Under the pieces are notes generated by a model. It did no database searches. It was not told the DNA's origin and saw only the letters and a list, made by a program, of their open reading frames with translations. From Ruminococcus sp. (GTDB lineage Bacteria; Bacillota; Clostridia; Oscillospirales; Acutalibacteraceae), in the NCBI GenBank assembly GCA_022768065.1, contig JALELS010000017.1:1-64000 (forward strand): a stretch of 64,000 nucleotides of DNA, written 5' to 3'. Made by a program: the position numbers and the translations under genes. This document shows, piece after piece, positions 1 to 64,000 of the stretch (its first letter is position 1; each line of letters starts with the position of its first letter).

Positions 1-3000
1 GTCGGTAATTCTGCCGAATCCGTCATAAGAATAGCCAATTTTTTCCTTGCCGTTCCACGTAACGCCGTATATTTGGTCGGGCATTTCACCGACACTTAAA
101 TTACCGTAACGATAACCGATGGTTTGCTCACCGAGTGCAAACTTGTGTTTAACACCCACAAGGTAATTTGTTTTATCGGCGTAGGTATACGTGAATAGCG
201 AAGAAAGCGTTGAACCCACATATGTTTTTTGACCGACCGCACGGTTTGCAAGGTCGTAACAGAATACTGTTTTTTCACCGGTAGCACTGTCGAAGCTTGA
301 TGCAATGTTACCGTCTCTGCCGTAGCTGTAGCTTAGCTTTCTGTTACCGTCTCCATTATACATTTTATACGACAAACGGTCAAGATTATCATAAGAATAA
401 TTTATACAATCTCCGTTGCCGTAATTTTGTTTCAACAGAAGTCCCGTTGCAGAGTCATACTCAAAGCTTGAGAGCATGCGGTATGATGTACCGTTTCCGA
501 CCTTTGTTTCCGTTGTTCTGCCGAGACTGTCATAGCCTAATTTGTATTTAACGGCACCGTTTACATCAATGTCTGTAACCTGACCCGCGTTGTTATAGAC
601 GTAGCTGTTTGTCATACCGCCCGATGATACGCTTTCAAGGCGGCTGTTTGCGGCATTATACGTATAAGATGTTTCTCTGCCGAGAGCGTCTGTCGAGCTG
701 TTTAAAACACCTTTTATCGTATCATAGTTATATGAAGTGACATTTCCGAGCTGGTCCTTTGACGTGGCGACAAAGTTCTTATCGTCGGTATATGTCGCTT
801 CGCTGATAATGGAAGCACCGTTTTCCTGCCATTCTGCCGGGTAGAAATACCAACGCATACCCTCGGGCAGACTGTCGGAGTTCCAGCTTGCCTGTTTTAC
901 GGTCTGTGAAGCAATTATTTCGTTGCCGGTATCAAGTTGTCCGTCCAAAACGCGCGTATAGTCGGTACAGCCTGTGGATATGCCGAAAGTATTATCCTGC
1001 TTTTTGACTATTTTGAATTTTTGTGCCGAATTGCCATTCTTGGTGCAAAGCTGAAGCGGTGCTGCCTGAGCCGACGAACCGTCAGCTATGTCAAGATAAA
1101 GATTTGCGTTATTCGAGTGAACGGAGCGTATATTATATACATCGGTCTCTCCGGGGACTGCTTCAAGCACCCAGTGCTGTTTTTCATATCCCGGTGAATA
1201 AGAGTATGTAACTACGCTGTTGCCCACCGCAGGAGAATCTCCGCTGTCGAGGCTCTTTCCCGAATAAGAATTGACAATAATGTACTCTTTTCCGCTCTCA
1301 AGCTTTACCGCCGGTGCGCGTGCCGCCATTTCGGTTTTGGTCACATTGCCCTTGTCGTCGTAATAGAAGCCGTAATCCTGTCCGTCAGAAGAAAGAGCAT
1401 AAAGCAGTTCCTTTTTATCCGTATATGTATACATATACTTACTGCCAGAGGGATTGAGCATTTTTGACATCTGATTGCCGTAATATGCAAATTGCGATTC
1501 GGTTTTTTGAAGGTCAACCGCCGAAACAAGGTTGCCGTTTTTATCGTAATCGTATGTTTCGCCGTAATCCTCTTTATAGCAAAAAGCACCTGTGGTGTAA
1601 AGAGTGTTGACGTTATAAGAATATACTGCCTGAATTGCTATCTTTGCATAATCTGTGGGGATTTTTGCTTTGCCTGTTACAAATTGCCATGAATTCACAT
1701 CACAATTGGCATTGTAATCCTGCATACCGAGCCAATTTCCCGCGGCGTCATAATAGTGAAGCGCTATTTTGAAAGCAGGTTGGCAGCGGTCGTTTCCTTT
1801 AAGACCGTTGTCTGTGGGTGCAGAGTCACCCTTGAGCCACATACCAAAGCTGAACACATCGTCTTTATGTCCCGATACGTTTATGTATTGCAGTGCTCCG
1901 CGGAACTTATCGGTAACGTCACTGTATGAAATGCCGCACCAGTCAAAGCCGTTGAGTCCTGCGCCGGTAACTGTGTTAGGGTCAACATTTTCCCAACCGG
2001 TAAGGTTGTTTGTAAACGAACCGTTTTCTACAAGGTTGAAGCAGCTTTCGGAACCCGAGCGTTCAAGCTGAACATCATCAAACCAAGCATAACCCGACGC
2101 ATTCCCGTTAAGACCCATTGTAACACGTATGGATTTGCCGGAGTCGATTGTAAATGTAACGCTTCTGCGTTCCCATTGGTCGTCACCGTGTATGGTGTGA
2201 TTTATGCTGTCTGCATATACGGCATTTTCAAATCCGTTGTCGCCCCAAATCTCAACGCCGAGATTTGTTCCGTCACCGGTCAGCCATACATCCGATGTGG
2301 TAATGTATGCGGAAAGGGTGTATGTTCCTGCCGGGAGAAAATATTTGTCAAACGATTGTACCAAATATGCTTTGCCTGCCGAATTATCGGATTTGCTTAT
2401 CTGCAAGCAACCGCTTCCGAAATGTCCGTTTTCGGTATCGTACTTTATTTCATACGCTCCGTTGGGATTATCTGCGTATTGCCAGTATCCGTTAAATCCG
2501 TTTGCCAACTGCGGATTTACCATATAATTGGTGGCGCTTGAAAGCACGCGCGACTGCGATAAAATTTTATTTGACACGGGATTTGCTTTATCGTTATCTG
2601 TGCTTTTACCGAGTTCAAAAAACTTTGCTGTTCCGTCCTCATCGGAAACTATTCCTTTTGTCTGACCGTAATCGTTAAATTGATATGTTAATGTTCGTCC
2701 TTGCTTGTCGGTTACGTCAGTTTCATTTTGTCTGTATGAGAACGCATAAAATACAGGGTAATTTCCCGCTATGCCTGTTTCAACAGTTGCTACGCGGTGT
2801 TGTGATGATGAATCATAGTCGGCAACAAACTGTTTATTCATACTGTCCGTTACTACCGAAAGCAGCGAATAATCATTATATGAGTAACTGCAGCCTGTAC
2901 CGTCCGCAAAGGCTACGTACGCGAGCTTGCCTTGGTAGTAATAGAAGCCGGTCTTTCTGCCTGCGGGGTCTGTTATACCGGTACAAAATTCGGCATAGTC

Positions 3001-5103
3001 GCTGAGTTCGTATTCGTATGTATATACTCTGCCGGCACCGTCCGTTACTGTTTTCAGGCGGGTGTGTCCGTTAACGGAATCATATCCGACAACCGTTTTA
3101 ACGCCGTTCGGAGCAACAACTTCCGTAAGATACCCGTCGTGGTTGAAATACATGACGTTTTCGTCTTTATCCTTGAGTTTGTATCTATCCTCGTCGGGAA
3201 GATATTGCAAGGTGTATCCGAGACCGTCCTCATCTTTTCCGATACCGCTTTCATCATAATAGAACCAGTGTTTTGTACCGTCGGCATCGTGTAAGAAAAA
3301 TCTATAGCCTTGCGGCGCCGTACCTGCGTCATAACATACATAGACATGATAATTCGTTAGGAACCCGTTACCCATATATGAATAACCGCAATCGGTAACA
3401 TTTGAATTATATACGAGCGAAATGTTGACGGGCATAAGATTTCCGCCGCAGTCCGTTGTTACCGGCTGTGCGTAAACAAGATTTCCGTTGTAATTGTTAA
3501 CGCTTGCCGAACCGTTTTGACCGGCGGAAAGGTCGGTATATGACCAATAATCTTCAAATCCCGACATATTGCGGTATGAAAGGCGCAATATCGGTCTTAC
3601 AATATCGCTTGTTGTGTAAGCGCTTGAAAGAAACCATACGCGAGCTTGGCTTGAGCTGTTTTCTTTATCGGAACGCAAAAATACGCCGTAATTGGGAATT
3701 TCGCCGCTGTACCAACCGCGCACAAGATCGGTTATTTCAAATCTCTGCCATCTGTCCTTGCCTTCATCATAGCGTTCCATTGTCTGAACGGTCTGATAAT
3801 CAATAACAGAAGAGTCAAAACCAACGCCGCTGTTCCAACAAACGGTATTTTGCTGCCAATCGGTTGTTACGCGGTGAAGATTTACCTGAAGTTCCGGATA
3901 GCATGCTGTTGCAAACAAATCAAGTTCTGCGTGAACTACCTTGTCGCTAATGCCGAGTTCCGGAAGATTGGCAATTTTGAGTAATCCGCAGGTCTTTCCG
4001 TAGCCGTTGGTCTTACCCACATATATGCTGCCTTCATAGTCTTTACTGCCTCTGCCGTAACAAGTTCCTGCATTTTTTGAAGAAATAAACGCACTTTGCA
4101 GGTTATGTTCATCATTCAGTTCTTGGCTCGTCTGTATAAGCGGGTCAACCGTTACGGGAAATTTACGCTCATTATTTTGAAGCCAATCACTCGAAACAAT
4201 CATTTTGATTTTTGCCGTACCGCCCGACTGAGAAACCAGTTCGTATGCAATATCATTACTTGTTTCGTAATTTGCGTCATACATATACGGGGCGTTGAGT
4301 GTAAATATGACATCTCCGTTATTTGTCCTAAAGTCGATTGTTCTCGAATCTACCTGATAAGCAGTTAATCCCTCACACTTATATTCGGCAATGAATTCGT
4401 TTTGTGCTTTAACCGAATTAAGTATAAAGTTTTCTTTAACGGAATCTGTGCCTATTATATATTGAATGTCCGTTTTGGAAAATGCGCTCTTAAATAAAAT
4501 TTCAGAGCTGGCATTTTCAAGAGTTGCGGGGTCATTGTCATCTTCTTTGCTTTTTACCGTGCCGCTCTTTTTGTTTATGTTTTCGTAATTCCACGACAAT
4601 TTATAGCCGTTCTTTGATATTTCGGCTATTTTGGTATCGTTTATTTTTTCGGAAATACGAATATCGTAATCAGCGCTGTTGTTGGAATAATCTTTTTGAG
4701 AAACAAGACTTTTTATCCGTCTTGCACCGTTTTGCGGTTCTGTGTCTTCGGCATCTACGGAAGTTAACGAGTTGTCATAATCTTCCCAACTGCCGTTTTC
4801 GCCTTTGAAATGTACAGGTGACGTATATTGTACCACTTGGTAGCTGCCGTCACTCATTCTGAATGTTTTCGTGTATTTGTCTCTTTTGTCTTTAACTTCG
4901 CCTTGAATAACCGGCGAGTCTTCTTTTTCGTCCGTGTTATCCGTTTCGGCGGTTTCCGAATTCAATGACATTCCGCTCTCGCTGATGTTCCTTGATTCGG
5001 CAATGTCCGCCGCAAATGTCTGAAGCGGAAGTATATCCGCGAAAAGTAAAACGGATAATATCACCGATATTACCCGTGCCGTAAACTTAAACTTCTTTTT
5101 CAT
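1..5103 (-). CDS. Giant secreted RHS/YD-repeat protein, 3' end outside window
   Basis: The open frame runs without a stop from an ATG at 5103 to the left edge (1,701 codons visible). Residues 1-31 form a signal peptide (KKKFKF, a hydrophobic core, then TFA-A). About 338-515 is a DNRLRE-type domain as in wall-associated proteins. About 530-800 carries RHS core and YD repeats. Residues 850-1140 hold two carbohydrate-binding-like beta-sandwich modules (GFDDVQLERSGS region). Residues 1263-1400 resemble a ricin-B trefoil lectin (GKEYIIVNSYSGKSLD). Dense YD repeats (GYDSLGR, SYDNLDR, CYDLANR) run to the edge. Such proteins wrap a C-terminal toxin or adhesin in a beta cocoon; that C-terminus is not visible. 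SD-like GGAG precedes the start. The architecture is recognised; the role is inferred. Confidence 0.9.
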   Translation of the reverse strand, partial: MKKKFKFTARVISVILSVLLFADILPLQTFAADIAESRNISESGMSLNSETAETDNTDEKEDSPVIQGEVKDKRDKYTKTFRMSDGSYQVVQYTSPVHFKGENGSWEDYDNSLTSVDAEDTEPQNGARRIKSLVSQKDYSNNSADYDIRISEKINDTKIAEISKNGYKLSWNYENINKKSGTVKSKEDDNDPATLENASSEILFKSAFSKTDIQYIIGTDSVKENFILNSVKAQNEFIAEYKCEGLTAYQVDSRTIDFRTNNGDVIFTLNAPYMYDANYETSNDIAYELVSQSGGTAKIKMIVSSDWLQNNERKFPVTVDPLIQTSQELNDEHNLQSAFISSKNAGTCYGRGSKDYEGSIYVGKTNGYGKTCGLLKIANLPELGISDKVVHAELDLFATACYPELQVNLHRVTTDWQQNTVCWNSGVGFDSSVIDYQTVQTMERYDEGKDRWQRFEITDLVRGWYSGEIPNYGVFLRSDKENSSSQARVWFLSSAYTTSDIVRPILRLSYRNMSGFEDYWSYTDLSAGQNGSASVNNYNGNLVYAQPVTTDCGGNLMPVNISLVYNSNVTDCGYSYMGNGFLTNYHVYVCYDAGTAPQGYRFFLHDADGTKHWFYYDESGIGKDEDGLGYTLQYLPDEDRYKLKDKDENVMYFNHDGYLTEVVAPNGVKTVVGYDSVNGHTRLKTVTDGAGRVYTYEYELSDYAEFCTGITDPAGRKTGFYYYQGKLAYVAFADGTGCSYSYNDYSLLSVVTDSMNKQFVADYDSSSQHRVATVETGIAGNYPVFYAFSYRQNETDVTDKQGRTLTYQFNDYGQTKGIVSDEDGTAKFFELGKSTDNDKANPVSNKILSQSRVLSSATNYMVNPQLANGFNGYWQYADNPNGAYEIKYDTENGHFGSGCLQISKSDNSAGKAYLVQSFDKYFLPAGTYTLSAYITTSDVWLTGDGTNLGVEIWGDNGFENAVYADSINHTIHGDDQWERRSVTFTIDSGKSIRVTMGLNGNASGYAWFDDVQLERSGSESCFNLVENGSFTNNLTGWENVDPNTVTGAGLNGFDWCGISYSDVTDKFRGALQYINVSGHKDDVFSFGMWLKGDSAPTDNGLKGNDRCQPAFKIALHYYDAAGNWLGMQDYNANCDVNSWQFVTGKAKIPTDYAKIAIQAVYSYNVNTLYTTGAFCYKEDYGETYDYDKNGNLVSAVDLQKTESQFAYYGNQMSKMLNPSGSKYMYTYTDKKELLYALSSDGQDYGFYYDDKGNVTKTEMAARAPAVKLESGKEYIIVNSYSGKSLDSGDSPAVGNSVVTYSYSPGYEKQHWVLEAVPGETDVYNIRSVHSNNANLYLDIADGSSAQAAPLQLCTKNGNSAQKFKIVKKQDNTFGISTGCTDYTRVLDGQLDTGNEIIASQTVKQASWNSDSLPEGMRWYFYPAEWQENGASIISEATYTDDKNFVATSKDQLGNVTSYNYDTIKGVLNSSTDALGRETSYTYNAANSRLESVSSGGMTNSYVYNNAGQVTDIDVNGAVKYKLGYDSLGRTTETKVGNGTSYRMLSSFEYDSATGLLLKQNYGNGDCINYSYDNLDRLSYKMYNGDGNRKLSYSYGRDGNIASSFDSATGEKTVFCYDLANRAVGQKTYVGSTLSSLFTYTYADKTNYLVGVKHKFALGEQTIGYRYGNLSVGEMPDQIYGVTWNGKEKIGYSYDGFGRITD

Positions 5104-5231
5104 TTGCCGCACTCCATAACTTTTTGTTATACCGTATTTTCGGTGTGATTTCCGTTGAATCCGCTACACAAAAAACACCCTCTTTCCGCATCCGCATCTT
5201 TTGTTGTTACTAAGCGTAACACTACATTGTC

Positions 5232-5261
5232 ATATTAACAAATAATGCAGCAATATGTCAA
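5232..5261 (-). promoter_or_regulatory. Probable promoter of the RHS-repeat gene
   Basis: On the minus strand TTGACA (5261-5256) and TAATAT (5237-5232) are separated by 18 bases, giving a leader of about 120 bases before the ATG at 5103. Confidence 0.5.
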
Positions 5262-5424
5262 GACTTTTTATGAATATATAACAAAACAGCAAGACGCTAA
5301 AGTCACAAGAGTGTTGCAACCGTCTTGCCAGCGCATTTTAAGCGTTTATTAACTGCATTTGTACTGATATGTAATAACTTGTTAGCCATAACAAAAAAAC
5401 TAACTCTTGCGAATGAAGATTTTT

Positions 5425-5472
5425 TGGAGCTGCCGACCGGACTCTTTCGGCGGCCTGCTGATTACAAAACAG
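5425..5472 (-). pseudogene. Degenerate 3' part of a tRNA-Thr
   Basis: This stretch aligns with the 3' half of the intact tRNA-Thr at 6198-6273. They share TGGAGCT at the acceptor end, CCGGACT of the T arm and CCTGCTGATTAC of the anticodon arm, with mismatches and one deletion between. It lacks the 5' half and cannot fold as a tRNA. It sits on the 3' side of the intact tRNA in the same orientation, as expected for the distal direct repeat left by an integrative element. Confidence 0.6.
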
Positions 5473-5503
5473 ATGAAAAAATATGAGGACACTAAAAGCA
5501 ATG

Positions 5504-5545
5504 AAAAACAGCCGGTTCTTTTACACCCTGAACCGGCTGTTTTTT
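5504..5545. terminator. Bidirectional intrinsic terminator
   Basis: Arms AAAAACAGCCGGTTC and GAACCGGCTGTTTTT enclose an 11-base loop, with A and T tracts on both sides. It lies just past the end of the acetyltransferase gene, which is read toward it. Confidence 0.85.
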
Positions 5546-5594
5546 AATAGCTGTGTTATCACAGAATACAACACAGCAGTAAATTAAAAGTGGA

Positions 5595-5972
5595 TTAACA
5601 ACACTTATGTAATACTCTATAAATTTTTTCTCCTAAATGAAGTTCCATAACAGTCCTGCCGTTTTTTCGAGCCAAATCTTCCGCTGTTTCCAATAGCTTT
5701 GTACCTATCCCCTGTCGCTTCATATCAGCTTTAACATAAAGCCTGTGCAATACTGCCTTACCATTTTGCAATAGATTACATCCGACAGAGCCGATTACTC
5801 TGTTATTATCATCAAGCATTATCCAAAACATATCTCCTTTATTGAAATAATACTCGTCAATATCCAATAAATCTTCATTTAATGTCGGGACTCTGTTTAG
5901 TGCATTTTTGGCTTCTAACACCATAAAAATTAAGTCGTCTCTGTATTTACTTTCATACTTTATTATTTTCAT
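5595..5972 (-). CDS. GNAT-family acetyltransferase, C-terminally shortened
   Basis: 125 residues. The N-terminal strands and the acetyl-CoA loop RQGIGTKLL (about residues 86-94) place it in the GNAT (Gcn5-related) family, whose members move an acetyl group from acetyl-CoA to an amine; the acceptor is unknown. Close family members usually continue after the HLG strand with a FYxKxGF-type segment. Here the frame ends in IYRVLHKCC with no such segment, so about 15-25 residues look lost, probably by a frameshift or deletion. It lies between an intact tRNA-Thr and a degraded tRNA copy, so it may be cargo of a decayed island. The enzyme may be inactive. Confidence 0.7.
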   Translation of the reverse strand: MKIIKYESKYRDDLIFMVLEAKNALNRVPTLNEDLLDIDEYYFNKGDMFWIMLDDNNRVIGSVGCNLLQNGKAVLHRLYVKADMKRQGIGTKLLETAEDLARKNGRTVMELHLGEKIYRVLHKCC

Positions 5973-6197
5973 AATATTACTCCGTATTATTTGTATTAAA
6001 GCTGATTAGGTTATATCATAAATTCCCCTGAGGCAGCAGGGGCGGCACGGAGTGCAGCGGCGAAAGCCGCAATTCAGTCATTCAATGTTCTCCGAAACGG
6101 TCAAGATCTTTGATTTTGCTATCGTTTCGTGAGGTTATTTTATCATATATATTTTGAAAAGAAAAAAACTGCGAAAACACGACGCTTCCGCAGGTTT

Positions 6198-6273
6198 TGG
6201 AGCTACTGGCCGGACTTGAACCGGCGACCTGCTGATTACGAATCAGCTGCTCTACCAACTGAGCCACAGTAGC
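6198..6273 (-). tRNA. tRNA-Thr (anticodon CGT), CCA encoded
   Basis: On the minus strand a complete 76-base cloverleaf is seen. The acceptor pair is GCTACTG/CAGTAGC, the D arm is GCTC/GAGC, the anticodon stem GCTGA/TCAGC holds loop TTCGTAA with anticodon CGT, and the T arm is GCCGG/CCGGC. TCCA closes the 3' end. Read toward the acetyltransferase gene. Confidence 0.95.
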
Positions 6274-6687
6274 ATTTATGAAATTAAATTGCTTTGAACG
6301 GAAATCGACAGGCTCTGTCGTCTGTGGATTGTCGTTCCGTCAGCCGAGCTGCGGCAGCGAATATTCAAAACAAAAACAGCCTTACTTTAGCTGCTCACAT
6401 ATTATAAATGAACCGCGCCGTTTTTGCAAGAGAAAAAAGCAAAAAAGTTCTGTTTTTAGTATTCTCAAAGACAAAGATTGTGAAACTGCTTTTAATGTGT
6501 TAATATATGATAAACGGGCGAAAGCCGAATACGATATGCCGAAAACGGGTGTGCACGGCGACTTTTCACATTTTCGCCATTGCCGCGCATAACTTTTGTA
6601 TTGCCGAAAATCGGTTGAATAAACCGAGCGGTTATACGTTAAAGCAGAAATTTTCATAATCAATTCAACTTCTAAGGGAGCGATAAA
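6274..6687. other. Gene-free region upstream of the SDR gene
   Basis: The overlapping frames here have poor starts, no family resemblance and unusual Cys/Arg-rich composition, so I see no gene. The region must hold the divergent promoters of tRNA-Thr and the SDR gene, but I find no clear consensus pair. Only the ribosome binding site GGGAG before 6688 is clear. Confidence 0.5.
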
Positions 6688-7419
6688 ATGAGTTTAGCCG
6701 TAATTACGGGCGCCTCCGGAGGGATAGGCGCCGAAATTGCCAAACGTCTGTCCGATGACGGATTTTCGGTGGCGCTTATATACAATAAAAACGCGGAAAA
6801 AGCCGCCGCTTTAGCCGACGAAATAAGACTTTCGGGCGGCAGCGCCGAAGCGTACCGATGCGACATAAGAAGCAGCGGCGATGTTAATGCGGTAACGAAA
6901 AAGATTGAAAATGAATTCGGCGAAATAAGCGTGCTCGTAAATAACGCCGGCATATCGGTTCAAAAGCTCTTTACCGATATAACCGACGATGATTGGCTTG
7001 ATATGATAAACACAAATCTAAGCGGCGCATTTTATTTTTGCCGTGCGGTGCTCCCCTATTTTATTCACAGGAAAGCGGGCAAAATAATAAACATCTCCTC
7101 TATGTGGGGCGAGACGGGCGGCTCGTGCGAAGTGCATTATTCCGCGGCAAAGGCAGGTATTATAGGGCTCAGCAAGGCGCTCGCAAAAGAAGTTGCTCCG
7201 TCGGGAATTACGGTAAATGTTGTATCACCCGGAGTTATTAACACCGAAATGGTAACAAAGCTCGGCAAAGATACCGTGGATATGCTGCGTGAAGAAATAC
7301 CCGTAATGCGGCTCGGCACTCCCGAAGACGTGGCAAATGCGGTTTCATTTTTAGCCGATGACAAATCGTCATATATCACGGGGCAGGTAATCTCCGTAAA
7401 CGGCGGCATAGTTATTTAA
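6688..7419 (+). CDS. ymfI: SDR-family reductase, probable EF-P 5-aminopentanone reductase
   Basis: 243 residues, the usual length of classical short-chain dehydrogenases. Visible are the Rossmann glycine motif TGASGGIG (7-14), NNAG (about 86-89) and the catalytic Ser-Tyr-Lys set with Y-SAA-K near 151-155; a PG turn follows. The segment SSMWGETGGSCEVHYSAAKA strongly resembles the YmfI subgroup, which in Bacillus completes the 5-aminopentanol modification of elongation factor P. The general FabG-type 3-oxoacyl-ACP reductases are the alternative. No fatty-acid genes are adjacent, which fits a stand-alone role. GGGAG lies 8 bases before the ATG and a terminator follows. The family is certain; the subgroup is inferred from motif memory. 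Confidence 0.85.
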   Translation: MSLAVITGASGGIGAEIAKRLSDDGFSVALIYNKNAEKAAALADEIRLSGGSAEAYRCDIRSSGDVNAVTKKIENEFGEISVLVNNAGISVQKLFTDITDDDWLDMINTNLSGAFYFCRAVLPYFIHRKAGKIINISSMWGETGGSCEVHYSAAKAGIIGLSKALAKEVAPSGITVNVVSPGVINTEMVTKLGKDTVDMLREEIPVMRLGTPEDVANAVSFLADDKSSYITGQVISVNGGIVI

Positions 7420-7442
7420 CAGCTACAAAGTTCTGTAAGCAA

Positions 7443-7486
7443 AAAACGGGATGTAAAACATAAGTTTTACATCCCGTGATTTATTA
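7443..7486. terminator. Intrinsic terminator between convergent genes
   Basis: ACGGGATGTAAAAC and GTTTTACATCCCGT pair perfectly around a short ATAA loop. It serves the SDR gene, and in the other direction possibly the LtaS-like gene whose stop lies at its right edge. Confidence 0.85.
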
Positions 7487-9340
7487 TTTGTCTTTTTTAT
7501 CGCCGCCGCCTATTCTTGACCAATCGACAAGAATATGCTCGTTATAGAAATTGCTGCGCTTTTCAAGCTCTTCGTTTACGAAATCCGTTCCGTCACGCTC
7601 AAAGAGAGTCGGTGTATCCGAGAAGAGGTCGGTTCCTATGCCGAGCTTATTACCCTCTATCTCAACGCCGATACTTGCGAGCATTGTCGGGAACATATCA
7701 AATACAGCCCACTCGCGGTTATGGAAGCGAGTATCGGGAGCCGAAGTGCAGTTCGGTGCGGGATTAAGTATAAGGTTAAAGCATGTACGCCTGTAATTCG
7801 GGTCGAAATCCTTAAAGAAATTCTGGTCCATACTAAGGTGATCGCCGTTAATTACGATAGTAGTGTTCTCATAGAACGGCTGAGACTGTATCCAACGTAC
7901 AAACTCGGTCGCCTGTGCCTGACTGTAGAAGATTACGTTTGCATACTGCTTGTCAAACGGGGTTTCGGCATTGGGTGAAAGATAGCCGTCCGGGAAGTGC
8001 GTATCTGCCGTTTCCATAACGAAGTAGAACGGTTTATCCTCGCCTGCCAAACGTGTAAGCTCCATCTTTGCGTATTCATAGAGCTTATCATCCTCATATC
8101 CCCACCAAACGCTGTAATCCTGAGGAATGAAGTTATCTTCCTTCGCACGCTTGTAGTCCATTATTTTGTAGTCGCCGTGCTCCTCAAAGAAGAAATCAAG
8201 TCCGCCGAATGCGGCATCTGCGCCGAACATAACGGTCTGATTATATCCCTGTTCTTTTAATATATCGCCTATTGTGGTAGCACCCGGCAGGAAGTTATCG
8301 GCAGAGCCGTACGCATTGGCGCCGACCGGCACTTTCATGGGCAAGCCGCTGCTCATATTTACCATTGAAGCCACAGACCAGTTACCGCCCGTCGAAGTCG
8401 GGTTACCGCCGAAGCCCTCGGGAAGATCCGAGAAATTGTAGCCCTCTTTTGAGAGCTTTTCAAGGTCGGGAAGAAGGTTTGTATCCATATATCCGCCGAG
8501 ATCCTTTGAGAAATACGAGTTCTCCATAGATTCGAGATAAATATGGATAAGGTTGCGCTTTTTCTCGGGGAAGGTCATTTTAACCTTTGTGGGGTCGGCA
8601 AAATTATCTTCTATGTACGGTGAATCATCTGCATAAGCCGCATAGAGCTTTTGAAGAGAAAGCTTTTTAACACCGAACGCCACGCCGCCGAAAAGCATAA
8701 GAAGCGCTAAGAAAAGAGCCGTGAGACGTCTTGCAAGTCCCGAAAATACGGTACGCTGTTTTTCATGGAGCTTATATAAGATTTTTCTCGTTGAAAAAGC
8801 GAATACGCAAAACAGAATTGTTGCCGCGGATGTCAGCAAAACAGGACCTTGGAAAAGCGTATTCATAACTTCGGAACTTGCGCCGCCGTTATCGGAATTC
8901 AGATTTATTATCATCTGATCGGGCGTAAGTCCGGCAAATGTATCTGCCGCCCAGATAGAAGCCGTGAATGCCGCCATACCGAGAGCAAACAAAAGCATTG
9001 ATATAATGCGAAGTACCCATGCGCCGACTTTGTGTTTCGGCTTTGTATGCGAAAAGGATATTACACCCTCAACAACGCCGCGGCCGAACAAAAATACAAG
9101 CCCGACAGCCAAAACAAACACAAAATACTTGAGCGGATACCATTTACCGTGCAGTGATGTTAAAAGCACATTCGGTATTTTAAGTATAACCGACATAATT
9201 CCGAGCGACGCTAAGTTACTCACTATCGTGTCGCGTAACACCGCAATAATACATGCAGGTGCGGTTTTTTTGCGCGTCAGCAGAAAAATATCCGCAACGC
9301 TCAAAAGAATTCCCGCAAGAACTCCCAAAAACCAAAACAT
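7484..9340 (-). CDS. LTA synthase family (membrane phosphoglycerol transferase, sulfatase fold)
   Basis: 618 residues from the ATG at 9340, chosen because GAGGG lies just upstream; a longer frame to 9457 lacks a binding site. The N-terminal ~240 residues contain about five membrane segments. The extracellular sulfatase/alkaline-phosphatase-fold domain follows, with the metal-binding Glu in HIYLESMENSYF, NWSVASMV at the nucleophile position and the late metal site INGDHLS. LtaS-type enzymes move glycerol phosphate from phosphatidylglycerol onto glycolipid anchors outside the membrane. In the relatives I remember the nucleophile position reads NWTVAG with Thr; here it is Ser. The gene is monocistronic. 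Confidence 0.9.
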   Translation of the reverse strand: MFWFLGVLAGILLSVADIFLLTRKKTAPACIIAVLRDTIVSNLASLGIMSVILKIPNVLLTSLHGKWYPLKYFVFVLAVGLVFLFGRGVVEGVISFSHTKPKHKVGAWVLRIISMLLFALGMAAFTASIWAADTFAGLTPDQMIINLNSDNGGASSEVMNTLFQGPVLLTSAATILFCVFAFSTRKILYKLHEKQRTVFSGLARRLTALFLALLMLFGGVAFGVKKLSLQKLYAAYADDSPYIEDNFADPTKVKMTFPEKKRNLIHIYLESMENSYFSKDLGGYMDTNLLPDLEKLSKEGYNFSDLPEGFGGNPTSTGGNWSVASMVNMSSGLPMKVPVGANAYGSADNFLPGATTIGDILKEQGYNQTVMFGADAAFGGLDFFFEEHGDYKIMDYKRAKEDNFIPQDYSVWWGYEDDKLYEYAKMELTRLAGEDKPFYFVMETADTHFPDGYLSPNAETPFDKQYANVIFYSQAQATEFVRWIQSQPFYENTTIVINGDHLSMDQNFFKDFDPNYRRTCFNLILNPAPNCTSAPDTRFHNREWAVFDMFPTMLASIGVEIEGNKLGIGTDLFSDTPTLFERDGTDFVNEELEKRSNFYNEHILVDWSRIGGGDKKDK

Positions 9341-9372
9341 ATATATCCCTCTTTCATTACATTGTAACGGTA

Positions 9373-9401
9373 ATTTTACCATATACAAAATCCGTTTGCA
9401 A
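9373..9401 (-). promoter_or_regulatory. Promoter of the LtaS-like gene
   Basis: TTGCAA and TAAAAT with a 17-base spacer on the minus strand, about 25 bases upstream of the ribosome binding site of the gene starting at 9340. The pair also argues for that shorter start. Confidence 0.7.
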
Positions 9402-9423
9402 GGATATTTTTTCGCAATATGCA

Positions 9424-9466
9424 CAAAAAGGCTCTGTGCAAGCATAAAATCACACAAAGCCTTTTA
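9424..9466 (-). terminator. Terminator of the methionine synthase operon
   Basis: The AAAAGGCT/AGCCTTTT stem is extended by CTGTG/CACA pairs and ends in a T tract in the minus direction, 27 bases after the metH stop codon. Confidence 0.75.
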
Positions 9467-9492
9467 ACATATCCGATTTTCAATGCGTCATT

Positions 9493-11862
9493 TTACTCTT
9501 CGGAAAACAGCTTTTCGGCGTAACGCACAGCACCCATAGCGTCCTTCGCGTAAGAATCGGCGCCTATTCTGTCGGCATAATCCTGAGTCATAACCGCGCC
9601 GCCCACCATTACCTTACATTCGGGATAGCGTTTTCTTAAAAGACGAATTGTCTCTTCCATATTCACAACGGTTGTAGTCATGAGAGCGCTCAGACCCACA
9701 AGCTTAACATTCTCTTTTATTGCGGTATCGACTATAATTTCGGGGTCTACGTCTTTGCCGAGGTCGATTACGTCGAAGCCGTAATTTTCAAGCAATACCT
9801 TTACTATATTTTTGCCGATATCGTGAATATCGCCCTTAACCGTAGCTATAATGACCTTATTCTTTTTCTCGTCGCCGTTTGTTTCGGCAGGTATGCTTGC
9901 CTTGATTTCGTCAAATGCCGCCTTTGCCGCATCGGCGCTCATAAGAAGCTGCGGCAGAAAGACCGTTCCGTCCTCAAAGCCCTTACCCACAATATCAAGC
10001 GCAGGGATAAGATAAGAATTTATAATATCAAGCGGCTGCTCTGTTTTTAAAAGCTCTCTTGCATTTTCACCCGCCGCTCCCGAGAGCCCGTTTATAACCG
10101 CGGTTTTAAGGTCGGTTTTATCATTTTTTGCCGTCGGCGCCGAATCGGATGTCTTGCTGATATACGTTTCAAAATTTTCGTCGTATCCGTTAAGCGCACA
10201 ATAGGAATAAAAAGCATTCATCATACTGTCGGATTTCGGATTTATAATACCTGCCGAAAGTCCGTTGCCCATGGCGAGAGTGAAAAATGCAGCATTGATA
10301 TTATCACGTTTCGGAAGTCCGAATGAAATATTGGAAACGCCCAAAACAGTATTCACTCCGAGAGTGTTGCGTACATACGACAGAGCCTGTAACGTTCTTT
10401 TTGCATTTTCCGCCCCGGTGCTTACCGTCATGGCAAGCGTATCTACTATAAGGTTCTTTTTATCTATACCGTATTCTTTTGCGGTATTTATTATTTTCTC
10501 GGCAATTTTAATTCTGCCCTCGGCGCTGTCGGGAATGCCGCTTTCATCAAGCGTAAGACAAACCACGACTCCGCCGTATTTTTTAGCGAGCGGAAAGATT
10601 TTTTCCATGCTCTCTTTTTTGCCGTTTACCGAATTTATAAGCGGCTTGCCGTTATATATACGAAGAGCCTGCTCCATTGCCACGGGGTCGGAAGTATCTA
10701 TCTGAAGCGGAAGATTGGTAATGCCCTGTATACCCCTAACGGTATCGCACATTACTTTGGGTTCATCAATTTCGGGCAAACCGACGTTGACATCGAGTAC
10801 GTCGGCTCCGCATTCGACCTGCGACAGAGCCTCGGAAAAAATATAGCCGCTGTCGCCCGAAACGAGCGCCGCTTTGAGTTTTTTCTTGCCGGTCGGGTTT
10901 ATTCTTTCGCCTATTATTATAGGTTTTTCGCCTATTACAGCCGTTTTTGAGTATGATGTAACCGCTGTAATGTTTTTAGGCTTTACAGGTGAAACGGGAA
11001 TATCTTTGCACAGCTTTACAGCCTCTTTCAGGTGCTCAGGCGTAGTTCCGCAGCAACCGCCGAGCAAAGAAACGCCCATTTCGGCAAGTTCCTTTAAATC
11101 ATCGGCAAATTCCTCGGGAGTAACGTTGAAAAACGTAACCCCGTTGACGCATTCCGGAAGCCCGGCATTTGGGTTTACAACAAGAGGCGTACTTGAATAT
11201 TTTAAAAGCTCGGGCAAAAGTGAGAGCATCTGACGGGGTCCGAGACCGCAGTTAAAACCTATTGCGTCAACACCGAGACCCTCAAGCATAAATACCGCCG
11301 TTTTGATGTCGGCGCCCGTAAGCAGCTTGCCGCTCTCATCGAATATCATGGTTACAATTATCGGTAAATCACAGTTTTCTTTGGCGGCAAGCACGGCGGC
11401 TTTGATTTCGTAAGTGTCGCCCATGGTCTCTATAAGTACAAGGTCGGCACCCGCTTTTTTGCCTGCGATAACCTGCTGCTTGTAAAGCTCGTATGCCGTC
11501 TCAAACGGTAATTCGCCGTACGGCTTTAAGAGTTTGCCGGTGGGACCGAGGTCAAGCGCCACAAAGGTTTTATCAATGCCCGATACGGCTTTTTTAGCTA
11601 TATCTATCGCGGAAGTGACGATCTCCTCCACGGTGTAGTCGGTGCCCTTGAATTTCAGTGCATTCGCACCGAACGTGTTTGATTTTATTATATTACACCC
11701 GGCGTCCACATACGCCTTATGAATAGCGTATACCGTATCGCGATGAGTAATATTCCATGTCTCGGGAATTTCGCCCGCCGCAAGTCCGTTTTTTTGGAGC
11801 ATTGTGCCCATGGCTCCGTCAAAAAACAATCTTTCTTTACCTAAAAGGTCGATAAATTTCAT
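9493..11862 (-). CDS. metH: Cobalamin-dependent methionine synthase, catalytic subunit without reactivation domain
   Basis: 789 residues. The homocysteine-binding domain (about 1-290) shows the zinc ligands in GFNCG and GGCCGTTPEHL. The methyltetrahydrofolate domain starts at GERINPTGKKKL (about 315-560). A B12 cap and B12-binding domain follow, with the DxHxxG loop in KGDIHDIGKNIV (about 675). The chain ends after the B12 domain, whereas E. coli MetH (about 1,220 residues) continues into the AdoMet reactivation domain. That function is encoded by the gene ending 4 bases upstream, so the two products should work together. AGAGG within that upstream gene is the ribosome binding site. Confidence 0.95.
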   Translation of the reverse strand: MKFIDLLGKERLFFDGAMGTMLQKNGLAAGEIPETWNITHRDTVYAIHKAYVDAGCNIIKSNTFGANALKFKGTDYTVEEIVTSAIDIAKKAVSGIDKTFVALDLGPTGKLLKPYGELPFETAYELYKQQVIAGKKAGADLVLIETMGDTYEIKAAVLAAKENCDLPIIVTMIFDESGKLLTGADIKTAVFMLEGLGVDAIGFNCGLGPRQMLSLLPELLKYSSTPLVVNPNAGLPECVNGVTFFNVTPEEFADDLKELAEMGVSLLGGCCGTTPEHLKEAVKLCKDIPVSPVKPKNITAVTSYSKTAVIGEKPIIIGERINPTGKKKLKAALVSGDSGYIFSEALSQVECGADVLDVNVGLPEIDEPKVMCDTVRGIQGITNLPLQIDTSDPVAMEQALRIYNGKPLINSVNGKKESMEKIFPLAKKYGGVVVCLTLDESGIPDSAEGRIKIAEKIINTAKEYGIDKKNLIVDTLAMTVSTGAENAKRTLQALSYVRNTLGVNTVLGVSNISFGLPKRDNINAAFFTLAMGNGLSAGIINPKSDSMMNAFYSYCALNGYDENFETYISKTSDSAPTAKNDKTDLKTAVINGLSGAAGENARELLKTEQPLDIINSYLIPALDIVGKGFEDGTVFLPQLLMSADAAKAAFDEIKASIPAETNGDEKKNKVIIATVKGDIHDIGKNIVKVLLENYGFDVIDLGKDVDPEIIVDTAIKENVKLVGLSALMTTTVVNMEETIRLLRKRYPECKVMVGGAVMTQDYADRIGADSYAKDAMGAVRYAEKLFSEE

Positions 11863-11865
11863 AGC

Positions 11866-12507
11866 TTAACCTCTTCTGAACTCGCAGTTTTTGTTGCCGC
11901 ACTCGGCACAGGCGTTAAAATTACACTCTTTATCCTTAGTAAGCCCTATAAACGCCGTAACGGACTTTGTGGGTATCATCATACAATTTTCGGACAAAGT
12001 AAGTCCTATACGCTTGGTACAGTCAAGCAGTTTAAAAAACTCCTTTTGGCTCTCAAGCGACAAATCGGCATAACCCGGGCTGAAACGCGGTCTTAAAAAA
12101 TAGCCGCGCTTTTCCTCTTCCTTTGCTATGTTTTCGCAGACATCGTCGCAAAAGCTTTCAACAGCCGCCGCCGTTGCCGCCTGCATAACCGCCGCCCGCG
12201 CGGTATCTACTCCTGCGTAGCGCCTTACGAGAATATCGCTCTGCATACCGAGTGTTGCGGCAAAAAGCAATATTCTGTCGGAATTTCGCAGGTGCTTTAC
12301 AAGCTTTGCCGAGCGAAATTCGATACCGTCAAGCTTTACGGCGCTGTCGGACAGGTATTCGAGCTTGCACTCCCTGTATAAGCTTCTCGGCTGAATGGAC
12401 GTGATTATTTCAATTTTAACATGGTTAATAAGATCAATGGTTTTTGCATCCGCCTCATGCCCTTTATACCCGAGGTAGCGGAGCACTTCTTTAGTGTCTA
12501 TATCCAT
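11866..12507 (-). CDS. Stand-alone methionine synthase reactivation (AdoMet-binding) protein
   Basis: 213 residues from the ATG at 12507, preceded by AAAGGAT; the longer frame upstream reads into the divergent rqcP gene. The motif RPRFSPGYADL (about residues 155-165) matches the AdoMet-binding Arg-x-x-x-x-Gly-Tyr loop of the MetH activation domain, whose job is to remethylate oxidised cob(II)alamin. A late cysteine-rich tail (CNACAECGNKNCEF) could bind a metal. It is the first gene of a two-gene operon with metH, separated by 3 bases. A small hairpin (CCCGAC/GTCGGG, 12525-12543) sits in its leader. Confidence 0.88.
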   Translation of the reverse strand: MDIDTKEVLRYLGYKGHEADAKTIDLINHVKIEIITSIQPRSLYRECKLEYLSDSAVKLDGIEFRSAKLVKHLRNSDRILLFAATLGMQSDILVRRYAGVDTARAAVMQAATAAAVESFCDDVCENIAKEEEKRGYFLRPRFSPGYADLSLESQKEFFKLLDCTKRIGLTLSENCMMIPTKSVTAFIGLTKDKECNFNACAECGNKNCEFRRG

Positions 12508-12609
12508 AAATATATATCCTTTTGCCCGACGTAGGGAGTCGGGAAACATCACATTACATATCGCTACTATAATAATACAAAAACAGTAGGAATTCAACAA
12601 TTTAATTTC

Positions 12610-12638
12610 TTGACTTAGAGCGGCTCTTATTTTAAAAT
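12610..12638 (+). promoter_or_regulatory. Promoter of rqcP-nudix operon
   Basis: TTGACT, a 17-base spacer and TAAAAT, ending 23 bases before the rqcP start codon. Confidence 0.75.
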
Positions 12639-12661
12639 TAAAGCGTAAAGGAAGTGAAAAA

Positions 12662-12901
12662 ATGCGACTTGATAAATATTTAAAGGTTTCGCGTATCATA
12701 AAAAGGCGTACCGTGGCAAACGAGGTCTGCGACGCAAAACACGTTACCGTAAACGGTAAGGCTGCACGCGCTTCATATGATGTCAAAACAGGCGACATTA
12801 TCGAAATCACATTTGGGCAAAAGGTCACAAAATATCAGGTTCTGAATGTCACCGAATATGCGACAAAAGAGAGCGCGTCGTCTATGTATAAGGAGCTTTA
12901 A
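12662..12901 (+). CDS. rqcP: RqcP, S4-domain ribosome quality control factor
   Basis: 79 residues made almost wholly of one S4 RNA-binding fold: MRLDKYLKVSRIIKRRTVA, then VNGKAARAS and VKTGDIIEI. Length and sequence match RqcP (formerly YabO) of Bacillus, which binds the stalled 50S subunit with RqcH and helps add alanine tails to nascent chains. GGAAGTG precedes the ATG. The Nudix gene follows after 3 bases, so they are probably cotranscribed. No rqcH is in the window. Confidence 0.92.
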   Translation: MRLDKYLKVSRIIKRRTVANEVCDAKHVTVNGKAARASYDVKTGDIIEITFGQKVTKYQVLNVTEYATKESASSMYKEL

Positions 12902-12904
12902 TAT

Positions 12905-13357
12905 ATGGGCTATATCGAGGATATACGCAAACTGATAGGTCACAAAAGGATTATTCTTAACGGCAGTCTTGTAATCATAGAAAACCAAGACGGCAAAATC
13001 CTTATGCAGAAAAGAACCTATCCGAAAGGCAAATGGGGTCTCCCCGGAGGCCTTATGGAGCTTGGCGAATCAACCGTTGAAACTGCCGTGCGCGAGGTTC
13101 GGGAAGAGACAAATCTCACCGTCGAAAACCTTAAACTGCTCGGTGTGTACTCGGGGAAAGATCACCTTTGTAAAGCGCAAAACGGCGACGAATGGTATGT
13201 TGTCGTGACCGCCTATACCACAAAGGATTTCAGCGGAACGCTTATGATAAACGACGGCGAATCGGAGGCTCTCGAGTGGTTTTATCCCGAAGAAATACCA
13301 GAGAACATTCCGTCTACTCACCGCCTTGTGATAGACGACTATAAAAACAGCTTATAA
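12905..13357 (+). CDS. Nudix hydrolase
   Basis: 150 residues. The Nudix box is complete at about 50-72: G-x5-E-x7-REVREETNL, which binds the magnesium ions that hydrolyse a nucleoside diphosphate linked to another group. The exact substrate cannot be read from the sequence. The first 15 residues (MGYIEDIRKLIGHKR) resemble the short leader of small Firmicute Nudix enzymes acting on NTPs or sugar nucleotides. The gene is tightly linked to rqcP and ends at a strong terminator. Confidence 0.9.
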   Translation: MGYIEDIRKLIGHKRIILNGSLVIIENQDGKILMQKRTYPKGKWGLPGGLMELGESTVETAVREVREETNLTVENLKLLGVYSGKDHLCKAQNGDEWYVVVTAYTTKDFSGTLMINDGESEALEWFYPEEIPENIPSTHRLVIDDYKNSL

Positions 13358-13368
13358 ATATAAACACG

Positions 13369-13400
13369 AAAAAGGACTAAGCAAAAGCTTAGTCCTTTTT
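13369..13400. terminator. Bidirectional terminator between Nudix gene and tRNA-Thr
   Basis: A 14-base perfect stem (AAAAAGGACTAAGC/GCTTAGTCCTTTTT) with an AAAA loop. It serves the plus-strand Nudix operon and the minus-strand tRNA whose 3' end lies 2 bases away. Confidence 0.9.
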
Positions 13401-13401
13401 C

Positions 13402-13477
13402 TGGAGCTGATAGGCAGACTCGAACTGCCGACCTCATCCTTACCAAGGATGTGCTCTACCACCTGAGCCATATCAGC
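13402..13477 (-). tRNA. tRNA-Thr (anticodon GGT), CCA encoded
   Basis: A 76-base cloverleaf: acceptor GCTGATA/TATCAGC, anticodon stem CATCC/GGATG around TTGGTAA (anticodon GGT), T arm GGCAG/CTGCC and a TCCA end. With the CGT tRNA at 6.2 kb this gives two threonine isoacceptors in the window. Confidence 0.95.
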
Positions 13478-13693
13478 AAACCGCATCACTTGCGAATGCT
13501 TGAATATTATACACAAGAAAGTACCCTTTTGTCAACACTTAATTTGAATAACCTACGGCTTTTGCACCAATAATTTAAAATACAAAGCCGAAACATTGCG
13601 TTTTTGCTTTTATCGGCGTATTTTTACGTTTTATCGGACTGCAATAAGACGTAACAAAACCACAAATGCAGTCGGAAAGGCCGCAAAGTTCAA

Positions 13694-14404
13694 ATGAATG
13701 ATGTCTTAAAGGTAATATTCACATCGGCATTTTCGGTTGTCGCGCTGTTTTTGCTGACAAAGCTTATGGGGAAAAAGCAAATATCACAGCTAAACCTGTT
13801 TGACTATATAAACGGTATCACAATAGGTTCAATTGCCGCCGAAATGGCAACTTCGCTTGAGAAAAACTTTCTGCTTCCGCTGACGGCAATGGCGGTATAC
13901 ACACTTTTTTCGCTTCTCATATCTCTGCTTGAACGTCAGAGCGTAAAAATGAACAAGTTTTGCGTAGGCACGTCCGACATACTTTTTGAAAACGGAATTT
14001 TATATGAAAAAAATTTAATAAAAGCCAAAATAAGCGTTACCGAATTTTTATGCCAATGCCGTACAAACGGTTATTTTGACCTGTCCGAAATCGAATGTGC
14101 CATATTGGAGCCGAACGGACTTATCAGCTTTTTGCCGAAATCCGAGTACCGTCCGGCTACTCCCGGCGATATGAATTTGAATCCCGAAAAAGCCGAAGTC
14201 CCCGTAAATGTTATAGTTGACGGCAGGGTTTTAAAGGCAAATCTCAGGAGCGTCAAATGCAGCGAAACAGAGCTTTTAAACAGGCTTCAGAAAAACGGTA
14301 TATCGTCCCCTGCCGATGTGTTTTTGGCAACGCTTTCAAAAAGCGGAACACTTAACACTTACCTTAAAGTGCCGCAAAAGAACAACAGCGAACCGTTTAT
14401 TTAA
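13694..14404 (+). CDS. DUF421/YetF-family membrane protein
   Basis: 236 residues. Two or three N-terminal membrane helices (about 1-80) include the family signature LTKLMGKKQISQLNLFDYINGITIG. A soluble C-terminal domain follows, with the VDGRVLKANLR segment typical of the YetF/DUF421 fold. Bacillus members are linked to the spore envelope or membrane, but the biochemical role is unknown. The ribosome binding site is weak (AAAGG, 14 bases upstream). It is monocistronic, with a terminator about 95 bases downstream. Confidence 0.88.
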   Translation: MNDVLKVIFTSAFSVVALFLLTKLMGKKQISQLNLFDYINGITIGSIAAEMATSLEKNFLLPLTAMAVYTLFSLLISLLERQSVKMNKFCVGTSDILFENGILYEKNLIKAKISVTEFLCQCRTNGYFDLSEIECAILEPNGLISFLPKSEYRPATPGDMNLNPEKAEVPVNVIVDGRVLKANLRSVKCSETELLNRLQKNGISSPADVFLATLSKSGTLNTYLKVPQKNNSEPFI

Positions 14405-14500
14405 ATGCGGTCAAAAGCTGCGCCCGACGGCGCAAATATAACAAACTCGACAGCTCATAATACCGTAAATACTCTTAAAATGCGGCGGATTTTTTGCGTA

Positions 14501-14537
14501 AAATACTGCTGTTACGGACAAACGGCAGTATTTTTTT
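14501..14537 (+). terminator. Terminator after the DUF421 gene
   Basis: Stem AATACTGC/GCAGTATT followed by seven T residues. Confidence 0.75.
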
Positions 14538-14629
14538 GTAGGAACACACAAAAATTTAACAATAATATCGTCGCTAATACATATTGTATGTCTAAATACG
14601 ACAAATTGATTGTGAAAAAAATATTAAAC

Positions 14630-14658
14630 TTGCAAGAACTTAGCGAAAAGTGTATAAT
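14630..14658 (+). promoter_or_regulatory. Promoter of the PHP gene
   Basis: TTGCAA, a 17-base spacer and a perfect TATAAT. The start codon is about 120 bases downstream, so the mRNA has a long leader. Confidence 0.7.
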
Positions 14659-14780
14659 AATATCGTATTATATTGAGGGATTTTGCGCTTTTATTTATCA
14701 TTTTTTCGGTGTAAATTACTCATTTAGTGTAAAAACAGTGTGTATGTAATGTAAGGTAAGGTAATTCAAGGAGGAAAATT

Positions 14781-15668
14781 TTGGGCGGAGATTTACACTG
14801 CCACACCAAGCTGTCCGACGGTTCACTCGGAATTGAAGACTTGGTTCTTTTGGCAAAGAAAAAAGGCATTGAGACAATAGCCATAACAGATCATGATTGT
14901 CTCGCAGGTACTGTAAGAGGAAAAATTATAGGCGACAGATACGGGGTTAATGTTATCCCCGGAGTTGAGCTGTCATCACGTGACGAAAAAACGGGAAAAA
15001 GTGTAGATATACTTTGCTATCTCAGCGACGCCCCGGACAGGCTCCAGGGCCTTTGCCACAAAAATTCGCTTGCGCGCAAAAAGGCGGCTCACTTTATGAT
15101 GCTGCAGGTTGCAAAGCGTTATCCGGTTTCGGCTGAATTTATAATTAAATGCGCCACCGGCTCAACAAACATTTTTATTCCGCACATAATGCAGGCTCTT
15201 ATGGAGAGCGGTTATACAAACACCATTTTCGGTGATCTTTATAACAAGCTGTTTAACAAAGAAACCGACGGCAACATCTTGGTAACTCCGAAATATCCCG
15301 ATATTGAGGAAGTTGTCGGTGCGGTTCACGACGCGGGCGGTATAGCTGTGCTCGCCCACCCGTATCTCTACGGAAACATCGACTCGATACCGCGTCTTAT
15401 AGAATGCGGAATTGACGGAATTGAGGTATGGCACCCGTCGGCAACCGAAGAACAGCGTGCCGAGCTTAAAAAACTCGCTACCAAAAACAAGCTTTTAATG
15501 ACAGGCGGAACAGATTTCTGCGGACTTTACAACAGGTATCCGGTTTCGGTGGGCGACGTTGACGTTCCCGATGACGCCGTTACGAAACTTCTCGGGTACA
15601 AAGCAAAAATCAGAAGAATGCAGAAAAAGGCTCAAAAAGCCGCTGAGGAAGCCGCAAAGTCAAATTAA
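14781..15668 (+). CDS. PHP-domain phosphoesterase
   Basis: 295 residues, starting at a TTG just after a near-perfect AGGAGG site, which decides the start. The PHP metal-binding motifs appear in order: DLHCHTKLSDGS (4-15), ITDHDC (about 39-44), PGVELSS (about 60-66), LAHPYLYG (about 192-199) and GGTDFCG. These ligate two or three metal ions. The arrangement resembles the TrpH/YciV group of 3',5'-nucleoside bisphosphate phosphatases and 5'-3' RNA exonucleases. The C-terminus is a lysine/alanine-rich helix. It is probably cotranscribed with the gene 34 bases downstream. Substrate assignment is inference. Confidence 0.85.
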   Translation: MGGDLHCHTKLSDGSLGIEDLVLLAKKKGIETIAITDHDCLAGTVRGKIIGDRYGVNVIPGVELSSRDEKTGKSVDILCYLSDAPDRLQGLCHKNSLARKKAAHFMMLQVAKRYPVSAEFIIKCATGSTNIFIPHIMQALMESGYTNTIFGDLYNKLFNKETDGNILVTPKYPDIEEVVGAVHDAGGIAVLAHPYLYGNIDSIPRLIECGIDGIEVWHPSATEEQRAELKKLATKNKLLMTGGTDFCGLYNRYPVSVGDVDVPDDAVTKLLGYKAKIRRMQKKAQKAAEEAAKSN

Positions 15669-15702
15669 CCTAAGAAAGGCAGCCTAAAAGGCAGGGTTTA
15701 TT

Positions 15703-16275
15703 ATGGACGACAGCGATGTAAAAATCTTCAAAAAAGAAAAAAAAGACGACAAGTTTGACGAAGTCGGGCTTATTTCCAAAATGAATGAGGAGAGAGGCAA
15801 CGGCAACATTGACAAATCAAAGCGTCTCGGAGTATATCTCGCCTCGATTTTTCTCGACAAGGACGTTTTGCTTCATAAGCTTCGTCCGATTATAGGCGAT
15901 AAAGAATATTCCCAAAGCGAAATTTTCCAAATAAAAATACTTATGTTTTTCGCCGCAGAGTACCAAATAAACTCGCTTTTGCCGAACAACATTCTCCGCA
16001 ACACGGCCATAAACGCACTGTATGACGACATACATGACCAGGCGGGAGAATTCTATAAGGAGTTTTCCGACGGCGCGGAGTACAGTTTTTATTACCTTGC
16101 CATCAGGAAAAACAGCGACATACCTCATAATATCGGCAGATGTTTTTCTATGCTGTGCGGTAAGGGAAAAGAAAACGAAGAATATGCGTCCCTCGGAGCC
16201 GAGCTTTGGAAAGGCGTGCTTGAAGAGGTTGAAGATATAATTCGCGGATATGAATTTGTCGGCATGAAAAAGTAA
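15703..16275 (+). CDS. Conserved hypothetical, helical protein after the PHP gene
   Basis: 190 residues with a good start (GGCAGGG before ATG). I do not recognise a family. The first 40 residues are highly charged and lysine-rich. The rest is predicted mainly helical (SEIFQIKILMFFAAEYQ, NILRNTAINALYDDIHD), with no signal peptide or membrane segment and no obvious catalytic motif. Its position 34 bases behind the PHP phosphoesterase and ahead of a terminator suggests one two-gene transcript and possibly a linked function. Confidence 0.75.
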   Translation: MDDSDVKIFKKEKKDDKFDEVGLISKMNEERGNGNIDKSKRLGVYLASIFLDKDVLLHKLRPIIGDKEYSQSEIFQIKILMFFAAEYQINSLLPNNILRNTAINALYDDIHDQAGEFYKEFSDGAEYSFYYLAIRKNSDIPHNIGRCFSMLCGKGKENEEYASLGAELWKGVLEEVEDIIRGYEFVGMKK

Positions 16276-16293
16276 TTTTAATATTCAGATCGG

Positions 16294-16327
16294 GGCTGTA
16301 AAAAGTATGGTTTTTACAGCCTTTTTT
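16294..16327 (+). terminator. Terminator after the PHP operon
   Basis: GGCTGTAAAAA/TTTTTACAGCC stem with a 6-base loop, then a T6 tract. Confidence 0.9.
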
Positions 16328-16607
16328 ACTGCCTTGCTTTAATATCAGATATTATACGGAAACACCGCCCCGTTTTACCGAGGCGGTGTTTCCTATGCAA
16401 TAAATTAAAATGAAAAGGGCTGATTTACCCCTTTTGTCTCGGCGGAAAAAGAGGGCGGAGCCGCCGAGACAGCTGCAAGGGGATGAGGAAAATGCACGAA
16501 AAAGCCGTTTGTGACAGAAACAGTAAAAATCGCGGCTTTTCGTATGACAGAAATCGGCTGCGTTTCTCCCAATCGGTACGAAGACCAAACGCCTGCCTCA
16601 TACAAAC

Positions 16608-16640
16608 AAAAAAGGCGCTGTGACTTACATCACAACGCCT
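16608..16640 (-). terminator. Probable terminator on the M28 peptidase side
   Basis: AAGGCGTTGTGA pairs with TCACAGCGCCTT and runs into T6 on the minus strand. It lies about 135 bases after the peptidase stop codon, so it could instead end another minus-strand RNA. Confidence 0.55.
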
Positions 16641-16776
16641 TCGCTGTTTATGTTTAGATTTTATACCGAAAATTACATTTCGTCAAGGTAAAAAGCGGCG
16701 CAGAAGCACATTTCGTTAAATTTTACTCAACTAAAGCGCTTTCGGGACGCTCCGTTCGTCGCATTTTACAACCGAT

Positions 16777-18018
16777 TTACTGTTTTGCTCCGTTATCAAA
16801 CATTTCAAGAGCCTTAACGCTGACGGCATAGCAGCCTGCCAGACCCTCGGCGTTCATATTATCGTATGTATCGCGGCGGGTATGATAGTAATCTTCAAGC
16901 TTGTGATTAAGTCCCGTAACACCTGTTGCTCTGAAGCCTGCCTGTGCAAATGCGGCAGAATCCGTAGCACCGCCGAGCGGAGGAACCCAACCCTTTTTGC
17001 ACGGAATATTCAATTCTTTTGCGGCTTCCATAAAGAGGTCGGAAACATCTTTATCGGCCTTTACGGTACCGTTAAGGTCGCGGTAATTTGTCATAAGATA
17101 TTTCGGGTCATGAATTGTATCATATGAGAAAATGAATGTGGGAACATCATCGAACTCGCCCTTGTGAGCCTCGCACCAAGCTTTTGCTCCTCGAAGACCC
17201 GCTTCCTCGGAGCCGGAAAGGATAACGCCTACCTCGGTATTTTCAAATTCAATGCCGTTGTCTTTGAGAGCTTTAAGAATTGCAATACCCATATAGCAGC
17301 CCGAAAGGTTGTCGTTGGCACCGTCAACAATACGGTTTTTATTCCACATCCAATAAAGGCCTACAAGGAACGGAACAAAGAGAAGACCCCAAAGAGCCAT
17401 TTTGAAAAGATACGACGAAGTGTCTATAACGCCGAAAGAAACGCCGTATTTTGCCATATACATAATGGAAATAACTATGTAATAAACAGCACCTATGCCG
17501 CAGATTATGGCGTGGCCCTCAAAGCCGACGCCGCCGAGCGCATAGTTTACAGGCCACTCCCAAGCTGCGTCGGGATGTCCGTTAAAAAATATGCGGCGCT
17601 TAACTTCGCCGGTGCACTTTTTAACGGCGGTAACATTGTGACCGGTAAGCTCGGGGAAGAAACGGTCAACGCATTTTTTGTAAAGACCGAACTGTAAAAA
17701 TACTATTGTAAGACCTGCAACAATGAGAATAAGCGAAATAATCGGCGCTACAAAGTAAAGCGCAATTGCCAAAAGTACGAAGGTAATCGTAAAGTATATC
17801 CAGCCGAAGAATGAGCCGGGGTTCTCTTTAAACGATTCAACATCGGCACGTTCGCAGCCGCAGTCCTCTTTAAGAACTTTTGCCATATACTCGCAAGCCT
17901 CTTTCTCTCCCTTAGTGCCGGGGCTGCGCGTATCCATATCCTTACAGATATGAGTAATTTCATCAATCATATACTGTGCGGCTTCGTCTTTTTTGTCGAT
18001 AAGCGGTTTTAAATCCAT
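16777..18018 (-). CDS. M28-family zinc peptidase with two membrane segments
   Basis: 413 residues from the ATG at 18018, chosen for the GAAGGAG site and the promoter close upstream. Residues about 85-130 form two hydrophobic helices, and another hydrophobic stretch lies near 205-260. The catalytic M28 motifs are HPDAAWEW, DGANDNLSG (bridging Asp), GSEEAGLRG (general base and metal Glu), DSAAF and a late His in GLNHKLEDYYHT. Such enzymes are aminopeptidases or related exopeptidases. Membrane segments inserted within the catalytic region are unusual and suggest a membrane-embedded version. The specificity is unknown. Confidence 0.85.
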   Translation of the reverse strand: MDLKPLIDKKDEAAQYMIDEITHICKDMDTRSPGTKGEKEACEYMAKVLKEDCGCERADVESFKENPGSFFGWIYFTITFVLLAIALYFVAPIISLILIVAGLTIVFLQFGLYKKCVDRFFPELTGHNVTAVKKCTGEVKRRIFFNGHPDAAWEWPVNYALGGVGFEGHAIICGIGAVYYIVISIMYMAKYGVSFGVIDTSSYLFKMALWGLLFVPFLVGLYWMWNKNRIVDGANDNLSGCYMGIAILKALKDNGIEFENTEVGVILSGSEEAGLRGAKAWCEAHKGEFDDVPTFIFSYDTIHDPKYLMTNYRDLNGTVKADKDVSDLFMEAAKELNIPCKKGWVPPLGGATDSAAFAQAGFRATGVTGLNHKLEDYYHTRRDTYDNMNAEGLAGCYAVSVKALEMFDNGAKQ

Positions 18019-18049
18019 ATAAATTCTCCTTCTCAAAAGTATACCTAAT

Positions 18050-18078
18050 ATTTTATTATAGAAACTATGCAAAGTCAA
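18050..18078 (-). promoter_or_regulatory. Promoter of the M28 peptidase gene
   Basis: TTGACT and TAAAAT with a 17-base spacer on the minus strand. Confidence 0.75.
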
Positions 18079-18331
18079 TAAAAAAATAAGTTCAGAACTT
18101 GCTTTTATATCAGTGTTACCTACGCATTGCGGACTGTCGGCCATAAATCTGCATAATAAGAGCGTTTTTTCGGTGACAATCCCCTGCCGTCTTCAGTACA
18201 ATACAATGCCGCGAAACGGGAATTTATGCATTTTACACCTCGACTTATATCTTAAAATGTTGTATGATAACAGCATATATCACGATAAAAGTATTTTTGA
18301 AATAAGCAAGCGAAGCGAAAGGAAAATTAAA

Positions 18332-19246
18332 ATGTCTTTTATAGCAGGAACGGGTAAAACAAACATAGATATTCTCTACGCGGGACTTAAAAGACTGCCG
18401 CAGATGGGCGAAGAGCTTTATTCCGACGGTTTCAAGCTGTGTCTCGGCGGAGGAGTCCCCGGCACTATGGTAAATCTCGGCAGGCTGAATCTCCCGGTCA
18501 AAACCGCCACCTGGCTCGGTCTTGATATGTTTTCGGACTTTGCGGCGAACGAGTACCGCGATAACCGTGTTGAAATAACGAACCTGTATGAAGGCGGCGT
18601 GCTGCCTCTTAATATTACGTCCGCAATGATAACTCCCGAGGACCGCACATTTGTAACCTACGGCCCCGACGCCGAAGAAAACGACGACACCGCTGAAAAA
18701 ATTTACGAAATGTCAAAGGGCGCCAAAATAGTTGAGGTTCAAAACGGATACTGTGACGTATACAGAAAATTAAAAGACGAGGGCACGCTTTTGGTTTTGG
18801 ACACGGGCTATACCGACGATATGAGCTTTTCGCTTTACCGCGACCTTATAGAGCTTTGCGACTACTACGTTCCCAATCAAAAGGAAGCTATGAAAATAAC
18901 CGAAACCGCATCGCCCGAAGAAGCGCTTTCGGTGTTGTCGAAATACTTTAAAAATCCCGTAGTCAAGCTTGATAAGGACGGCTGTATGGGTATGGAGGAC
19001 GGCAAAGCCTTTACCGTCCCCGTCATTGACGAATATGTGCGCGTAGACTCCACCGGAGCCGGTGACGCATTTCTTGCCGGGTTTATGTACGGTCTTTTCA
19101 ACGATTATCGGTTCAGGGACTGCATACTGCTCGGAAATATAACGGGCGGCAAATGCGTAACGGGCGTCGGCTGTCTCACCGAATATCTCACAGAGGAAGA
19201 GCTGCTTAAAAAATTTCGCGAATACAAAATCAAATTTTTCGGATAA
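18332..19246 (+). CDS. PfkB-family sugar or nucleoside kinase
   Basis: 304 residues from the ATG at 18332, which follows AAAGGA; the open frame extends upstream without a site. Signature 2, DSTGAGDAFLAGFMYG, with the catalytic Asp (about residues 236-251) is intact. The Gly-rich substrate loop near LGGGVPGTMVNLGRL (about 34-48) is also seen. Family members phosphorylate ribose, fructose, ketodeoxygluconate or nucleosides; nothing here singles out one. The gene is 10 bases upstream of mrnC and probably cotranscribed with it, an association that gives no pathway hint. Confidence 0.85.
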   Translation: MSFIAGTGKTNIDILYAGLKRLPQMGEELYSDGFKLCLGGGVPGTMVNLGRLNLPVKTATWLGLDMFSDFAANEYRDNRVEITNLYEGGVLPLNITSAMITPEDRTFVTYGPDAEENDDTAEKIYEMSKGAKIVEVQNGYCDVYRKLKDEGTLLVLDTGYTDDMSFSLYRDLIELCDYYVPNQKEAMKITETASPEEALSVLSKYFKNPVVKLDKDGCMGMEDGKAFTVPVIDEYVRVDSTGAGDAFLAGFMYGLFNDYRFRDCILLGNITGGKCVTGVGCLTEYLTEEELLKKFREYKIKFFG

Positions 19247-19256
19247 GGAACAAATA

Positions 19257-19664
19257 ATGGAAAATAATATAAATAATTTAAGTCCCCTGACACTCGCATT
19301 TCTCGGCGACGCCGTTTACGGACTGCTTGCAAGAAAACGCCTTGTGCTCGAAGCAAACCGCCCTGCCGACAAATTACATAAGCTTTCGGTAAAAACGGTC
19401 AACGCCGCGGCTCAGGCAAAAGCGGCAAAGCTTATAATGCCGCATTTGACAGATGACGAATTATCGGTTTTAAAGCGCGGCAGAAACGCTCACACAAACC
19501 ACACGCCGAAAAATCAATCGGAGGGTGATTACCACTACGCAACCGGTCTCGAAAGCTTATTCGGATGGCTGTTTTTAAAGGGTGACGAAGAACGCCTTGA
19601 AGAGCTGTTCCGTATGATATGCGAAGGCGGCGAAGAAAACGCAGACGGGGAAAATAACTTATAA
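19257..19664 (+). CDS. mrnC: Mini-ribonuclease III
   Basis: 135 residues, the typical size of Mini-III, which matures 23S rRNA ends in Gram-positive bacteria. It consists of an RNase III catalytic domain without the double-stranded-RNA-binding domain. LAFLGDAVYGLLAR carries the acidic active-site residues of the first helix, and the later GLESLFGWLFLKG carries the second acidic cluster; RGRNAHTNHTPKN is typical of the Mini-III subfamily. AAGGA precedes the ATG. Its last codons overlap the likely beginning of the YitT gene in another frame. Confidence 0.93.
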   Translation: MENNINNLSPLTLAFLGDAVYGLLARKRLVLEANRPADKLHKLSVKTVNAAAQAKAAKLIMPHLTDDELSVLKRGRNAHTNHTPKNQSEGDYHYATGLESLFGWLFLKGDEERLEELFRMICEGGEENADGENNL

Positions 19665-19701
19665 AACCGCAAAAGAATTTACGGTCAGCATATTTTATTT
19701 C

Positions 19702-20505
19702 TTGGCGGGCGGCATATTATATGCCGTTTCCGTAAACACATTTCTTGCGCCCAACGGTATAATAAACGGAGGCTTTACGGGAATAGCCACCATTCTAAAC
19801 AGGCTTTTTTCGTTGCCTATAGGCACGGCGGTGTTTATTATGAATATACCGCTTTTCTTTTTGGCATATAAAAAGCTCGGCAAAGGCTTTATAGCCAAGA
19901 CATTTGCCGCCACATTTATCGTATCGTTTACAATAGATTACACCTGTGCATTTTTACCCGTCTACTCGGGCGACCGATTGCTCTCGTCGCTCTTCGGCGC
20001 GGTAACCGGAGGCGCGGGTCTGGCGCTTGTTTTTCTTCGCAACGCAACCACGGGCGGAGTTGACACGGCGGCAAAGCTTATCAAACTGAAACATCCGCAC
20101 CTGTCTATGGGGCGGATTATTTTATTTTTTGACATTTTAGTGGTCGGTTCGTCGTTTTTTGTGTACAAAAGCGTCGAAAACCTGCTTTATTCAATAATCG
20201 TAATATATTTAAGCTCAAAAACCATTGACTATATTCTCTACGGCGCGGGCGACGGCAAGCTGATATTTATAGTGACCGAGCACGGCAAAGAGATTAAAGA
20301 ACGCATAACAAACGAATTTCACCGCGGAGTCAGCATATTAAATGCGCGCGGAGGATACACGGATAAAGAAAAGAGCGTTTTAATAACCGCCGTAAAAATA
20401 CAGGAGGCGGCTTTTCTTACGGCTGCCGTCAAAGAGACCGACCCAAAGGCTTTTTCTGTGGTTATAGGCGCCAACGAAATAATCGGAGAGGGCTTCAGGG
20501 GTTAA
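19702..20505 (+). CDS. YitT-family membrane protein with C-terminal DUF2179
   Basis: 267 residues if translation begins at the TTG at 19702. Five or six membrane helices (about 1-175) carry family features such as NTFLAPNGIINGGFTGIA and ATTGGVDTAAKLI. A cytosolic DUF2179 domain (about 190-267) follows, with GKEIKERI and the RGGY/TAVK strands. The TTG has no ribosome binding site and would cut the first helix short. The open frame continues upstream to 19618, and ATAACTTAT at 19654, 4 bases after GGGG, would give a normal N-terminus; so the true start may be ATA, or an ATG lost by mutation. The function of the family is unknown. Confidence 0.85.
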   Translation: MAGGILYAVSVNTFLAPNGIINGGFTGIATILNRLFSLPIGTAVFIMNIPLFFLAYKKLGKGFIAKTFAATFIVSFTIDYTCAFLPVYSGDRLLSSLFGAVTGGAGLALVFLRNATTGGVDTAAKLIKLKHPHLSMGRIILFFDILVVGSSFFVYKSVENLLYSIIVIYLSSKTIDYILYGAGDGKLIFIVTEHGKEIKERITNEFHRGVSILNARGGYTDKEKSVLITAVKIQEAAFLTAAVKETDPKAFSVVIGANEIIGEGFRG

Positions 20506-20529
20506 ATTTCACTTTGCGCGGCGCCGCAT

Positions 20530-21321
20530 TCAGTCATTTAAAAGCTCGGTGAATTTTTCGGTAAACACCCTTGCCAGCGTAGCGTGCCCGTGCTTTGTGG
20601 GGTGAATGTCGAGCTTTTCCTCCGTGCCGTAAAAATTTTCGGCGTCCTCGTTCATTTCCGCAGCAACGTCAAAGACAAAAACCCTGCTTTTTGTTTTGCA
20701 AACGGTTTCTATCGAGTCGTTAAGACGGGTAACATATCTGTTTACCGTTTTGCCGACGTTTATATAAGAAAAACTCAGTATCTGTTTTAAAAACGGGTTA
20801 TAAACCGTTTGCACTATAATATAAACATCGGGGTTTAAATCCTTTATCCCGTCAATTATGCACGAAAGATTTTTTTCGTATTCTTCATATATATTCGTCA
20901 CTTCTTCGGGGAAAAATCCCTCGCCGTGCAGCAGGGCGTTTTTAAGCGCTTCTATCATAATGTCTTTGCGGTGAAAAAAATCGTTTCCGCCTACGGATAT
21001 TACAACTATATCCGCATTTTTTATGTCTGCCACAACCTTTTCATCGGACAAAGCCGACAATACCTCGCCGCTGTCATAACCGCTGACGGCATCATTGTTT
21101 AACACCGCTCCGATATTGTCGGAAAACAGCTTTAAATAATTGTCATCCTGCGAATCCAGCCCATAGCCGGCGGCTATTGAATCGCCTATTGCCGTTACGA
21201 CCCGTTCGCCGCGCGGCGGAAATGACGAGATTTTTCCGCCGACGCTCTCGTTTTTTCCGCACGCCGAAAAAACAATAAGTACGATTAAAATTACAGCCGA
21301 CATTTTAAGCAACTTTTTCAT
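20530..21321 (-). CDS. SGNH/GDSL-type esterase lipoprotein
   Basis: 263 residues from the ATG at 21321 (GGGGTG upstream). A lipoprotein signal peptide ends at FSAC, so it is anchored to the outer face of the membrane. The four SGNH blocks are visible: GDSIAAG with the nucleophile Ser (about 46-52), the Gly block, GGND (about 112-115) and DIHPTKHGH with the catalytic Asp and His (about 240-248). Members deacylate or deacetylate lipids, peptidoglycan or polysaccharides. The substrate is not evident. It converges on the YitT gene and shares a short gap without a clear terminator. Confidence 0.88.
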   Translation of the reverse strand: MKKLLKMSAVILIVLIVFSACGKNESVGGKISSFPPRGERVVTAIGDSIAAGYGLDSQDDNYLKLFSDNIGAVLNNDAVSGYDSGEVLSALSDEKVVADIKNADIVVISVGGNDFFHRKDIMIEALKNALLHGEGFFPEEVTNIYEEYEKNLSCIIDGIKDLNPDVYIIVQTVYNPFLKQILSFSYINVGKTVNRYVTRLNDSIETVCKTKSRVFVFDVAAEMNEDAENFYGTEEKLDIHPTKHGHATLARVFTEKFTELLND

Positions 21322-21382
21322 ATGAGCACCCCGACACATTTTACTGCGTTTAGTATTTTGCGTCGTCCGCGCTTTGATATGC

Positions 21383-21421
21383 AAAAAAATCGGTACGGCA
21401 AAAGTTACCGTACCGATTTTT
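21383..21421. terminator. Intrinsic terminator downstream of the membrane protein gene
   Basis: AAAATCGGTACGG and CCGTACCGATTTT pair perfectly, with A and T tracts on the two sides. It follows the stop at 21438 on the minus strand. Confidence 0.85.
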
Positions 21422-21437
21422 CAACTCATTTTTTATT

Positions 21438-22196
21438 TTAATTTTTTACGCTTTCCGCTACCTTATTCTCCCTTGCATATGTATTGAAAAGGTCGTTTAC
21501 GTTGTGCTTGCCCGTGTGGTGATACGGTCGAATTTTCAAAATTATCCAACCCACAACGGCGCCTACCGTATTACATATGGTATCCTCCATAGTATCAATA
21601 AGAGCATAGCGCATGGGGTCTCTCGCAGGGATTATGTTCGGCAAGCCTATGCCGTGCTCTTCCGCCGCCTTTTCGGCAAGGGCAAGCGACCAATGCTGCG
21701 CGTCGCCTATTTGCGGAGCTACCTGGTCAAACGTAAATTCAAACAGCTCCCAGGCTGTACCTGCAAAAAACGATATGCCGAACGCACCGAGAATAATAAT
21801 CGGCAAATCCACTTTAACCTTGTCGCGCTTTTGCATACAGACGAGAATTTCATATCCGACAAACGTACAAAGAACTCCGCCGACGCTGTGCATCACAACA
21901 TCATATGCAGGAAAGCTGTAGTAAAGGTCCATATATGCGCCGCCGAACGAACCCATAAACAGCCCTGCCGCCAAAAAGTCCTGAATATATGACGGAACAT
22001 AGTGCATCCACCGTTTTTCCGGAAAAAGCATAAATATTTCCCACAGGAACATAAGAAGCAAATTGGCGGCTGTCTGCAAGCTCTGCTGAACGTCTTTTCT
22101 CACGAAAATCGAATCAATGAGCGCCGCAACCATAACGGCTCTGAGAACCCACCAATATATTATCTCCCATTTTTTTGCTTTGTTTTCGCCGTGCAA
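21438..22196 (-). CDS. Polytopic membrane protein, DUF2238/YjdF-like
   Basis: 252 residues if started at the TTG at 22196. About six membrane helices; conserved-looking polar residues lie in or near them (DVVMHSVGG, GTAWELFEFTFD, DTMEDTICNTVGA), a pattern I associate with DUF2238/YjdF proteins of unknown function. The TTG lacks a nearby ribosome binding site. A GGAGG at 22229-22233 stands 7 bases before an in-frame ACG (22220-22218), which would add eight residues beginning KAYINRIL. The start is therefore doubtful: an ACG start, or an ATG lost by mutation. Read as a single gene between two terminated neighbours. Confidence 0.75.
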   Translation of the reverse strand: MHGENKAKKWEIIYWWVLRAVMVAALIDSIFVRKDVQQSLQTAANLLLMFLWEIFMLFPEKRWMHYVPSYIQDFLAAGLFMGSFGGAYMDLYYSFPAYDVVMHSVGGVLCTFVGYEILVCMQKRDKVKVDLPIIILGAFGISFFAGTAWELFEFTFDQVAPQIGDAQHWSLALAEKAAEEHGIGLPNIIPARDPMRYALIDTMEDTICNTVGAVVGWIILKIRPYHHTGKHNVNDLFNTYARENKVAESVKN

Positions 22197-22381
22197 TATG
22201 CGATTTATATAAGCCTTCGTATTTACTCCTCCAAATCTTTTTCAACACATTTTCAAATTGTGTCAAGTCTTTTCTTATAGGATAACACATTTGACAAGAT
22301 TGTAAAGAGCAAAATTATTAAGATTAGGTTAAAGTTTGATTTAACATACAATTTTTTACGGCTTATCTGCGGCAAAAAACA

Positions 22382-23884
22382 TTATTCGCTGATTACCATA
22401 CCCTCTTTTACGCGTTTCTCGGCAAGTTCTTTTGTCACACGCTCTTTTTTGTCGCCTGTGAGGTCATAGAAGAACATCGGTATCATACAAAGAAGAAGAG
22501 ATATACCGGGAACTATCGAAATAAGAGAGAACATACCCTCTCTTATGCCGTGCGACATAGTGAGCGGATTTACGGTATATGAGGTTCCTATCTTGTTAAG
22601 GTCAAGCTCGGTCAGGATATACATAAGCACTATAACGCTTGTGGAAACCGCGTTACCGAGTTTATTTACAAATGATTGGCAGGCATTTCCGAGTCCGTTT
22701 TGCCTGCGGCCCGTTGTAAGCTCCATATAGTCGAGGCAGTCGCCGACCATTGCGGAGGATACGCAGTTTATGACGCCACACGGAACACACGAAAGCATAA
22801 CAAACGGTATGCACGCCCAGAAGTGATTGTATCCGATAAAGAAGGTAACAAAGCTCGAAACAAATCCGAGTATGCAGGAAACGACTATAAGCTTTTTATA
22901 AGAGACTTTTTTGATAAGCTTCGGGACTATAAGCATAGCGCCGAACATACCGACAGCCGTAGCTACGGCAAACACCGTATTTACAAGCGATATACTTGAC
23001 TGAAGCGCCTGCTCCGTCTCTTCGGGTGACAGACCGGTAAGGTCTTTTCCGATATAGAACGAATATCTTGCAACGTGTATGGCCGCCGCCTGATACATAT
23101 ATCTGCCCGACGCCAATATGCCCATTATAACAACAAGCATAAGCGGTTTACATTTAAATATAAGCTTTAAAGAGGAAGGCTCGCCCTTTTGACGCTTCGG
23201 CGGCTTGGGTATTTTTACGCGCTCTTTTACTCTGAAATAGGTCATTACGAAAAGCAAATTGCCTATTATCGACGCTACCAAAGCAATTGTCATATACTTT
23301 GTCTTTTCAAGTGCGAGCCCCGAAAGCCCGGTAAGCGACGGCAGAATAAATCCGAGTATCATAAATATAGCCATAGGCACGGCGGAGCCTATACCGTTGG
23401 TTGTTCTTGCAATAGACAGTATGCTGCCGCGCTCCGAGGGGTTCGGCGTCATCGCGTTCGGGAGACTCCAGAACGGAACATCCGACATAGTGTATATCAT
23501 TCCCCACAGGACATATGTAACTGACGCATATATCATTTTTGCGGTCATTGAAATATCAGGGGCATAAAACAGCGACAGCGTAAGCAAAGCTATCGGAATC
23601 GGCGTTGCGATAATATAAGTCAGCATTTTGCCGCGTTTCGGCTCGTGGGCGTCCATTATCATACCCATAAGGGGGTCATTGATTGCGTCCCATATTCTCG
23701 CAAAAAGCATAAGAAGCAGTACGAATATAGGAGTTACGCGAAGTACATTTAAGTAGAAATCGGATATATACGACGACATTATCGCATATATCATACCCTG
23801 CCCGAGCGCAGAAACGGAATATGTTATAAATTCTTTTTTAGGAACGTATTTCCTGTTAGGGTCATCAAGTATTTTGTTTTCCAT
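22382..23884 (-). CDS. GPH-family (MelB-like) sugar:cation symporter
   Basis: 500 residues from the ATG at 23884, with GGGAGG 7 bases upstream. Twelve membrane helices are expected. The N-terminal region shows the GPH hallmark FARIWDAINDPLMGMIMD (about 60-77), equivalent to the cation-binding helix of MelB, and the loop KRGKMLTY. The second half carries QSFVNKLGNAVSTSV, as in the same family. Members import glycosides, pentosides or hexuronides with sodium or protons. A beta-galactosidase is encoded 17 kb away, but there is no linked glycosidase, so the substrate stays open. Confidence 0.88.
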   Translation of the reverse strand: MENKILDDPNRKYVPKKEFITYSVSALGQGMIYAIMSSYISDFYLNVLRVTPIFVLLLMLFARIWDAINDPLMGMIMDAHEPKRGKMLTYIIATPIPIALLTLSLFYAPDISMTAKMIYASVTYVLWGMIYTMSDVPFWSLPNAMTPNPSERGSILSIARTTNGIGSAVPMAIFMILGFILPSLTGLSGLALEKTKYMTIALVASIIGNLLFVMTYFRVKERVKIPKPPKRQKGEPSSLKLIFKCKPLMLVVIMGILASGRYMYQAAAIHVARYSFYIGKDLTGLSPEETEQALQSSISLVNTVFAVATAVGMFGAMLIVPKLIKKVSYKKLIVVSCILGFVSSFVTFFIGYNHFWACIPFVMLSCVPCGVINCVSSAMVGDCLDYMELTTGRRQNGLGNACQSFVNKLGNAVSTSVIVLMYILTELDLNKIGTSYTVNPLTMSHGIREGMFSLISIVPGISLLLCMIPMFFYDLTGDKKERVTKELAEKRVKEGMVISE

Positions 23885-24256
23885 TGTCTTCCTCCCAAAC
23901 ATAAATTTATCTAATTTTAACATAAAAATATAAAGAGTACCACAAATTTGCGTTAAATTCACGTAAAAAACGAGGTACTCTTATTTGTTAATTATAACGA
24001 ATTATGATATGTAAAGTTTTTGTGATTTACACATATTTGCTGTTGTCGGGGCAAAAAATATGCCGAAGCAGCGGCTGAGCAATCAATGAATGCAAAGTCT
24101 TTACTTCGGCTTTTGTGTATCTGAAAGAATACAAGGTAAAATGTGGGCTCGCTCACCGGAGGGCATAATACGCCGCCGTTTGCCCAAATCTTTACTTTAA
24201 GGTTGCACAGTACATACTATGCCGCAAAAAAGATAATGCCAACCATCTTAGCGCCG
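23885..24256. other. Intergenic region upstream of the symporter
   Basis: AT-rich and without a credible gene. It must hold the symporter promoter, but no clear -35/-10 pair is seen beyond a TTAAAAT on the minus strand near 23920. A weak GCCGAAG/CTTCGGC hairpin lies at 24062-24109. Confidence 0.45.
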
Positions 24257-24274
24257 TTAAGATGTTGCAACGGC
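24226..24274 (-). terminator. Terminator overlapping the end of the CmpB-like gene
   Basis: Read on the minus strand, CATCTTA/TAAGATG with outer GCC/GGC pairs forms a hairpin spanning the stop codon and is followed by TTTTTT. Confidence 0.6.
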
Positions 24275-24970
24275 ATTTGCGTAAACCTTATCAAGAAATT
24301 CGTCCGTATAGTGCTTATCCATAAACTGCTCAAAGCGATTCTGCGGCGGTACGCCCTTGTCGCGGGCATTTCTTCTGGACACGGCTTCACAAGACAAAAT
24401 GATGTCGATAAGTATCAGGATAAACATTATCCAGAAAAGCACCTTGCCTATTTTAAGCGGTATTTTATGTATCAGCTTCATAAACAAGGGATATATGAGT
24501 TTAACCCATACAAGACCCATAAGTCCCCAGAATACCGAATAAAGAGCGCAAACTCTGCCGTTGATGTTGAGAGGCATTTTGCTGTAATCCCAAGAGACGT
24601 GACCGAACACAAGTTCTTCGCCGAGGGAGCAGATATATTCTGCGACAGTGCCCCAAATATACGACTTAATAAATACCTTCCACCAAGCTTTTTTCGTGTC
24701 CTTAAACAGGAGATAGCTTAAAAGCACTCCCCCGAGACCGTAAGCCAAACCGAAAGGACCGTATATAAGCGACTGGCGGCTCTCCCAGTACCCGTGCTTG
24801 AGATAGCAGAATACCATCTCCACGCAGTAGCCTATAACATTGCAGATCATAAAGATATAGAAAACTTCATAACCGCTGAGATGATTATCATCATCTATTT
24901 CAAAGAAGTTCTTTTTTAGTTTTTGATTTGTTTCTTTGATTTTTTTCTTGTCAAGCCTCTTTTTCTCCAT
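24257..24970 (-). CDS. CmpB-type membrane protein (putative ABC-transporter type IV permease)
   Basis: 237 residues with a lysine-rich N-terminus (1-24), then about four to five membrane helices. NVIGYCVEMVFCYLKHGYWESR followed by IYGPFGLAYGLGG matches the PF06541 (ABC_trans_CmpB) pattern, a family annotated as putative ABC permease without proof. The short interval between the SD GGGG and ATG supports the start. No ATPase gene is adjacent, so a transport role is uncertain. The last 30 residues are hydrophilic. Confidence 0.75.
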   Translation of the reverse strand: MEKKRLDKKKIKETNQKLKKNFFEIDDDNHLSGYEVFYIFMICNVIGYCVEMVFCYLKHGYWESRQSLIYGPFGLAYGLGGVLLSYLLFKDTKKAWWKVFIKSYIWGTVAEYICSLGEELVFGHVSWDYSKMPLNINGRVCALYSVFWGLMGLVWVKLIYPLFMKLIHKIPLKIGKVLFWIMFILILIDIILSCEAVSRRNARDKGVPPQNRFEQFMDKHYTDEFLDKVYANAVATS

Positions 24971-25125
24971 AAGTCTTTCCCCTTTATAGACATTTGTTGA
25001 TAAATATAGTACAGTCTATTTATGAACGGAATATGAACAAAAACGTATTTTTTAGGCAAATAAATAACAAATACGTCGTTATATGTCAAAAAAATAACAA
25101 GCTACGTGTATTGTGACACTAAAAT

Positions 25126-25165
25126 AAAAGACTCCGATCGGCGCTAAAGTGCCTATCGGAGTTTT
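25126..25165. terminator. Terminator after agrC
   Basis: ACTCCGAT/ATCGGAGT stem with partial inner pairing, flanked by AAAA and TTTTT. On the minus strand it follows the agrC stop at 25207 by about 40 bases. Confidence 0.7.
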
Positions 25166-25206
25166 TACGGTCATTTTAATCGAAACAATATGTAAAGCTG
25201 ATTACA

Positions 25207-26517
25207 TTAACAGCTTACAGAGGGAATCGGGAGCATAACCATTGCGTGGAATTCCCTGTTTTTGTCGTCATAAAACCACGAATAACTGCCGCCGTATTTT
25301 TCGGCTGTCTTTTTAATGCTCTTTATGCCGTATCCGTGGGACTTCGGGTCGGATTTGGCGCTCACAAGAACTTCGTTTTCGTATTTCGGCTCGGTCAAAG
25401 CGGTGTTTATAACGCTGACAACACAACTTTTGCCGTCCAAAGTATAAAGAGAAAATTCTATTTTACCGTCTTTTGCCTGTTTCGCCGCCTCAAAGGCGTT
25501 GTCGAGCAAATTGCCGACCATTGCGGAAATATCGCTGTCCTGCACAAATGACAGATTTGAAGTCAAAGCCTTGGCATTAAAGCTGAGGCCGTTTTTGCTG
25601 CAAAGGGCTGTGTATTTGCCGATTATAATATCAAGCATTTTGTTGCCGGTAAGCTGCGACACGGCGTAATATTTCCCGATATTACTGCACAACTCACCTA
25701 TATAAGACGTAACTTCTTCGTTATCGGCTATACTCTCTATTACGCCGAGATGATTTTTAATATCGTGCACCAAAATATGCATATTCTCATTTTGCTTGTC
25801 GAGTACGGCGTAATAATCTCTGTTTATGTCCTCGCGCTGGCGTTCCATATTGGCTTTCATAATTTCTTCGGATTTGCGCTGCATATTTTCATATACGGAA
25901 AACACCATTACGTCCGATACAAAAAGCAAAACGCTGCCGCCTATGCAGGCATATGCGAGTGAGCCGCTGATATTCACAAGCAACGACAGCCTTGCTATAA
26001 GAACTATAATATAAACGCTTGAAAAAGGAGAAATCAACAAGTACCAGGAATGCCCGTGATCTATGTGCTGTTTTTCACGCGACTTGAAATTTGAAACCAC
26101 AAGGCAGAAAATAAGATACAATGTTTTTGCAATTACCGCCGACATAGCGTACAAAACGTCGTTTGACCTGTAATCGGCTATGTTTATACCGAATATTCCC
26201 GAAATCAGCAATATCCCTATAAACTCCGTCGCCGTAAGCACGCCCGTAAGCAAGGCGCTGTGAAAAACAGCCGTTCTGAGATTTGTTTTAAATCCGAACT
26301 TTATTATCACGTACTTCACAATGAGACCGCAAACTATATTCAGCGCCACATTGTTGCCTGTAAGCTTATTTATCGAATAGTAAGCGGCAAAGCAGGCTAT
26401 ACCCATAAAAAGCGTTGATATTACCCTACGTCTTATGCCGAACACGCGGTAACAATATAAAAGAAGGGCACTGAGTTCTATCAGAAAAACATATACGGTT
26501 GTAACTTCGCCGAGCAT
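25207..26517 (-). CDS. agrC: AgrC-like sensor histidine kinase (GHKL)
   Basis: 436 residues. Six or seven membrane helices (about 1-205) form the peptide-sensing part, followed by a coiled segment and the dimerisation/phosphoacceptor motif LVHDIKNHLG (His near 252). The GHKL ATPase has an N box GNLLDNAFEAA (about 335-345) and a G box HGYGIKSI. This is the class that reads cyclic autoinducer peptides. It is the second gene of a minus-strand operon behind agrA, with a 3-base gap, opposite agrDB. agrA-C order on one strand and agrD-B on the other is a divergent version of the staphylococcal agr locus. Confidence 0.9.
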   Translation of the reverse strand: MLGEVTTVYVFLIELSALLLYCYRVFGIRRRVISTLFMGIACFAAYYSINKLTGNNVALNIVCGLIVKYVIIKFGFKTNLRTAVFHSALLTGVLTATEFIGILLISGIFGINIADYRSNDVLYAMSAVIAKTLYLIFCLVVSNFKSREKQHIDHGHSWYLLISPFSSVYIIVLIARLSLLVNISGSLAYACIGGSVLLFVSDVMVFSVYENMQRKSEEIMKANMERQREDINRDYYAVLDKQNENMHILVHDIKNHLGVIESIADNEEVTSYIGELCSNIGKYYAVSQLTGNKMLDIIIGKYTALCSKNGLSFNAKALTSNLSFVQDSDISAMVGNLLDNAFEAAKQAKDGKIEFSLYTLDGKSCVVSVINTALTEPKYENEVLVSAKSDPKSHGYGIKSIKKTAEKYGGSYSWFYDDKNREFHAMVMLPIPSVSC

Positions 26518-26520
26518 AGT

Positions 26521-27234
26521 TCATCGCCTGCTTTCAAAATAGCTCATAAGTATACGCTTTGTCTCTGCCTGACGTTTGGGAGCAACCGACACGGTATAAT
26601 GGTTTTTGCCGCCCTCAAGCTCTATTTCCGTTCTTGAGAATTTCACTATTTTATTCATATTTATAATAAAGCTGTTATGCGGCATCATAAAGAACGGTTC
26701 AGACAGCTCCTCGCGCCATTCCGAAAGCTTTTTCTTGGTGCGGAAGGTTTCGGTGTCGGTATATACTTTTGTTCTGCGCCTGTCCGTCTCTATCATAATA
26801 AGGTCGTTCAGCAGTATCTTTTTATAGTCCATATCGCCGTCGCGCAGATAAAAGCTGACGGTGGTATCGTTTAAAGTATCTATGGCGCGGTCTAAACCGG
26901 CATAGAGTCTTTCGCTGTTTATCGGCTTTTCAAGAAACCGCAACACCTTTAAATCCAGCGCGTCGTCAAGGTATTTTGAAAATGCCGTAACGACTATAAA
27001 AACTATACTCGGATTGTTTTGCCGCATCGCTTTGCCGACGTCAAGCCCGCTGACAGACCCTATTTCGATATCAAGAAACGCAATATCGAATTTCACCTGA
27101 GACTCCGTCGCCGCTTTTCCGTCAGTAAACACATATGTTTTATGCGGAATTTCTCTGCGTGTAAAATAACAATCGACGTGCTTTTTGATTTCATCCGCAT
27201 AAACCTGCTCGTCGTCGCAAATTGCAATATTCAT
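26521..27234 (-). CDS. agrA: AgrA-like response regulator (REC-LytTR)
   Basis: 237 residues from the ATG at 27234 (GAGGGGG upstream). The receiver domain (1-120) has the acidic pocket CDDE (6-9), phosphoacceptor Asp in AFLDIEIG (about 55) and a conserved Lys in LEKPI. The C-terminal LytTR domain (about 135-237) contains the FYLRDGDMDYKKILLNDLIMIETDRR start and the MPHNSFIINMNKI region, which in AgrA inserts beta strands into DNA grooves. It should bind the paired boxes at 27675-27706 upstream of agrDB. It is cotranscribed with agrC. Confidence 0.9.
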   Translation of the reverse strand: MNIAICDDEQVYADEIKKHVDCYFTRREIPHKTYVFTDGKAATESQVKFDIAFLDIEIGSVSGLDVGKAMRQNNPSIVFIVVTAFSKYLDDALDLKVLRFLEKPINSERLYAGLDRAIDTLNDTTVSFYLRDGDMDYKKILLNDLIMIETDRRRTKVYTDTETFRTKKKLSEWREELSEPFFMMPHNSFIINMNKIVKFSRTEIELEGGKNHYTVSVAPKRQAETKRILMSYFESRR

Positions 27235-27289
27235 TTTAATCCCCCTCAAAGTAAAATAAGTCGCGGTGTTTTGCCTGCACCGATTTTGT

Positions 27290-27318
27290 ATTATATTACA
27301 AAATTCGCCGAATTTCAA
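27290..27318 (-). promoter_or_regulatory. Promoter of agrA-agrC
   Basis: TTGAAA and TATAAT separated by 17 bases on the minus strand. The -35 lies inside the last codons of the XRE gene, giving agrAC its own promoter separate from the regulator upstream. Confidence 0.65.
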
Positions 27319-27626
27319 TCTTTGAGGAGTTCGACAATATCGTAGATAAGGTTTTGCTTGTCCTTTGAGCAGAGTTTTAAAGAATCTTCGATATTACCTA
27401 CGGTATCTTCCCTGATATGTCCGAGCAAGAAAAAATCGGGTGTTTTTCCCAAAGCAATGCTGAGTTCCGTAAAAATTTCCAGGCTCGGCACGGTATACCC
27501 GTTTTCGATGTTAGACAAGTAGTTGTTACTTATGCCCACAGTTTTTGCAAGCTCTTTTTGACTGATTTTTTCCTTTCTTCGATAAGTGCCAATCATTTTG
27601 CCCGCAGTTTTGTAGTCGATTTTCAT
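27315..27626 (-). CDS. XRE-family transcriptional regulator in the agr locus
   Basis: 103 residues. The N-terminal helix-turn-helix (about 8-62: IGTYRRKEKISQKELAKTVG, then NNYLSNIENG) is of the lambda-repressor/Cro type; the rest is a helical tail. It lies between divergent agrDB and agrAC, oriented with agrAC, and is a natural candidate to control agr expression. AAGGTGGGG precedes the ATG. No sensory domain is visible, so its signal is unknown. Its 3' end carries the agrAC promoter. Confidence 0.88.
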   Translation of the reverse strand: MKIDYKTAGKMIGTYRRKEKISQKELAKTVGISNNYLSNIENGYTVPSLEIFTELSIALGKTPDFFLLGHIREDTVGNIEDSLKLCSKDKQNLIYDIVELLKD

Positions 27627-27674
27627 CGTTTAGCCCCACCTTTTAGTGTAAATTCCCCTTTTACTTTAATTTTA

Positions 27675-27706
27675 AACATTTTAGTTTCAACGATTTAACA
27701 CTTTAG
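27675..27706 (+). promoter_or_regulatory. Paired AgrA-like LytTR boxes
   Basis: AACATTTTAG (27675-27684) and AACACTTTAG (27697-27706) are direct repeats on one DNA face, 22 bases centre to centre. Each matches 7 of 10 positions of the AgrA site I recall (TACAGTTAAG). The second ends 9 bases before the -35 of the agrDB promoter, as in staphylococcal P2/P3. Confidence 0.6.
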
Positions 27707-27715
27707 CAATCTGCA

Positions 27716-27744
27716 TTGACTTGTGTTATTATAGCACATATAAT
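27716..27744 (+). promoter_or_regulatory. Promoter of agrD-agrB
   Basis: TTGACT, 17 bases, perfect TATAAT; transcription would begin near 27751, leaving a leader of about 50 bases. Confidence 0.8.
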
Positions 27745-27801
27745 CGTGTTTGGAAAGAGGGCAAGACCTCAATCCGAAAAAATAAAGGGAGGAATCGTCA
27801 A

Positions 27802-27951
27802 ATGAAAAAGGCGGAAAAAACCATGAGGAGCTTCGCAAAGACCCTCATCACGGCATCGGTTAAAGGCAGTGCCAATTCGGCAGCTACCACATTTATGTAT
27901 CAGCCGAAAAAGCCGGAAGGTCTTGAGAAATTCTCAAAGCTCGGTAAATGA
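27802..27951 (+). CDS. agrD: AgrD-like autoinducer prepeptide lacking cysteine
   Basis: 49 residues from the ATG at 27802, set by the strong AGGGAGG site; an upstream extension has none. The layout is that of AgrD: a basic amphipathic leader (MKKAEKTMRSFAKTLITASV), a core (NSAATTFMYQPKKPEGL) and a charged tail (EKFSKLGK). The MYQPKKPEGL block aligns with the conserved QPxxP tail cleaved by AgrB. Relatives have Cys, or sometimes Ser, at the ring position (as in TSACLWFT of Clostridium perfringens). Here Ala occupies it, with Thr next and Ser two before. The gene overlaps agrB by 4 bases (ATGA). Confidence 0.8.
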   Translation: MKKAEKTMRSFAKTLITASVKGSANSAATTFMYQPKKPEGLEKFSKLGK

Positions 27952-28529
27952 TCGGTTCTCTTTCGGAACAGATCGCAAAATGGCTGAACAGCAAAAAAAT
28001 TATTGAGGCGGAAGATGTCGAGGTCTGCGGATACGGCATCTTTTGGCTCCTCAATATAATAGAATTTTTACTTGTTTCGGTCATTCTCGGTACGGTCTTA
28101 AAAGTTTTGCCGGGAGCGCTCGCATTTTTTATCTCCTTCCTTTTGCTTCGCCTTTTCGGCGGAGGATTTCACATGGATACGGAATTAAAATGTCAGATAA
28201 CGTCTCTCGCCATAATAACGGCGTTCATAATTGCGGTAAAAATGACCGCCGTACAAAAAGCTTCTTTTTTTATGCTGCTTGCGGCGGCAGCCGGTACTGT
28301 CGTTCTTTTTATCTTTGCACCGACAGGCGCAGGATTTGAGGGCGGTCAGATAAAGGCTTATCGCAGAATATGCCGACTGGTTTGTGCGGCATCGCTTTTT
28401 ACGGCAATCGTTATGTTTGTTTTTAAAGTATATGCTGTCGTATCGGGTATAGCGGCCGGCATTATCGCAGAGGGACTTTTGTGCCTCGCGGAAATACTTA
28501 AAGAGCACCGTGCCGTAACAAAAAAATAA
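27948..28529 (+). CDS. agrB: AgrB-family peptide-processing membrane protease
   Basis: 193 residues with about five membrane helices. The catalytic pair is in place: His in GGGFHMD and Cys seven residues later in LKCQITS (about residues 75 and 82), the spacing of AgrB His77/Cys84. The preceding LLRLFGG is also family-typical. AgrB cuts the AgrD tail and closes the thiolactone or lactone ring. The start overlaps the agrD stop (ATGA), so translation is coupled. A terminator follows 20-45 bases after the stop. Confidence 0.92.
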   Translation: MIGSLSEQIAKWLNSKKIIEAEDVEVCGYGIFWLLNIIEFLLVSVILGTVLKVLPGALAFFISFLLLRLFGGGFHMDTELKCQITSLAIITAFIIAVKMTAVQKASFFMLLAAAAGTVVLFIFAPTGAGFEGGQIKAYRRICRLVCAASLFTAIVMFVFKVYAVVSGIAAGIIAEGLLCLAEILKEHRAVTKK

Positions 28530-28547
28530 AAACCCATATTCAAACGC

Positions 28548-28576
28548 AAAAAGACCGGATACTCTCCGGTCTTTTC
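28548..28576. terminator. Terminator shared by agrB and ymxH
   Basis: AAAAGACCGGA/TCCGGTCTTTT with a 5-base loop, T tracts in both directions, between convergent genes. Confidence 0.85.
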
Positions 28577-28601
28577 GCGTCTTTATGTTATCCCCTCAAT
28601 T

Positions 28602-28898
28602 TTATTGTCTGAAAAGCGTATCTATGGGATTTTTCGGTTTTTGCGGCATAAGCTCATCGGGGCAGTCAAAATTCACAAGTATGGTATCGTCGCCTATAAC
28701 CTCAATTTCATCCCATTTTATCTTGATGTCTTTCGGCTTGCCGCCCCTGAACGGAAGTCTGCCCTTACCGTATATGACTATCGAAACAAGAGAACCGCTT
28801 AAAGTGTCTATTTCGATATCACAAACAGAGCCGAGCCTTGCACCGTCCTTCAGATTTATTATTTCGCGTTCCCTGAGATCCTGCACACTGCAAACCAT
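28602..28898 (-). CDS. YlmC/YmxH-family PRC-barrel sporulation protein
   Basis: 98 residues covering a single PRC-barrel: LREREIINLKDGARLGSVCDIEID, then SIVIYGKGRLPF and KIKWDEIEVIGDDTILVNF. This small family is regularly found beside sporulation or cell-division genes in Clostridia and Bacillus; no activity has been shown. Here it follows sigG on the same strand with a 51-base gap, a frequent pairing, so it is probably expressed with sigG during sporulation. Confidence 0.88.
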   Translation of the reverse strand: MVCSVQDLREREIINLKDGARLGSVCDIEIDTLSGSLVSIVIYGKGRLPFRGGKPKDIKIKWDEIEVIGDDTILVNFDCPDELMPQKPKNPIDTLFRQ

Positions 28899-28949
28899 AA
28901 AAACACCTCCGCCATAAATACATATGACGCAAAAGGCGCAAAAATAACA

Positions 28950-29714
28950 CTATCCTTTAATCTTTTTAATTGCGCCCTTTTCAAGCCTTGACACCTGCGC
29001 CTGCGAAATGCCGATTTCCGACGCTACCTCCATCTGCGTTTTTCCCTTCATAAATCTAAGCGCCAGTATCTTTTTTTCACGCTGTGACAAATCCTTTATG
29101 CTCTCCTTAATAGAGATTTCGTCAAGCCAGTCGGTATCCGTCTCGCTGCCGCCGACCTGATCCATAACATATATTGTATCTCCGCCGTCGGAGTAAACCG
29201 GTTCAAAGAGCGAGACCGGCTCCACTATCGCCTCAAGCGCCAGAACTACGTCCGAACGGCTCGTGCCGAGTTCCTTTGCTATTTCGTCAACCGTGGGGTC
29301 TCTGCCGAGCTTCGTCTGCAATTTTTCTTTTGCCCCAAGTGCGTGGTATGCCGTATCCCTGACGGAGCGGCTGACACGCACCGAGTTGTTGTCCCTGAGG
29401 TAGCGCCGTATTTCACCGATGATCATGGGTACCGCGTATGTGGAAAAGCGGACATTTTGAGAAATATCGAAGTTATCTATCGCCTTTATAAGTCCTATTA
29501 CGCCGACCTGAAAAAGGTCGTCAAGGTTTTCGCCGCGGTTTGTGAACCTCTGTATAACGCTCAAAACGAGGCGCAGATTGCCGTTTATCAATTTGTCGCG
29601 CGCCGACTTGTCGCCCTCTTTGATTTTCTTCAGGAGCTCAAGCTTTTCCTTTTCTTTAAGGACCTTCAGTTTAGATGTATCGACACCGCAAATTTCAACT
29701 TTGCTGTACTGCAT
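28950..29714 (-). CDS. sigG: Sporulation sigma factor SigG
   Basis: 254 residues from the ATG at 29714 (AGGAGAG 8 bases before). The SigG signature KVEICGVDTSKLKVL stands at the N-terminus (about 4-18). Region 2 contains GNLRLVLSVIQRF and DDLFQVGVIGLIKAIDNFD, with the -10-reading RFSTYAVPMIIGEIRRYLRD. Regions 3 and 4 end with QMEVASEIGISQAQVSRLEK for -35 recognition. SigG drives late forespore transcription after engulfment. No spoIIGA or sigE is in the window, so the usual sigE-sigG cluster is not seen here. Confidence 0.95.
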   Translation of the reverse strand: MQYSKVEICGVDTSKLKVLKEKEKLELLKKIKEGDKSARDKLINGNLRLVLSVIQRFTNRGENLDDLFQVGVIGLIKAIDNFDISQNVRFSTYAVPMIIGEIRRYLRDNNSVRVSRSVRDTAYHALGAKEKLQTKLGRDPTVDEIAKELGTSRSDVVLALEAIVEPVSLFEPVYSDGGDTIYVMDQVGGSETDTDWLDEISIKESIKDLSQREKKILALRFMKGKTQMEVASEIGISQAQVSRLEKGAIKKIKG

Positions 29715-30196
29715 GGCGCTCTCTCCTAAAACTATTGTCAATAGGATTATTGCCGTGCATTTCTCTCTTAATACAAAACGCACCGTGAAAAATCGCGACC
29801 CGTTTTTTGGTAATATTTATTTTAATAATCCGTAAATATTGGGTTATACTCTGCCTTTATTTCACGGAAACATTCGCCGCAGGCGAAAGCGCAAAAACAT
29901 CATAGACAAATTTCGACGTGTTACGCCTGCTTTTATGTTGACTTTTTATACACAATCGGGTACTATTGTGGTACAAATTTGTATTGTATAATACTTTGGT
30001 GTGTACCTGATGCGGGCAGCACTATCGGTGCGGATAAGGACGAGGGCAAACCCTTTACGGCAGAATTTCAGGGGTTAATCTTTAAGCTTCCGAGTGCGGC
30101 AAAAAGAATTTTAAATTTACGCATGGGTAATATCGGTGATATTATCCGTTTTTTTATTTTTCGGCGACTTGTTTTCGATTGCAGCAAAGCAATTCT
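29715..30196. other. Gene-free region with remnant of a binding-protein gene
   Basis: No intact gene is supported. On the minus strand, 29778-29900 resembles the terminator and last codons of the substrate-binding protein gene at 34.6 kb: FALSPAANVSVK-stop compared with FAPLTQAGKLSVK-stop. Confidence 0.55.
29778..29900 (-). repeat. Degraded second copy of the binding-protein gene 3' end and terminator
   Basis: This segment parallels 34538-34640: the hairpin core CCGTGAAAAATCGCGA, then TTTAATAATCCG, then CTTTATTT(C/T)ACGGAAA next to the stop codon. The frame before that stop still reads FA...SVK as in the intact gene. It lies between sigG and the variable region. Confidence 0.55.
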
Positions 30197-30469
30197 ATGG
30201 ATATGCCGACATACATGATTATGTTGTTGGTGATTTTCGGAATGGATGTTTACACTCTTATAAAGTACAGGAAAGTAAAGGCTCCTTGGAAAGTGGCAAT
30301 ATATTTACAACCGGTTACATTGATTGCTATAGCCGTAAACAGAGTTATAAAGGAATACGCACCGTATACTCATTTACATAATGTCAGCGTTGCTGTAACT
30401 TTAACAATCGGTGGCATATGGTTTGTTATAATATGTATTACAGGATTTATCAATAAGAAAAGGCAATGA
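30197..30469 (+). CDS. Small hypothetical membrane protein, possibly a fragment
   Basis: 90 residues from the ATG at 30197. Two or three hydrophobic segments are visible: MIMLLVIFGMDVYTLI, VAIYLQPVTLIAIAV and VAVTLTIGGIWFVIICITGF, ending in KKRQ. I do not recognise a family. No ribosome binding site precedes any of the possible starts. An additional hydrophobic stretch (VILSVFLFFGDLFSIAA) occurs just upstream in another frame, so this may be the surviving 3' part of a frameshifted gene. Confidence 0.4.
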   Translation: MDMPTYMIMLLVIFGMDVYTLIKYRKVKAPWKVAIYLQPVTLIAIAVNRVIKEYAPYTHLHNVSVAVTLTIGGIWFVIICITGFINKKRQ

Positions 30470-30746
30470 AGCAATTTTATTCAGTCGCGATTTACTATAC
30501 AGCAACACGTTTTAGATATATATTAACTATGTTTGTGTTGATACGTAACACATTGCGACGCGTGGCGCAATCGATTTTTACTTTTGAGAACGCGGTTGTG
30601 CAAAAAGTGGCACAAGAAAAAAAGACAAAAGGCACCGCGTCAAGCTTTAACGACATATCCGATTTTGCTTGCGCTTGCACAAGCAAAACCGTAAACGGTG
30701 TAAATGCCGATCACTTCTATACAAAACTTAATTGGGCGGTGATAAA
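30470..30746. other. Intergenic region before the DUF4259-like gene
   Basis: Contains repeat copy 1 and a perfect 9-bp hairpin TTTTGCTTG/CAAGCAAAA near 30663-30688. No gene is seen. Confidence 0.5.
30511..30551 (+). repeat. 41-bp dispersed repeat, copy 1
   Basis: Matches 31723-31763 at 39 of 41 positions (AGATATATATTAACTATG versus AGACATATATTAACTATG, then GTTGATACGTAACAC versus GCTGATACGTAACAC). Here only the right part of the larger palindrome seen at copy 2 is kept. Confidence 0.8.
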
Positions 30747-31595
30747 ATGGGTGCTTGGGGCACCGGCCTGTATTCAAATGATTCTGCTTGCGATATTCGC
30801 GGCGATTATATAGACAAACTAAAGCGCGGGAAAACAAATGATGAGGCAACACAAGAACTGATTAACAGCAACCGTGATATTATGGGAGATGTTGAGGAAG
30901 AACCGTTGTTTTGGTTTGCCTTAGCAGATACGCAATGGAATTACGGAAGACTGCTTCCGAAGGTAAAAGAAAAAGCGTTGTATTTTCTTTCGCAAGACAA
31001 AGAATTGCAGCGATGGAAAGAATCCGGTGAAAGGCAGCTGACTTCGTGGATAAAAACTCTTGATACGCTGAAAGAAAAACTTGAGTCCCCTCAACCCCCT
31101 GAAAAAAAGGTATACAAATATAGACTTTACCGGTGCAAATGGCAACTCGGAGATGTTTATGCATACCGTTTTTCCAGCAATTACAGCAAAGAAAAAGGTT
31201 TCTATGAGAAATATACCGTTTTCAGGAAAGTATCAGAGTATTCTTGGTGGCCCGGACACATTGTTCCTGTTGTTCAGGTTTACAAATGGATTGGCGACAA
31301 TGTTCCGTCTTTAGATAAATTGTCAAGCTTTGGTATACTTCCAACCTCATACGACTTGGATTTATCCCCCGAAGAATCGCCTGATGGAATTTTACTGATT
31401 TCGGAATCTGACAAGGCTATTCCGAAAGATAATCTTATGTTTCTCGGGAATCTTCCCGGAAACGATTTAATTCCTTTCCGTGGTCATGATTATTGGCTGA
31501 ATTATATCCCGGTTGGGTGGGAAGCAAGCAAATACAACGAAAAATTTGAGCATTACGTGATTGATATGTATCTTGCTTGTTGTAACAACAAATAG
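30747..31595 (+). CDS. DUF4259-like protein of unknown function
   Basis: 282 residues from the ATG at 30747; GGCGGTG is 4 bases before, and the preceding TTG is less likely. The N-terminus MGAWGTGLYSNDSACDIRGDY resembles proteins annotated DUF4259, often found in polymorphic-toxin immunity or phage settings. Residues 1-100 look helical. The remainder is aromatic-rich and beta-like (SEYSWWPGHIVPVVQVYKWIG). No signal peptide or membrane helix is seen. It is flanked on both sides by copies of a 41-bp repeat, which suggests it arrived as a mobile cassette. Its role is not known. Confidence 0.75.
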   Translation: MGAWGTGLYSNDSACDIRGDYIDKLKRGKTNDEATQELINSNRDIMGDVEEEPLFWFALADTQWNYGRLLPKVKEKALYFLSQDKELQRWKESGERQLTSWIKTLDTLKEKLESPQPPEKKVYKYRLYRCKWQLGDVYAYRFSSNYSKEKGFYEKYTVFRKVSEYSWWPGHIVPVVQVYKWIGDNVPSLDKLSSFGILPTSYDLDLSPEESPDGILLISESDKAIPKDNLMFLGNLPGNDLIPFRGHDYWLNYIPVGWEASKYNEKFEHYVIDMYLACCNNK

Positions 31596-31705
31596 CGAAG
31601 TTTTTAGCACAGTCAAACGGAACAAAGAGTTATTGGGCAGTATATAATGCGGAAACAATCAAGCAGAAAAGCATAAAGGTCACGGTATAGTGTCCTGCGA
31701 TTTTT

Positions 31706-31763
31706 GTTACGTATCGGCGCACTTTAGACATATATTAACTATGTTTGTGCTGATACGTAACAC
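31706..31763. repeat. Palindromic element containing repeat copy 2
   Basis: TGTTACGTATCGGCGCA is mirrored 24 bases later by TGTGCTGATACGTAACA (15 of 17 pairs), with ACATA/TATGT pairing inside. The right 41 bases repeat those at 30511-30551. Confidence 0.75.
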
Positions 31764-31782
31764 TTTTTATAGGATACAAAGC

Positions 31783-31833
31783 AAAAAAATCCCCTCTTGA
31801 TGCAGAGTATACATCAGGAGGGGGACTTTTTTC
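31783..31833. terminator. Bidirectional terminator between convergent genes
   Basis: TCCCCTCTTGATG pairs with CATCAGGAGGGGG around a 9-base loop and is flanked by A7 and T6. Confidence 0.8.
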
Positions 31834-31882
31834 GCCGAATTTGCAGAATACGCAGCGTTAAAAATTTAACAGTCTATATACT

Positions 31883-32704
31883 TTATTTGGTATTTTCAAG
31901 ATACCGAACGCACTGCTCTGTAACATAGTCTTTATCAAGCGAAAGACTGTCCGAATATTTAATGTTTAAGTAAACAATCGACTTCCCGTTGAAAAACAGA
32001 AAAGAACCATACTTGAATCCGTTAGAAAAGTCGCTGATACGGGCACACCCCTGCACATCATCATTGATTTGTTCGACCTTGGTATCCGGCAAGTCAAAAG
32101 AGTTAAGCAAATAATATGAATATAATAATTCATATATAGGTTTTGGCACATTAAGTATACCGCTTCCGGTAATATTTATAAGTGCAAAATCTCCGCCGTC
32201 ATTGTTTTGTTCGCCGCGGAAAACAAACGAACGGTTCTGGTCGGTAATATATGTATTACCGAATACAAAATTACGTGTGTTATGTTCATTCTCTTTTGAG
32301 CTTTCAACGGATAAATCGGCGTCGGCACTGTCAAGTCCAAATAAGGCTTGAGTACCGAAGGTGTTTAAAAATCTTTCTTTTTCGGCTTTCCCGTTTTTGC
32401 CGCAAAATGTCGCAATCAGAGAAGCACACACGGCAATAACAATCGCCGCAATCATAAGCGCCGTATAAACATTTAATATCTTTCCCAACGCGGAATTTTC
32501 CTTTTTGGTAAGGGCAAAGGAAAGATAAAGAATACAGTATACCAACAATAATGCGACACTCGGGAAATACAGGTAAAATGAAGCGACACTCAATGACGAA
32601 AGGTCAAATTTGGGAACGCTCAGAACAAATAAACCGACAAGAATCAGAATAAATAAAATAACAAAATTTAAAACCGCAACTTTTTTATTTGCCTTTTTTA
32701 TCAT
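31883..32704 (-). CDS. Hypothetical protein with membrane N-terminus
   Basis: 273 residues from the ATG at 32704, where AAGGAG has workable spacing; an ATG 12 bases earlier overlaps that site. Three hydrophobic helices (about 8-29, 40-64, 77-102) precede a soluble part of about 165 residues that should face outside. The soluble part contains NITGSGILNVPKPIYELLYS and a final stretch DKDYVTEQCVRYLENTK. I do not recognise a family. It lies in the variable 29.8-34.6 kb region, with two other membrane-anchored unknowns on the same strand. Confidence 0.7.
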   Translation of the reverse strand: MIKKANKKVAVLNFVILFILILVGLFVLSVPKFDLSSLSVASFYLYFPSVALLLVYCILYLSFALTKKENSALGKILNVYTALMIAAIVIAVCASLIATFCGKNGKAEKERFLNTFGTQALFGLDSADADLSVESSKENEHNTRNFVFGNTYITDQNRSFVFRGEQNNDGGDFALINITGSGILNVPKPIYELLYSYYLLNSFDLPDTKVEQINDDVQGCARISDFSNGFKYGSFLFFNGKSIVYLNIKYSDSLSLDKDYVTEQCVRYLENTK

Positions 32705-32754
32705 AATTATAACCATCTCCTTTTAGTGTAACATTTTAAAATCCCATTGTGTTT

Positions 32755-33366
32755 TCACTCATGTGAACATTTCAATGTAACAGTCTTTGGATTCCATTCG
32801 TTACCGGATGTACAGTCAACCGATATATCGCAGTTAAATTCCAATGTTTTGAAAATTTCGTCTACCTGACTTTGGGTTAAATCTTTTTTTACCCAAACAA
32901 GCGATTCAAAAGTTTGCTGTGAGTGCGAGCTTACAGAAGGACCATACCAATAGCCCCAATCTGTGTTAACCTCTGTAATAACGACATCGGAAGAATACTG
33001 TCCGCAAATATGTGTGCTTTCAATGTTATAATCCGAATCATTTTTTAAAGTGTATTTGATTGTATACGGAACATAGTCACTGATTTTTAAATCTGTTCTT
33101 ACCACAGTATCGCCTGTGCCGTTATCATTGATTTTATACTTACAAAAAACGTCGCAGTTGTTAACGGTATAAGCAGGAAAGTTGCTCAAATCATTTTCAT
33201 TCGTCGGATAAAATTCAGACCACGAAATATTGATTTTTTGAATGTTTTTATTTATGGTTGCCTCGCGGTATTTGTGCACGGATATTACAGCAGCCGCAAT
33301 CAAAATCAGCACTATTAAAATTACCGATACAACAGTAACAGTCTTCTTATTTTTCTTGTTTTTCAT
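32755..33366 (-). CDS. Hypothetical exported or membrane-anchored protein
   Basis: 203 residues. A lysine-rich N-terminus (MKNKKNKK) and one helix (about 10-29) form a signal anchor. The extracytoplasmic part looks beta-rich, with CDVFCKYKI, HICGQYSSDVVITEV and a cysteine pair near the end (CDISVDCTSG). No family is recognised. AAAGGA precedes the ATG. It is followed by the gene at 31883-32704 after a 50-base gap and may be cotranscribed with it. Confidence 0.7.
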   Translation of the reverse strand: MKNKKNKKTVTVVSVILIVLILIAAAVISVHKYREATINKNIQKINISWSEFYPTNENDLSNFPAYTVNNCDVFCKYKINDNGTGDTVVRTDLKISDYVPYTIKYTLKNDSDYNIESTHICGQYSSDVVITEVNTDWGYWYGPSVSSHSQQTFESLVWVKKDLTQSQVDEIFKTLEFNCDISVDCTSGNEWNPKTVTLKCSHE

Positions 33367-33481
33367 ATAATATTCCTTTCAAATCCAACAGAACAGTTAT
33401 ATGAATTTAAGAATTCATATATAAGCTTACACGGACGCACCTGTCAAAGCCCATTACGCGCGTTTGAGCAGATTATAAAAT

Positions 33482-34339
33482 CTACACTACAACAACCGAA
33501 TACGGTATATCCAAATCGACCAAATGTGTTGACACGGCAATACCCGTTTTACCGTCAACTATATAGACATCGGAGCACTCGCCCAAAACCTGTCTTTTAC
33601 ATTTGACGGCAAGCTTGCCGTCCGACGAAGCTTGAACAAATGTAACGGATTTGCCGTATTTCTGCTGCTTACCGCCGTAAACCGACACAGCCATCGTCTT
33701 ATAATTGCCGCTTTTGTCTTTATATAAAAATCGGTTATCTGTATTAAGTCCCACGGCAATAGTATCATCAGGATTAAATGTAAAAACGTCGGTTTCCTGT
33801 CCGTCACAGTCGAGCACAAGAGAGACGCTTCCGTCGTTTTCCTGCCTTGAATATACCAAATCCCCTTTATCGGTAATAAGCATATTTAAACCGTAATCAT
33901 GGGTATAAACATTGTCTTTATATAGGTTTTCGGTATTATCCGCTGTACTTAAACGGTAAATTTTACCGTTTGTCAAGCAATAAATGCCGCCGTCGGTTGC
34001 CGCAATTTCATCGGGGCAAAAGCTTAATTGATATGTTTTTTCAATATTGCCGTTCTTTATCAGCAGCACATCAAAAAATGAATTTTCGCCCTTGGAAACA
34101 CAGCAATATTCCCCGCCGATATACTTGCCGACAAGCAAATATTCCGAATATCCGTCAAAAGAAATCCGGGTTTCCGCTTTCTCGGATATTTTATAGGAAA
34201 TCAACTTATTATCATTTACATCGGCATAAATCAAACTGTGCTTTGATATGCTGTTCCTTTTGAGCATAACCGAAGCTGCCGCTACGAGAGCAATCAGAAC
34301 AGCACAAAGCGATATTATTAAAATTTTCTTGTTTTTCAT
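33482..34339 (-). CDS. Hypothetical secreted beta-propeller-like protein
   Basis: 285 residues from the internal ATG at about 34339, preceded by GTGGGGG; the upstream frame has no site. A signal anchor (about 4-24) is followed by repeated blades of hydrophobic strand, turn and charged residues: NDNKLISYKIS, DGGIYCLTNGKIYRLS, DKGDLVYSRQ, SDGKLAVKCKR. This suggests a propeller of the kind found in periplasmic sensing or binding proteins. No named family can be assigned. It is the upstream member of the three minus-strand unknowns in this variable region. Confidence 0.65.
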   Translation of the reverse strand: MKNKKILIISLCAVLIALVAAASVMLKRNSISKHSLIYADVNDNKLISYKISEKAETRISFDGYSEYLLVGKYIGGEYCCVSKGENSFFDVLLIKNGNIEKTYQLSFCPDEIAATDGGIYCLTNGKIYRLSTADNTENLYKDNVYTHDYGLNMLITDKGDLVYSRQENDGSVSLVLDCDGQETDVFTFNPDDTIAVGLNTDNRFLYKDKSGNYKTMAVSVYGGKQQKYGKSVTFVQASSDGKLAVKCKRQVLGECSDVYIVDGKTGIAVSTHLVDLDIPYSVVVV

Positions 34340-34532
34340 ATTTTCCCCCACTTGTTTTTTATAAAGAACACAATATGTGTTACTTCCGCAAAGTATTATT
34401 TTTCCATAATAAATTGTAATATTTTTGCTCCGAATTGTCAATATTGACAATTTTAAAGGAAATATCGGGAATTTAATGTGCTTTACAAAAATGCGGCGGT
34501 ATACGCTCACTCGCAAACATAAAAGCCCACCG

Positions 34533-34570
34533 TTAAAAAACGGACCGTGAAAAATCGCGATCCGTTTATT
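34533..34570 (-). terminator. Terminator of the metal/siderophore ABC operon
   Basis: AAACGGA pairs with TCCGTTT across a CG-rich inner part, followed by TTTTTT on the minus strand, about 30 bases after the binding-protein stop. The hairpin reappears in the remnant at 29.8 kb. Confidence 0.75.
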
Positions 34571-34601
34571 GTAATATTCAATTTAATAATCCGCTCCGTC
34601 T

Positions 34602-35735
34602 TTATTTTACGGAAAGCTTGCCCGCCTGCGTGAGCGGTGCAAAAATGCGTGCGGACTGTTCATCGGTAAGAGTTATACCGAATACATCGCTGTAATACTC
34701 CTTGGTCTTTGCGGTTATGTCAACATCTTCAAAGCGCTCGGGATAAGTTGCCTTTGCGAGCCAAAGAAGGGTTATCGGGGTATCAACTCCCGCGGTGTAG
34801 GTACGGTACATACCGAGAGGCATTTTATAGACATTCTTATCCTTAACCGCCTTTACGCCGCTCCAGTCAAAGCTGCCTACGGTATTGTTATAAATATCGT
34901 CGGGCTTTGCGGTATTGAAGTTTGTGATAAATATAAAGTCGGGGTCCCATTTATAAATCTGCTCCATATTTACATTGGTAGATTTATCGGAATCGAGTTC
35001 CTCGCCGACATTTTTTGCGCCTATGGCAGTTGCCCACCACTGACCGAAGAATGAATTACCCGAAGTGGAGATGTTTGACGCGCTGTATTGGAAGAGGAAA
35101 AATACCTTTGCCTTTTCTGCGTCCGGAATTGAACCTACTCTCTCTTGTACCATATTGCAAACGCTCTCGCTGTAAGTCCTTACTTTTTCCGACTTATTGT
35201 TTTCGGGGAAAAGCTGAGAGAGAAGGTCTATCCAGTTATTGAGGGTTTCAATGGCGTTATACTGCCATTTATTTGCCGAAATCGCTATTGCCGCATAGCC
35301 TGCGTCGGTGAGCTGCTTGCCGAGTTCTTTATTGCCGGAACTGTAAAATACCACGTCGGGATTTAAAGCCGCGAGAGCCTCCATATTAACGGTTGTTCCG
35401 TCTATAAAGCCCGTCTCGGCATTGAGTATTTCCGGATAAAGCTCCGACAAAAGGCTGTTTTTGGCGGCAACCATACTCGGCTGAGCCATACCGACTATCT
35501 TTGAAGCCGAATCAAAGAATACGGCAAGCACCGACGGTATCGGGTAAATGTCGCAGACCACGATTCGCTGAATATCCTTTTTAACGGTTACGGTATTGCC
35601 GTTATTATCTACGACCGTTACCACCGCGCTGTCGTCATTCTTTTTGCTGTCATCCTTTTTTGCGGAACAACCTACCGCCGATAAAAGGAGCACAAGGCAA
35701 AGGAGAATACATAACACCTTTTTGACTTTTTTCAT
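34602..35735 (-). CDS. Substrate-binding lipoprotein of a FecB/BtuF-type ABC transporter
   Basis: 377 residues from the second ATG (35735), 8 bases behind AGAGG. The lipoprotein signal ends at LSAVGC. Two Rossmann-like lobes of the class III periplasmic-binding fold follow, with typical strands TVKKDIQRIVVCDIYPIPSV, ALAALNPDVVFYSS, YKWDPDFIFITN and the long linking helix. Members bind iron-siderophores, haem, cobalamin or bare metals. It is the last gene of the operon 37866-34602. Ligand identity is not visible; the partner TM1266 regulator hints at a metal tied to redox enzymes. Confidence 0.88.
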   Translation of the reverse strand: MKKVKKVLCILLCLVLLLSAVGCSAKKDDSKKNDDSAVVTVVDNNGNTVTVKKDIQRIVVCDIYPIPSVLAVFFDSASKIVGMAQPSMVAAKNSLLSELYPEILNAETGFIDGTTVNMEALAALNPDVVFYSSGNKELGKQLTDAGYAAIAISANKWQYNAIETLNNWIDLLSQLFPENNKSEKVRTYSESVCNMVQERVGSIPDAEKAKVFFLFQYSASNISTSGNSFFGQWWATAIGAKNVGEELDSDKSTNVNMEQIYKWDPDFIFITNFNTAKPDDIYNNTVGSFDWSGVKAVKDKNVYKMPLGMYRTYTAGVDTPITLLWLAKATYPERFEDVDITAKTKEYYSDVFGITLTDEQSARIFAPLTQAGKLSVK

Positions 35736-35801
35736 TTGCATTACCTCTTTCTTTATTACATTAAAATGCTCATCGCATTTATTTTAAAATTTTCCGTCCG
35801 G

Positions 35802-36587
35802 TTATACGGTGCTTACGGGCACTACCGTTTTCACCGTTTTATCGCCCGACGTGACAGACGATATTTTGACATTTACGCCGAATGTCTTTTGTATATTTTC
35901 CTCTGTCACTATATCGCTTGTTTTGCCGCATATGCACTTTCCGTCGTCGCCGAGGAGCAATGCCCTGTCAGCCGTTCTCAGCGCATGGTCCGGGAAATGT
36001 GTGTTGAATATGCAACAAATTCCGCTGTCTCGCAGTTTTGACAGGACATCGAGAACCGTTATCTGATTTTTGAAATCAAGGTTTGACTCCGGCTCGTCCA
36101 AAATCAAAATTTTCGGGTTGCACGCGAGAGAACGCGCTATCAATGTCATCTGCTTTTCGCCGCCCGACAGCTCCGAGCATTTTTTATAGGCGAGATTTTC
36201 TATATTAAGTCTTTTTAAAACGGCAAACGCTTTTTCCGCGTCGCTTTTTTGAGGCTTTCCGAAAATGCTTATACTGCTCCCGAAGCCGAGCAAGACGCTC
36301 TCAAGCACCGTGTATGAGCCGAAGGATGATTTTGCCTGCGGAACATACGATATTTTGCTCCACAGCTCCCTGTTTCGCATATGAGAAACATCTTTGCCGT
36401 CAAGCAAGCTCCGACCCGAGCTCCATTTGAGCAGCCCGACGGCACACCGAAGAAGCGTGGTTTTGCCCGAGCCGTTTTTTCCGAGCACAGCCAAAATTTC
36501 ACCTGAGGACGCGGAAAAGTTTATATCGGACAGCACCGTGTGCCTGCCGTCATATGAAAAACAACCGTTTTCCACAGTCAACGTCAC
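35802..36587 (-). CDS. ABC transporter ATPase, FecE/BtuD type
   Basis: 261 residues from a GTG at 36587, 8 bases after AGGGGGG and overlapping the permease stop (GTGA). Walker A GKNGSGKTT (about 35-43), the Q loop YVPQAK, signature LSGGEKQ (about 139-145), Walker B ILILDEPE and the switch His in FNTHFPDHA are intact. It energises the FecCD permease encoded immediately upstream. The short C-terminal extension after GKTSDIVTEENIQKTFGV is normal for the family. The open frame upstream of the GTG is only the permease in another frame. Confidence 0.92.
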   Translation of the reverse strand: MTLTVENGCFSYDGRHTVLSDINFSASSGEILAVLGKNGSGKTTLLRCAVGLLKWSSGRSLLDGKDVSHMRNRELWSKISYVPQAKSSFGSYTVLESVLLGFGSSISIFGKPQKSDAEKAFAVLKRLNIENLAYKKCSELSGGEKQMTLIARSLACNPKILILDEPESNLDFKNQITVLDVLSKLRDSGICCIFNTHFPDHALRTADRALLLGDDGKCICGKTSDIVTEENIQKTFGVNVKISSVTSGDKTVKTVVPVSTV

Positions 36588-37612
36588 AACTGCCACCCCC
36601 CTGTTTTTCGCATCAGAATTATAAAGAAGGGTGCGCCTATAACTGCGGTCAGCACAGAGATGGGAATCTCGGCGGCTGTGGCGCTTCGCGCAATGGTATC
36701 GACAATTATCATAAACGTCATACCTATGCCGATACAGGCAGGCAGCAAAGAAATATGATTGTTTCCGAATTTCATACGGCACATATGCGGCACCAGAAGC
36801 CCTACCCAGCCCACCTGACCGCACATTGAAACGCACGACGCTGTAATTGCCGTTGCGCATATTACGGAAACGGCACGCAGAGCCTTGATATTTGTTCCCG
36901 TCGCCTTGGCTTCGTCATCGGGAAGTGTTAAAATATTAAGCCGCCATCTTATAAGATACAAAACAGCCATTCCTATAATCATCACCGGCGCACCCACCGA
37001 AAGGGAGCGATAGCCTGCGCCCGCAAAGCTGCCCATAATCCAAAAAGTTATTACCGGAAGGACGGAATTTACGTCCGCCACCGATTTAATAAACGAAACA
37101 AGCGCCGAAAAAAGCGACCCTATCATAATTCCTGCCAAAACTACACTGTTAAGTGATTTACCTTTACCACTGCCCGCAAGGTACGTCAGCGAAACGGCAA
37201 TAATACCGAATAAAAAAGCGACGGTTTGAGTCACTATAAAATCGGCTCCGAAAAAAAGCGCAACAGCCGCTCCGAAGCAGGTGCCGCTCGAAACGCCGAC
37301 GGTATCGGGAGTGGCAAGCGGATTTGAAAACAGGCTCTGAAAGGTGCAGCCAGAAACCGAAAGCCCTGCACCCACAAGGGCTGCGAGCAGTATCCTCGGC
37401 ATTCTTATGTTCCATAAAACAAGCTCGTTTTTAGATGCAAAATCGGCATTTCCGGTTATTCTTCCGAATATCGACCTTACTACCTCGGCAGGCGAAATAC
37501 CGAGCCTGCCTATACAAAGCGCAAAAATCGCGGCAAAAATCGGCAATATAAAAAGTATAAGCCCCGATGTGGGGGAAAGCTTTATGGCTTTACAGTATTT
37601 ATCCTTTGTCAT
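36584..37612 (-). CDS. FecCD-family ABC permease
   Basis: 342 residues and about ten membrane helices, as in BtuC/FecC. The family signature GRLGISPAEVVRSIFG is near the N-terminus, LWNIRMPRILLAALVGAGLSVSG at about 67-89, the coupling region LPDDEAKATGTNI near 220, and GWVGLLVPHMCRM near 270. The ATG overlaps the stop of the preceding TM1266-like gene (ATGA), and its own stop overlaps the ATPase start, so the three proteins are translationally coupled. Confidence 0.93.
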   Translation of the reverse strand: MTKDKYCKAIKLSPTSGLILFILPIFAAIFALCIGRLGISPAEVVRSIFGRITGNADFASKNELVLWNIRMPRILLAALVGAGLSVSGCTFQSLFSNPLATPDTVGVSSGTCFGAAVALFFGADFIVTQTVAFLFGIIAVSLTYLAGSGKGKSLNSVVLAGIMIGSLFSALVSFIKSVADVNSVLPVITFWIMGSFAGAGYRSLSVGAPVMIIGMAVLYLIRWRLNILTLPDDEAKATGTNIKALRAVSVICATAITASCVSMCGQVGWVGLLVPHMCRMKFGNNHISLLPACIGIGMTFMIIVDTIARSATAAEIPISVLTAVIGAPFFIILMRKTGGWQL

Positions 37613-37866
37613 ATCGTTGTTACCACATTTGAATACGCGGTTTTGGCACTGATTCCGTCGAGTTTTCCGATTTTTCCCGACATTGCGCTTATTATATCCT
37701 GCGGAGCGTCCACCGCTATGCTTATAATATTTATTTTTTTCTCTCTGTAAGGAATACCCATTCTGCCGACAATGTATTTTCCGTACTCATGCAAAATACA
37801 GTTGAGTTTTTCCACAGCGTCCTCATTTTCTACTATTATCCCTATAAGCGCTACTCTCGATTCCAT
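37609..37866 (-). CDS. TM1266-family small regulator (iron-only hydrogenase system regulator)
   Basis: 85 residues, a single ferredoxin-like ACT/NikR-C-type fold. The opening ESRVALIGIIVENEDAVEKL, the HEYGKYIVGRMGIPYR centre and the VDAPQDIISAMSGKIGKL end match the TM1266 family closely. The family is named for its neighbourhood with [FeFe]-hydrogenase maturation genes; it lacks a DNA-binding domain and is thought to sense a small ligand or metal. Here it is the first gene of a metal/siderophore ABC operon with coupled translation, and no hydrogenase gene is in the window. Confidence 0.88.
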   Translation of the reverse strand: MESRVALIGIIVENEDAVEKLNCILHEYGKYIVGRMGIPYREKKINIISIAVDAPQDIISAMSGKIGKLDGISAKTAYSNVVTTI

Positions 37867-37889
37867 ATTATCACCTGTAATTAAAATAT

Positions 37890-38005
37890 AAAAAACGGCT
37901 GTATCATTAAAGATACAGCCTAAGTACGCCGTGCAAACGCACAGCGGTTTTACCTATTCACCGTATCTTTCGTCTCAAAACGGATTTCGACGTCAGAAAC
38001 CGTAT
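37890..38005 (-). promoter_or_regulatory. Candidate riboswitch or attenuator leader of the ABC operon
   Basis: On the minus strand the leader has a stem ACGGTTTC/GAAATCCGT, then AAAGATAC, a hairpin CGCTGTGC/GCACGGCG and a terminator GGCTGTATC/GATACAGCC followed by TTTTTT. AAAGATAC (37970-37963) can pair with GTATCTTT (37916-37909), which contains part of the terminator's 5' arm, so the two structures exclude each other. I cannot match it to a known riboswitch class. Confidence 0.6.
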
Positions 38006-38048
38006 TTATTGATTTTTATCATAGCATATATCGGTAAAAATTACAACC

Positions 38049-38372
38049 TTACATATTTTTATCGCAGAATGCTCTGATATCCGCCTTTTCGCAGCCGCCA
38101 ACATGGCGATCCGCTTCCTTGCCGTTTTTCACAAGGACCATTGTCGGTATTGACATAATGCCGTACATCGCGGCAAGATCTGCGGACTCATCTACATTTA
38201 TTTTGCATGCTTTAACGTCGTCGTATTCCTGTGAAAACGCCTCAAGCTCGGGAGCGGTCATTTTGCACGGACCGCACCAATCCGCGTAAAAATCTATAAG
38301 GACGGGTTTTTCGCTGTGCGATACTTCTTCCGCATAATTTTGAAGAGTTACCTTTGTGACAGACATATTCAT
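38049..38372 (-). CDS. trxA: Thioredoxin
   Basis: 107 residues from the ATG at 38372 (AGGAAAGGA upstream). Classical thioredoxin fold: DFYADWCGPCKM with the redox pair Cys-Gly-Pro-Cys (about 34-37) and the cis-proline in SIPTMVLV (about 78). It reduces protein disulfides. It is the third gene of the pyrB - flavoprotein - thioredoxin operon, 34 bases behind the second. A second redox protein in the operon suggests coupling, though no thioredoxin reductase is in the window. Confidence 0.93.
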   Translation of the reverse strand: MNMSVTKVTLQNYAEEVSHSEKPVLIDFYADWCGPCKMTAPELEAFSQEYDDVKACKINVDESADLAAMYGIMSIPTMVLVKNGKEADRHVGGCEKADIRAFCDKNM

Positions 38373-38406
38373 TTTCCTTTCCTGTGCGCCGAAAGACGGT
38401 GCACAT

Positions 38407-38958
38407 TCAGCTGTATAATATTTTTGAAAGCTCAAAAGCGCGGCGTAAATCGGCTTCTTTGACGCCGCCGTTATCCGTATCTTTGGCAAGAACGCCGCCG
38501 ACGAGCTCGGTATTCATAACGGAGAAAGACATTTTTACCTGCTTTTCTATTATATTGTAACCCTCGTCCTCGTCATCTCCGGCGGTAACCAAAAGCACGG
38601 CCTTTTTATGCTTTTTTATAGGTTGCGCAATTTTTCTTCTGAAATGCGCCTCATAATATCTTTGAAAGCGGTCAAACAAAGCTTTCATCGGCGCCGGAAA
38701 AGACAGGTTATAAACCGGGGTCGCAACAATTACCGCGTCGGCGTCTTCAAGCTTTGCCATAAATTTTTCAAGGTCTTTTTTTGAGCAGCCGTTTGCCGCC
38801 TTGCAGTATCCGCAGGCATTGCACGGATTCGGCTGTAATGAAAAAAGATGAACTATTTCAACATCATCGTTTTTTCTTATGCCCTTCATAAAAGCGCCCG
38901 TAAGCTTTGCGGTGCTGCCGTTTGTCTTCGGTGAACCGAAGAGGATAAGTATTTTCAT
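38407..38958 (-). CDS. Flavodoxin-fold NAD(P)H:FMN oxidoreductase-like protein
   Basis: 183 residues. The N-terminal FMN phosphate loop ILFGSPKTNGSTAKL (about 5-19), VATPVYNLSFPAPMKALFDRF (about 77-97) and TAGDDEDEGYN mark the NADPH-dependent FMN reductase/iron-sulfur flavoprotein group. CNACGYCKAANGC (about 45-57) carries four cysteines in a compact motif, fewer and closer to CxxC-x2-C than a full ferredoxin cluster; it could bind an iron-sulfur cluster or act as a redox disulfide. Its start overlaps the pyrB stop (ATGA). The electron acceptor is unknown. Confidence 0.85.
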   Translation of the reverse strand: MKILILFGSPKTNGSTAKLTGAFMKGIRKNDDVEIVHLFSLQPNPCNACGYCKAANGCSKKDLEKFMAKLEDADAVIVATPVYNLSFPAPMKALFDRFQRYYEAHFRRKIAQPIKKHKKAVLLVTAGDDEDEGYNIIEKQVKMSFSVMNTELVGGVLAKDTDNGGVKEADLRRAFELSKILYS

Positions 38959-40025
38959 TCTTCCAACTCGCTGTCGCAGTATTTGCAGACAAGCTTACCT
39001 CCGTTTTCATAGAAGATGTGCGGAACATAGCTCTCGGTATTTGTAACGCATCTCGGATTTTTACACTGTTTGTCGTGGGTGCTGTATGTCTTTTCGGGGA
39101 CTTTGCCGCCGCGGTTTTCGAGCATAAGTATAATAAGAGCCATTCTCGCGTACATACCGTATTCGGTCTGCTCAAAATACTTGGCGCGGCTGTCGTCATC
39201 AACGCCTACGGTAATTTCATCAACTCTCGGGAGAGGATGAAGCACAACAAGGTCTTTCTTTGCGAGCTTCATTTTTTCCTCATCGAGTACATAAACACCC
39301 TTTTGGCGCTCATACTCCTCTTCGGATTTAAAGCGCTCCTGCTGGATACGCGTCATATAGAGAACGTCAAGTGAAGAAATTGCTTCTTCAAGACTTGAAG
39401 AAAAGCTGTATTCGCAACCGCTCTTTTTCAGAATATCTATTACATACTCCGGCATCTGAAGCTCGGGCGTGGAAATCATAACAAATTTATTGTTTTTATA
39501 TTTAGACAGAGCTTTTACGAGCGAATGTACGGTTCTGCCGTTTTTCATATCGCCGCAAAGACCTATGGTGAGGTCCGACAGTCTCCCCTTTTCGTGGGAC
39601 AAGGTAACAAGATCAGTCAGGGTCTGAGTGGGATGAAGATGACCGCCGTCGCCTGCGTTTATAACCGGACTTTTGGAATAGAGAGACGCCGCATAAGCGG
39701 AGCCCTCAACGGGATTTCGCATAACCAGCACGTCGGCATAATTGCTGACTACCCTTACGGTATCCTTTAAGGTTTCGCCCTTTGACACGGACGCATTGGA
39801 CGGATTGTCAAACCCTATAACTTCGCCGCCGAGACGGAGCATTGCGGTTTTAAACGACATCTGAGTTCTGGTGGACGGCTCATAAAACAGCGTCGCCATT
39901 ATTTTGCCGTGGCAGGCGTCGGTAAAAATCGACGGGTTTGCCTTTATCATTCCGGCAAGATGAATTATCTCGTCAATGTCATCAAGGCTGATGTCTTCAA
40001 GATCAATAAGATTGCGTGCCTTCAT
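38955..40025 (-). CDS. pyrB: Aspartate carbamoyltransferase with fused PyrI-like zinc module
   Basis: 356 residues. The catalytic part (about 1-305) shows the carbamoyl-phosphate loop FYEPSTRTQMSF (about 48-59), NAGDGGHLHPTQTLTD and HPLPRVDEI, as in PyrB of the pyrimidine pathway. The last 40 residues add CKNPRC, 20 intervening residues and CKYC. This is the Cys4 zinc-site pattern of the regulatory subunit PyrI (E. coli CPNSNC...CKYC), without the nucleotide-binding domain. It is the first gene of the operon with the flavoprotein and thioredoxin genes. The fused tail probably stabilises an oligomer; that is inference. Confidence 0.92.
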   Translation of the reverse strand: MKARNLIDLEDISLDDIDEIIHLAGMIKANPSIFTDACHGKIMATLFYEPSTRTQMSFKTAMLRLGGEVIGFDNPSNASVSKGETLKDTVRVVSNYADVLVMRNPVEGSAYAASLYSKSPVINAGDGGHLHPTQTLTDLVTLSHEKGRLSDLTIGLCGDMKNGRTVHSLVKALSKYKNNKFVMISTPELQMPEYVIDILKKSGCEYSFSSSLEEAISSLDVLYMTRIQQERFKSEEEYERQKGVYVLDEEKMKLAKKDLVVLHPLPRVDEITVGVDDDSRAKYFEQTEYGMYARMALIILMLENRGGKVPEKTYSTHDKQCKNPRCVTNTESYVPHIFYENGGKLVCKYCDSELEE

Positions 40026-40169
40026 AAGTTACCATCCCTTTATTTTTTCTGCGGTCACGGTACATTTCCGCTGTCTTACACATTATAAGCTTTTTTGTAT
40101 TCTTCTTCAATAGCGGCGGCAAAAAATTGAATGTTTACACAAATTTTCATATAAACCGCACACGGTTTT

Positions 40170-40886
40170 TTACCTTTTAAAGCTAAGCACCAAATCCTTG
40201 TCGCTGTCACTTACGCGGTAAGAATCCCTTATCTTTTGTATTGCCCTGTTTTGGGTTACGGCGTCTGTATTTCCGGACGAAAATACTTCGAGTGTTTTTT
40301 CGCGGAATTTTATAAAACTCTCCGAAAAAGCCCATGCCACAGCCATACTGACATAATATTCGGAACAGTCGATATTTTCCCAAATCGAAATGACGTCCTC
40401 GCCGAATTCATCCGTCAATAAATAACGCATCATAAGGACAACCGCGGTTCTCGTCTCATATGTATTTTGCGAAAAAACGTGTTCCCTGCAAAATTCAAAA
40501 AGCATATAGAGCTCATTCTTTTTCGGCTTCAAAGCGGTACAGAATGAATCACACACCGCCCAGTTATCAATATACGGCAAAAACTCCTCTATGTATACAA
40601 ACTTTTCCGCTAACGGCATTTTGAGCTTAGCCGTGACAAGGCCCCTTATCATAACTTCCTCGTACGACTGCACAGAAGACGCCATAAGGAACAAAAGAGG
40701 CTTTCCCTTTACTATTTCCGAAGCGATTTTTTGCATTATCGGGAGCCTTACGCCCATCATGGGATATGACGAAGTCTTGCAAAGTCCGTAGTGAAAATCC
40801 CTGTACTTTTTATCGGCAAAGGACGAGAGATATTCGCGAAATTCGGCATAAGTCTTACCGTTCCATTTTACATCGGACAGTTCCAT
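40170..40886 (-). CDS. AlkD-like DNA alkylation repair protein
   Basis: 238 residues from the ATG at 40886; a GTG three codons earlier is possible. It is an all-helical HEAT-like repeat protein with family segments YPMMGVRLPIMQKIASEI, IRGLVTAKLK, DNWAVCDSF (Trp-Asp region near the active-site cleft of AlkD) and YYVSMAVAWAFSESFIK. AlkD glycosylases remove 3- and 7-alkylated purines without flipping the base. It stands alone, divergent from lacZ. No Ada-type regulator is nearby. Confidence 0.85.
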   Translation of the reverse strand: MELSDVKWNGKTYAEFREYLSSFADKKYRDFHYGLCKTSSYPMMGVRLPIMQKIASEIVKGKPLLFLMASSVQSYEEVMIRGLVTAKLKMPLAEKFVYIEEFLPYIDNWAVCDSFCTALKPKKNELYMLFEFCREHVFSQNTYETRTAVVLMMRYLLTDEFGEDVISIWENIDCSEYYVSMAVAWAFSESFIKFREKTLEVFSSGNTDAVTQNRAIQKIRDSYRVSDSDKDLVLSFKR

Positions 40887-41043
40887 AAAAATCACCGCAG
40901 TCTTTCCGGCCGCATATTTTCAGCAAACGCTTTTATCCTTGCAGCGGCCGTACAAGGTGCGACGGAAATCAATTCCGTACCGATGCTGCGGAAAACATTT
41001 TCCGCTTTTTTCTACATAAAGAGTATAATATATCGTAATTTAA

Positions 41044-44127
<3,084 letters not shown>

Positions 44128-44178
44128 GCCGCAAAGCGGGAGCCGTAAAATTTTCGGTCCGAAAGGAACTTTAACAAT

Positions 44179-44610
44179 ATGATAAAGAGCACTTGGTTTT
44201 TAGGCGGCACACCCTGCCCAGACGGCGATGCAATCAGAAAAAAAGTTTTTGTGGATGAGCAGAAATATCCTCTTTCCGCCGAATTTGACGACCATGACAA
44301 AACGTGCGATCATCTGCTTTTAACGGTTGACGGCGTCCCTGCCGCAACGGCACGCATATTTATGAAAGATGACAATGAGACGGCAAAGCTCGGCAGACTT
44401 GCGGTATTAAAGGAATACCGCGGTCAACACCTCGGCGCGGAGCTTATAGAAGAGCTGAAAAAGAGGTCAAAAGCACTCGGCGCGAAAAAAATGTATGTCA
44501 GCGCACAGGTATACGCCGTTCCGTTTTACGAAAAATACGGATTTAGGGCATACGGGAAAGAATATCTCGATATACACATTCCGCATATGGATATGGATTG
44601 CCCGTTATAA
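44179..44610 (+). CDS. GNAT-family acetyltransferase (ElaA/YjcF-like)
   Basis: 143 residues, the full length of the family. AIRKKVFVDEQKYPLSAEFDDHD near the N-terminus is a typical start of the YjcF/ElaA group. The acetyl-CoA loop EYRGQHLGAEL (about 79-89) and the final YEKYGFRAYGKEYLDIHIPHMDM are intact. The acceptor is unknown. GAAAGGAAC lies before the ATG. It follows lacZ by 51 bases and may share its transcript. Confidence 0.88.
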   Translation: MIKSTWFLGGTPCPDGDAIRKKVFVDEQKYPLSAEFDDHDKTCDHLLLTVDGVPAATARIFMKDDNETAKLGRLAVLKEYRGQHLGAELIEELKKRSKALGAKKMYVSAQVYAVPFYEKYGFRAYGKEYLDIHIPHMDMDCPL

Positions 44611-44621
44611 GCATTAAGAGC

Positions 44622-44655
44622 AAAAAAGACCCGGGGAGCTATTGCTCTCCGGGTC
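44622..44655 (-). terminator. Terminator of the Hsp20 gene
   Basis: GACCCGGAGAGC and GCTCCCCGGGTC pair around a short loop and end in TTTTTT on the minus strand; the + side has no T tract. Confidence 0.8.
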
Positions 44656-44669
44656 GCGCTGTCTTTCGA

Positions 44670-45113
44670 TTATTCAATCTCAAGATGTTTTGAAGTCTCT
44701 TTCGGAGCTTCCTTCTTAGGCATTGTGAGCTTCAGGACGCCGTTTTCGTATTTAGCCGAAATCTTATCGGTATCGATACCGGAAACATCGAACTGTCTTG
44801 AATATGAGCCGTAGGAACGCTCGCAACAGATACTCTTGCTGTCCTTATCTTTCTTTTCGGTTTCGGTGTGACGTTCTGCCTTGATGGTGAGGATATCGTC
44901 CTTAATATCAAGCTTAATGTCGCCCTTTTCAAAACCGGGAAGATCCGCTTCAAGGATGTAATTGTTGCCGCTCTCTATGATGTCGGTATTGAATTCGGCA
45001 AGCGCCTTACCGTCAAAGAATCTGAACGGGTCGTCAAAGAACTGATCCATTTCGCGGAACGGGTTATAGGATGTAACATTGTTTTTACGGTTATAAGGTC
45101 TTAAATCAAACAT
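44670..45113 (-). CDS. Small heat-shock protein, Hsp20/alpha-crystallin
   Basis: 147 residues. The N-terminal arm includes FREMDQFFDDPFRFF; the alpha-crystallin domain (about 45-135) begins at DIIESGNNYILEADLPGFEKGDIKL and ends with the AKYENGVLKLTMPKK motif. An EAPKETSKHLEIE tail contains the short hydrophobic C-terminal motif that bridges dimers. It holds unfolding proteins soluble in the cytoplasm. A perfect CIRCE operator about 200 bases upstream indicates HrcA control. GGAGG directly precedes the ATG. Confidence 0.95.
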   Translation of the reverse strand: MFDLRPYNRKNNVTSYNPFREMDQFFDDPFRFFDGKALAEFNTDIIESGNNYILEADLPGFEKGDIKLDIKDDILTIKAERHTETEKKDKDSKSICCERSYGSYSRQFDVSGIDTDKISAKYENGVLKLTMPKKEAPKETSKHLEIE

Positions 45114-45310
45114 ATAAATTCCTCCGATATAAGTTGAATTTTGCTGCCCGATTTATTTTTTGCTCGCCCGGTCAGGTGACTTGCGAGCCGCAAACTCAAA
45201 AGAGATTCCGTCGGCCTCTCGGCCTCTCGCTCTCTCTTTCTGTTTACAATTATCATTATACCCCGCAATGTTATCCGTTTGTTATACAAATATGAACAAA
45301 TTGTAAACTC

Positions 45311-45337
45311 TTAGCACTCTATTAGTTTGAGTGCTAA
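45311..45337. promoter_or_regulatory. CIRCE operator (HrcA binding site)
   Basis: TTAGCACTC, nine bases, GAGTGCTAA: identical to the CIRCE consensus bound by the heat-shock repressor HrcA. Confidence 0.97.
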
Positions 45338-45350
45338 TTCAATAAACTTC

Positions 45351-45379
45351 TTGCTTAATTTCGCCGTTAATATTATAAT
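45351..45379 (+). promoter_or_regulatory. Promoter of the small gene at 45418
   Basis: TTGCTT, 17 bases, TATAAT, starting 14 bases after CIRCE. A minus-strand promoter (TTGGCG, 18 bases, TATAAT, about 45397-45372) overlaps it and would place CIRCE in the Hsp20 5' leader. Confidence 0.65.
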
Positions 45380-45417
45380 CAGAACAGCAACAACACGCCA
45401 AAAGAGAGGTATATTAT

Positions 45418-45696
45418 ATGAAAAGGGATTTGGGCAAAGCCGATGAAATTTTTGACGTTCCCGCAATAAACTTTTTCACAAGCGGAAACGATTACTACGG
45501 CAGCAGCGGAAACAAATTCAGATACAGAATTTCACACACCGACGAAAACATAGTTGGTGAGGTATGGCATGAGGACCTTTGCTATGAAAAAGGCAATATA
45601 TCGGATAAGAGGGATGATTTCACCCTGACGCCCGACGGTCTTACCGACTGCATAAAATGGCTTTACGAAAAATACAAAAACACATACGAAGCTTAA
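45418..45696 (+). CDS. Small hypothetical protein beside CIRCE
   Basis: 92 residues with GAGAGG before the ATG and its own promoter and terminator. The central part (GSSGNKFRYRISHTDENIVGEVWHEDLCYEKG) looks like a small beta-sheet, and the end DGLTDCIKWLYEKYKNTYEA a helix. I do not recognise a family. Its promoter lies next to CIRCE, so heat-shock control by HrcA is possible and would make it a candidate stress protein. Confidence 0.7.
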   Translation: MKRDLGKADEIFDVPAINFFTSGNDYYGSSGNKFRYRISHTDENIVGEVWHEDLCYEKGNISDKRDDFTLTPDGLTDCIKWLYEKYKNTYEA

Positions 45697-45718
45697 AAGC
45701 CAAAATAAGACAGAGAAA

Positions 45719-45757
45719 GCCGCTCTCGGAAACATTCCGAGGGCGGCTGTTTATTTG
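45719..45757 (+). terminator. Terminator of the small gene
   Basis: GCCGCTCTCGG pairs with CCGAGGGCGGC (one bulge) and is followed by TGTTTATTTG. Confidence 0.7.
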
Positions 45758-45804
45758 TTATTACTTATTATATATCGTTATCGGCGACATACGGGCATTT
45801 TATC

Positions 45805-47766
45805 TCACGGCAAAATTTCATTCCACTTTTTCGCGAGAACGGGCATCCACAGTCCGCCTTGAACAGGACGGTGGTATCTGCCCTTTGACTTTGCGCTCTT
45901 GGTATCATACCAATCCGTAAACGGATATTTATCTTCGGTATGGTCAAGCATACGCATTATATCTACCGACAACTTTTGAGTCATAAATCCGGTGTCGTCA
46001 AGAGCGCACGCCCACATTGTCCAGTCTGTACGCGCATAGTCTCTGCGCGGCCCGAGCGGCAGACCGTACTCGTTTTTGACCTTGATATAACGATTGACCT
46101 CGTTTTTCGCCGTTTTGAGCGGGAACAGGTCAAATCCGAATATATAATTCCACACAAGATTATATTTAAGGCTCCAGCTTTCTTTCTTCAAGAGCGTAAA
46201 CGAAAGGCACTCTCTGCCCTCGTCTCTTTCGAGAATATCCGCCGCGTTATCGGATGCGGCTTTAAGATATTTTTCTCCGTCCGAATCGAGCATTTTGCAT
46301 ATTTCTCCGCAGCAGCGCAGCGCTATACATGATTTAACGGCAAGATTGACGCTGCCCGATATTGCCTTTGCGTAGTCGTCGGCATTCTTTTGTTTAGCTA
46401 TATCATTGCCCGTTTCGGCAAGATAATCTCCCCACTTTAAAAGCAGATCTTTATTTTCGGTAATAAAGCTCCTGTCGCCTGAAAGAACCGTTGCGGCATA
46501 AGCGAGTATAAGCGCATCGCCGCTTGTTTCAACGGGCATCTGCTCATCCTCGTCATATATTTTGTCCGAGGACGAATAGATTTTTGCTTTGTCGCCGCCG
46601 AACTCGGCTTTAAGACCGTATGTCTGCCCGCAAGCTATGGGATATGTGCCTATATCGTGCGGCGCGAAATCGAACTTCCACGCTGAGGAACGCGCAAAAT
46701 CGCATATACCGTTAAGCTCGGCAAATACAAGCTTCGGATTATAAAGGAGGAAAAGCGGAGACGACGCATATGTCACATCGGTCTCGGCGGCGTATCCGCC
46801 GGCGGTGCAGTTCTTGGAAATATACAAAAGCTTTCCGTCATCGGTTTTCACAAGCTTGTGAGACGCTATGACTTCTCTGTACGCAGCTGACAAAAGCATA
46901 CAGTAGTCATCGCCGAAGCGCTGACCGTCGCGCAAAATCCGCGTATTTCGCAAAGAGACCTGTTTTCTCAATTCGTCGTGTTTTTCGTCACAGTATTTAA
47001 GCGCCGAAACGGCGTCGGGGAATTTCTCCGTCCAAAGCCCGCGTAGCTTTTTACCCATATATTCTATGCCGAACCCGTCATCAAAAAACAGGGTATCGTG
47101 CGCGCAAAATTTATCGCTTACGGGTTCATATGCTTTATGCTCGCTGTGAATGTAGTTCACAAAACCGTCGCGCTTATTGCGCTTTATCGTAGGCTTGCCG
47201 AACGAGACAAAGCCGCCCGTAACATAAACCGTTCCCCAGTTTATGGCGTTGAAATCGCCCGAATACTCAAGCGGCTCCTGCTCTTTTTGCCTCATATATG
47301 CGTAGTATGAACTGTCGGTTTTGACTGCGTCGCCGATTACCTCCTTGCCCTTTTCGCTGTCGTAGCAGAAGTTCTCATCCACAAAAAGCGAAACAGAAAC
47401 GGAGTGAGGTCTTTTATCGAGTATTGTAACTTCATAATCTATAAAAGCACACGGCAAAGACATAAGCAAAACGTCGTCGGGAAAAGCCGGAGTCCAAAAA
47501 TCGACCTTGAGCTGAACGTCGTGTTTTTCAAATACATATGTAGTACAGAGCGGAGTGACTTTAAGCACTTTTTGGTGCATATGATGTATGCCGTTTTCGC
47601 CCATAACCCGATACGGTTTATCGTCAATCATCATAAGACCGTGAAGGCACTTCTGATAACCTGCCCACATTCTTGTGTTATCCTTATACAGTCTTTTTTG
47701 TTTCATACTCCAAACGCTTATATACGGATCGACCGTCACAAGCGGATATGCAGGTAAATGTTTCAT
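45805..47766 (-). CDS. DUF4965/glutaminase A-like protein
   Basis: 653 residues from the ATG at 47766 (AAAGGGG 8 bases before). PLVTVDPYISVWSM at the N-terminus and KPYRVMG are typical of the fungal glutaminase GtaA-like group (DUF5127/DUF4965/DUF1793 family). GTYPIACGQTYG, ETSGDALILAYAA and the C-terminal DWTMWACALDDT with DRYHRPVQGGLW-like ending form an (alpha/alpha)6 barrel core like that of glycosidases. No signal peptide is seen, unlike the fungal enzymes, so it probably acts inside the cell. The substrate in bacteria is unproven. An esterase gene lies upstream on the same strand. Confidence 0.82.
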   Translation of the reverse strand: MKHLPAYPLVTVDPYISVWSMKQKRLYKDNTRMWAGYQKCLHGLMMIDDKPYRVMGENGIHHMHQKVLKVTPLCTTYVFEKHDVQLKVDFWTPAFPDDVLLMSLPCAFIDYEVTILDKRPHSVSVSLFVDENFCYDSEKGKEVIGDAVKTDSSYYAYMRQKEQEPLEYSGDFNAINWGTVYVTGGFVSFGKPTIKRNKRDGFVNYIHSEHKAYEPVSDKFCAHDTLFFDDGFGIEYMGKKLRGLWTEKFPDAVSALKYCDEKHDELRKQVSLRNTRILRDGQRFGDDYCMLLSAAYREVIASHKLVKTDDGKLLYISKNCTAGGYAAETDVTYASSPLFLLYNPKLVFAELNGICDFARSSAWKFDFAPHDIGTYPIACGQTYGLKAEFGGDKAKIYSSSDKIYDEDEQMPVETSGDALILAYAATVLSGDRSFITENKDLLLKWGDYLAETGNDIAKQKNADDYAKAISGSVNLAVKSCIALRCCGEICKMLDSDGEKYLKAASDNAADILERDEGRECLSFTLLKKESWSLKYNLVWNYIFGFDLFPLKTAKNEVNRYIKVKNEYGLPLGPRRDYARTDWTMWACALDDTGFMTQKLSVDIMRMLDHTEDKYPFTDWYDTKSAKSKGRYHRPVQGGLWMPVLAKKWNEILP

Positions 47767-47853
47767 AAGTCCAACCCCTTTCAAGTTCTCATTATAGTTA
47801 TTTTACCACATTTATTTCACACTTTAAATATACAATTTAGTAAAAAGTATACA

Positions 47854-48636
47854 TTATATATGCTTTTTGTAGAATTCAAAGCAGCTTTCAAACCAGCCCT
47901 CGGGTTCTTTGCCGTTTGCAAGACCTATGCCGTGTCCGCCGGTTTTAAAGAGCTTAAATTCATACGGTACGCTGTTTTTACGAAGTGCGTCGCAGAGCAT
48001 TTCGCTGTTACGGTAATCAACCGTGCCGTCATCCTCGCACGCCCAGACGAATGTCGGCGGAAAGTTCCCCTTTACAAGCTTTTCGACGCTCGACGCATTT
48101 ATCTCGGTCTTGCCGGGTAATATTCCGAGAAAATTTCTGCGCGAAACCTTGTGAGTCTTTTCGCCCATGGTTATGAGCGGATAGCAGAGCATAAGCGTTT
48201 TGGGTCTTAAAGAATACTCTTTGCCGCAATAATCCGATTCATACCTTTCGTATTGCGAAGAAAAGAACGCGCAAAGGTGACCGCCTGCCGAACTGCCCAT
48301 AAGAGAAATATTGTTTCCGTCAACGCAGAGCTTTTCGGCGTTTGCCTTTATAAACTGCATACTTCTTGCCACGTCTTTAACGGGGCGGGGGTACCTTGCA
48401 TTAAAGCCGACGCTGTAAAAAAGCACAAAGGCGTTTATTCCCCTCTTGTTAAATTCGCGCGCAAACGGCTCTCCCTCGTTAAAATCCGAGATGAATTTAT
48501 ACGCACCGCCGGGACAAATGAGCACTACGGGCGCATTTTCTCCGACAACATATCCGAAAAGCCGTACTTTTTTGCGGTACGGCTCCTCTTTGCACTCGCG
48601 CTCCGTATAAATCTTATACTCTGTTTTTTCAACCAT
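47854..48636 (-). CDS. Alpha/beta-hydrolase esterase (acetyl-xylan/BD-FAE-like)
   Basis: 260 residues. The oxyanion segment CPGGAYKFIS (about 41-50), the nucleophile elbow GSSAGG (Ser about 115), a catalytic Asp near EDDGTVDYRNS and the His in TGGHGIGLA (about 234) complete the triad. This resembles bacterial esterases that deacetylate xylan or release ferulate, although no signal peptide is present, so the substrate should be an imported oligosaccharide or a small ester. It lies 87 bases upstream of the DUF4965 gene and may be cotranscribed. Confidence 0.85.
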   Translation of the reverse strand: MVEKTEYKIYTERECKEEPYRKKVRLFGYVVGENAPVVLICPGGAYKFISDFNEGEPFAREFNKRGINAFVLFYSVGFNARYPRPVKDVARSMQFIKANAEKLCVDGNNISLMGSSAGGHLCAFFSSQYERYESDYCGKEYSLRPKTLMLCYPLITMGEKTHKVSRRNFLGILPGKTEINASSVEKLVKGNFPPTFVWACEDDGTVDYRNSEMLCDALRKNSVPYEFKLFKTGGHGIGLANGKEPEGWFESCFEFYKKHI

Positions 48637-48769
48637 TTTCTTTTCTCCAAATCGTTATATTTAACGTATCTGCGTTAAGCTCGCCGAGTTATTTGTATTA
48701 TATAACAACGCCGCGACAAAATAAAGAGTGAAGTTTAAATATGCCGAGTCGGAAAAAGTGCGTTGAAAG

Positions 48770-48798
48770 TTGACAAAAAGGGATAAAAAGCGTAAAAT
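48770..48798 (+). promoter_or_regulatory. Promoter of the sugar transferase gene
   Basis: Perfect TTGACA, 17 bases, TAAAAT; the start codon is about 50 bases downstream. Confidence 0.75.
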
Positions 48799-48849
48799 AA
48801 CCGCATATATCCGTGTATAAAAATACGTTTCCGACAGGGAGTAAATATA

Positions 48850-50289
48850 ATGAAGTTTTTACAGAAAACCCAAAGGACGGTTATGTTTCTCTTAAAGGTA
48901 CTGCTGTTCTTTATTTTGTTCGCTACGTTTTTTGTTATTTTCGGCATCGAAAACGAATGGCTGCTGCGTCTGTCAAGAACCGCCGCGGTAACAATGCTTA
49001 CGTTTGTCGTTCTCGGCTCGGCGCTTATGTCAATATACGGCGGATATTCCGTGGGAATAACAAAGAGCAAGCCGATAATATACTCTATGACGCTTTCCAC
49101 CGTATTTACCGATATTGTAACTCATTTGCAGCTTTGCATAATGAATACAAACGCGGCAAACAACCAAAAGTTTCAGTATGAACATCCCCTGCTCTTACTG
49201 CTCGTTATGTTCATTCAGATACTCGTTATCATATTTTTCGCATACTTCGGAAATTTCGTATACTTCTCGATAAATTCACCCGAAAAATGTTGTGTTATAA
49301 CGACTTCAAAGTATTCGTTAAACAACATCGTCCCGAAAATCAAAAAGTATAAAAAACAGTATCTCATAACGGACGCCATACTTTTCACAAATCCGGAGCT
49401 GTTTGACATTATAAACCGCTGCGACACGGTATTTGTATATGACGTACCCGCCGCCTCGCGCACAACGATTGTTGAATACTGCTACGCCAACAACAAAAAT
49501 ATTTACTACAATTTTGAAATGTGCGACGTCGTTTCGCTTCGCGGCAGAAACGCAATGCTTGACGACAAGCCGATGATAGCTTCTACGGTTAAGGGGCTTA
49601 CGGTTGAACAGCGCATAATAAAACGCGCCATGGACCTTTTTGTATCTACCGTGGGTTTAATTGTGACAAGTCCCATAATGCTCGCCTGTGCGATAGCCAT
49701 AAAGGCTGAGGACGGCGGTTCGGTATTCTTCAAGCAGAAACGAGCCACAAAAGACGGAAAGATTTTCAAGGTCTACAAATTCCGCACGATGAAAGAAAAG
49801 AACTCAATAAACAAATCCGTAACCGAGGACGACGACAGAATTACAAAGGTCGGCAAAATCCTGCGTAAATTCCGCATAGACGAGCTGCCGCAGATAATCA
49901 ACATTTTCAAGGGCGAAATGAGCGTTGTCGGTCCGCGCCCCGAAATGATAGAGAACGTAGACGAATACACTCAGGCGCTGCCCGAATTCAGCTACCGTCT
50001 GCGCGTCAAGGCAGGTCTTACGGGCCTTGCGCAAATCGCCGGTAAATACAATACTTCGCCTAAAGACAAGCTTGTTCTCGACCTTATGTACATTGAGAAA
50101 TACAGCATATGGCAGGACATCAAGCTTATCTTCCAGACGCTCACGGTATTCTTTAAAGCCGACGACAGCACAGAGGCATTTCACCACAGCGACAATTACG
50201 AATTTTTCACTGCGGACAAGTCTCCGGAGCTTATAGGCGAACCCGAAAACGCCGACAGCGAAAGCGATAGCGATAAAGACAACGACTAA
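48850..50289 (+). CDS. Exopolysaccharide-type polyprenyl-phosphate sugar-1-phosphate transferase
   Basis: 479 residues. About four N-terminal membrane helices (15-140) and a CoA-binding-like middle domain (about 145-255) precede a membrane re-entrant helix and the PF02397 catalytic domain (about 260-450). The latter shows KRAMDLFVSTVGL, FFKQKRATKDGK, FKVYKFRTM, RKFRIDELPQIINIF and SVVGPRPEM. Such WcaJ/WbaP enzymes put the first sugar phosphate on undecaprenyl phosphate at the membrane to start capsule or exopolysaccharide units. No other glycan genes are nearby. The tail is acidic (DSESDSDKDND). GGGAG precedes the ATG. Confidence 0.92.
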   Translation: MKFLQKTQRTVMFLLKVLLFFILFATFFVIFGIENEWLLRLSRTAAVTMLTFVVLGSALMSIYGGYSVGITKSKPIIYSMTLSTVFTDIVTHLQLCIMNTNAANNQKFQYEHPLLLLLVMFIQILVIIFFAYFGNFVYFSINSPEKCCVITTSKYSLNNIVPKIKKYKKQYLITDAILFTNPELFDIINRCDTVFVYDVPAASRTTIVEYCYANNKNIYYNFEMCDVVSLRGRNAMLDDKPMIASTVKGLTVEQRIIKRAMDLFVSTVGLIVTSPIMLACAIAIKAEDGGSVFFKQKRATKDGKIFKVYKFRTMKEKNSINKSVTEDDDRITKVGKILRKFRIDELPQIINIFKGEMSVVGPRPEMIENVDEYTQALPEFSYRLRVKAGLTGLAQIAGKYNTSPKDKLVLDLMYIEKYSIWQDIKLIFQTLTVFFKADDSTEAFHHSDNYEFFTADKSPELIGEPENADSESDSDKDND

Positions 50290-50296
50290 AATAAAG

Positions 50297-50339
50297 AACC
50301 GCCTTGCGGCTGTTATGTGTGCCGCAAAGGCGGTTTTTT
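50297..50339 (+). terminator. Terminator after the sugar transferase gene
   Basis: AACCGCCTTGCGGC pairs with GCCGCAAAGGCGGTT, then T6. Confidence 0.9.
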
Positions 50340-50365
50340 GAGTAATATATGAGGTGAAACAAAAG

Positions 50366-51970
50366 ATGTTAGAAGCAGTAAACGTAGGTTTACAGTACGG
50401 CGGCAGAACGCTTTTTGAACACGCTGACGTGAAATTCACAAGCAGAAACTGCTACGGCCTTATCGGCGCAAACGGTGCCGGCAAATCCACATTTTTAAAA
50501 ATTCTTTCGGGTGAAATCGAGCCTACAAAGGGAGAGGTTATCCGCACACCCGGCGAGCGCCTTTCGGTTCTAAAGCAGGATCACTTCGCTTATGACGAAT
50601 ACGATGTTATACGTACCGTTTTGCTCGGCAACCCCAAGCTCTGCGAAATAATGGACGAAAAAGAGGTTTTATATAACAAGGCAGAGATGACGGACGAGGA
50701 CGGTATGAGGCTGTGCGAGCTCGAAGAGCAGTTCGCAGAAATGGACGGTTGGAGCGCCGAGAGCGACGCCGAGATACTTCTCAACGGCCTCGGCATAACA
50801 AACGATTTACACTATCTTAAAATGAGCGAGCTCACAGGCGACCAAAAGGTAAAGGTACTGCTTGCACAGGCTCTTTTCGGCAATCCTGACATACTTCTTA
50901 TGGACGAGCCCACAAACCACCTCGACCTTGAAGCCATAGCCTGGCTTGAGGATTTCCTTATCGACCTCGACTCTACCGTTATAGTGGTATCGCACGACCG
51001 CCACTTTTTAAACAAGGTTTGCACCCACACGGTGGATATTGACTACAAGAAAGTCACCATGTATGTGGGCAATTACGATTTCTGGTACGAATATACGCAG
51101 ATGGCACAGCGGCAGATGCGCGAACAAAACAAAAAGGCAGAAGCCAAAATCAAAGAACTTCAGGATTTCATATCCCGTTTCAGCGCAAACGCGTCAAAAT
51201 CAAAACAGGCGACAAGCCGAAAAAAGCTCCTTGACAGCATTAAGGTTGAAGATATACCCGTATCGTCAAGGCGTTTTCCGTATGTTGATTTTAAGCCCGA
51301 CCGCAAAGTCGGCAACGAGGTGCTGACCGTAACGGGAATCTCAAAGACGATAGGCGACAGAAAAGTGCTCGACAACGTAAGCTTTACCATACTGCCGAGG
51401 CAAAAAGTGGCTTTTGTCGGCAGCGACCCGCTCGCAAAGACCACACTTTTTAAAATACTGATGGAAGAAATCGAGCCCGACGAAGGCACTTTCAAATGGG
51501 GCGTAACCACATCACGCAGTTATTTGCCGACGGATAACTCGGCATATTTTGACGGCTGTGACGATTCTCTTATAGATTGGATCAGGAACTACTCAAACCT
51601 TGTTTTTGAAGCCGATATAAGGAGCTGGCTCGGCAGAATGATGTTCTCGGGAGAAGAGGCAACAAAAAAAGCGAATGTACTCTCCGGCGGAGAGCGTGTA
51701 AGATGTATGCTCTGCAAAATGATGCTTTCGGGCGCAAATGTACTTTTGCTTGACGAGCCGACAAACCACCTCGACCTTGAATCCATCGCCTCATTAAACG
51801 ACGGCCTTATCAAATATCCCGAAACAATACTTTTCACATCGCATGACCATCAGTTTGTGGAGACGGTTGCCGACCGCATAATCAATGTAACGCCCGGTCA
51901 CTTCTTTGATGAAGCGATTACTTTTGACGAATACGTTGAAAAAACATCGGAGCAAAATGATAAAAAATAA
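50366..51970 (+). CDS. ABC-F family ATPase (YkpA/YbiT-like)
   Basis: 534 residues from the ATG at 50366 (GAGGTG upstream); no membrane helices. Two ABC domains are joined by a charged linker (about 245-300), as in ribosome-associated ABC-F proteins. Domain 1 has Walker A GANGAGKST (about 36-44), an altered signature LTGDQKV and Walker B LLMDEPTNHLD. Domain 2 has a degenerate P loop GSDPLAKTT but a canonical LSGGERVR and LLLDEPTNHLD. Altered P loop 2 and signature 1 are usual in the YkpA/YbiT subgroup. The role is probably translation rescue rather than transport. Confidence 0.92.
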   Translation: MLEAVNVGLQYGGRTLFEHADVKFTSRNCYGLIGANGAGKSTFLKILSGEIEPTKGEVIRTPGERLSVLKQDHFAYDEYDVIRTVLLGNPKLCEIMDEKEVLYNKAEMTDEDGMRLCELEEQFAEMDGWSAESDAEILLNGLGITNDLHYLKMSELTGDQKVKVLLAQALFGNPDILLMDEPTNHLDLEAIAWLEDFLIDLDSTVIVVSHDRHFLNKVCTHTVDIDYKKVTMYVGNYDFWYEYTQMAQRQMREQNKKAEAKIKELQDFISRFSANASKSKQATSRKKLLDSIKVEDIPVSSRRFPYVDFKPDRKVGNEVLTVTGISKTIGDRKVLDNVSFTILPRQKVAFVGSDPLAKTTLFKILMEEIEPDEGTFKWGVTTSRSYLPTDNSAYFDGCDDSLIDWIRNYSNLVFEADIRSWLGRMMFSGEEATKKANVLSGGERVRCMLCKMMLSGANVLLLDEPTNHLDLESIASLNDGLIKYPETILFTSHDHQFVETVADRIINVTPGHFFDEAITFDEYVEKTSEQNDKK

Positions 51971-51978
51971 CGATATGC

Positions 51979-52021
51979 AAAAAAGCAAACAGCAAAAAGT
52001 GTTTTCGCTGTTTGCTTTTTT
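51979..52021 (+). terminator. Terminator after the ABC-F gene
   Basis: AAAAAGCAAACAGC pairs perfectly with GCTGTTTGCTTTTT, T7 end. Confidence 0.9.
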
Positions 52022-52085
52022 ATACGGTCTTTTGTACGAACATTCTGCCCGCTTTCGGCACTTTGCATTTCATAAAAAGGCAAAA

Positions 52086-52135
52086 CATAAAACCCTTAAA
52101 AAGCCTATAACATCAAGCTTTTTAAGGGTTTTATG
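52086..52135 (-). terminator. 19-bp hairpin beside the attachment site, likely tRNA-Lys terminator
   Basis: CATAAAACCCTTAAAAAGC and its exact complement enclose a 12-base loop. On the minus strand it starts 2 bases after the CCA of the tRNA-Lys fragment, so it was the terminator of that tRNA before the element inserted. Confidence 0.8.
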
Positions 52136-52137
52136 AA

Positions 52138-52184
52138 TGGTGAGCCATCGGAGATTCGAACTCCGGACACCTTGATTAAAAGTC
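52138..52184 (-). repeat. tRNA-Lys(TTT) 3' fragment, attachment site of the integrated element
   Basis: Read on the minus strand it is GACTTTTAATCAAG, then the T arm CGGAG-TTCGAAT-CTCCG and ATGGCTCACCA: the anticodon loop to the 3' end of a lysine tRNA. The 5' half is missing and phage sequence with an integrase follows directly. This is the left attachment site; the reconstituted full tRNA should stand at the other end of the element, beyond the window. Confidence 0.9.
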
Positions 52185-52234
52185 GCATAAAAAGCAAGCA
52201 TTATCAAGGCTTCCAACGGTTTGTACGGACATTT

Positions 52235-53278
52235 TTAATGTAATATCTGCGAAATACGCTCGTCAAGCTGTTTTGACACAAGGGCAACTCTCTCTTGGCT
52301 GATGTGCGTATATATATCATTTGTTACTTGAATTGAAGAGTGTCCCATAAGCTGTTGTGCATCCTTCGGCTTAACATTCGCCTCATAAAGTAGTGTCGCA
52401 TAAGCGTGGCGAAGCTGATGCGGTGTAAAGTTAATTTCGGCATTACTTTTATACTTCTCCCACCTTTTGCGGAATTGCTGTTTCGTATAAGGCTTTTCTC
52501 CGCCGAATAAAAAGTTATTTTTATCTCCGCTCGGCAACTTCTCTAAAAGTATATCGGGTATGTAAATGTAGCGGTCGCCGCTTTCTGTTTTAGTCGATTG
52601 CTGAACAATCGGTGTATTTTGATTTTGTTCGCTGTACACAATCGTTTTATGAATATGAATTCTTCTATTCGGTATATCGATGTCTCTATGCTGTAAAGCG
52701 AGAGCTTCTCCCTTACGGCACCCTGTAAATAACAGGAAAAATGCGAAAAAGCCAAACTCGGAATCAACATTATCAATTACCTTTTGTATGTCCTTATTTG
52801 ACGGTAATTCCCTTTTGCTTTTCTTTAGCTGTCGGGGAATTTTCGTAGGCTCAACAGGGTTAAACTGAATATAGCCATATAACATCGCATACTTGAATAT
52901 GAGATTAAGAATAATTCTATGCACCTTAACCGTCTGCTTTGCATATTGCTTCGTTGCAAGCTTATCAATAAATTGTTGAATTTCGATTGCAGTAATCTCG
53001 GCAACGGGAATGTCTTCGAACTGTTTGACCACCCTGTTATATGCAGGCACATAGCTTATACGAGTATTGACTGATATTTCTTCCCAATGTGAATTTTTCC
53101 ACGCCTCAGCAACAACAGAAAAATAGTGCTTTTCAATTCTTGTCTGCTTTGCTTTGAAAGCTTTTTCCTTCTCGGACAGTTCTGTTTTTGTCTTGTAATA
53201 AAAAGTGTGTTGGATCTTCTTACCTTCAATCGTAAAGGTCTTTTGTGTCTCATAGTAACCGTTTTTTCTTTTTTTCAT
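52235..53278 (-). CDS. int: Phage-type tyrosine recombinase (integrase)
   Basis: 347 residues from the ATG at 53278, with GAAGGAG upstream. Arm-binding N-terminus (about 1-55), SAM-like core-binding domain (about 55-150, including EITAIEIQQFIDKLATKQYAKQTV) and catalytic domain (about 165-347) with Arg in TGCRKGEALAL, HQLRH (His-x-x-Arg), GHSSIQVT and the nucleophile Tyr in NDIYTHIS. It sits 50 bases from the tRNA-Lys attachment site and is read toward it, as in typical tRNA-targeted prophages. An 11-bp perfect inverted repeat lies 49 bases upstream of its start. Confidence 0.95.
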   Translation of the reverse strand: MKKRKNGYYETQKTFTIEGKKIQHTFYYKTKTELSEKEKAFKAKQTRIEKHYFSVVAEAWKNSHWEEISVNTRISYVPAYNRVVKQFEDIPVAEITAIEIQQFIDKLATKQYAKQTVKVHRIILNLIFKYAMLYGYIQFNPVEPTKIPRQLKKSKRELPSNKDIQKVIDNVDSEFGFFAFFLLFTGCRKGEALALQHRDIDIPNRRIHIHKTIVYSEQNQNTPIVQQSTKTESGDRYIYIPDILLEKLPSGDKNNFLFGGEKPYTKQQFRKRWEKYKSNAEINFTPHQLRHAYATLLYEANVKPKDAQQLMGHSSIQVTNDIYTHISQERVALVSKQLDERISQILH

Positions 53279-53312
53279 AAAAAAATACTCCTTCTGTGTA
53301 CGGAAATTACAC

Positions 53313-53341
53313 TTGCGGAGTATGGATTTCAATGCTATAAT
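53313..53341 (+). promoter_or_regulatory. Plus-strand promoter with operator-like inverted repeat
   Basis: TTGCGG, 17 bases, TATAAT. A perfect inverted repeat TTTCAATGCTA/TAGCATTGAAA (53327-53337, 53347-53357) covers the -10 and the expected start point. Confidence 0.55.
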
Positions 53342-53347
53342 AAATGT

Positions 53348-53437
53348 AGCATTGAAAACGGCGTGAGTTCGTACAGTGTCATTTTCGTACTCTTGTTTTT
53401 AATGCAGCCCCCTGTTCCAGCAGGGGGTGTTTTTTAT
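53348..53437 (+). ncRNA. Candidate small RNA between int and the NYN gene
   Basis: Transcription from the promoter at 53313-53341 would run about 90 bases to a textbook terminator GCCCCCTG/CAGGGGGT followed by a T6 tract. No start codon with a ribosome binding site lies inside. Both neighbours are read on the other strand, so the promoter and terminator have no protein gene to serve. Confidence 0.45.
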
Positions 53438-54099
53438 TTTTTATTTGGATTCTTACAAGGTGTATGTAATCCATCAATATGTTCTTTCAAACTCGGTTTT
53501 ATTGGTTGCCACATAGGATCAAGAATAAAATCAATTCCTTCTCGTCTTGCATGCTTAGCAGCAGGAACGAAATCACTATCTCCGGCGATAAGAACAATTT
53601 GGTCAACAAGCCGTTTTTGAGCAAGAGAAGCAATATCAAGCCCGATTCTCATATCAACTCCTTTTTGAGCAATTTCCAAATAAATATCTGATTCAGTAAT
53701 TTGGTCAACTGTGATTTCTTTCCTAAACAGTTTTTTCAACACTTCGGGCTTTAACACATAACTTGATGAACTCTCAAGGATTTCTCCAAATCTCAAAGCA
53801 ACTTTGCGTTTGCTTGCCATTGCATCGAAAAAATCATTTGACCAGGAATACAATTCAGATTTTTTCAAATTCACGCTTTTTTGAGTTATCGGATTGAAAA
53901 CGGTTTTTTCTAATGGACGACAATCATAATAGAAAATACGATACAATTCATTTGGAGAATCTTTCGTTGCATAATCAATATGTTTGTTGCAATAAGAAAT
54001 AAGTTCACTTGCTCTTTCTTCGGGTGTCTTATGTCCGAACAAGGCATTCGCCCTTTTACGGTAAAATCCACCGTCAACTAAAATTGCTGTTTTACCCAT
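53434..54099 (-). CDS. NYN-domain (LabA/DUF88-like) putative ribonuclease
   Basis: 221 residues from the ATG at 54099 (AGGAG upstream). A PIN-like Rossmann fold with acidic metal-binding residues in TAILVDGGFYRKRA (about 4-17), DMRIGLDIASLA (about 146-157) and LIAGDSDFVPAAKHARREG (about 168-186). NYN proteins are metal-dependent nucleases, mostly acting on RNA; prophage versions are suspected of defence or superinfection control. It lies between int and the repressor, the usual position of lysogeny-cargo genes that are expressed from the prophage. Confidence 0.85.
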   Translation of the reverse strand: MGKTAILVDGGFYRKRANALFGHKTPEERASELISYCNKHIDYATKDSPNELYRIFYYDCRPLEKTVFNPITQKSVNLKKSELYSWSNDFFDAMASKRKVALRFGEILESSSSYVLKPEVLKKLFRKEITVDQITESDIYLEIAQKGVDMRIGLDIASLAQKRLVDQIVLIAGDSDFVPAAKHARREGIDFILDPMWQPIKPSLKEHIDGLHTPCKNPNKK

Positions 54100-54395
54100 A
54101 TTTTTCTCCTTAATAAAAAAATAAAAAAAGCCCTTGACCTCGAAAATCCCCTTATGGTGGGGCATCTACTATCAAGAGCTGGTTAACTTTGTAAAGCACA
54201 GTAAACTGTACTTACATAATTATTATATGCAAATTATTTACGGAAGTCAACAACTTTTTTTCGTTTTACAAAAAAATTTTTTTCAATTTTCTCTCAATTT
54301 ATGCCCAATCCAATCTCTGTATATAGGTATATTTTTTATATCAAACTGTTTTTACCTTTGTAACAGATTTAAGTTCAGTAATAGAAAACATCACA
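54100..54395. other. AT-rich region upstream of the NYN gene
   Basis: A perfect 12-bp palindrome ACAGTAAACTGT (54198-54209) lies about 100 bases before the NYN start and could be an operator. Beyond it I see only long A/T runs. Confidence 0.45.
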
Positions 54396-54485
54396 TCACT
54401 CGTCATTCTCAAACAAGTACTCGTTCATCATCTTAAGCGCCTGTTGCTTTTTATCTTCGGATAAGTTCTTAAACTGCTCAAGCAT
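54396..54485 (-). CDS. Possible 29-residue peptide
   Basis: MLEQFKNLSEDKKQQALKMM plus NEYLFENDE: a strongly amphipathic, charged helix. AAAGGG is 7 bases before the ATG. The pattern LEQFKNLSEDKKQQALKMM resembles the C-terminal LLELFRGLPEDKQKMVLEML of the nearby repressor, which suggests a related helix used for protein contacts. It is short and could be chance. Confidence 0.4.
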   Translation of the reverse strand: MLEQFKNLSEDKKQQALKMMNEYLFENDE

Positions 54486-54630
54486 TTTCATTCCCTTTCA
54501 GATACTTCTGAAGGAGAAACTATTTTGTGTTCGAACTTATCAAACCCCATAATGATTCCTCGTTTCAACTATACTAAGATTTTCCTTCACGCCCTGAGTC
54601 CCATTATTGGTACATAGAACTATAGAACTA

Positions 54631-54659
54631 TTGACAAAGAAATTAACTTGTGATATTCT
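54631..54659 (+). promoter_or_regulatory. Promoter of the 53-residue ORF
   Basis: Perfect TTGACA, 17 bases, TATTCT, followed within six bases by an SOS-box-like palindrome. Confidence 0.65.
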
Positions 54660-54664
54660 TCAAT

Positions 54665-54678
54665 CGAACATTTGTTCT
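54665..54678 (+). promoter_or_regulatory. LexA (SOS)-box-like operator
   Basis: CGAACATTTGTTCT matches the Gram-positive LexA pattern CGAAC-N4-GTTC and covers the expected start of transcription. Confidence 0.6.
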
Positions 54679-54701
54679 GATATTCTGAAAGGAGCGTAAA
54701 A

Positions 54702-54863
54702 ATGACACTGTACGAAAAGGAATTATTAGACATAATTCATTCTGCGCCAAATAAGGAATACGCTCTCATAAAGGCTCTTGAGATTATTATTTCGATTTCG
54801 TTGAAAGAGCAGCCTTCAACATCTCAAGAACCATCTTCTGCTTGTCCTCGGGAAGACCCCTGA
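54702..54863 (+). CDS. Small phage protein, antisense-overlapping the repressor
   Basis: 53 residues from the ATG at 54702, with a strong AAAGGAG. N-terminal amphipathic helices (YEKELLDIIHSAPNKEYALI, KALEIIISISLKEQ) and a polar Ser/Pro-rich end. No family is recognised. Its last 77 bases overlap the 3' end of the repressor gene on the opposite strand. Promoter, SOS-like operator, ribosome binding site and ORF are well aligned, so it is probably real and induced by DNA damage. An anti-repressor or repressor-antisense role is conjecture. Confidence 0.6.
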   Translation: MTLYEKELLDIIHSAPNKEYALIKALEIIISISLKEQPSTSQEPSSACPREDP

Positions 54864-55128
54864 ATAGTTCAAGCAGTTCCTTTTCCTCTTCGGATAATTC
54901 CGGAGAGGATTTTTCTTTATGCATGGGTACATCTGCTCCCATAAGCCAAGCAATAGAAACACCCAATGTTAAAGCTAATTTTTCCAAATTTTCTTGTGTA
55001 GCTTTGTACGCACCTTTTCTATATTGACTTATAGCGCCTTCGTTTATCCCTGAGAGTCGAGATAATTCAGCTGCCGTCATTTTTTTATTAGCCAGTGCAA
55101 GTTCTAATCGTTCCTTAAAATCTGCCAA
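54787..55128 (-). CDS. Prophage XRE-family repressor
   Basis: 113 residues from a TTG at 55128, set by AAGGTGAG; an ATG at 55161 has no site. Helix-turn-helix (about 5-60): FKERLELALANKKMTAAELS, RLSGINEGAISQYRKGAYKA. Then a linker with LMGADVPMHKEK and a helical C-terminus (SEEEKELLELFRGLPEDKQKMVLEML) for dimerisation. It lacks the S24 self-cleavage domain, so SOS induction must work another way. It is divergent from the Cro-like gene across a shared operator region. It should hold the prophage silent. Confidence 0.88.
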   Translation of the reverse strand: MADFKERLELALANKKMTAAELSRLSGINEGAISQYRKGAYKATQENLEKLALTLGVSIAWLMGADVPMHKEKSSPELSEEEKELLELFRGLPEDKQKMVLEMLKAALSTKSK

Positions 55129-55151
55129 AATCTCACCTTCTTTTTTATAAA

Positions 55152-55180
55152 ATAGTATCATATTTCTTTAGATTTTGCAA
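55152..55180 (-). promoter_or_regulatory. Repressor promoter
   Basis: TTGCAA, 17 bases, TACTAT on the minus strand; the spacer carries a CTAAAGAAAT half-site shared with the operators opposite. Confidence 0.65.
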
Positions 55181-55181
55181 C

Positions 55182-55241
55182 TAAAAATTTAGAAATATGA
55201 ATTTTTTGTTTAATTTTGTATTGACTTTAGAAATCTATAGT
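55182..55241. promoter_or_regulatory. Lysogeny operator sites
   Basis: Palindromes CTAAAAATTTAG (about 55181-55192) and ACTTTAGAAATCTATAGT (55224-55241) share a TTTAGAAAT core. A further copy, AACTTTAGAAATGTAAAGTT, overlaps the end of the Cro-like gene (about 55490-55509). Three spaced operators are the usual layout of a repressor/Cro switch. Confidence 0.6.
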
Positions 55242-55249
55242 TATATAAT
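55221..55249 (+). promoter_or_regulatory. Early rightward promoter
   Basis: TTGACT, 17 bases, TATAAT, with an operator palindrome filling the spacer. Confidence 0.8.
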
Positions 55250-55283
55250 AAAAACATAATTTATAGCAAAAGGGGGTGAGTAT

Positions 55284-55496
55284 ATGTTTGATTATTCACA
55301 TCTTCTTGGTAAAATGCGTGAAAAGAACTTAACGCAAGAAGAACTGTCTACCGCTGCTTCAATCGGAGTTGTAACTCTCAATCGTTCACTACACCATGAT
55401 AGACCGTTTAGGCAAGACGAAATGGCAAACATTTTGTCTGTGCTTGGAGAGCCACTTTCAAGTATTGAACATTATTTTTTTGTTAACAAACTTTAG
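55284..55496 (+). CDS. Cro-like regulator, DUF739 family
   Basis: 70 residues, the whole length being one helix-turn-helix: MFDYSHLLGKMREKNLTQEE then LSTAASIGVVTLNRSL and FRQDEMANILSVLGEP. DUF739 proteins are found next to phage repressors, and the position across the operators fits a Cro function. AGGGGGTG precedes the ATG. Confidence 0.85.
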   Translation: MFDYSHLLGKMREKNLTQEELSTAASIGVVTLNRSLHHDRPFRQDEMANILSVLGEPLSSIEHYFFVNKL

Positions 55497-55955
55497 AAAT
55501 GTAAAGTTTGTTAACTCAAAAAAACTGCTGAAGTGTGTTTTCAACAGAGTTTTCGCCAAGTTTTTTTACTCAATATTTCTTGCAAGTTTTCACTCAATGC
55601 AACACACGCATTGTTCTTAAGAAAATGTCATAACTTTAGCAGTTTTGGTTCTGCTGTAAAGACCATTATGCAAATGACATATGCGAATTCTTAATACGGT
55701 GAAGCATTTTAAGCGAGTGCCGTCTCTGTTTTTTTATATCTGCTTAACTGCAGTAAATAACGCCGTATCAGTAATTGCCTTAGACAGTTTTAAGGTGTTA
55801 TGTCTCCACCATGGCCAACACATATATTGAGAACAGAAAAGAGAAATATTTTTTCGATTTGAATCATCCCCTTTACGCTAATGGTCAAATTCATTTTAAC
55901 AAAATTTATCAGACTTGTAAAGTTTTTTTCCAAAACTGACAAAGAAAGGAGAAAT
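55497..55955. other. Gene-free early region of the prophage
   Basis: 460 bases after the Cro-like gene with an operator copy at its left edge. Short frames on both strands lack starts or sites. I see no promoter of good quality and no known RNA motif. It is more AT-rich toward the right. Confidence 0.5.
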
Positions 55956-56285
55956 ATGAGCCACATAAAAAAGATAAAGTGCCACATCTCTAAACAGAGA
56001 AAAGAAAATAATTCGATTGATATGTTAAATTTCACACCGTCTTTTCAGCTCAACAGCATTATCAATCACGAGGCTCAGAACAACGAGAGCCTCATTAAAC
56101 TGGCAAAGGCTGAAATAGCAGGACGGGCTGTTATTGCTGCCTATGTAAAAATGACGGGAAAGCACCTTTCGTTTGAGGATATGAACATCAACCGAAAATA
56201 TATCCTTGAAGAAATAGACCGCTTCGGTAATGATTTGAAAATGGTTGAGATTTTTGACAGTTTTTTCCTTATAGACGGGAAATAA
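55956..56285 (+). CDS. Hypothetical early phage protein
   Basis: 109 residues from the ATG at 55956, where AAAGGAG is well placed; the frame upstream has none. N-terminus basic (MSHIKKIKCHISKQRKENN); the remainder is predicted helical (HEAQNNESLIKLAKAEIAGRAV) with the end NINRKYILEEIDRFGNDLKM. No family is recognised. It converges with and overlaps by 17 bases the minus-strand DUF2513 gene. Confidence 0.65.
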   Translation: MSHIKKIKCHISKQRKENNSIDMLNFTPSFQLNSIINHEAQNNESLIKLAKAEIAGRAVIAAYVKMTGKHLSFEDMNINRKYILEEIDRFGNDLKMVEIFDSFFLIDGK

Positions 56286-56616
56286 AAGACATCATCAGTT
56301 GAATTGAGAAGTTTTCCCCCTTCTTAATAAAAGAAAGCAGTTTCCTTATTGCTTCGGGACTTCTTAATTTATCGGCTATTAAATGTCCTTCAAAGGATAA
56401 GCCGTTTATATATGTTGTATGGCTAACATCCAAAAGATATTCGTCAAAAAATCCTACCGAATTGCATTGTTTTGCGTGATATTCGATTTCTTCAAATGTG
56501 TATTTTTTGAGATATTTGTATTTTGAAAAATCACTTCCCGCCGAAACAATTAAGTCATCATCAGAGCTCTCAACAGTCAAAAGAATAGCTCTGATACATT
56601 CGGGATTCAGTTTCAT
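56269..56616 (-). CDS. DUF2513-family protein
   Basis: 115 residues from the ATG at 56616 (AAAGGTGG before). MKLNPECIRAILLTVE, then YTFEEIEYHAKQCNSVGFFD and YINGLSFEGHLIADKLRSPE follow the DUF2513 pattern, which looks like a winged helix fold with LxxL helices. The family is common in prophages and near toxin-antitoxin or defence genes; the function is unknown. It is transcribed against the early operon, so it may be expressed in the lysogen. Confidence 0.75.
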   Translation of the reverse strand: MKLNPECIRAILLTVESSDDDLIVSAGSDFSKYKYLKKYTFEEIEYHAKQCNSVGFFDEYLLDVSHTTYINGLSFEGHLIADKLRSPEAIRKLLSFIKKGENFSIQLMMSFISRL

Positions 56617-56677
56617 ATAATCACCACCTTTCACGGCGATTATATCACATTTCAACAGAAAGGAGAAATGAAATATA

Positions 56678-56857
56678 ATGCGAGAAAAAGAATGCTACAG
56701 AGACAATTTAGAGCGACTCGACAGACGATTCCCCGAAAAAGAATGTCTGAAACAAAAGGAATGTGCAGAATTCCTCGGCTGTTCGCCTCGCACAATCAAA
56801 AGAAAATATGGAATTACCCAAATAACCAAAGCAGCGTTTGCACGGTTAATTTCATAG
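56678..56857 (+). CDS. Small helix-turn-helix protein, excisionase-like
   Basis: 59 residues: a charged N-terminus (MREKECYRDNLERLDRRFPE), then a compact winged-helix segment LKQKECAEFLGCSPRTIKRK and a short wing YGITQITKAAFARLIS. This is the layout of phage excisionase/MerR-like helix-turn-helix proteins that bend DNA at attachment sites or regulate early genes. AGGAG lies 10 bases before the ATG. It could be the recombination directionality factor for the integrase at 52-53 kb. Confidence 0.7.
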   Translation: MREKECYRDNLERLDRRFPEKECLKQKECAEFLGCSPRTIKRKYGITQITKAAFARLIS

Positions 56858-56875
56858 CCGGAGAGGAAGAGAAAA

Positions 56876-56926
56876 ATGTCAATAGCAGTTAAAACCATAG
56901 CAGAAATAAAGGAGGTACAAAAATGA
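56876..56926 (+). CDS. 16-residue leader peptide coupled to the repeat-protein gene
   Basis: MSIAVKTIAEIKEVQK, preceded by GAGAGGAAG. Its TGA overlaps the ATG of the next gene (ATGA), and the next gene's GGAGG lies inside it, so ribosomes finishing the peptide could restart there. Confidence 0.4.
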   Translation: MSIAVKTIAEIKEVQK

Positions 56927-57921
56927 AAGGGTACAAGGCTTTCCGCAAAGGTATGATTTGCGCTCCGGACGAGCAGCACATAAAGCAGTATGCGGAAAAT
57001 ACAGTATTTGAAGAGGACTCGGCGGAAGTGTGCAAGAAAGGAATGCACTTCTGTAAAGACCCGCTTGCTGTTCTTGACTACTATCCCCTCGTTGATGAGA
57101 ACGGAGATACGTCCGAATTTGCCGAAGTCGAAGCGTTAGACGAATGCAAAACTGACGACGGGCAGAAATACTGCACTAAAAAGCTTAAAGTAGGAGCCAA
57201 ACTCAGTTTTTCGGCACTCGTTCAAGCAAGCGTTAATTTCGAGCTTGAAAAAAGTGCGAAAACAAAAACGCACGATATGGATGACGAAAAGATATCAAGT
57301 AAGAGCAACTCTGCACAGATAGGCTCGAGTGGCGACTGGGCACGGATAGGCTCGAGTGGCAACTCTGCACGGATAGGCTCGAGTGGCGACTCTGCACGGA
57401 TAGGCTCGAGTGGCGACTCTGCACAGATAGGCTCGAGTGGCGACTGGGCACAGATAGGCTCGAGTGGCGACTGGGCACAGATAGGCTCGAGTGGCGACTC
57501 TGCACAGATAGGCTCGAGTGGCGACTCTGCACGGATAGGCTCGAGTGGCGACTGGGCACGGATAGGCTCGAGTGGCAACTCTGCACAGATAGGCTCGAGT
57601 GGCGACTCTGCACGGATAGGCTCGAGTGGCTACGGTGCACAGATAGGCTCGAGTGGCGACTCTGCACAGATAGGCTCGAGTGGCGACTGGGCACGGATAG
57701 CAAGCTCAGGCAAGCATAGCGTGATATGCTGTGCCGGAAACGGCTCTATCGTCAAAGCAAAAATAGGCAGTTGGGTTACTCTCGCCGAATGGCTATATGA
57801 CAAAGTGGAGTGTGCGTTCATCCCCGTATGTGTAAAGACCGAGTACGTTGACGGGGAGAAGATTAAAGCCGATACACCTTACAAACTCGTCAATGGAAGG
57901 TTTGAAGAGGTAAAAGGTTGA
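56923..57921 (+). CDS. Phage protein with 9-residue tandem repeats (DUF7666-like N-terminus)
   Basis: 332 residues. The N-terminus (1-120: MKGYKAFRKGMICAPDE, KKGMHFCKDPLAVLDYYPLV, AEVEALDECKTDD) is a module I have seen in clostridial phage proteins. Residues 131-265 consist of 15 repeats of A-(Q/R)-I-G-S-S-G-(D/N/Y)-(S/W/G), the last one degenerate. A cysteine-bearing end segment (KHSVICCAGNGSIVKAKIGSW) continues a solenoid-like rhythm and leads to a basic/acidic tail. A nine-residue repeat with I-G-S-S-G suggests a beta-solenoid. GGAGG precedes the ATG. The role is unknown; binding or decoy functions are possible. Confidence 0.75.
   Translation: MKGYKAFRKGMICAPDEQHIKQYAENTVFEEDSAEVCKKGMHFCKDPLAVLDYYPLVDENGDTSEFAEVEALDECKTDDGQKYCTKKLKVGAKLSFSALVQASVNFELEKSAKTKTHDMDDEKISSKSNSAQIGSSGDWARIGSSGNSARIGSSGDSARIGSSGDSAQIGSSGDWAQIGSSGDWAQIGSSGDSAQIGSSGDSARIGSSGDWARIGSSGNSAQIGSSGDSARIGSSGYGAQIGSSGDSAQIGSSGDWARIASSGKHSVICCAGNGSIVKAKIGSWVTLAEWLYDKVECAFIPVCVKTEYVDGEKIKADTPYKLVNGRFEEVKG
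57313..57717 (+). repeat. 15 tandem copies of a 27-bp unit
   Basis: Every unit contains GATAGGCTCGAGTGG almost unchanged. Differences fall only at the second codon (CAG/CGG), the eighth (GAC/AAC/TAC) and the ninth (TGG/TCT/GGT). The last unit is diverged (AGCAAGCTCAGGC). The reading frame is kept throughout because the unit is a multiple of three. Confidence 0.97.
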
Positions 57922-57926
57922 AAGAA

Positions 57927-58061
57927 ATGATTAAATCTTTTTTTGAGTTACTTGTTATCTTGGCGATTATATACGGCTACATTCATGAACAGGACGTTAT
58001 CGATTTCGAGCAGCGGTTAAAAGCAAAGATTTTAAAATTCTTATTAGGAGTAATGAAATGA
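57927..58061 (+). CDS. Small membrane-anchored phage protein
   Basis: 44 residues: MIKSFFELLVILAIIYGYIH is a transmembrane helix; a charged helix EQDVIDFEQRLKAKILKFLL follows. Its TGA overlaps the ATG of the exonuclease gene (ATGA). The preceding GGTTGAAAG is a moderate ribosome binding site. No family is known; single-helix proteins are common among early phage genes. Confidence 0.6.
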   Translation: MIKSFFELLVILAIIYGYIHEQDVIDFEQRLKAKILKFLLGVMK

Positions 58062-58984
58062 TAACAAAATACAAATGGAAAACTAATGACGAATGGTTAG
58101 ATCTCAGAAAAGCTTATATCGGTGGATCTGAGGCAGGCTCTATAATCGGAATGAATCCATACAAGAGTGCTTATACTCTTTGGGCGGAAAAGACAGGCAG
58201 AGCATTACCTTTCGAAGGCAACATAACAACAGAAGTCGGGGCTTATCTTGAAGAGTTTGTTGCCAAAAAATTTGAGCACGAAACAGGGAAAAAAGTCAGG
58301 AGAGAAAATTTCATGCTCGTCAACGATAAGTACCCGTGGGCAGAAGCTAATGTTGACAGAATGGTGGTTGGCGAAAAAGCATTGCTTGAAATCAAGACTA
58401 CAAACAGCTTCCCTAACATGAAGAAGATTAAGGGCGGAGAATTCCCCGACGCTTGGTATGCGCAGATGACACATTATCTTGCTGTTACTGAGCTTGAAAG
58501 GGCTTATCTCGCTGTTCTTGTTAACTGCAGAGAAATACACTTCTTCACGCTTGAAAGAGACGAGGAAGAGATTCAAGCTCTTATGGAGCAAGAGAAAAGG
58601 TTCAAGCATTACATAGACACAGATGCAGAACCTCCTGTTGACGGCTCTGATTCGACCACCGATACAATAGCGGAAATGTATCCGGATGACAACGGTACTA
58701 CAGTAAGCCTTATCGGCTATGAAAATGACCTGAGACAATACCTTGACATAACGCAGAATATCCGAGACCTTGAAGCGTTAAAGAAAGAAAAAATCAATAA
58801 AATCAAGGCTTTTATGGGTGCTGCCGAAAATGGCGAATCAGATAATTTCAAGTGCACTTGGAAAACGGGAAATAGGAATTCATTTGATGTAAAAGCATTC
58901 ACACAAGATCATCCCGACATAGACCTATCGGGATATTATAAACAATCACAATACAGAACTTTTAGAATAAACGAAAGGAAATGA
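58058..58984 (+). CDS. YqaJ-family phage recombination exonuclease
   Basis: 308 residues. The lambda-exonuclease-type PD-(D/E)xK fold is visible: YIGGSEAGSIIGMNPYKSAYTLW (about 21-43), VGAYLEEFVAKKFEH (acidic residue of the core), PWAEANVDRMV, the LEIKTTN catalytic Glu-x-Lys (about 109-115) and YAQMTHYLAV. It degrades one DNA strand to give 3' tails for annealing by RecT, whose gene overlaps its stop (ATGA). The C-terminal 60 residues (ITQNIRDLEALKKEKINKI onward) extend beyond the core. Confidence 0.92.
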   Translation: MITKYKWKTNDEWLDLRKAYIGGSEAGSIIGMNPYKSAYTLWAEKTGRALPFEGNITTEVGAYLEEFVAKKFEHETGKKVRRENFMLVNDKYPWAEANVDRMVVGEKALLEIKTTNSFPNMKKIKGGEFPDAWYAQMTHYLAVTELERAYLAVLVNCREIHFFTLERDEEEIQALMEQEKRFKHYIDTDAEPPVDGSDSTTDTIAEMYPDDNGTTVSLIGYENDLRQYLDITQNIRDLEALKKEKINKIKAFMGAAENGESDNFKCTWKTGNRNSFDVKAFTQDHPDIDLSGYYKQSQYRTFRINERK

Positions 58985-59802
58985 ACATCGTGGGAAAAAT
59001 CCAAAATCAAGTAGCAACTACAACAAAAAAAGACGTCTCCATGAAAGGCTTAATTAAGTCTATGGAGGGTGAAATCGCCAAAGCATTGCCGAGTGTAATA
59101 ACACCGGAACGTTTTACTCGAATGACCCTCTCGGCTATTTCGGTAAATCCTAAGCTTGCAGATTGCACCCCTAAGTCCTTTCTCGGCGCGATGATGAATG
59201 CAGCACAGCTCGGTCTTGAACCTAACACTCCTCTCGGACAGGCTTATTTAATTCCTTATAAAAATCACGGAATTGATGAAGTACAGTTCCAAATAGGTTA
59301 CAAAGGTCTTATAGATCTTGCTTACCGGAGCGGCGAAGTTGAACTTGTACAAGCCCAGGTCGTTTATGAGAACGATACCTTCGAGTGTCAGTACGGGCTT
59401 GAACCGAAACTTTTACACATTCCCGCCGACAGCAACAGAGGCGACCCGATAAAGGTTTATGCCTTATTCAGGACGAAATCGGGCGGATACGGCTTTGAAG
59501 TAATGTCTATGGACGATGTAAAAAAACATGCAGAGAAATACAGCAGAGCCTATTCAACTGCATACTCTCCGTGGAAGACAAACTTCGAAGAAATGGCCAA
59601 GAAAACCGTTCTTAAAAAGGTCTTGAAATACGCTCCGATGAAATCCGATTTCGTAAGAGCTATTTCATCGGATGAAAGTATAAAATCGGAAATATCTTCA
59701 GATATGTATGAAGTCGCAGACGAAACGATCTATGTCGATGTTGACGAAGAGACGGGAGAAGTTAAAGAAAATGATACAACGCCAAACGGACAAAACGTTT
59801 AA
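58981..59802 (+). CDS. recT: RecT single-strand annealing recombinase
   Basis: 273 residues, the standard RecT size. Characteristic segments: SVITPERFTRMTLSAISVNPKL, SFLGAMMNAAQLGLEPNTPLGQAYLIPY (about 80-107), QFQIGYKGLIDLAYRSGEV and the C-terminal WKTNFEEMAKKTVLKKVLKYAPM. It pairs complementary strands exposed by the YqaJ exonuclease. Translation is coupled to that gene by ATGA. The acidic end EVADETIYVDVDEETGEVKEN may contact SSB. Its last 32 bases overlap the next gene. Confidence 0.95.
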   Translation: MNIVGKIQNQVATTTKKDVSMKGLIKSMEGEIAKALPSVITPERFTRMTLSAISVNPKLADCTPKSFLGAMMNAAQLGLEPNTPLGQAYLIPYKNHGIDEVQFQIGYKGLIDLAYRSGEVELVQAQVVYENDTFECQYGLEPKLLHIPADSNRGDPIKVYALFRTKSGGYGFEVMSMDDVKKHAEKYSRAYSTAYSPWKTNFEEMAKKTVLKKVLKYAPMKSDFVRAISSDESIKSEISSDMYEVADETIYVDVDEETGEVKENDTTPNGQNV

Positions 59803-60007
59803 TTATATGCAAGCAAACGGTTCTATTACTTATAAACAAATGATGAGCGTGTTGAATATCAACTCCCCGAGAGACATAATCCGACAGCTCAAAAAAGACG
59901 GCGTACCAATCCTTACAGAGAGAGTTCAATATACCAAAAAGGACGGCACAAAAAGCTTTTATCACAAATTCAGTATAAAGGAGAATATTGACAATGACAA
60001 GAATTAA
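59771..60007 (+). CDS. Small helix-turn-helix phage protein
   Basis: 78 residues, ATG at 59771 within the recT tail. The fold looks like a winged helix: RQTDKTFNYMQANGSITYKQ, MMSVLNINSPRDIIRQLKKD, then a beta wing GVPILTERVQYTKKDGTKSF. Similar small proteins accompany recT in many phages; they probably bind DNA. The ribosome binding site (GGGAG, 14 bases away) is weak, so coupling to recT is likely. Confidence 0.65.
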   Translation: MIQRQTDKTFNYMQANGSITYKQMMSVLNINSPRDIIRQLKKDGVPILTERVQYTKKDGTKSFYHKFSIKENIDNDKN

Positions 60008-60206
60008 CGTAATCGGAACAGATAAGGAATACATCATAGACGATGTAAACGAAGTATACCAAGACGAAAAATCCGGATTCAGTCTTTTTGTTTATGACGG
60101 TAAAATTATTAACGCACCTACAAACAGGTTGCTTATTGAAACCGACATAAAAAGCAACGAAGACATTGTTAAACTTAAAGCAAAAGTGGATAAGACCAAT
60201 GATTAA
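59994..60206 (+). CDS. Hypothetical small phage protein
   Basis: 70 residues from the ATG at 59994 (AAAGGAG 10 bases before); a TTG two codons earlier is an alternative. Beta-rich (TRINVIGTDKEYIIDDVNEVY, GFSLFVYDGKIINAPTNRLL) with a charged helical end. Not recognised. It overlaps both neighbours, so it is embedded in the early operon. Confidence 0.6.
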   Translation: MTRINVIGTDKEYIIDDVNEVYQDEKSGFSLFVYDGKIINAPTNRLLIETDIKSNEDIVKLKAKVDKTND

Positions 60207-60633
60207 CTGTGCTTTTATAATGGGTCGGCTTATTGCCGACCCCGAGCTTCGCACCACTCCGAGCGGCATATCGGTTACATCTTTTTGCGTTGCCGTTGAC
60301 CGTTCATATGTAAAATCCGGTGAAGAGAGACAGACCGATTTTATCAACGTTGTTGCATGGCGCCAGACGGCTGATTTTGTCACACGCTATTTCCACAAGG
60401 GCTCTATGATAGCGGTTCAAGGCTCTATTCAGACCCGTTCCTATGAAGATAAGAACGGCAACAAGCGAACCGCTGTTGAGATAGTTGCAGAGAAGGTGTC
60501 CTTTTGCGGCTCAAAGAGCGGCTCAAATGGAAGTTTCGACACGCAGACGAGTAATTACACTCAAAACAGTCAAAACGGCGAATTAAGCACAGACAGCGAA
60601 GATTTTGAAGATGACAGCGGGCTTCCGTTTTAA
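60199..60633 (+). CDS. ssb: Single-stranded DNA-binding protein
   Basis: 144 residues from the ATG at 60199. The OB fold (about 1-105) begins MINCAFIMGRLIADPELRTT and shows VTSFCVAVDRSY, FINVVAWRQTADFVTRYFHK and VQGSIQTRSYEDKNGNKRTA. A flexible Gln/Asn/Ser-rich linker leads to the acidic tip DFEDDSGLPF, the docking signal for partner proteins. It is the phage copy, lying with recT and the replication genes, and should coat strands during replication and recombination. Confidence 0.95.
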   Translation: MINCAFIMGRLIADPELRTTPSGISVTSFCVAVDRSYVKSGEERQTDFINVVAWRQTADFVTRYFHKGSMIAVQGSIQTRSYEDKNGNKRTAVEIVAEKVSFCGSKSGSNGSFDTQTSNYTQNSQNGELSTDSEDFEDDSGLPF

Positions 60634-60662
60634 TTTAAGTTAATAAGCTAAGGAGTAATGAA

Positions 60663-61442
60663 ATGGCGGCATATGGATACATCAAAGCGTATCGTTCTTT
60701 GCTTGATTGTTGGTTGTGGGAAGATCGTCCGTATTCTTACGGACAAGCATTTGAATACATTCTATTTTCGGCGTGTTTTCGCCCTTGTAAACTATTGATT
60801 GATAAGAAAATTGTCGAGGTTGACAGAGGCGAATTTTACACTTCAATTCGGAAATTGTCGGAACAATTTGGTTGGTCAAGGGATAAAACAAAACGTTTTC
60901 TCGACCTGCTAAAATCAGACGCGAAAATTGCTTATCAAACGAGCCACCGAAACACTCTCGTTAAAGTGCTGAATTACAGCAAATATCAAGACGAAGCGGT
61001 TGAAAAAGAGCCACCGATTGAGCCACTTAAAAGCCACTTAAAAGCCACTCAAAAGCCACTCGCCGACACAAAAGAAGAAAGTAAAGAAAGTAAAGAAAGT
61101 AAAATATATAACTCTCCTGACGGAGAGTTGCAAAAAATCATCGAGCTGTTTAATTCAATATGCGTGTCGCTTCCGAACATTCAGATGACCGACAGTCGAA
61201 GAAGGGTTTTAAAAAATTCAAAAATAAAAGACTGGGAACAGCTGTTTGTCAAAGTTGAGGCTTCGGACTTCTTAAGCGGACGAGTCAAGGATTGGAAGGC
61301 AAGTTTTGATTGGATCATCAAGCCAAGCAATGCGGTAAAAATTCTCGAAGGCAATTACGACAACAAACAACACACAGTAAGCGATGTAAGCGGTACAGAA
61401 AAAATGGCAGCAGCGTTAGGAGAGTTTATAAATGGCAACTAA
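60663..61442 (+). CDS. DnaD-like phage replication protein
   Basis: 259 residues. The N-terminal winged helix of the phage replisome organiser type (about 1-110) includes YGYIKAYRSLLDCWLWEDRP, RGEFYTSIRKLSEQFGWSRD and VLNYSKYQDEAV. A long polar linker (about 112-150, repeated KESKESK) precedes a C-terminal DnaD/DnaB-like helical region (ELFNSICVSLPNIQ, SGRVKDWKASFDWIIKPSNAVKILEG). Such proteins recognise the phage origin and load helicase. The gene order with ssb and a loader supports this. AAGGAG precedes the ATG. Confidence 0.85.
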   Translation: MAAYGYIKAYRSLLDCWLWEDRPYSYGQAFEYILFSACFRPCKLLIDKKIVEVDRGEFYTSIRKLSEQFGWSRDKTKRFLDLLKSDAKIAYQTSHRNTLVKVLNYSKYQDEAVEKEPPIEPLKSHLKATQKPLADTKEESKESKESKIYNSPDGELQKIIELFNSICVSLPNIQMTDSRRRVLKNSKIKDWEQLFVKVEASDFLSGRVKDWKASFDWIIKPSNAVKILEGNYDNKQHTVSDVSGTEKMAAALGEFINGN

Positions 61443-62019
61443 AAAATGCATAGCCGAATGTCTTATGGCTATAAAAATAATTTATCCTTATTTCGCGAAA
61501 GACACAGACGAAAAAGCTCTTGCGAAAATTTGGTGTTCCGTATTCTCAGATTTTCCGGATTCTTTAATAATCGTAAGTCTGAAAGATTGCTTGCAGAATA
61601 TATCCTCTCCGCCCTGCCCGGCTGACATAATTAAAACGGCACACAAGCTCTATGCTCCATCCGCATATGAGCGCTTTTCCCTCCTTACCACAAAGCTTCG
61701 CAAGGTTGAAAAAGAAGAACAACGATTTACATACACCGTTGTTGAGGAAAACGGAAAAACGGTAGGCGAAAACGCACGGGCTACTGTTGCCGAGCTATGG
61801 GAAACAATGCCCCCTGACCTCAAATTGTATCTCGGAAGTCAAGGTGAAATGATAAGATTGAGCCGCGACCTGTCTGACGAAGCCCTTAAGTTTGAGCGGG
61901 TACGATTTGAAAAATACTATGCAACGCAGCCAAAATCCACAAGAATCTTATTAGAATCGTACAACGATAAAGTTTTAGCAACTCATCAAGAAGAGGTAAA
62001 AGCACTCAATGAATTATGA
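61432..62019 (+). CDS. Putative helicase loader/inhibitor (G39P-like N-terminus)
   Basis: 195 residues. The first 70 (IKIIYPYFAKDTDEKALAKI, SLKDCLQNISSPPCPADIIK) form the small helical domain seen in loaders and inhibitors of phage DnaB-type helicases. The rest is helical with a coiled-coil-prone end (KFERVRFEKYYATQPKSTRI). No AAA+ motifs are seen, so it is not a DnaC-type ATPase. Its start overlaps the DnaD-like gene by 11 bases, and its end overlaps rusA. The assignment is from fold impression and position. Confidence 0.65.
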   Translation: MATKKCIAECLMAIKIIYPYFAKDTDEKALAKIWCSVFSDFPDSLIIVSLKDCLQNISSPPCPADIIKTAHKLYAPSAYERFSLLTTKLRKVEKEEQRFTYTVVEENGKTVGENARATVAELWETMPPDLKLYLGSQGEMIRLSRDLSDEALKFERVRFEKYYATQPKSTRILLESYNDKVLATHQEEVKALNEL

Positions 62020-62374
62020 ATACATAATCCCTTTAGTTCCGCCAACCAACAACAAGTACATCGGCAACGGCTCAAAAGACAAAAATTTTCAATACCAGAC
62101 GGAAAAAAAGCATTGGGCAGGATATGTCAATCTTTTTTGCAATCCAAAACCGCCTTTCCCGATAGCGAGGGCAAAAGTAACTCTGCACTATCACTTCAAG
62201 GATAAACGCAGACGGGACCCGGATAATTACTCAGGCAAGTTTATTCTTGACGGTTTGGTGCGAGCCGGGATATTGCAGGATGATAGCTTTGCTGTGATAG
62301 ACTTGGAATTGAAAGCGGATGTTGATATGAATAAACAGGGATACACAGTAATTGAAGTGGGACAAATTCGTTAA
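62009..62374 (+). CDS. RusA-family Holliday junction resolvase
   Basis: 121 residues, the normal RusA size. The catalytic signature RRRDPDNYSGKFILDGLVRAG with late ILQDDS (about 68-96) gives the three acidic residues that bind magnesium, plus the basic patch. IPLVPPTNNKYIGNG is a typical N-terminus of the phage group. The enzyme cuts four-way junctions made during phage recombination or replication. It overlaps the preceding gene. Confidence 0.93.
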   Translation: MNYEYIIPLVPPTNNKYIGNGSKDKNFQYQTEKKHWAGYVNLFCNPKPPFPIARAKVTLHYHFKDKRRRDPDNYSGKFILDGLVRAGILQDDSFAVIDLELKADVDMNKQGYTVIEVGQIR

Positions 62375-62396
62375 ACAAATAAGGAGAAAAGAAGTA

Positions 62397-64000
62397 ATGA
62401 ACGGTCAAATCGATTTATTTGATGAAATTATCGTTGATAATTTTGCGGGAGGCGGCGGCGCCTCAACCGGAATTGAACTTGCTACAGGTCGTCCTGTTAA
62501 TATAGCAATTAACCACGACCCCGATGCGATACTAATGCATAAAACAAATCATCCATACACAGAGCATTATCAAGCTTCGGTATGGGATATTGACCCCGAA
62601 AAAGTATGTCAAGGCAGAAAAGTCGGGCTTGCTTGGTTCAGCCCAGATTGTAAACACTTTTCTAAAGCGAAGGGCGGAAAACCCGTTGACAAAAAAATAA
62701 GAGGTCTTGCTTGGATTGTTTTGCGTTGGGCTGCAAAAGTCCGGCCAAGAGTGATAATGCTTGAGAATGTTGAAGAGTTTCAGACTTGGGGACCCGTGCG
62801 AAAAGGGAAACCCGTCAAAAGCAAAGTCGGGCAAACATTTAATAAGTTTATTGAGCAATTAAAGGCTCTTGATTACGATGTCGAGTACAGAGAACTCAAA
62901 GCCTGCGATTACGGAGCTCCGACAATTCGTAAAAGATTTTTTCTTATTGCTCGATGTGATGGCAACCCAATAGTATGGCCCGAAGCTACACACGCACCGG
63001 CAGACAGTCCTGAAGTGACCACGGGAAAGAAAAAGCCTTATAAATCAGCAGCAGAATGCATTGACTTTTCTCTACCGTGTCCTTCTATATTTGAGCGAGC
63101 CAAGCCATTGGTACCGAACACTTTACGCAGAATAGCAAGAGGGCTTGATAAGTTCGTTATAAGAGAAGCAAAGCCGTATTTAGTACATATCGGCAACGGA
63201 GAGCGAAACGGTCAGCTTCCCCGAATATATGACATTGACAAACCGCTTAATACGGTTGTCAGTTCGTGCAAGCAGTATTTAATAGCCCCTTCGCTTATTC
63301 AGTACCATTCAGAAACGGCAAAAAGCGAAGTCAGAGGGCAGAAAATCAATAAGCCGATAATGACAATTGACGGTTCGGGCAGATATGGAGTTCAAATTCC
63401 TTTTCTTACAAAGTTTCAGCAAAACTCATTGGGACAGAAATGCGTAAAGCCTCTTGATACAGTAATGGCAGGAGCGACAAGGTTTGGAATGGTATCTCCT
63501 TTCCTTACACAATATTACAGCGGAGCGGATCACGCTAACACGGTTACAAATCCATTGCAAACCGTTACTGTTAAGCCGAGACATTTTCTCAACGACTGCT
63601 TTTTAACAGTATTGAGAAATCACATGGACTCCAAAAGTATAAATGAACCTCTCAATACAATTACAGCCAGAGCAATGCATTTTAGCTTTATAAAAGTGTA
63701 TGTTAAACAGTATTCCGAAGATGTATGGCTTGGACTTGGGCATTGGCAAAAAATCAGAGCAATGTTAAACGAATACACGGATTGGAAGCTTAAAGATAAT
63801 GAAATCATCGTTTTTAACATTGACGGAACGGAATATTTCATTTACGACATCGGAATGAGAATGTTACAGCCAAAAGAATTATATGCAGCGCAAGGCTTCC
63901 CGAAAGATTATGTTATCGAAAAAGATTATCTCGGTAATACATATCCAAAATCAAAGCAGGTTGCCCGTTGCGGTAATGCTGTTCCACCGCCATTTGCAAC
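62397..64000 (+). CDS. C5-cytosine DNA methyltransferase, 3' end outside window
   Basis: 534 codons are visible, open at the right edge. AAGGAG precedes the ATG. Motif I is DNFAGGGGASTGIE (about 14-27); motif IV is FSPDCKHFSKAKG, with the catalytic Cys in Pro-Asp-Cys instead of the usual Pro-Cys; motif VI is LENVEEF, motif VIII RKRFFLIA, and motif X ARCGNAVPPPFA is right at the edge. Between VIII and IX about 230 residues contain five related units (KPLNTVVSS, KPIMTIDGS, KPLDTVMAG, NPLQTVTVK, EPLNTITAR), each followed by an aromatic/hydrophobic strand. It probably protects phage DNA from host restriction. Confidence 0.9.
   Translation, partial: MNGQIDLFDEIIVDNFAGGGGASTGIELATGRPVNIAINHDPDAILMHKTNHPYTEHYQASVWDIDPEKVCQGRKVGLAWFSPDCKHFSKAKGGKPVDKKIRGLAWIVLRWAAKVRPRVIMLENVEEFQTWGPVRKGKPVKSKVGQTFNKFIEQLKALDYDVEYRELKACDYGAPTIRKRFFLIARCDGNPIVWPEATHAPADSPEVTTGKKKPYKSAAECIDFSLPCPSIFERAKPLVPNTLRRIARGLDKFVIREAKPYLVHIGNGERNGQLPRIYDIDKPLNTVVSSCKQYLIAPSLIQYHSETAKSEVRGQKINKPIMTIDGSGRYGVQIPFLTKFQQNSLGQKCVKPLDTVMAGATRFGMVSPFLTQYYSGADHANTVTNPLQTVTVKPRHFLNDCFLTVLRNHMDSKSINEPLNTITARAMHFSFIKVYVKQYSEDVWLGLGHWQKIRAMLNEYTDWKLKDNEIIVFNIDGTEYFIYDIGMRMLQPKELYAAQGFPKDYVIEKDYLGNTYPKSKQVARCGNAVPPPFA

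Follow-up and report, generated by a model that had tools for sequence, protein, structure and literature searches.

According to the accessible parts of the reviews, agr signals are Cys thiolactones together with a few Ser lactones (PMC12312760, PMC3673130, PMC10482373). The Cys thiolactone AIPs given in the available part of one of them include S. aureus YST[CDFIM], C. perfringens [CLWFT] and C. difficile agr1 ANST[CPWII] (PMC12312760). Closure by Ser is also established, as far as the accessible text of PMC3673130, PMC12312760 and PMC10482373 goes, and is exemplified by S. pseudintermedius RIPT[STGFF], C. difficile agr2 NSA[SSWVA] and E. faecalis GBAP QN[SPNIFGQWM] (PMC12312760). No Thr-closed example stands in the AIP table of that review in its accessible form, nor is a Thr-closed agr signal mentioned in the available portions of PMC13220807, PMC13151043, PMC12405376 and PMC4979651; a wider search of the open-licence literature, mostly at the level of titles and abstracts, found none.

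Regarding the enzyme, mutagenesis of S. aureus AgrB Cys86 points to an acyl-enzyme that is attacked by AgrD Cys28 (accessible sections of PMC4979651). S. aureus AgrB1 and AgrB2 were reported to be unable to process a Ser-bearing AgrD (PMC10482373, available part), which implies that hydroxyl closure needs an adapted enzyme.

Here, we describe an agr locus found in a 64,000-nucleotide stretch of a Ruminococcus sp. contig (hereafter, the window), which is, in most respects, an ordinary open agr locus and whose signal is probably a Thr lactone. As in Cys thiolactone systems, its AgrD is built of leader, core and tail, the adjacent AgrB carries His and Cys, an AgrC/AgrA pair is present and a five-residue ring would be expected; it differs from them in the Thr found at the ring column and in the placement of agrCA, with xre, divergent from agrDB. 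The predicted ring would be an oxygen ester rather than a thioester, as in Ser lactone AIPs, but formed through the secondary hydroxyl of Thr. The exocyclic ANSxx tail resembles that of C. difficile agr1, ANST[CPWII] (PMC12312760, accessible part), whereas, compared with C. perfringens-type AgrDs, the ring residue lies one position closer to QP. Uncultured Clostridia carry Cys- and Ser-type agr loci (found among L150-L168 and L172-L178) that share with the window the divergent gene order where they are complete, an ANSxx-like core and a [Q/E]P..P tail, but the window has Thr at their Cys/Ser column.

Organization of the agr locus

The features of the locus and other elements of the window are listed in Table 1. 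The AgrD-like precursor of the preliminary description proved to be a real open reading frame that scores above the family cut-off, and, as had been noted, no Cys is present anywhere in its 49 residues. Its frame overlaps that of agrB by four bases and both are open. On the opposite strand, agrC, agrA and xre form the divergent half of a compact five-gene locus, in which an AgrC-type kinase and a LytTR regulator accompany agrBD. AgrC and AgrA, previously judged to be intact, are indeed encoded by open frames that match their respective domain families in family scans; for agrA, the ATG at 27234 was chosen as start, the open frame extending to 27318.

Table 1. Positions and strands of the agr locus features and of other elements of the window
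Feature	Position	Strand	Description
agrC	25207..26517	-	Membrane histidine kinase, GHKL ATPase domain; PF14501 68.8 bits
agrA	26521..27234	-	Response regulator, LytTR domain; PF00072 and PF04397
xre	27315..27626	-	HTH regulator, Cro/CI-type; PF01381 57.4 bits
Direct repeat AACATTTTAG / AACACTTTAG	27675..27706	+	22-bp period; just 5' of the promoter-like site
Promoter-like site TTGACT-17-TATAAT	27716..27744	+	Upstream of agrDB; 11/12 matches, consensus match only
agrD	27802..27951	+	49-aa signal precursor MKKAEKTMRSFAKTLITASVKGSANSAATTFMYQPKKPEGLEKFSKLGK; TIGR04223 26.1 bits, cut-off 19
Predicted signal core ANSAA[TTFMY]	27871..27900	+	Register from the alignment of relatives; cleavage points inferred
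Ring residue Thr29	27886-27888	+	
Tyr33	27898-27900	+	
agrB	27948..28529	+	Membrane peptidase/cyclase, 193 aa; PF04647 88.7 bits, cut-off 23
PRC-barrel protein	28602-28898	-	Adjoins the sigma-70 factor
Sigma-70 factor	28950-29783	-	Regions 2, 3 and 4
FuFi-1 RNA (RF02986)	55518-55679	-	107.8 bits, gathering score 59.6
Two tRNA-Thr genes	6198-6273 and 13402-13477	-	About 7 kb apart; anticodons differ (CGT, GGT)

The divergent order agrC-agrA-xre / agrD-agrB, with all five genes, was observed in 25 of the 33 loci examined, some of which have an agrC truncated where the stretch stops, and xre is a recurrent member of the divergent half (25/33). The direct repeat upstream of agrD is a possible, weak candidate for an AgrA site; some direct repeat of that kind was found at 10 of 25 loci scanned, the window included, with no motif in common, and the repeat of the window thus carries little weight. 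The sigma-70 factor and the adjoining PRC-barrel protein stand directly beside agrB and may have a role in sporulation.

The genome assembly from which the window comes (1.92 Mb in 32 contigs, 96.8% complete) yielded a single AgrB, the sole other match (E 0.108, 25% identity) having a stop inside, and a single AgrD above the cut-off, the sole other match reaching 13.4 bits. A second, Cys-bearing agrD that AgrB might actually use, sought at the suggestion of the preliminary description, was not found above the cut-off in this genome, although a copy could lie in a gap of the 32-contig draft. A search of the window AgrB against genome_contigs returned no match. Among solved structures compared by sequence, no relative was found for AgrB with E up to 1, the one match (E 0.096) bearing an unrelated name, or for AgrC with E up to 0.01.

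The register of the ring residue

Two registers of the ring residue can be distinguished in these AgrDs. Many members of the genus resemble ANSTTCVMVYQPKAP...KKFSK, in which Cys stands four positions before the residue preceding QP, whereas the C. perfringens type, with three representatives in the window's genus such as AACTYIFHQPKVP, has the ring residue five positions before it. Three features assign the window to the first register: the gene order, which includes xre, the K-F-S-K tail and the AgrDs to which its own is closest. When 16 AgrDs were aligned, with no gap in the core, Thr29 fell at the ring column, which holds Cys in nine, Ser in three and Thr in four of them. Of the 31 AgrDs compared, that of L164 (KGSANSATCGMFYQPKAP) is the most similar, matching at 20 of 38 positions, and its Cys coincides with Thr29, as seen when its KGSANSATCGMFYQPKAPAALKKFSK is set against KGSANSAATTFMYQPKKPEGLEKFSK of the window.

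The proposal that the ring position is occupied by Ala was consequently abandoned: the earlier alignment had used the C. perfringens-type register, in which the window would show Ala, a non-nucleophile, and this register is off by one for the lineage of the window, in which the ring residue is shifted by one position towards QP and Ala is position 28. A lactone through the neighbouring Thr, also considered in the preliminary description, is possible, but the different ring size envisaged there is not required, since Thr29 occupies the Cys/Ser column and would give a five-residue ring if cleavage follows Tyr33. Regarding the AgrD family, the window has a nucleophile at the ring column, a hydroxyl rather than a thiol, next to an AgrB with the catalytic His and Cys; it departs both from the Cys thiolactone AIPs, as its AgrD is Cys-free, and from the Ser lactone AIPs, as its nearest Ser is at position 26.

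The spacing between ANS and QP does not fix the register by itself. In a broader pattern of 42 cores, the ring column holds Cys in 22, Ser in seven, Thr in four and another residue in nine; these nine share the spacing of the window but carry Cys (8) or Ser (1) at the preceding position, i.e., in the other register, as in ANSTCVFISHQP, where Cys falls at Ala28 of the window. Alignments anchored on QP only can indicate the wrong ring residue. Two of the 22 Cys cores, those of L078 (VNSTCCFTAYQP) and L095 (ANTACCYWVHQP), carry a Cys at each of the two possible ring columns and could help to decide how AgrB picks the register. Other arrangements were also observed. In the L147 core, SCPHIWSYQPHRP, six positions separate Cys from the residue preceding QP, in line with a six-residue ring such as that listed for C. 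acetobutylicum, and the L181 core (G302), NTVTLFDCYQPKEP, has Thr at the ring column of the C. perfringens-type register and a Cys preceding Tyr; it could possibly form another Thr ring or something via its Cys.

Residues at the ring column in related AgrDs

The relatives came from several surveys. Of 39 genomes of the genus, the window's own included, 16 contained AgrB, and AgrD was matched at E 0.1 in 15, with scores exceeding the cut-off in 11 of these; of 394 genomes of the order, AgrB (E 1e-8) was found in 56 and the genus AgrD alignment matched (E 0.01) in 38. When seven AgrDs were used as queries against named genomes, 19 loci were recovered, the record titles of which are mostly uncultured Clostridia, Ruminococcaceae, Oscillospiraceae or Eubacterium (e.g., Clostridium sp. 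CAG:678), and some of which, such as L150 and L163, carry an AgrD identical to that of genomes of the window's genus. The L160 AgrD is that of G181 (genus g31), yet its record (JAMPEQ010000001.1) is titled Bacteroides sp. and is perhaps a mislabelled or mixed MAG.

Across 31 distinct cores from 32 loci, the ring column holds Cys in 20, Ser in seven and Thr in four. This set and the overlapping set of 42 cores were unfiltered on the ring column, the pattern requiring N before it and an aromatic residue or His before QP/EP. Cys, Ser or Thr make up 31 of 31 residues at the ring column and 13 of 93 in the three hypervariable columns that follow; no p-value is claimed for this comparison, whose rows are related to one another. 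Elsewhere in the 15-residue core, Cys occurs three times only, in two downstream columns (2 + 1). A family search of 398 genomes, with matches in 22, enlarged the sample by 11 distinct cores, with Cys in eight, Ser in two and Thr in one. These were left of the 14 AgrDs obtained at 15 loci once duplicates had been set aside, the cores of L183 and L188 being already known and that of L195 being identical to that of L171; no AgrD came from L192. On the other hand, the 79 AgrB-AgrD pairs collected (Cys 49, Ser 25, Thr 5) do not test the restriction, because three core columns had to hold C, S or T for a pair to be included. In an unfiltered look at the neighbours of 93 distinct AgrB frames, AgrD candidates were found for 86.

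In most cores, Ser or Thr precedes the ring residue; the window has Ala instead, L170 has Asn and three Cys-type cores have Gly, and the tolerance of Gly, Ala or Asn argues that this position is unnecessary for the ring. Ala28 and the Lys of QPKKP are each unique to the window among the 31 cores.

Thr-type loci and AgrB

The preliminary description had asked whether close relatives share the Cys-less form; most have Cys at the ring column, but Thr also occurs at four other loci (L169-L171 and L182) in three genera: G001 and G029 (g1), G181 (g31) and G740 (g218). In all four, agrB, agrA and xre are open, and agrC is present at those of G001, G029 and G181. In a tree of 29 loci, which replaced an earlier one that included the outlier L181, these three form one clade (support 100/100); G740, outside the tree set, has an AgrB with the HRF.GGFH stretch seen in the AgrBs of the Thr clade. 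The window falls outside this clade, and at least two changes to Thr are needed on the tree. Forcing the window and the clade together lowered the log-likelihood by 14.2, with a p-AU of 0.0457, a borderline rejection involving long branches. At three of the four other Thr loci, Thr is preceded by Ser, which could act there as the nucleophile in the other register; at L170 (G029), it is preceded by Asn. Judged from their AgrDs, the window and G029 would be the clean Thr cases, since Ala and Asn are not nucleophiles.

In AgrB, Phe (Phe74 in the window) replaces Tyr just before the catalytic His in 5/5 Thr, 5/9 Ser and 0/32 Cys loci of this register, raw counts in which some Cys rows are near-duplicates and loci outside the 29-locus tree are included. 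Within the tree set, Phe was found in seven of eight hydroxyl-type and none of 21 Cys-type loci, and in 10/14 versus 0/32 when outside loci are added; Tyr is kept in the Ser loci L168, L172, L189 and L193. Since the tree offers only three independent pairs, too few for significance, and Phe is also found in the other register, in 3/27 Cys loci (one of the 27 unreadable) as well as in 5/18 Ser loci, the association between Phe and hydroxyl closure is a lead only.

Alternative explanations

Considering that the ring column of the window has neither Cys nor Ser, and that sequence cannot prove closure, the mature signal could be a linear peptide. The consistent presence of a Cys, Ser or Thr at this column in relatives, as opposed to the columns that follow, makes this very improbable, and so does the outcome of the neighbour survey: of 23 candidate open reading frames without these residues at both ring positions, 22 were not AgrD by eye and the remaining one, L147, has its Cys further upstream. 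A ring closed via another hydroxyl is also rather unlikely, although two are present near the ring site. Closure by Thr30 would give a four-residue ring, and its column is hypervariable, with 11 different residues in 31 cores. Closure by Ser26 would give an eight-residue ring, for which there is a large-ring precedent in E. faecalis GBAP, QN[SPNIFGQWM], a nine-residue Ser lactone (PMC12312760, accessible part), and Ser or Thr is near-constant at that column (29/31); Cys, however, is never found there (0/31), whereas it occupies the Thr29 column in 20 of the 31.

A failing or receiver-only system, in which agrB and agrD would be decaying but agrC and agrA retained, is likewise unlikely. The window AgrB departs from the consensus at six of the 16 positions with 93% or higher conservation across 28 relatives (next member, 3/15), and its PLDTPEKPL loop, conserved elsewhere, reads PTGA---GFEGG, with a deletion of three residues; departures at near-invariant positions number 1/8 in AgrC and 1/23 in AgrA, and the two residues of AgrD unique to the window point the same way. 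Conversely, agrD and agrB are open and overlapping, a promoter-like site lies upstream of agrD, and AgrB retains its Gly-Gly motif and the pair His75 and Cys82, whose presence had been correctly noted earlier and which is kept in all 30 loci aligned. Additionally, although no other locus has an end branch as long as that of the window in any of the three gene trees, its AgrB/AgrA branches (1.56/0.88) stand in the same ratio as those of the next longest, L176 (1.42/0.79), a Cys-type locus, which speaks against decay of agrB alone. The divergence of the window AgrB may reflect adaptation or decay, and weakened or decaying signalling is possible. The suggestion that the window carries a dead allele, to be recognized by Cys-bearing relatives and a decayed agrB, is weakened, as those relatives have open agrB genes with His and Cys; it is no more than weakened because the window AgrB is the one that departs most from the others.

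Predicted maturation of the signal

With some confidence, we favour a functional quorum-sensing locus of the agr type, the signal of which would be a lactone closed by Thr29. By analogy with S. aureus AgrB, Cys82 would cleave AgrD after Tyr33, giving an acyl-enzyme, and the side-chain hydroxyl of Thr29 would attack it at Tyr33, yielding the five-residue ring Thr-Thr-Phe-Met-Tyr. Cleavage was placed after Tyr33 because the ring would then have the usual five residues; a cut ahead of Tyr33, the position that a C. perfringens-type tail would suggest, would leave a ring of four residues. Trimming at the N-terminus would then give a product of about ANSAA[TTFMY], with ANSAA exocyclic, which, once exported, may be sensed by AgrC; this kinase would in turn drive AgrA and, probably, the promoter of agrDB. 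The greater bulk of Thr as a nucleophile, compared with Ser, counts against closure by Thr.

Significance for agr signalling

A broader proposal, which we hold tentatively and at somewhat less than even chance, is that Thr represents a third natural ring-closing residue, arisen at least twice in one Clostridia family and kept across three genera, together with an oxygen-adapted AgrB carrying Phe for Tyr before His. An oxygen ester should withstand thiols better than a thioester. The switching of the ring column among Cys, Ser and Thr provides a set of natural variants in which the choice of nucleophile by AgrB could be studied, and searches for agr signals that demand Cys or Ser would overlook Thr-type loci such as that of the window.
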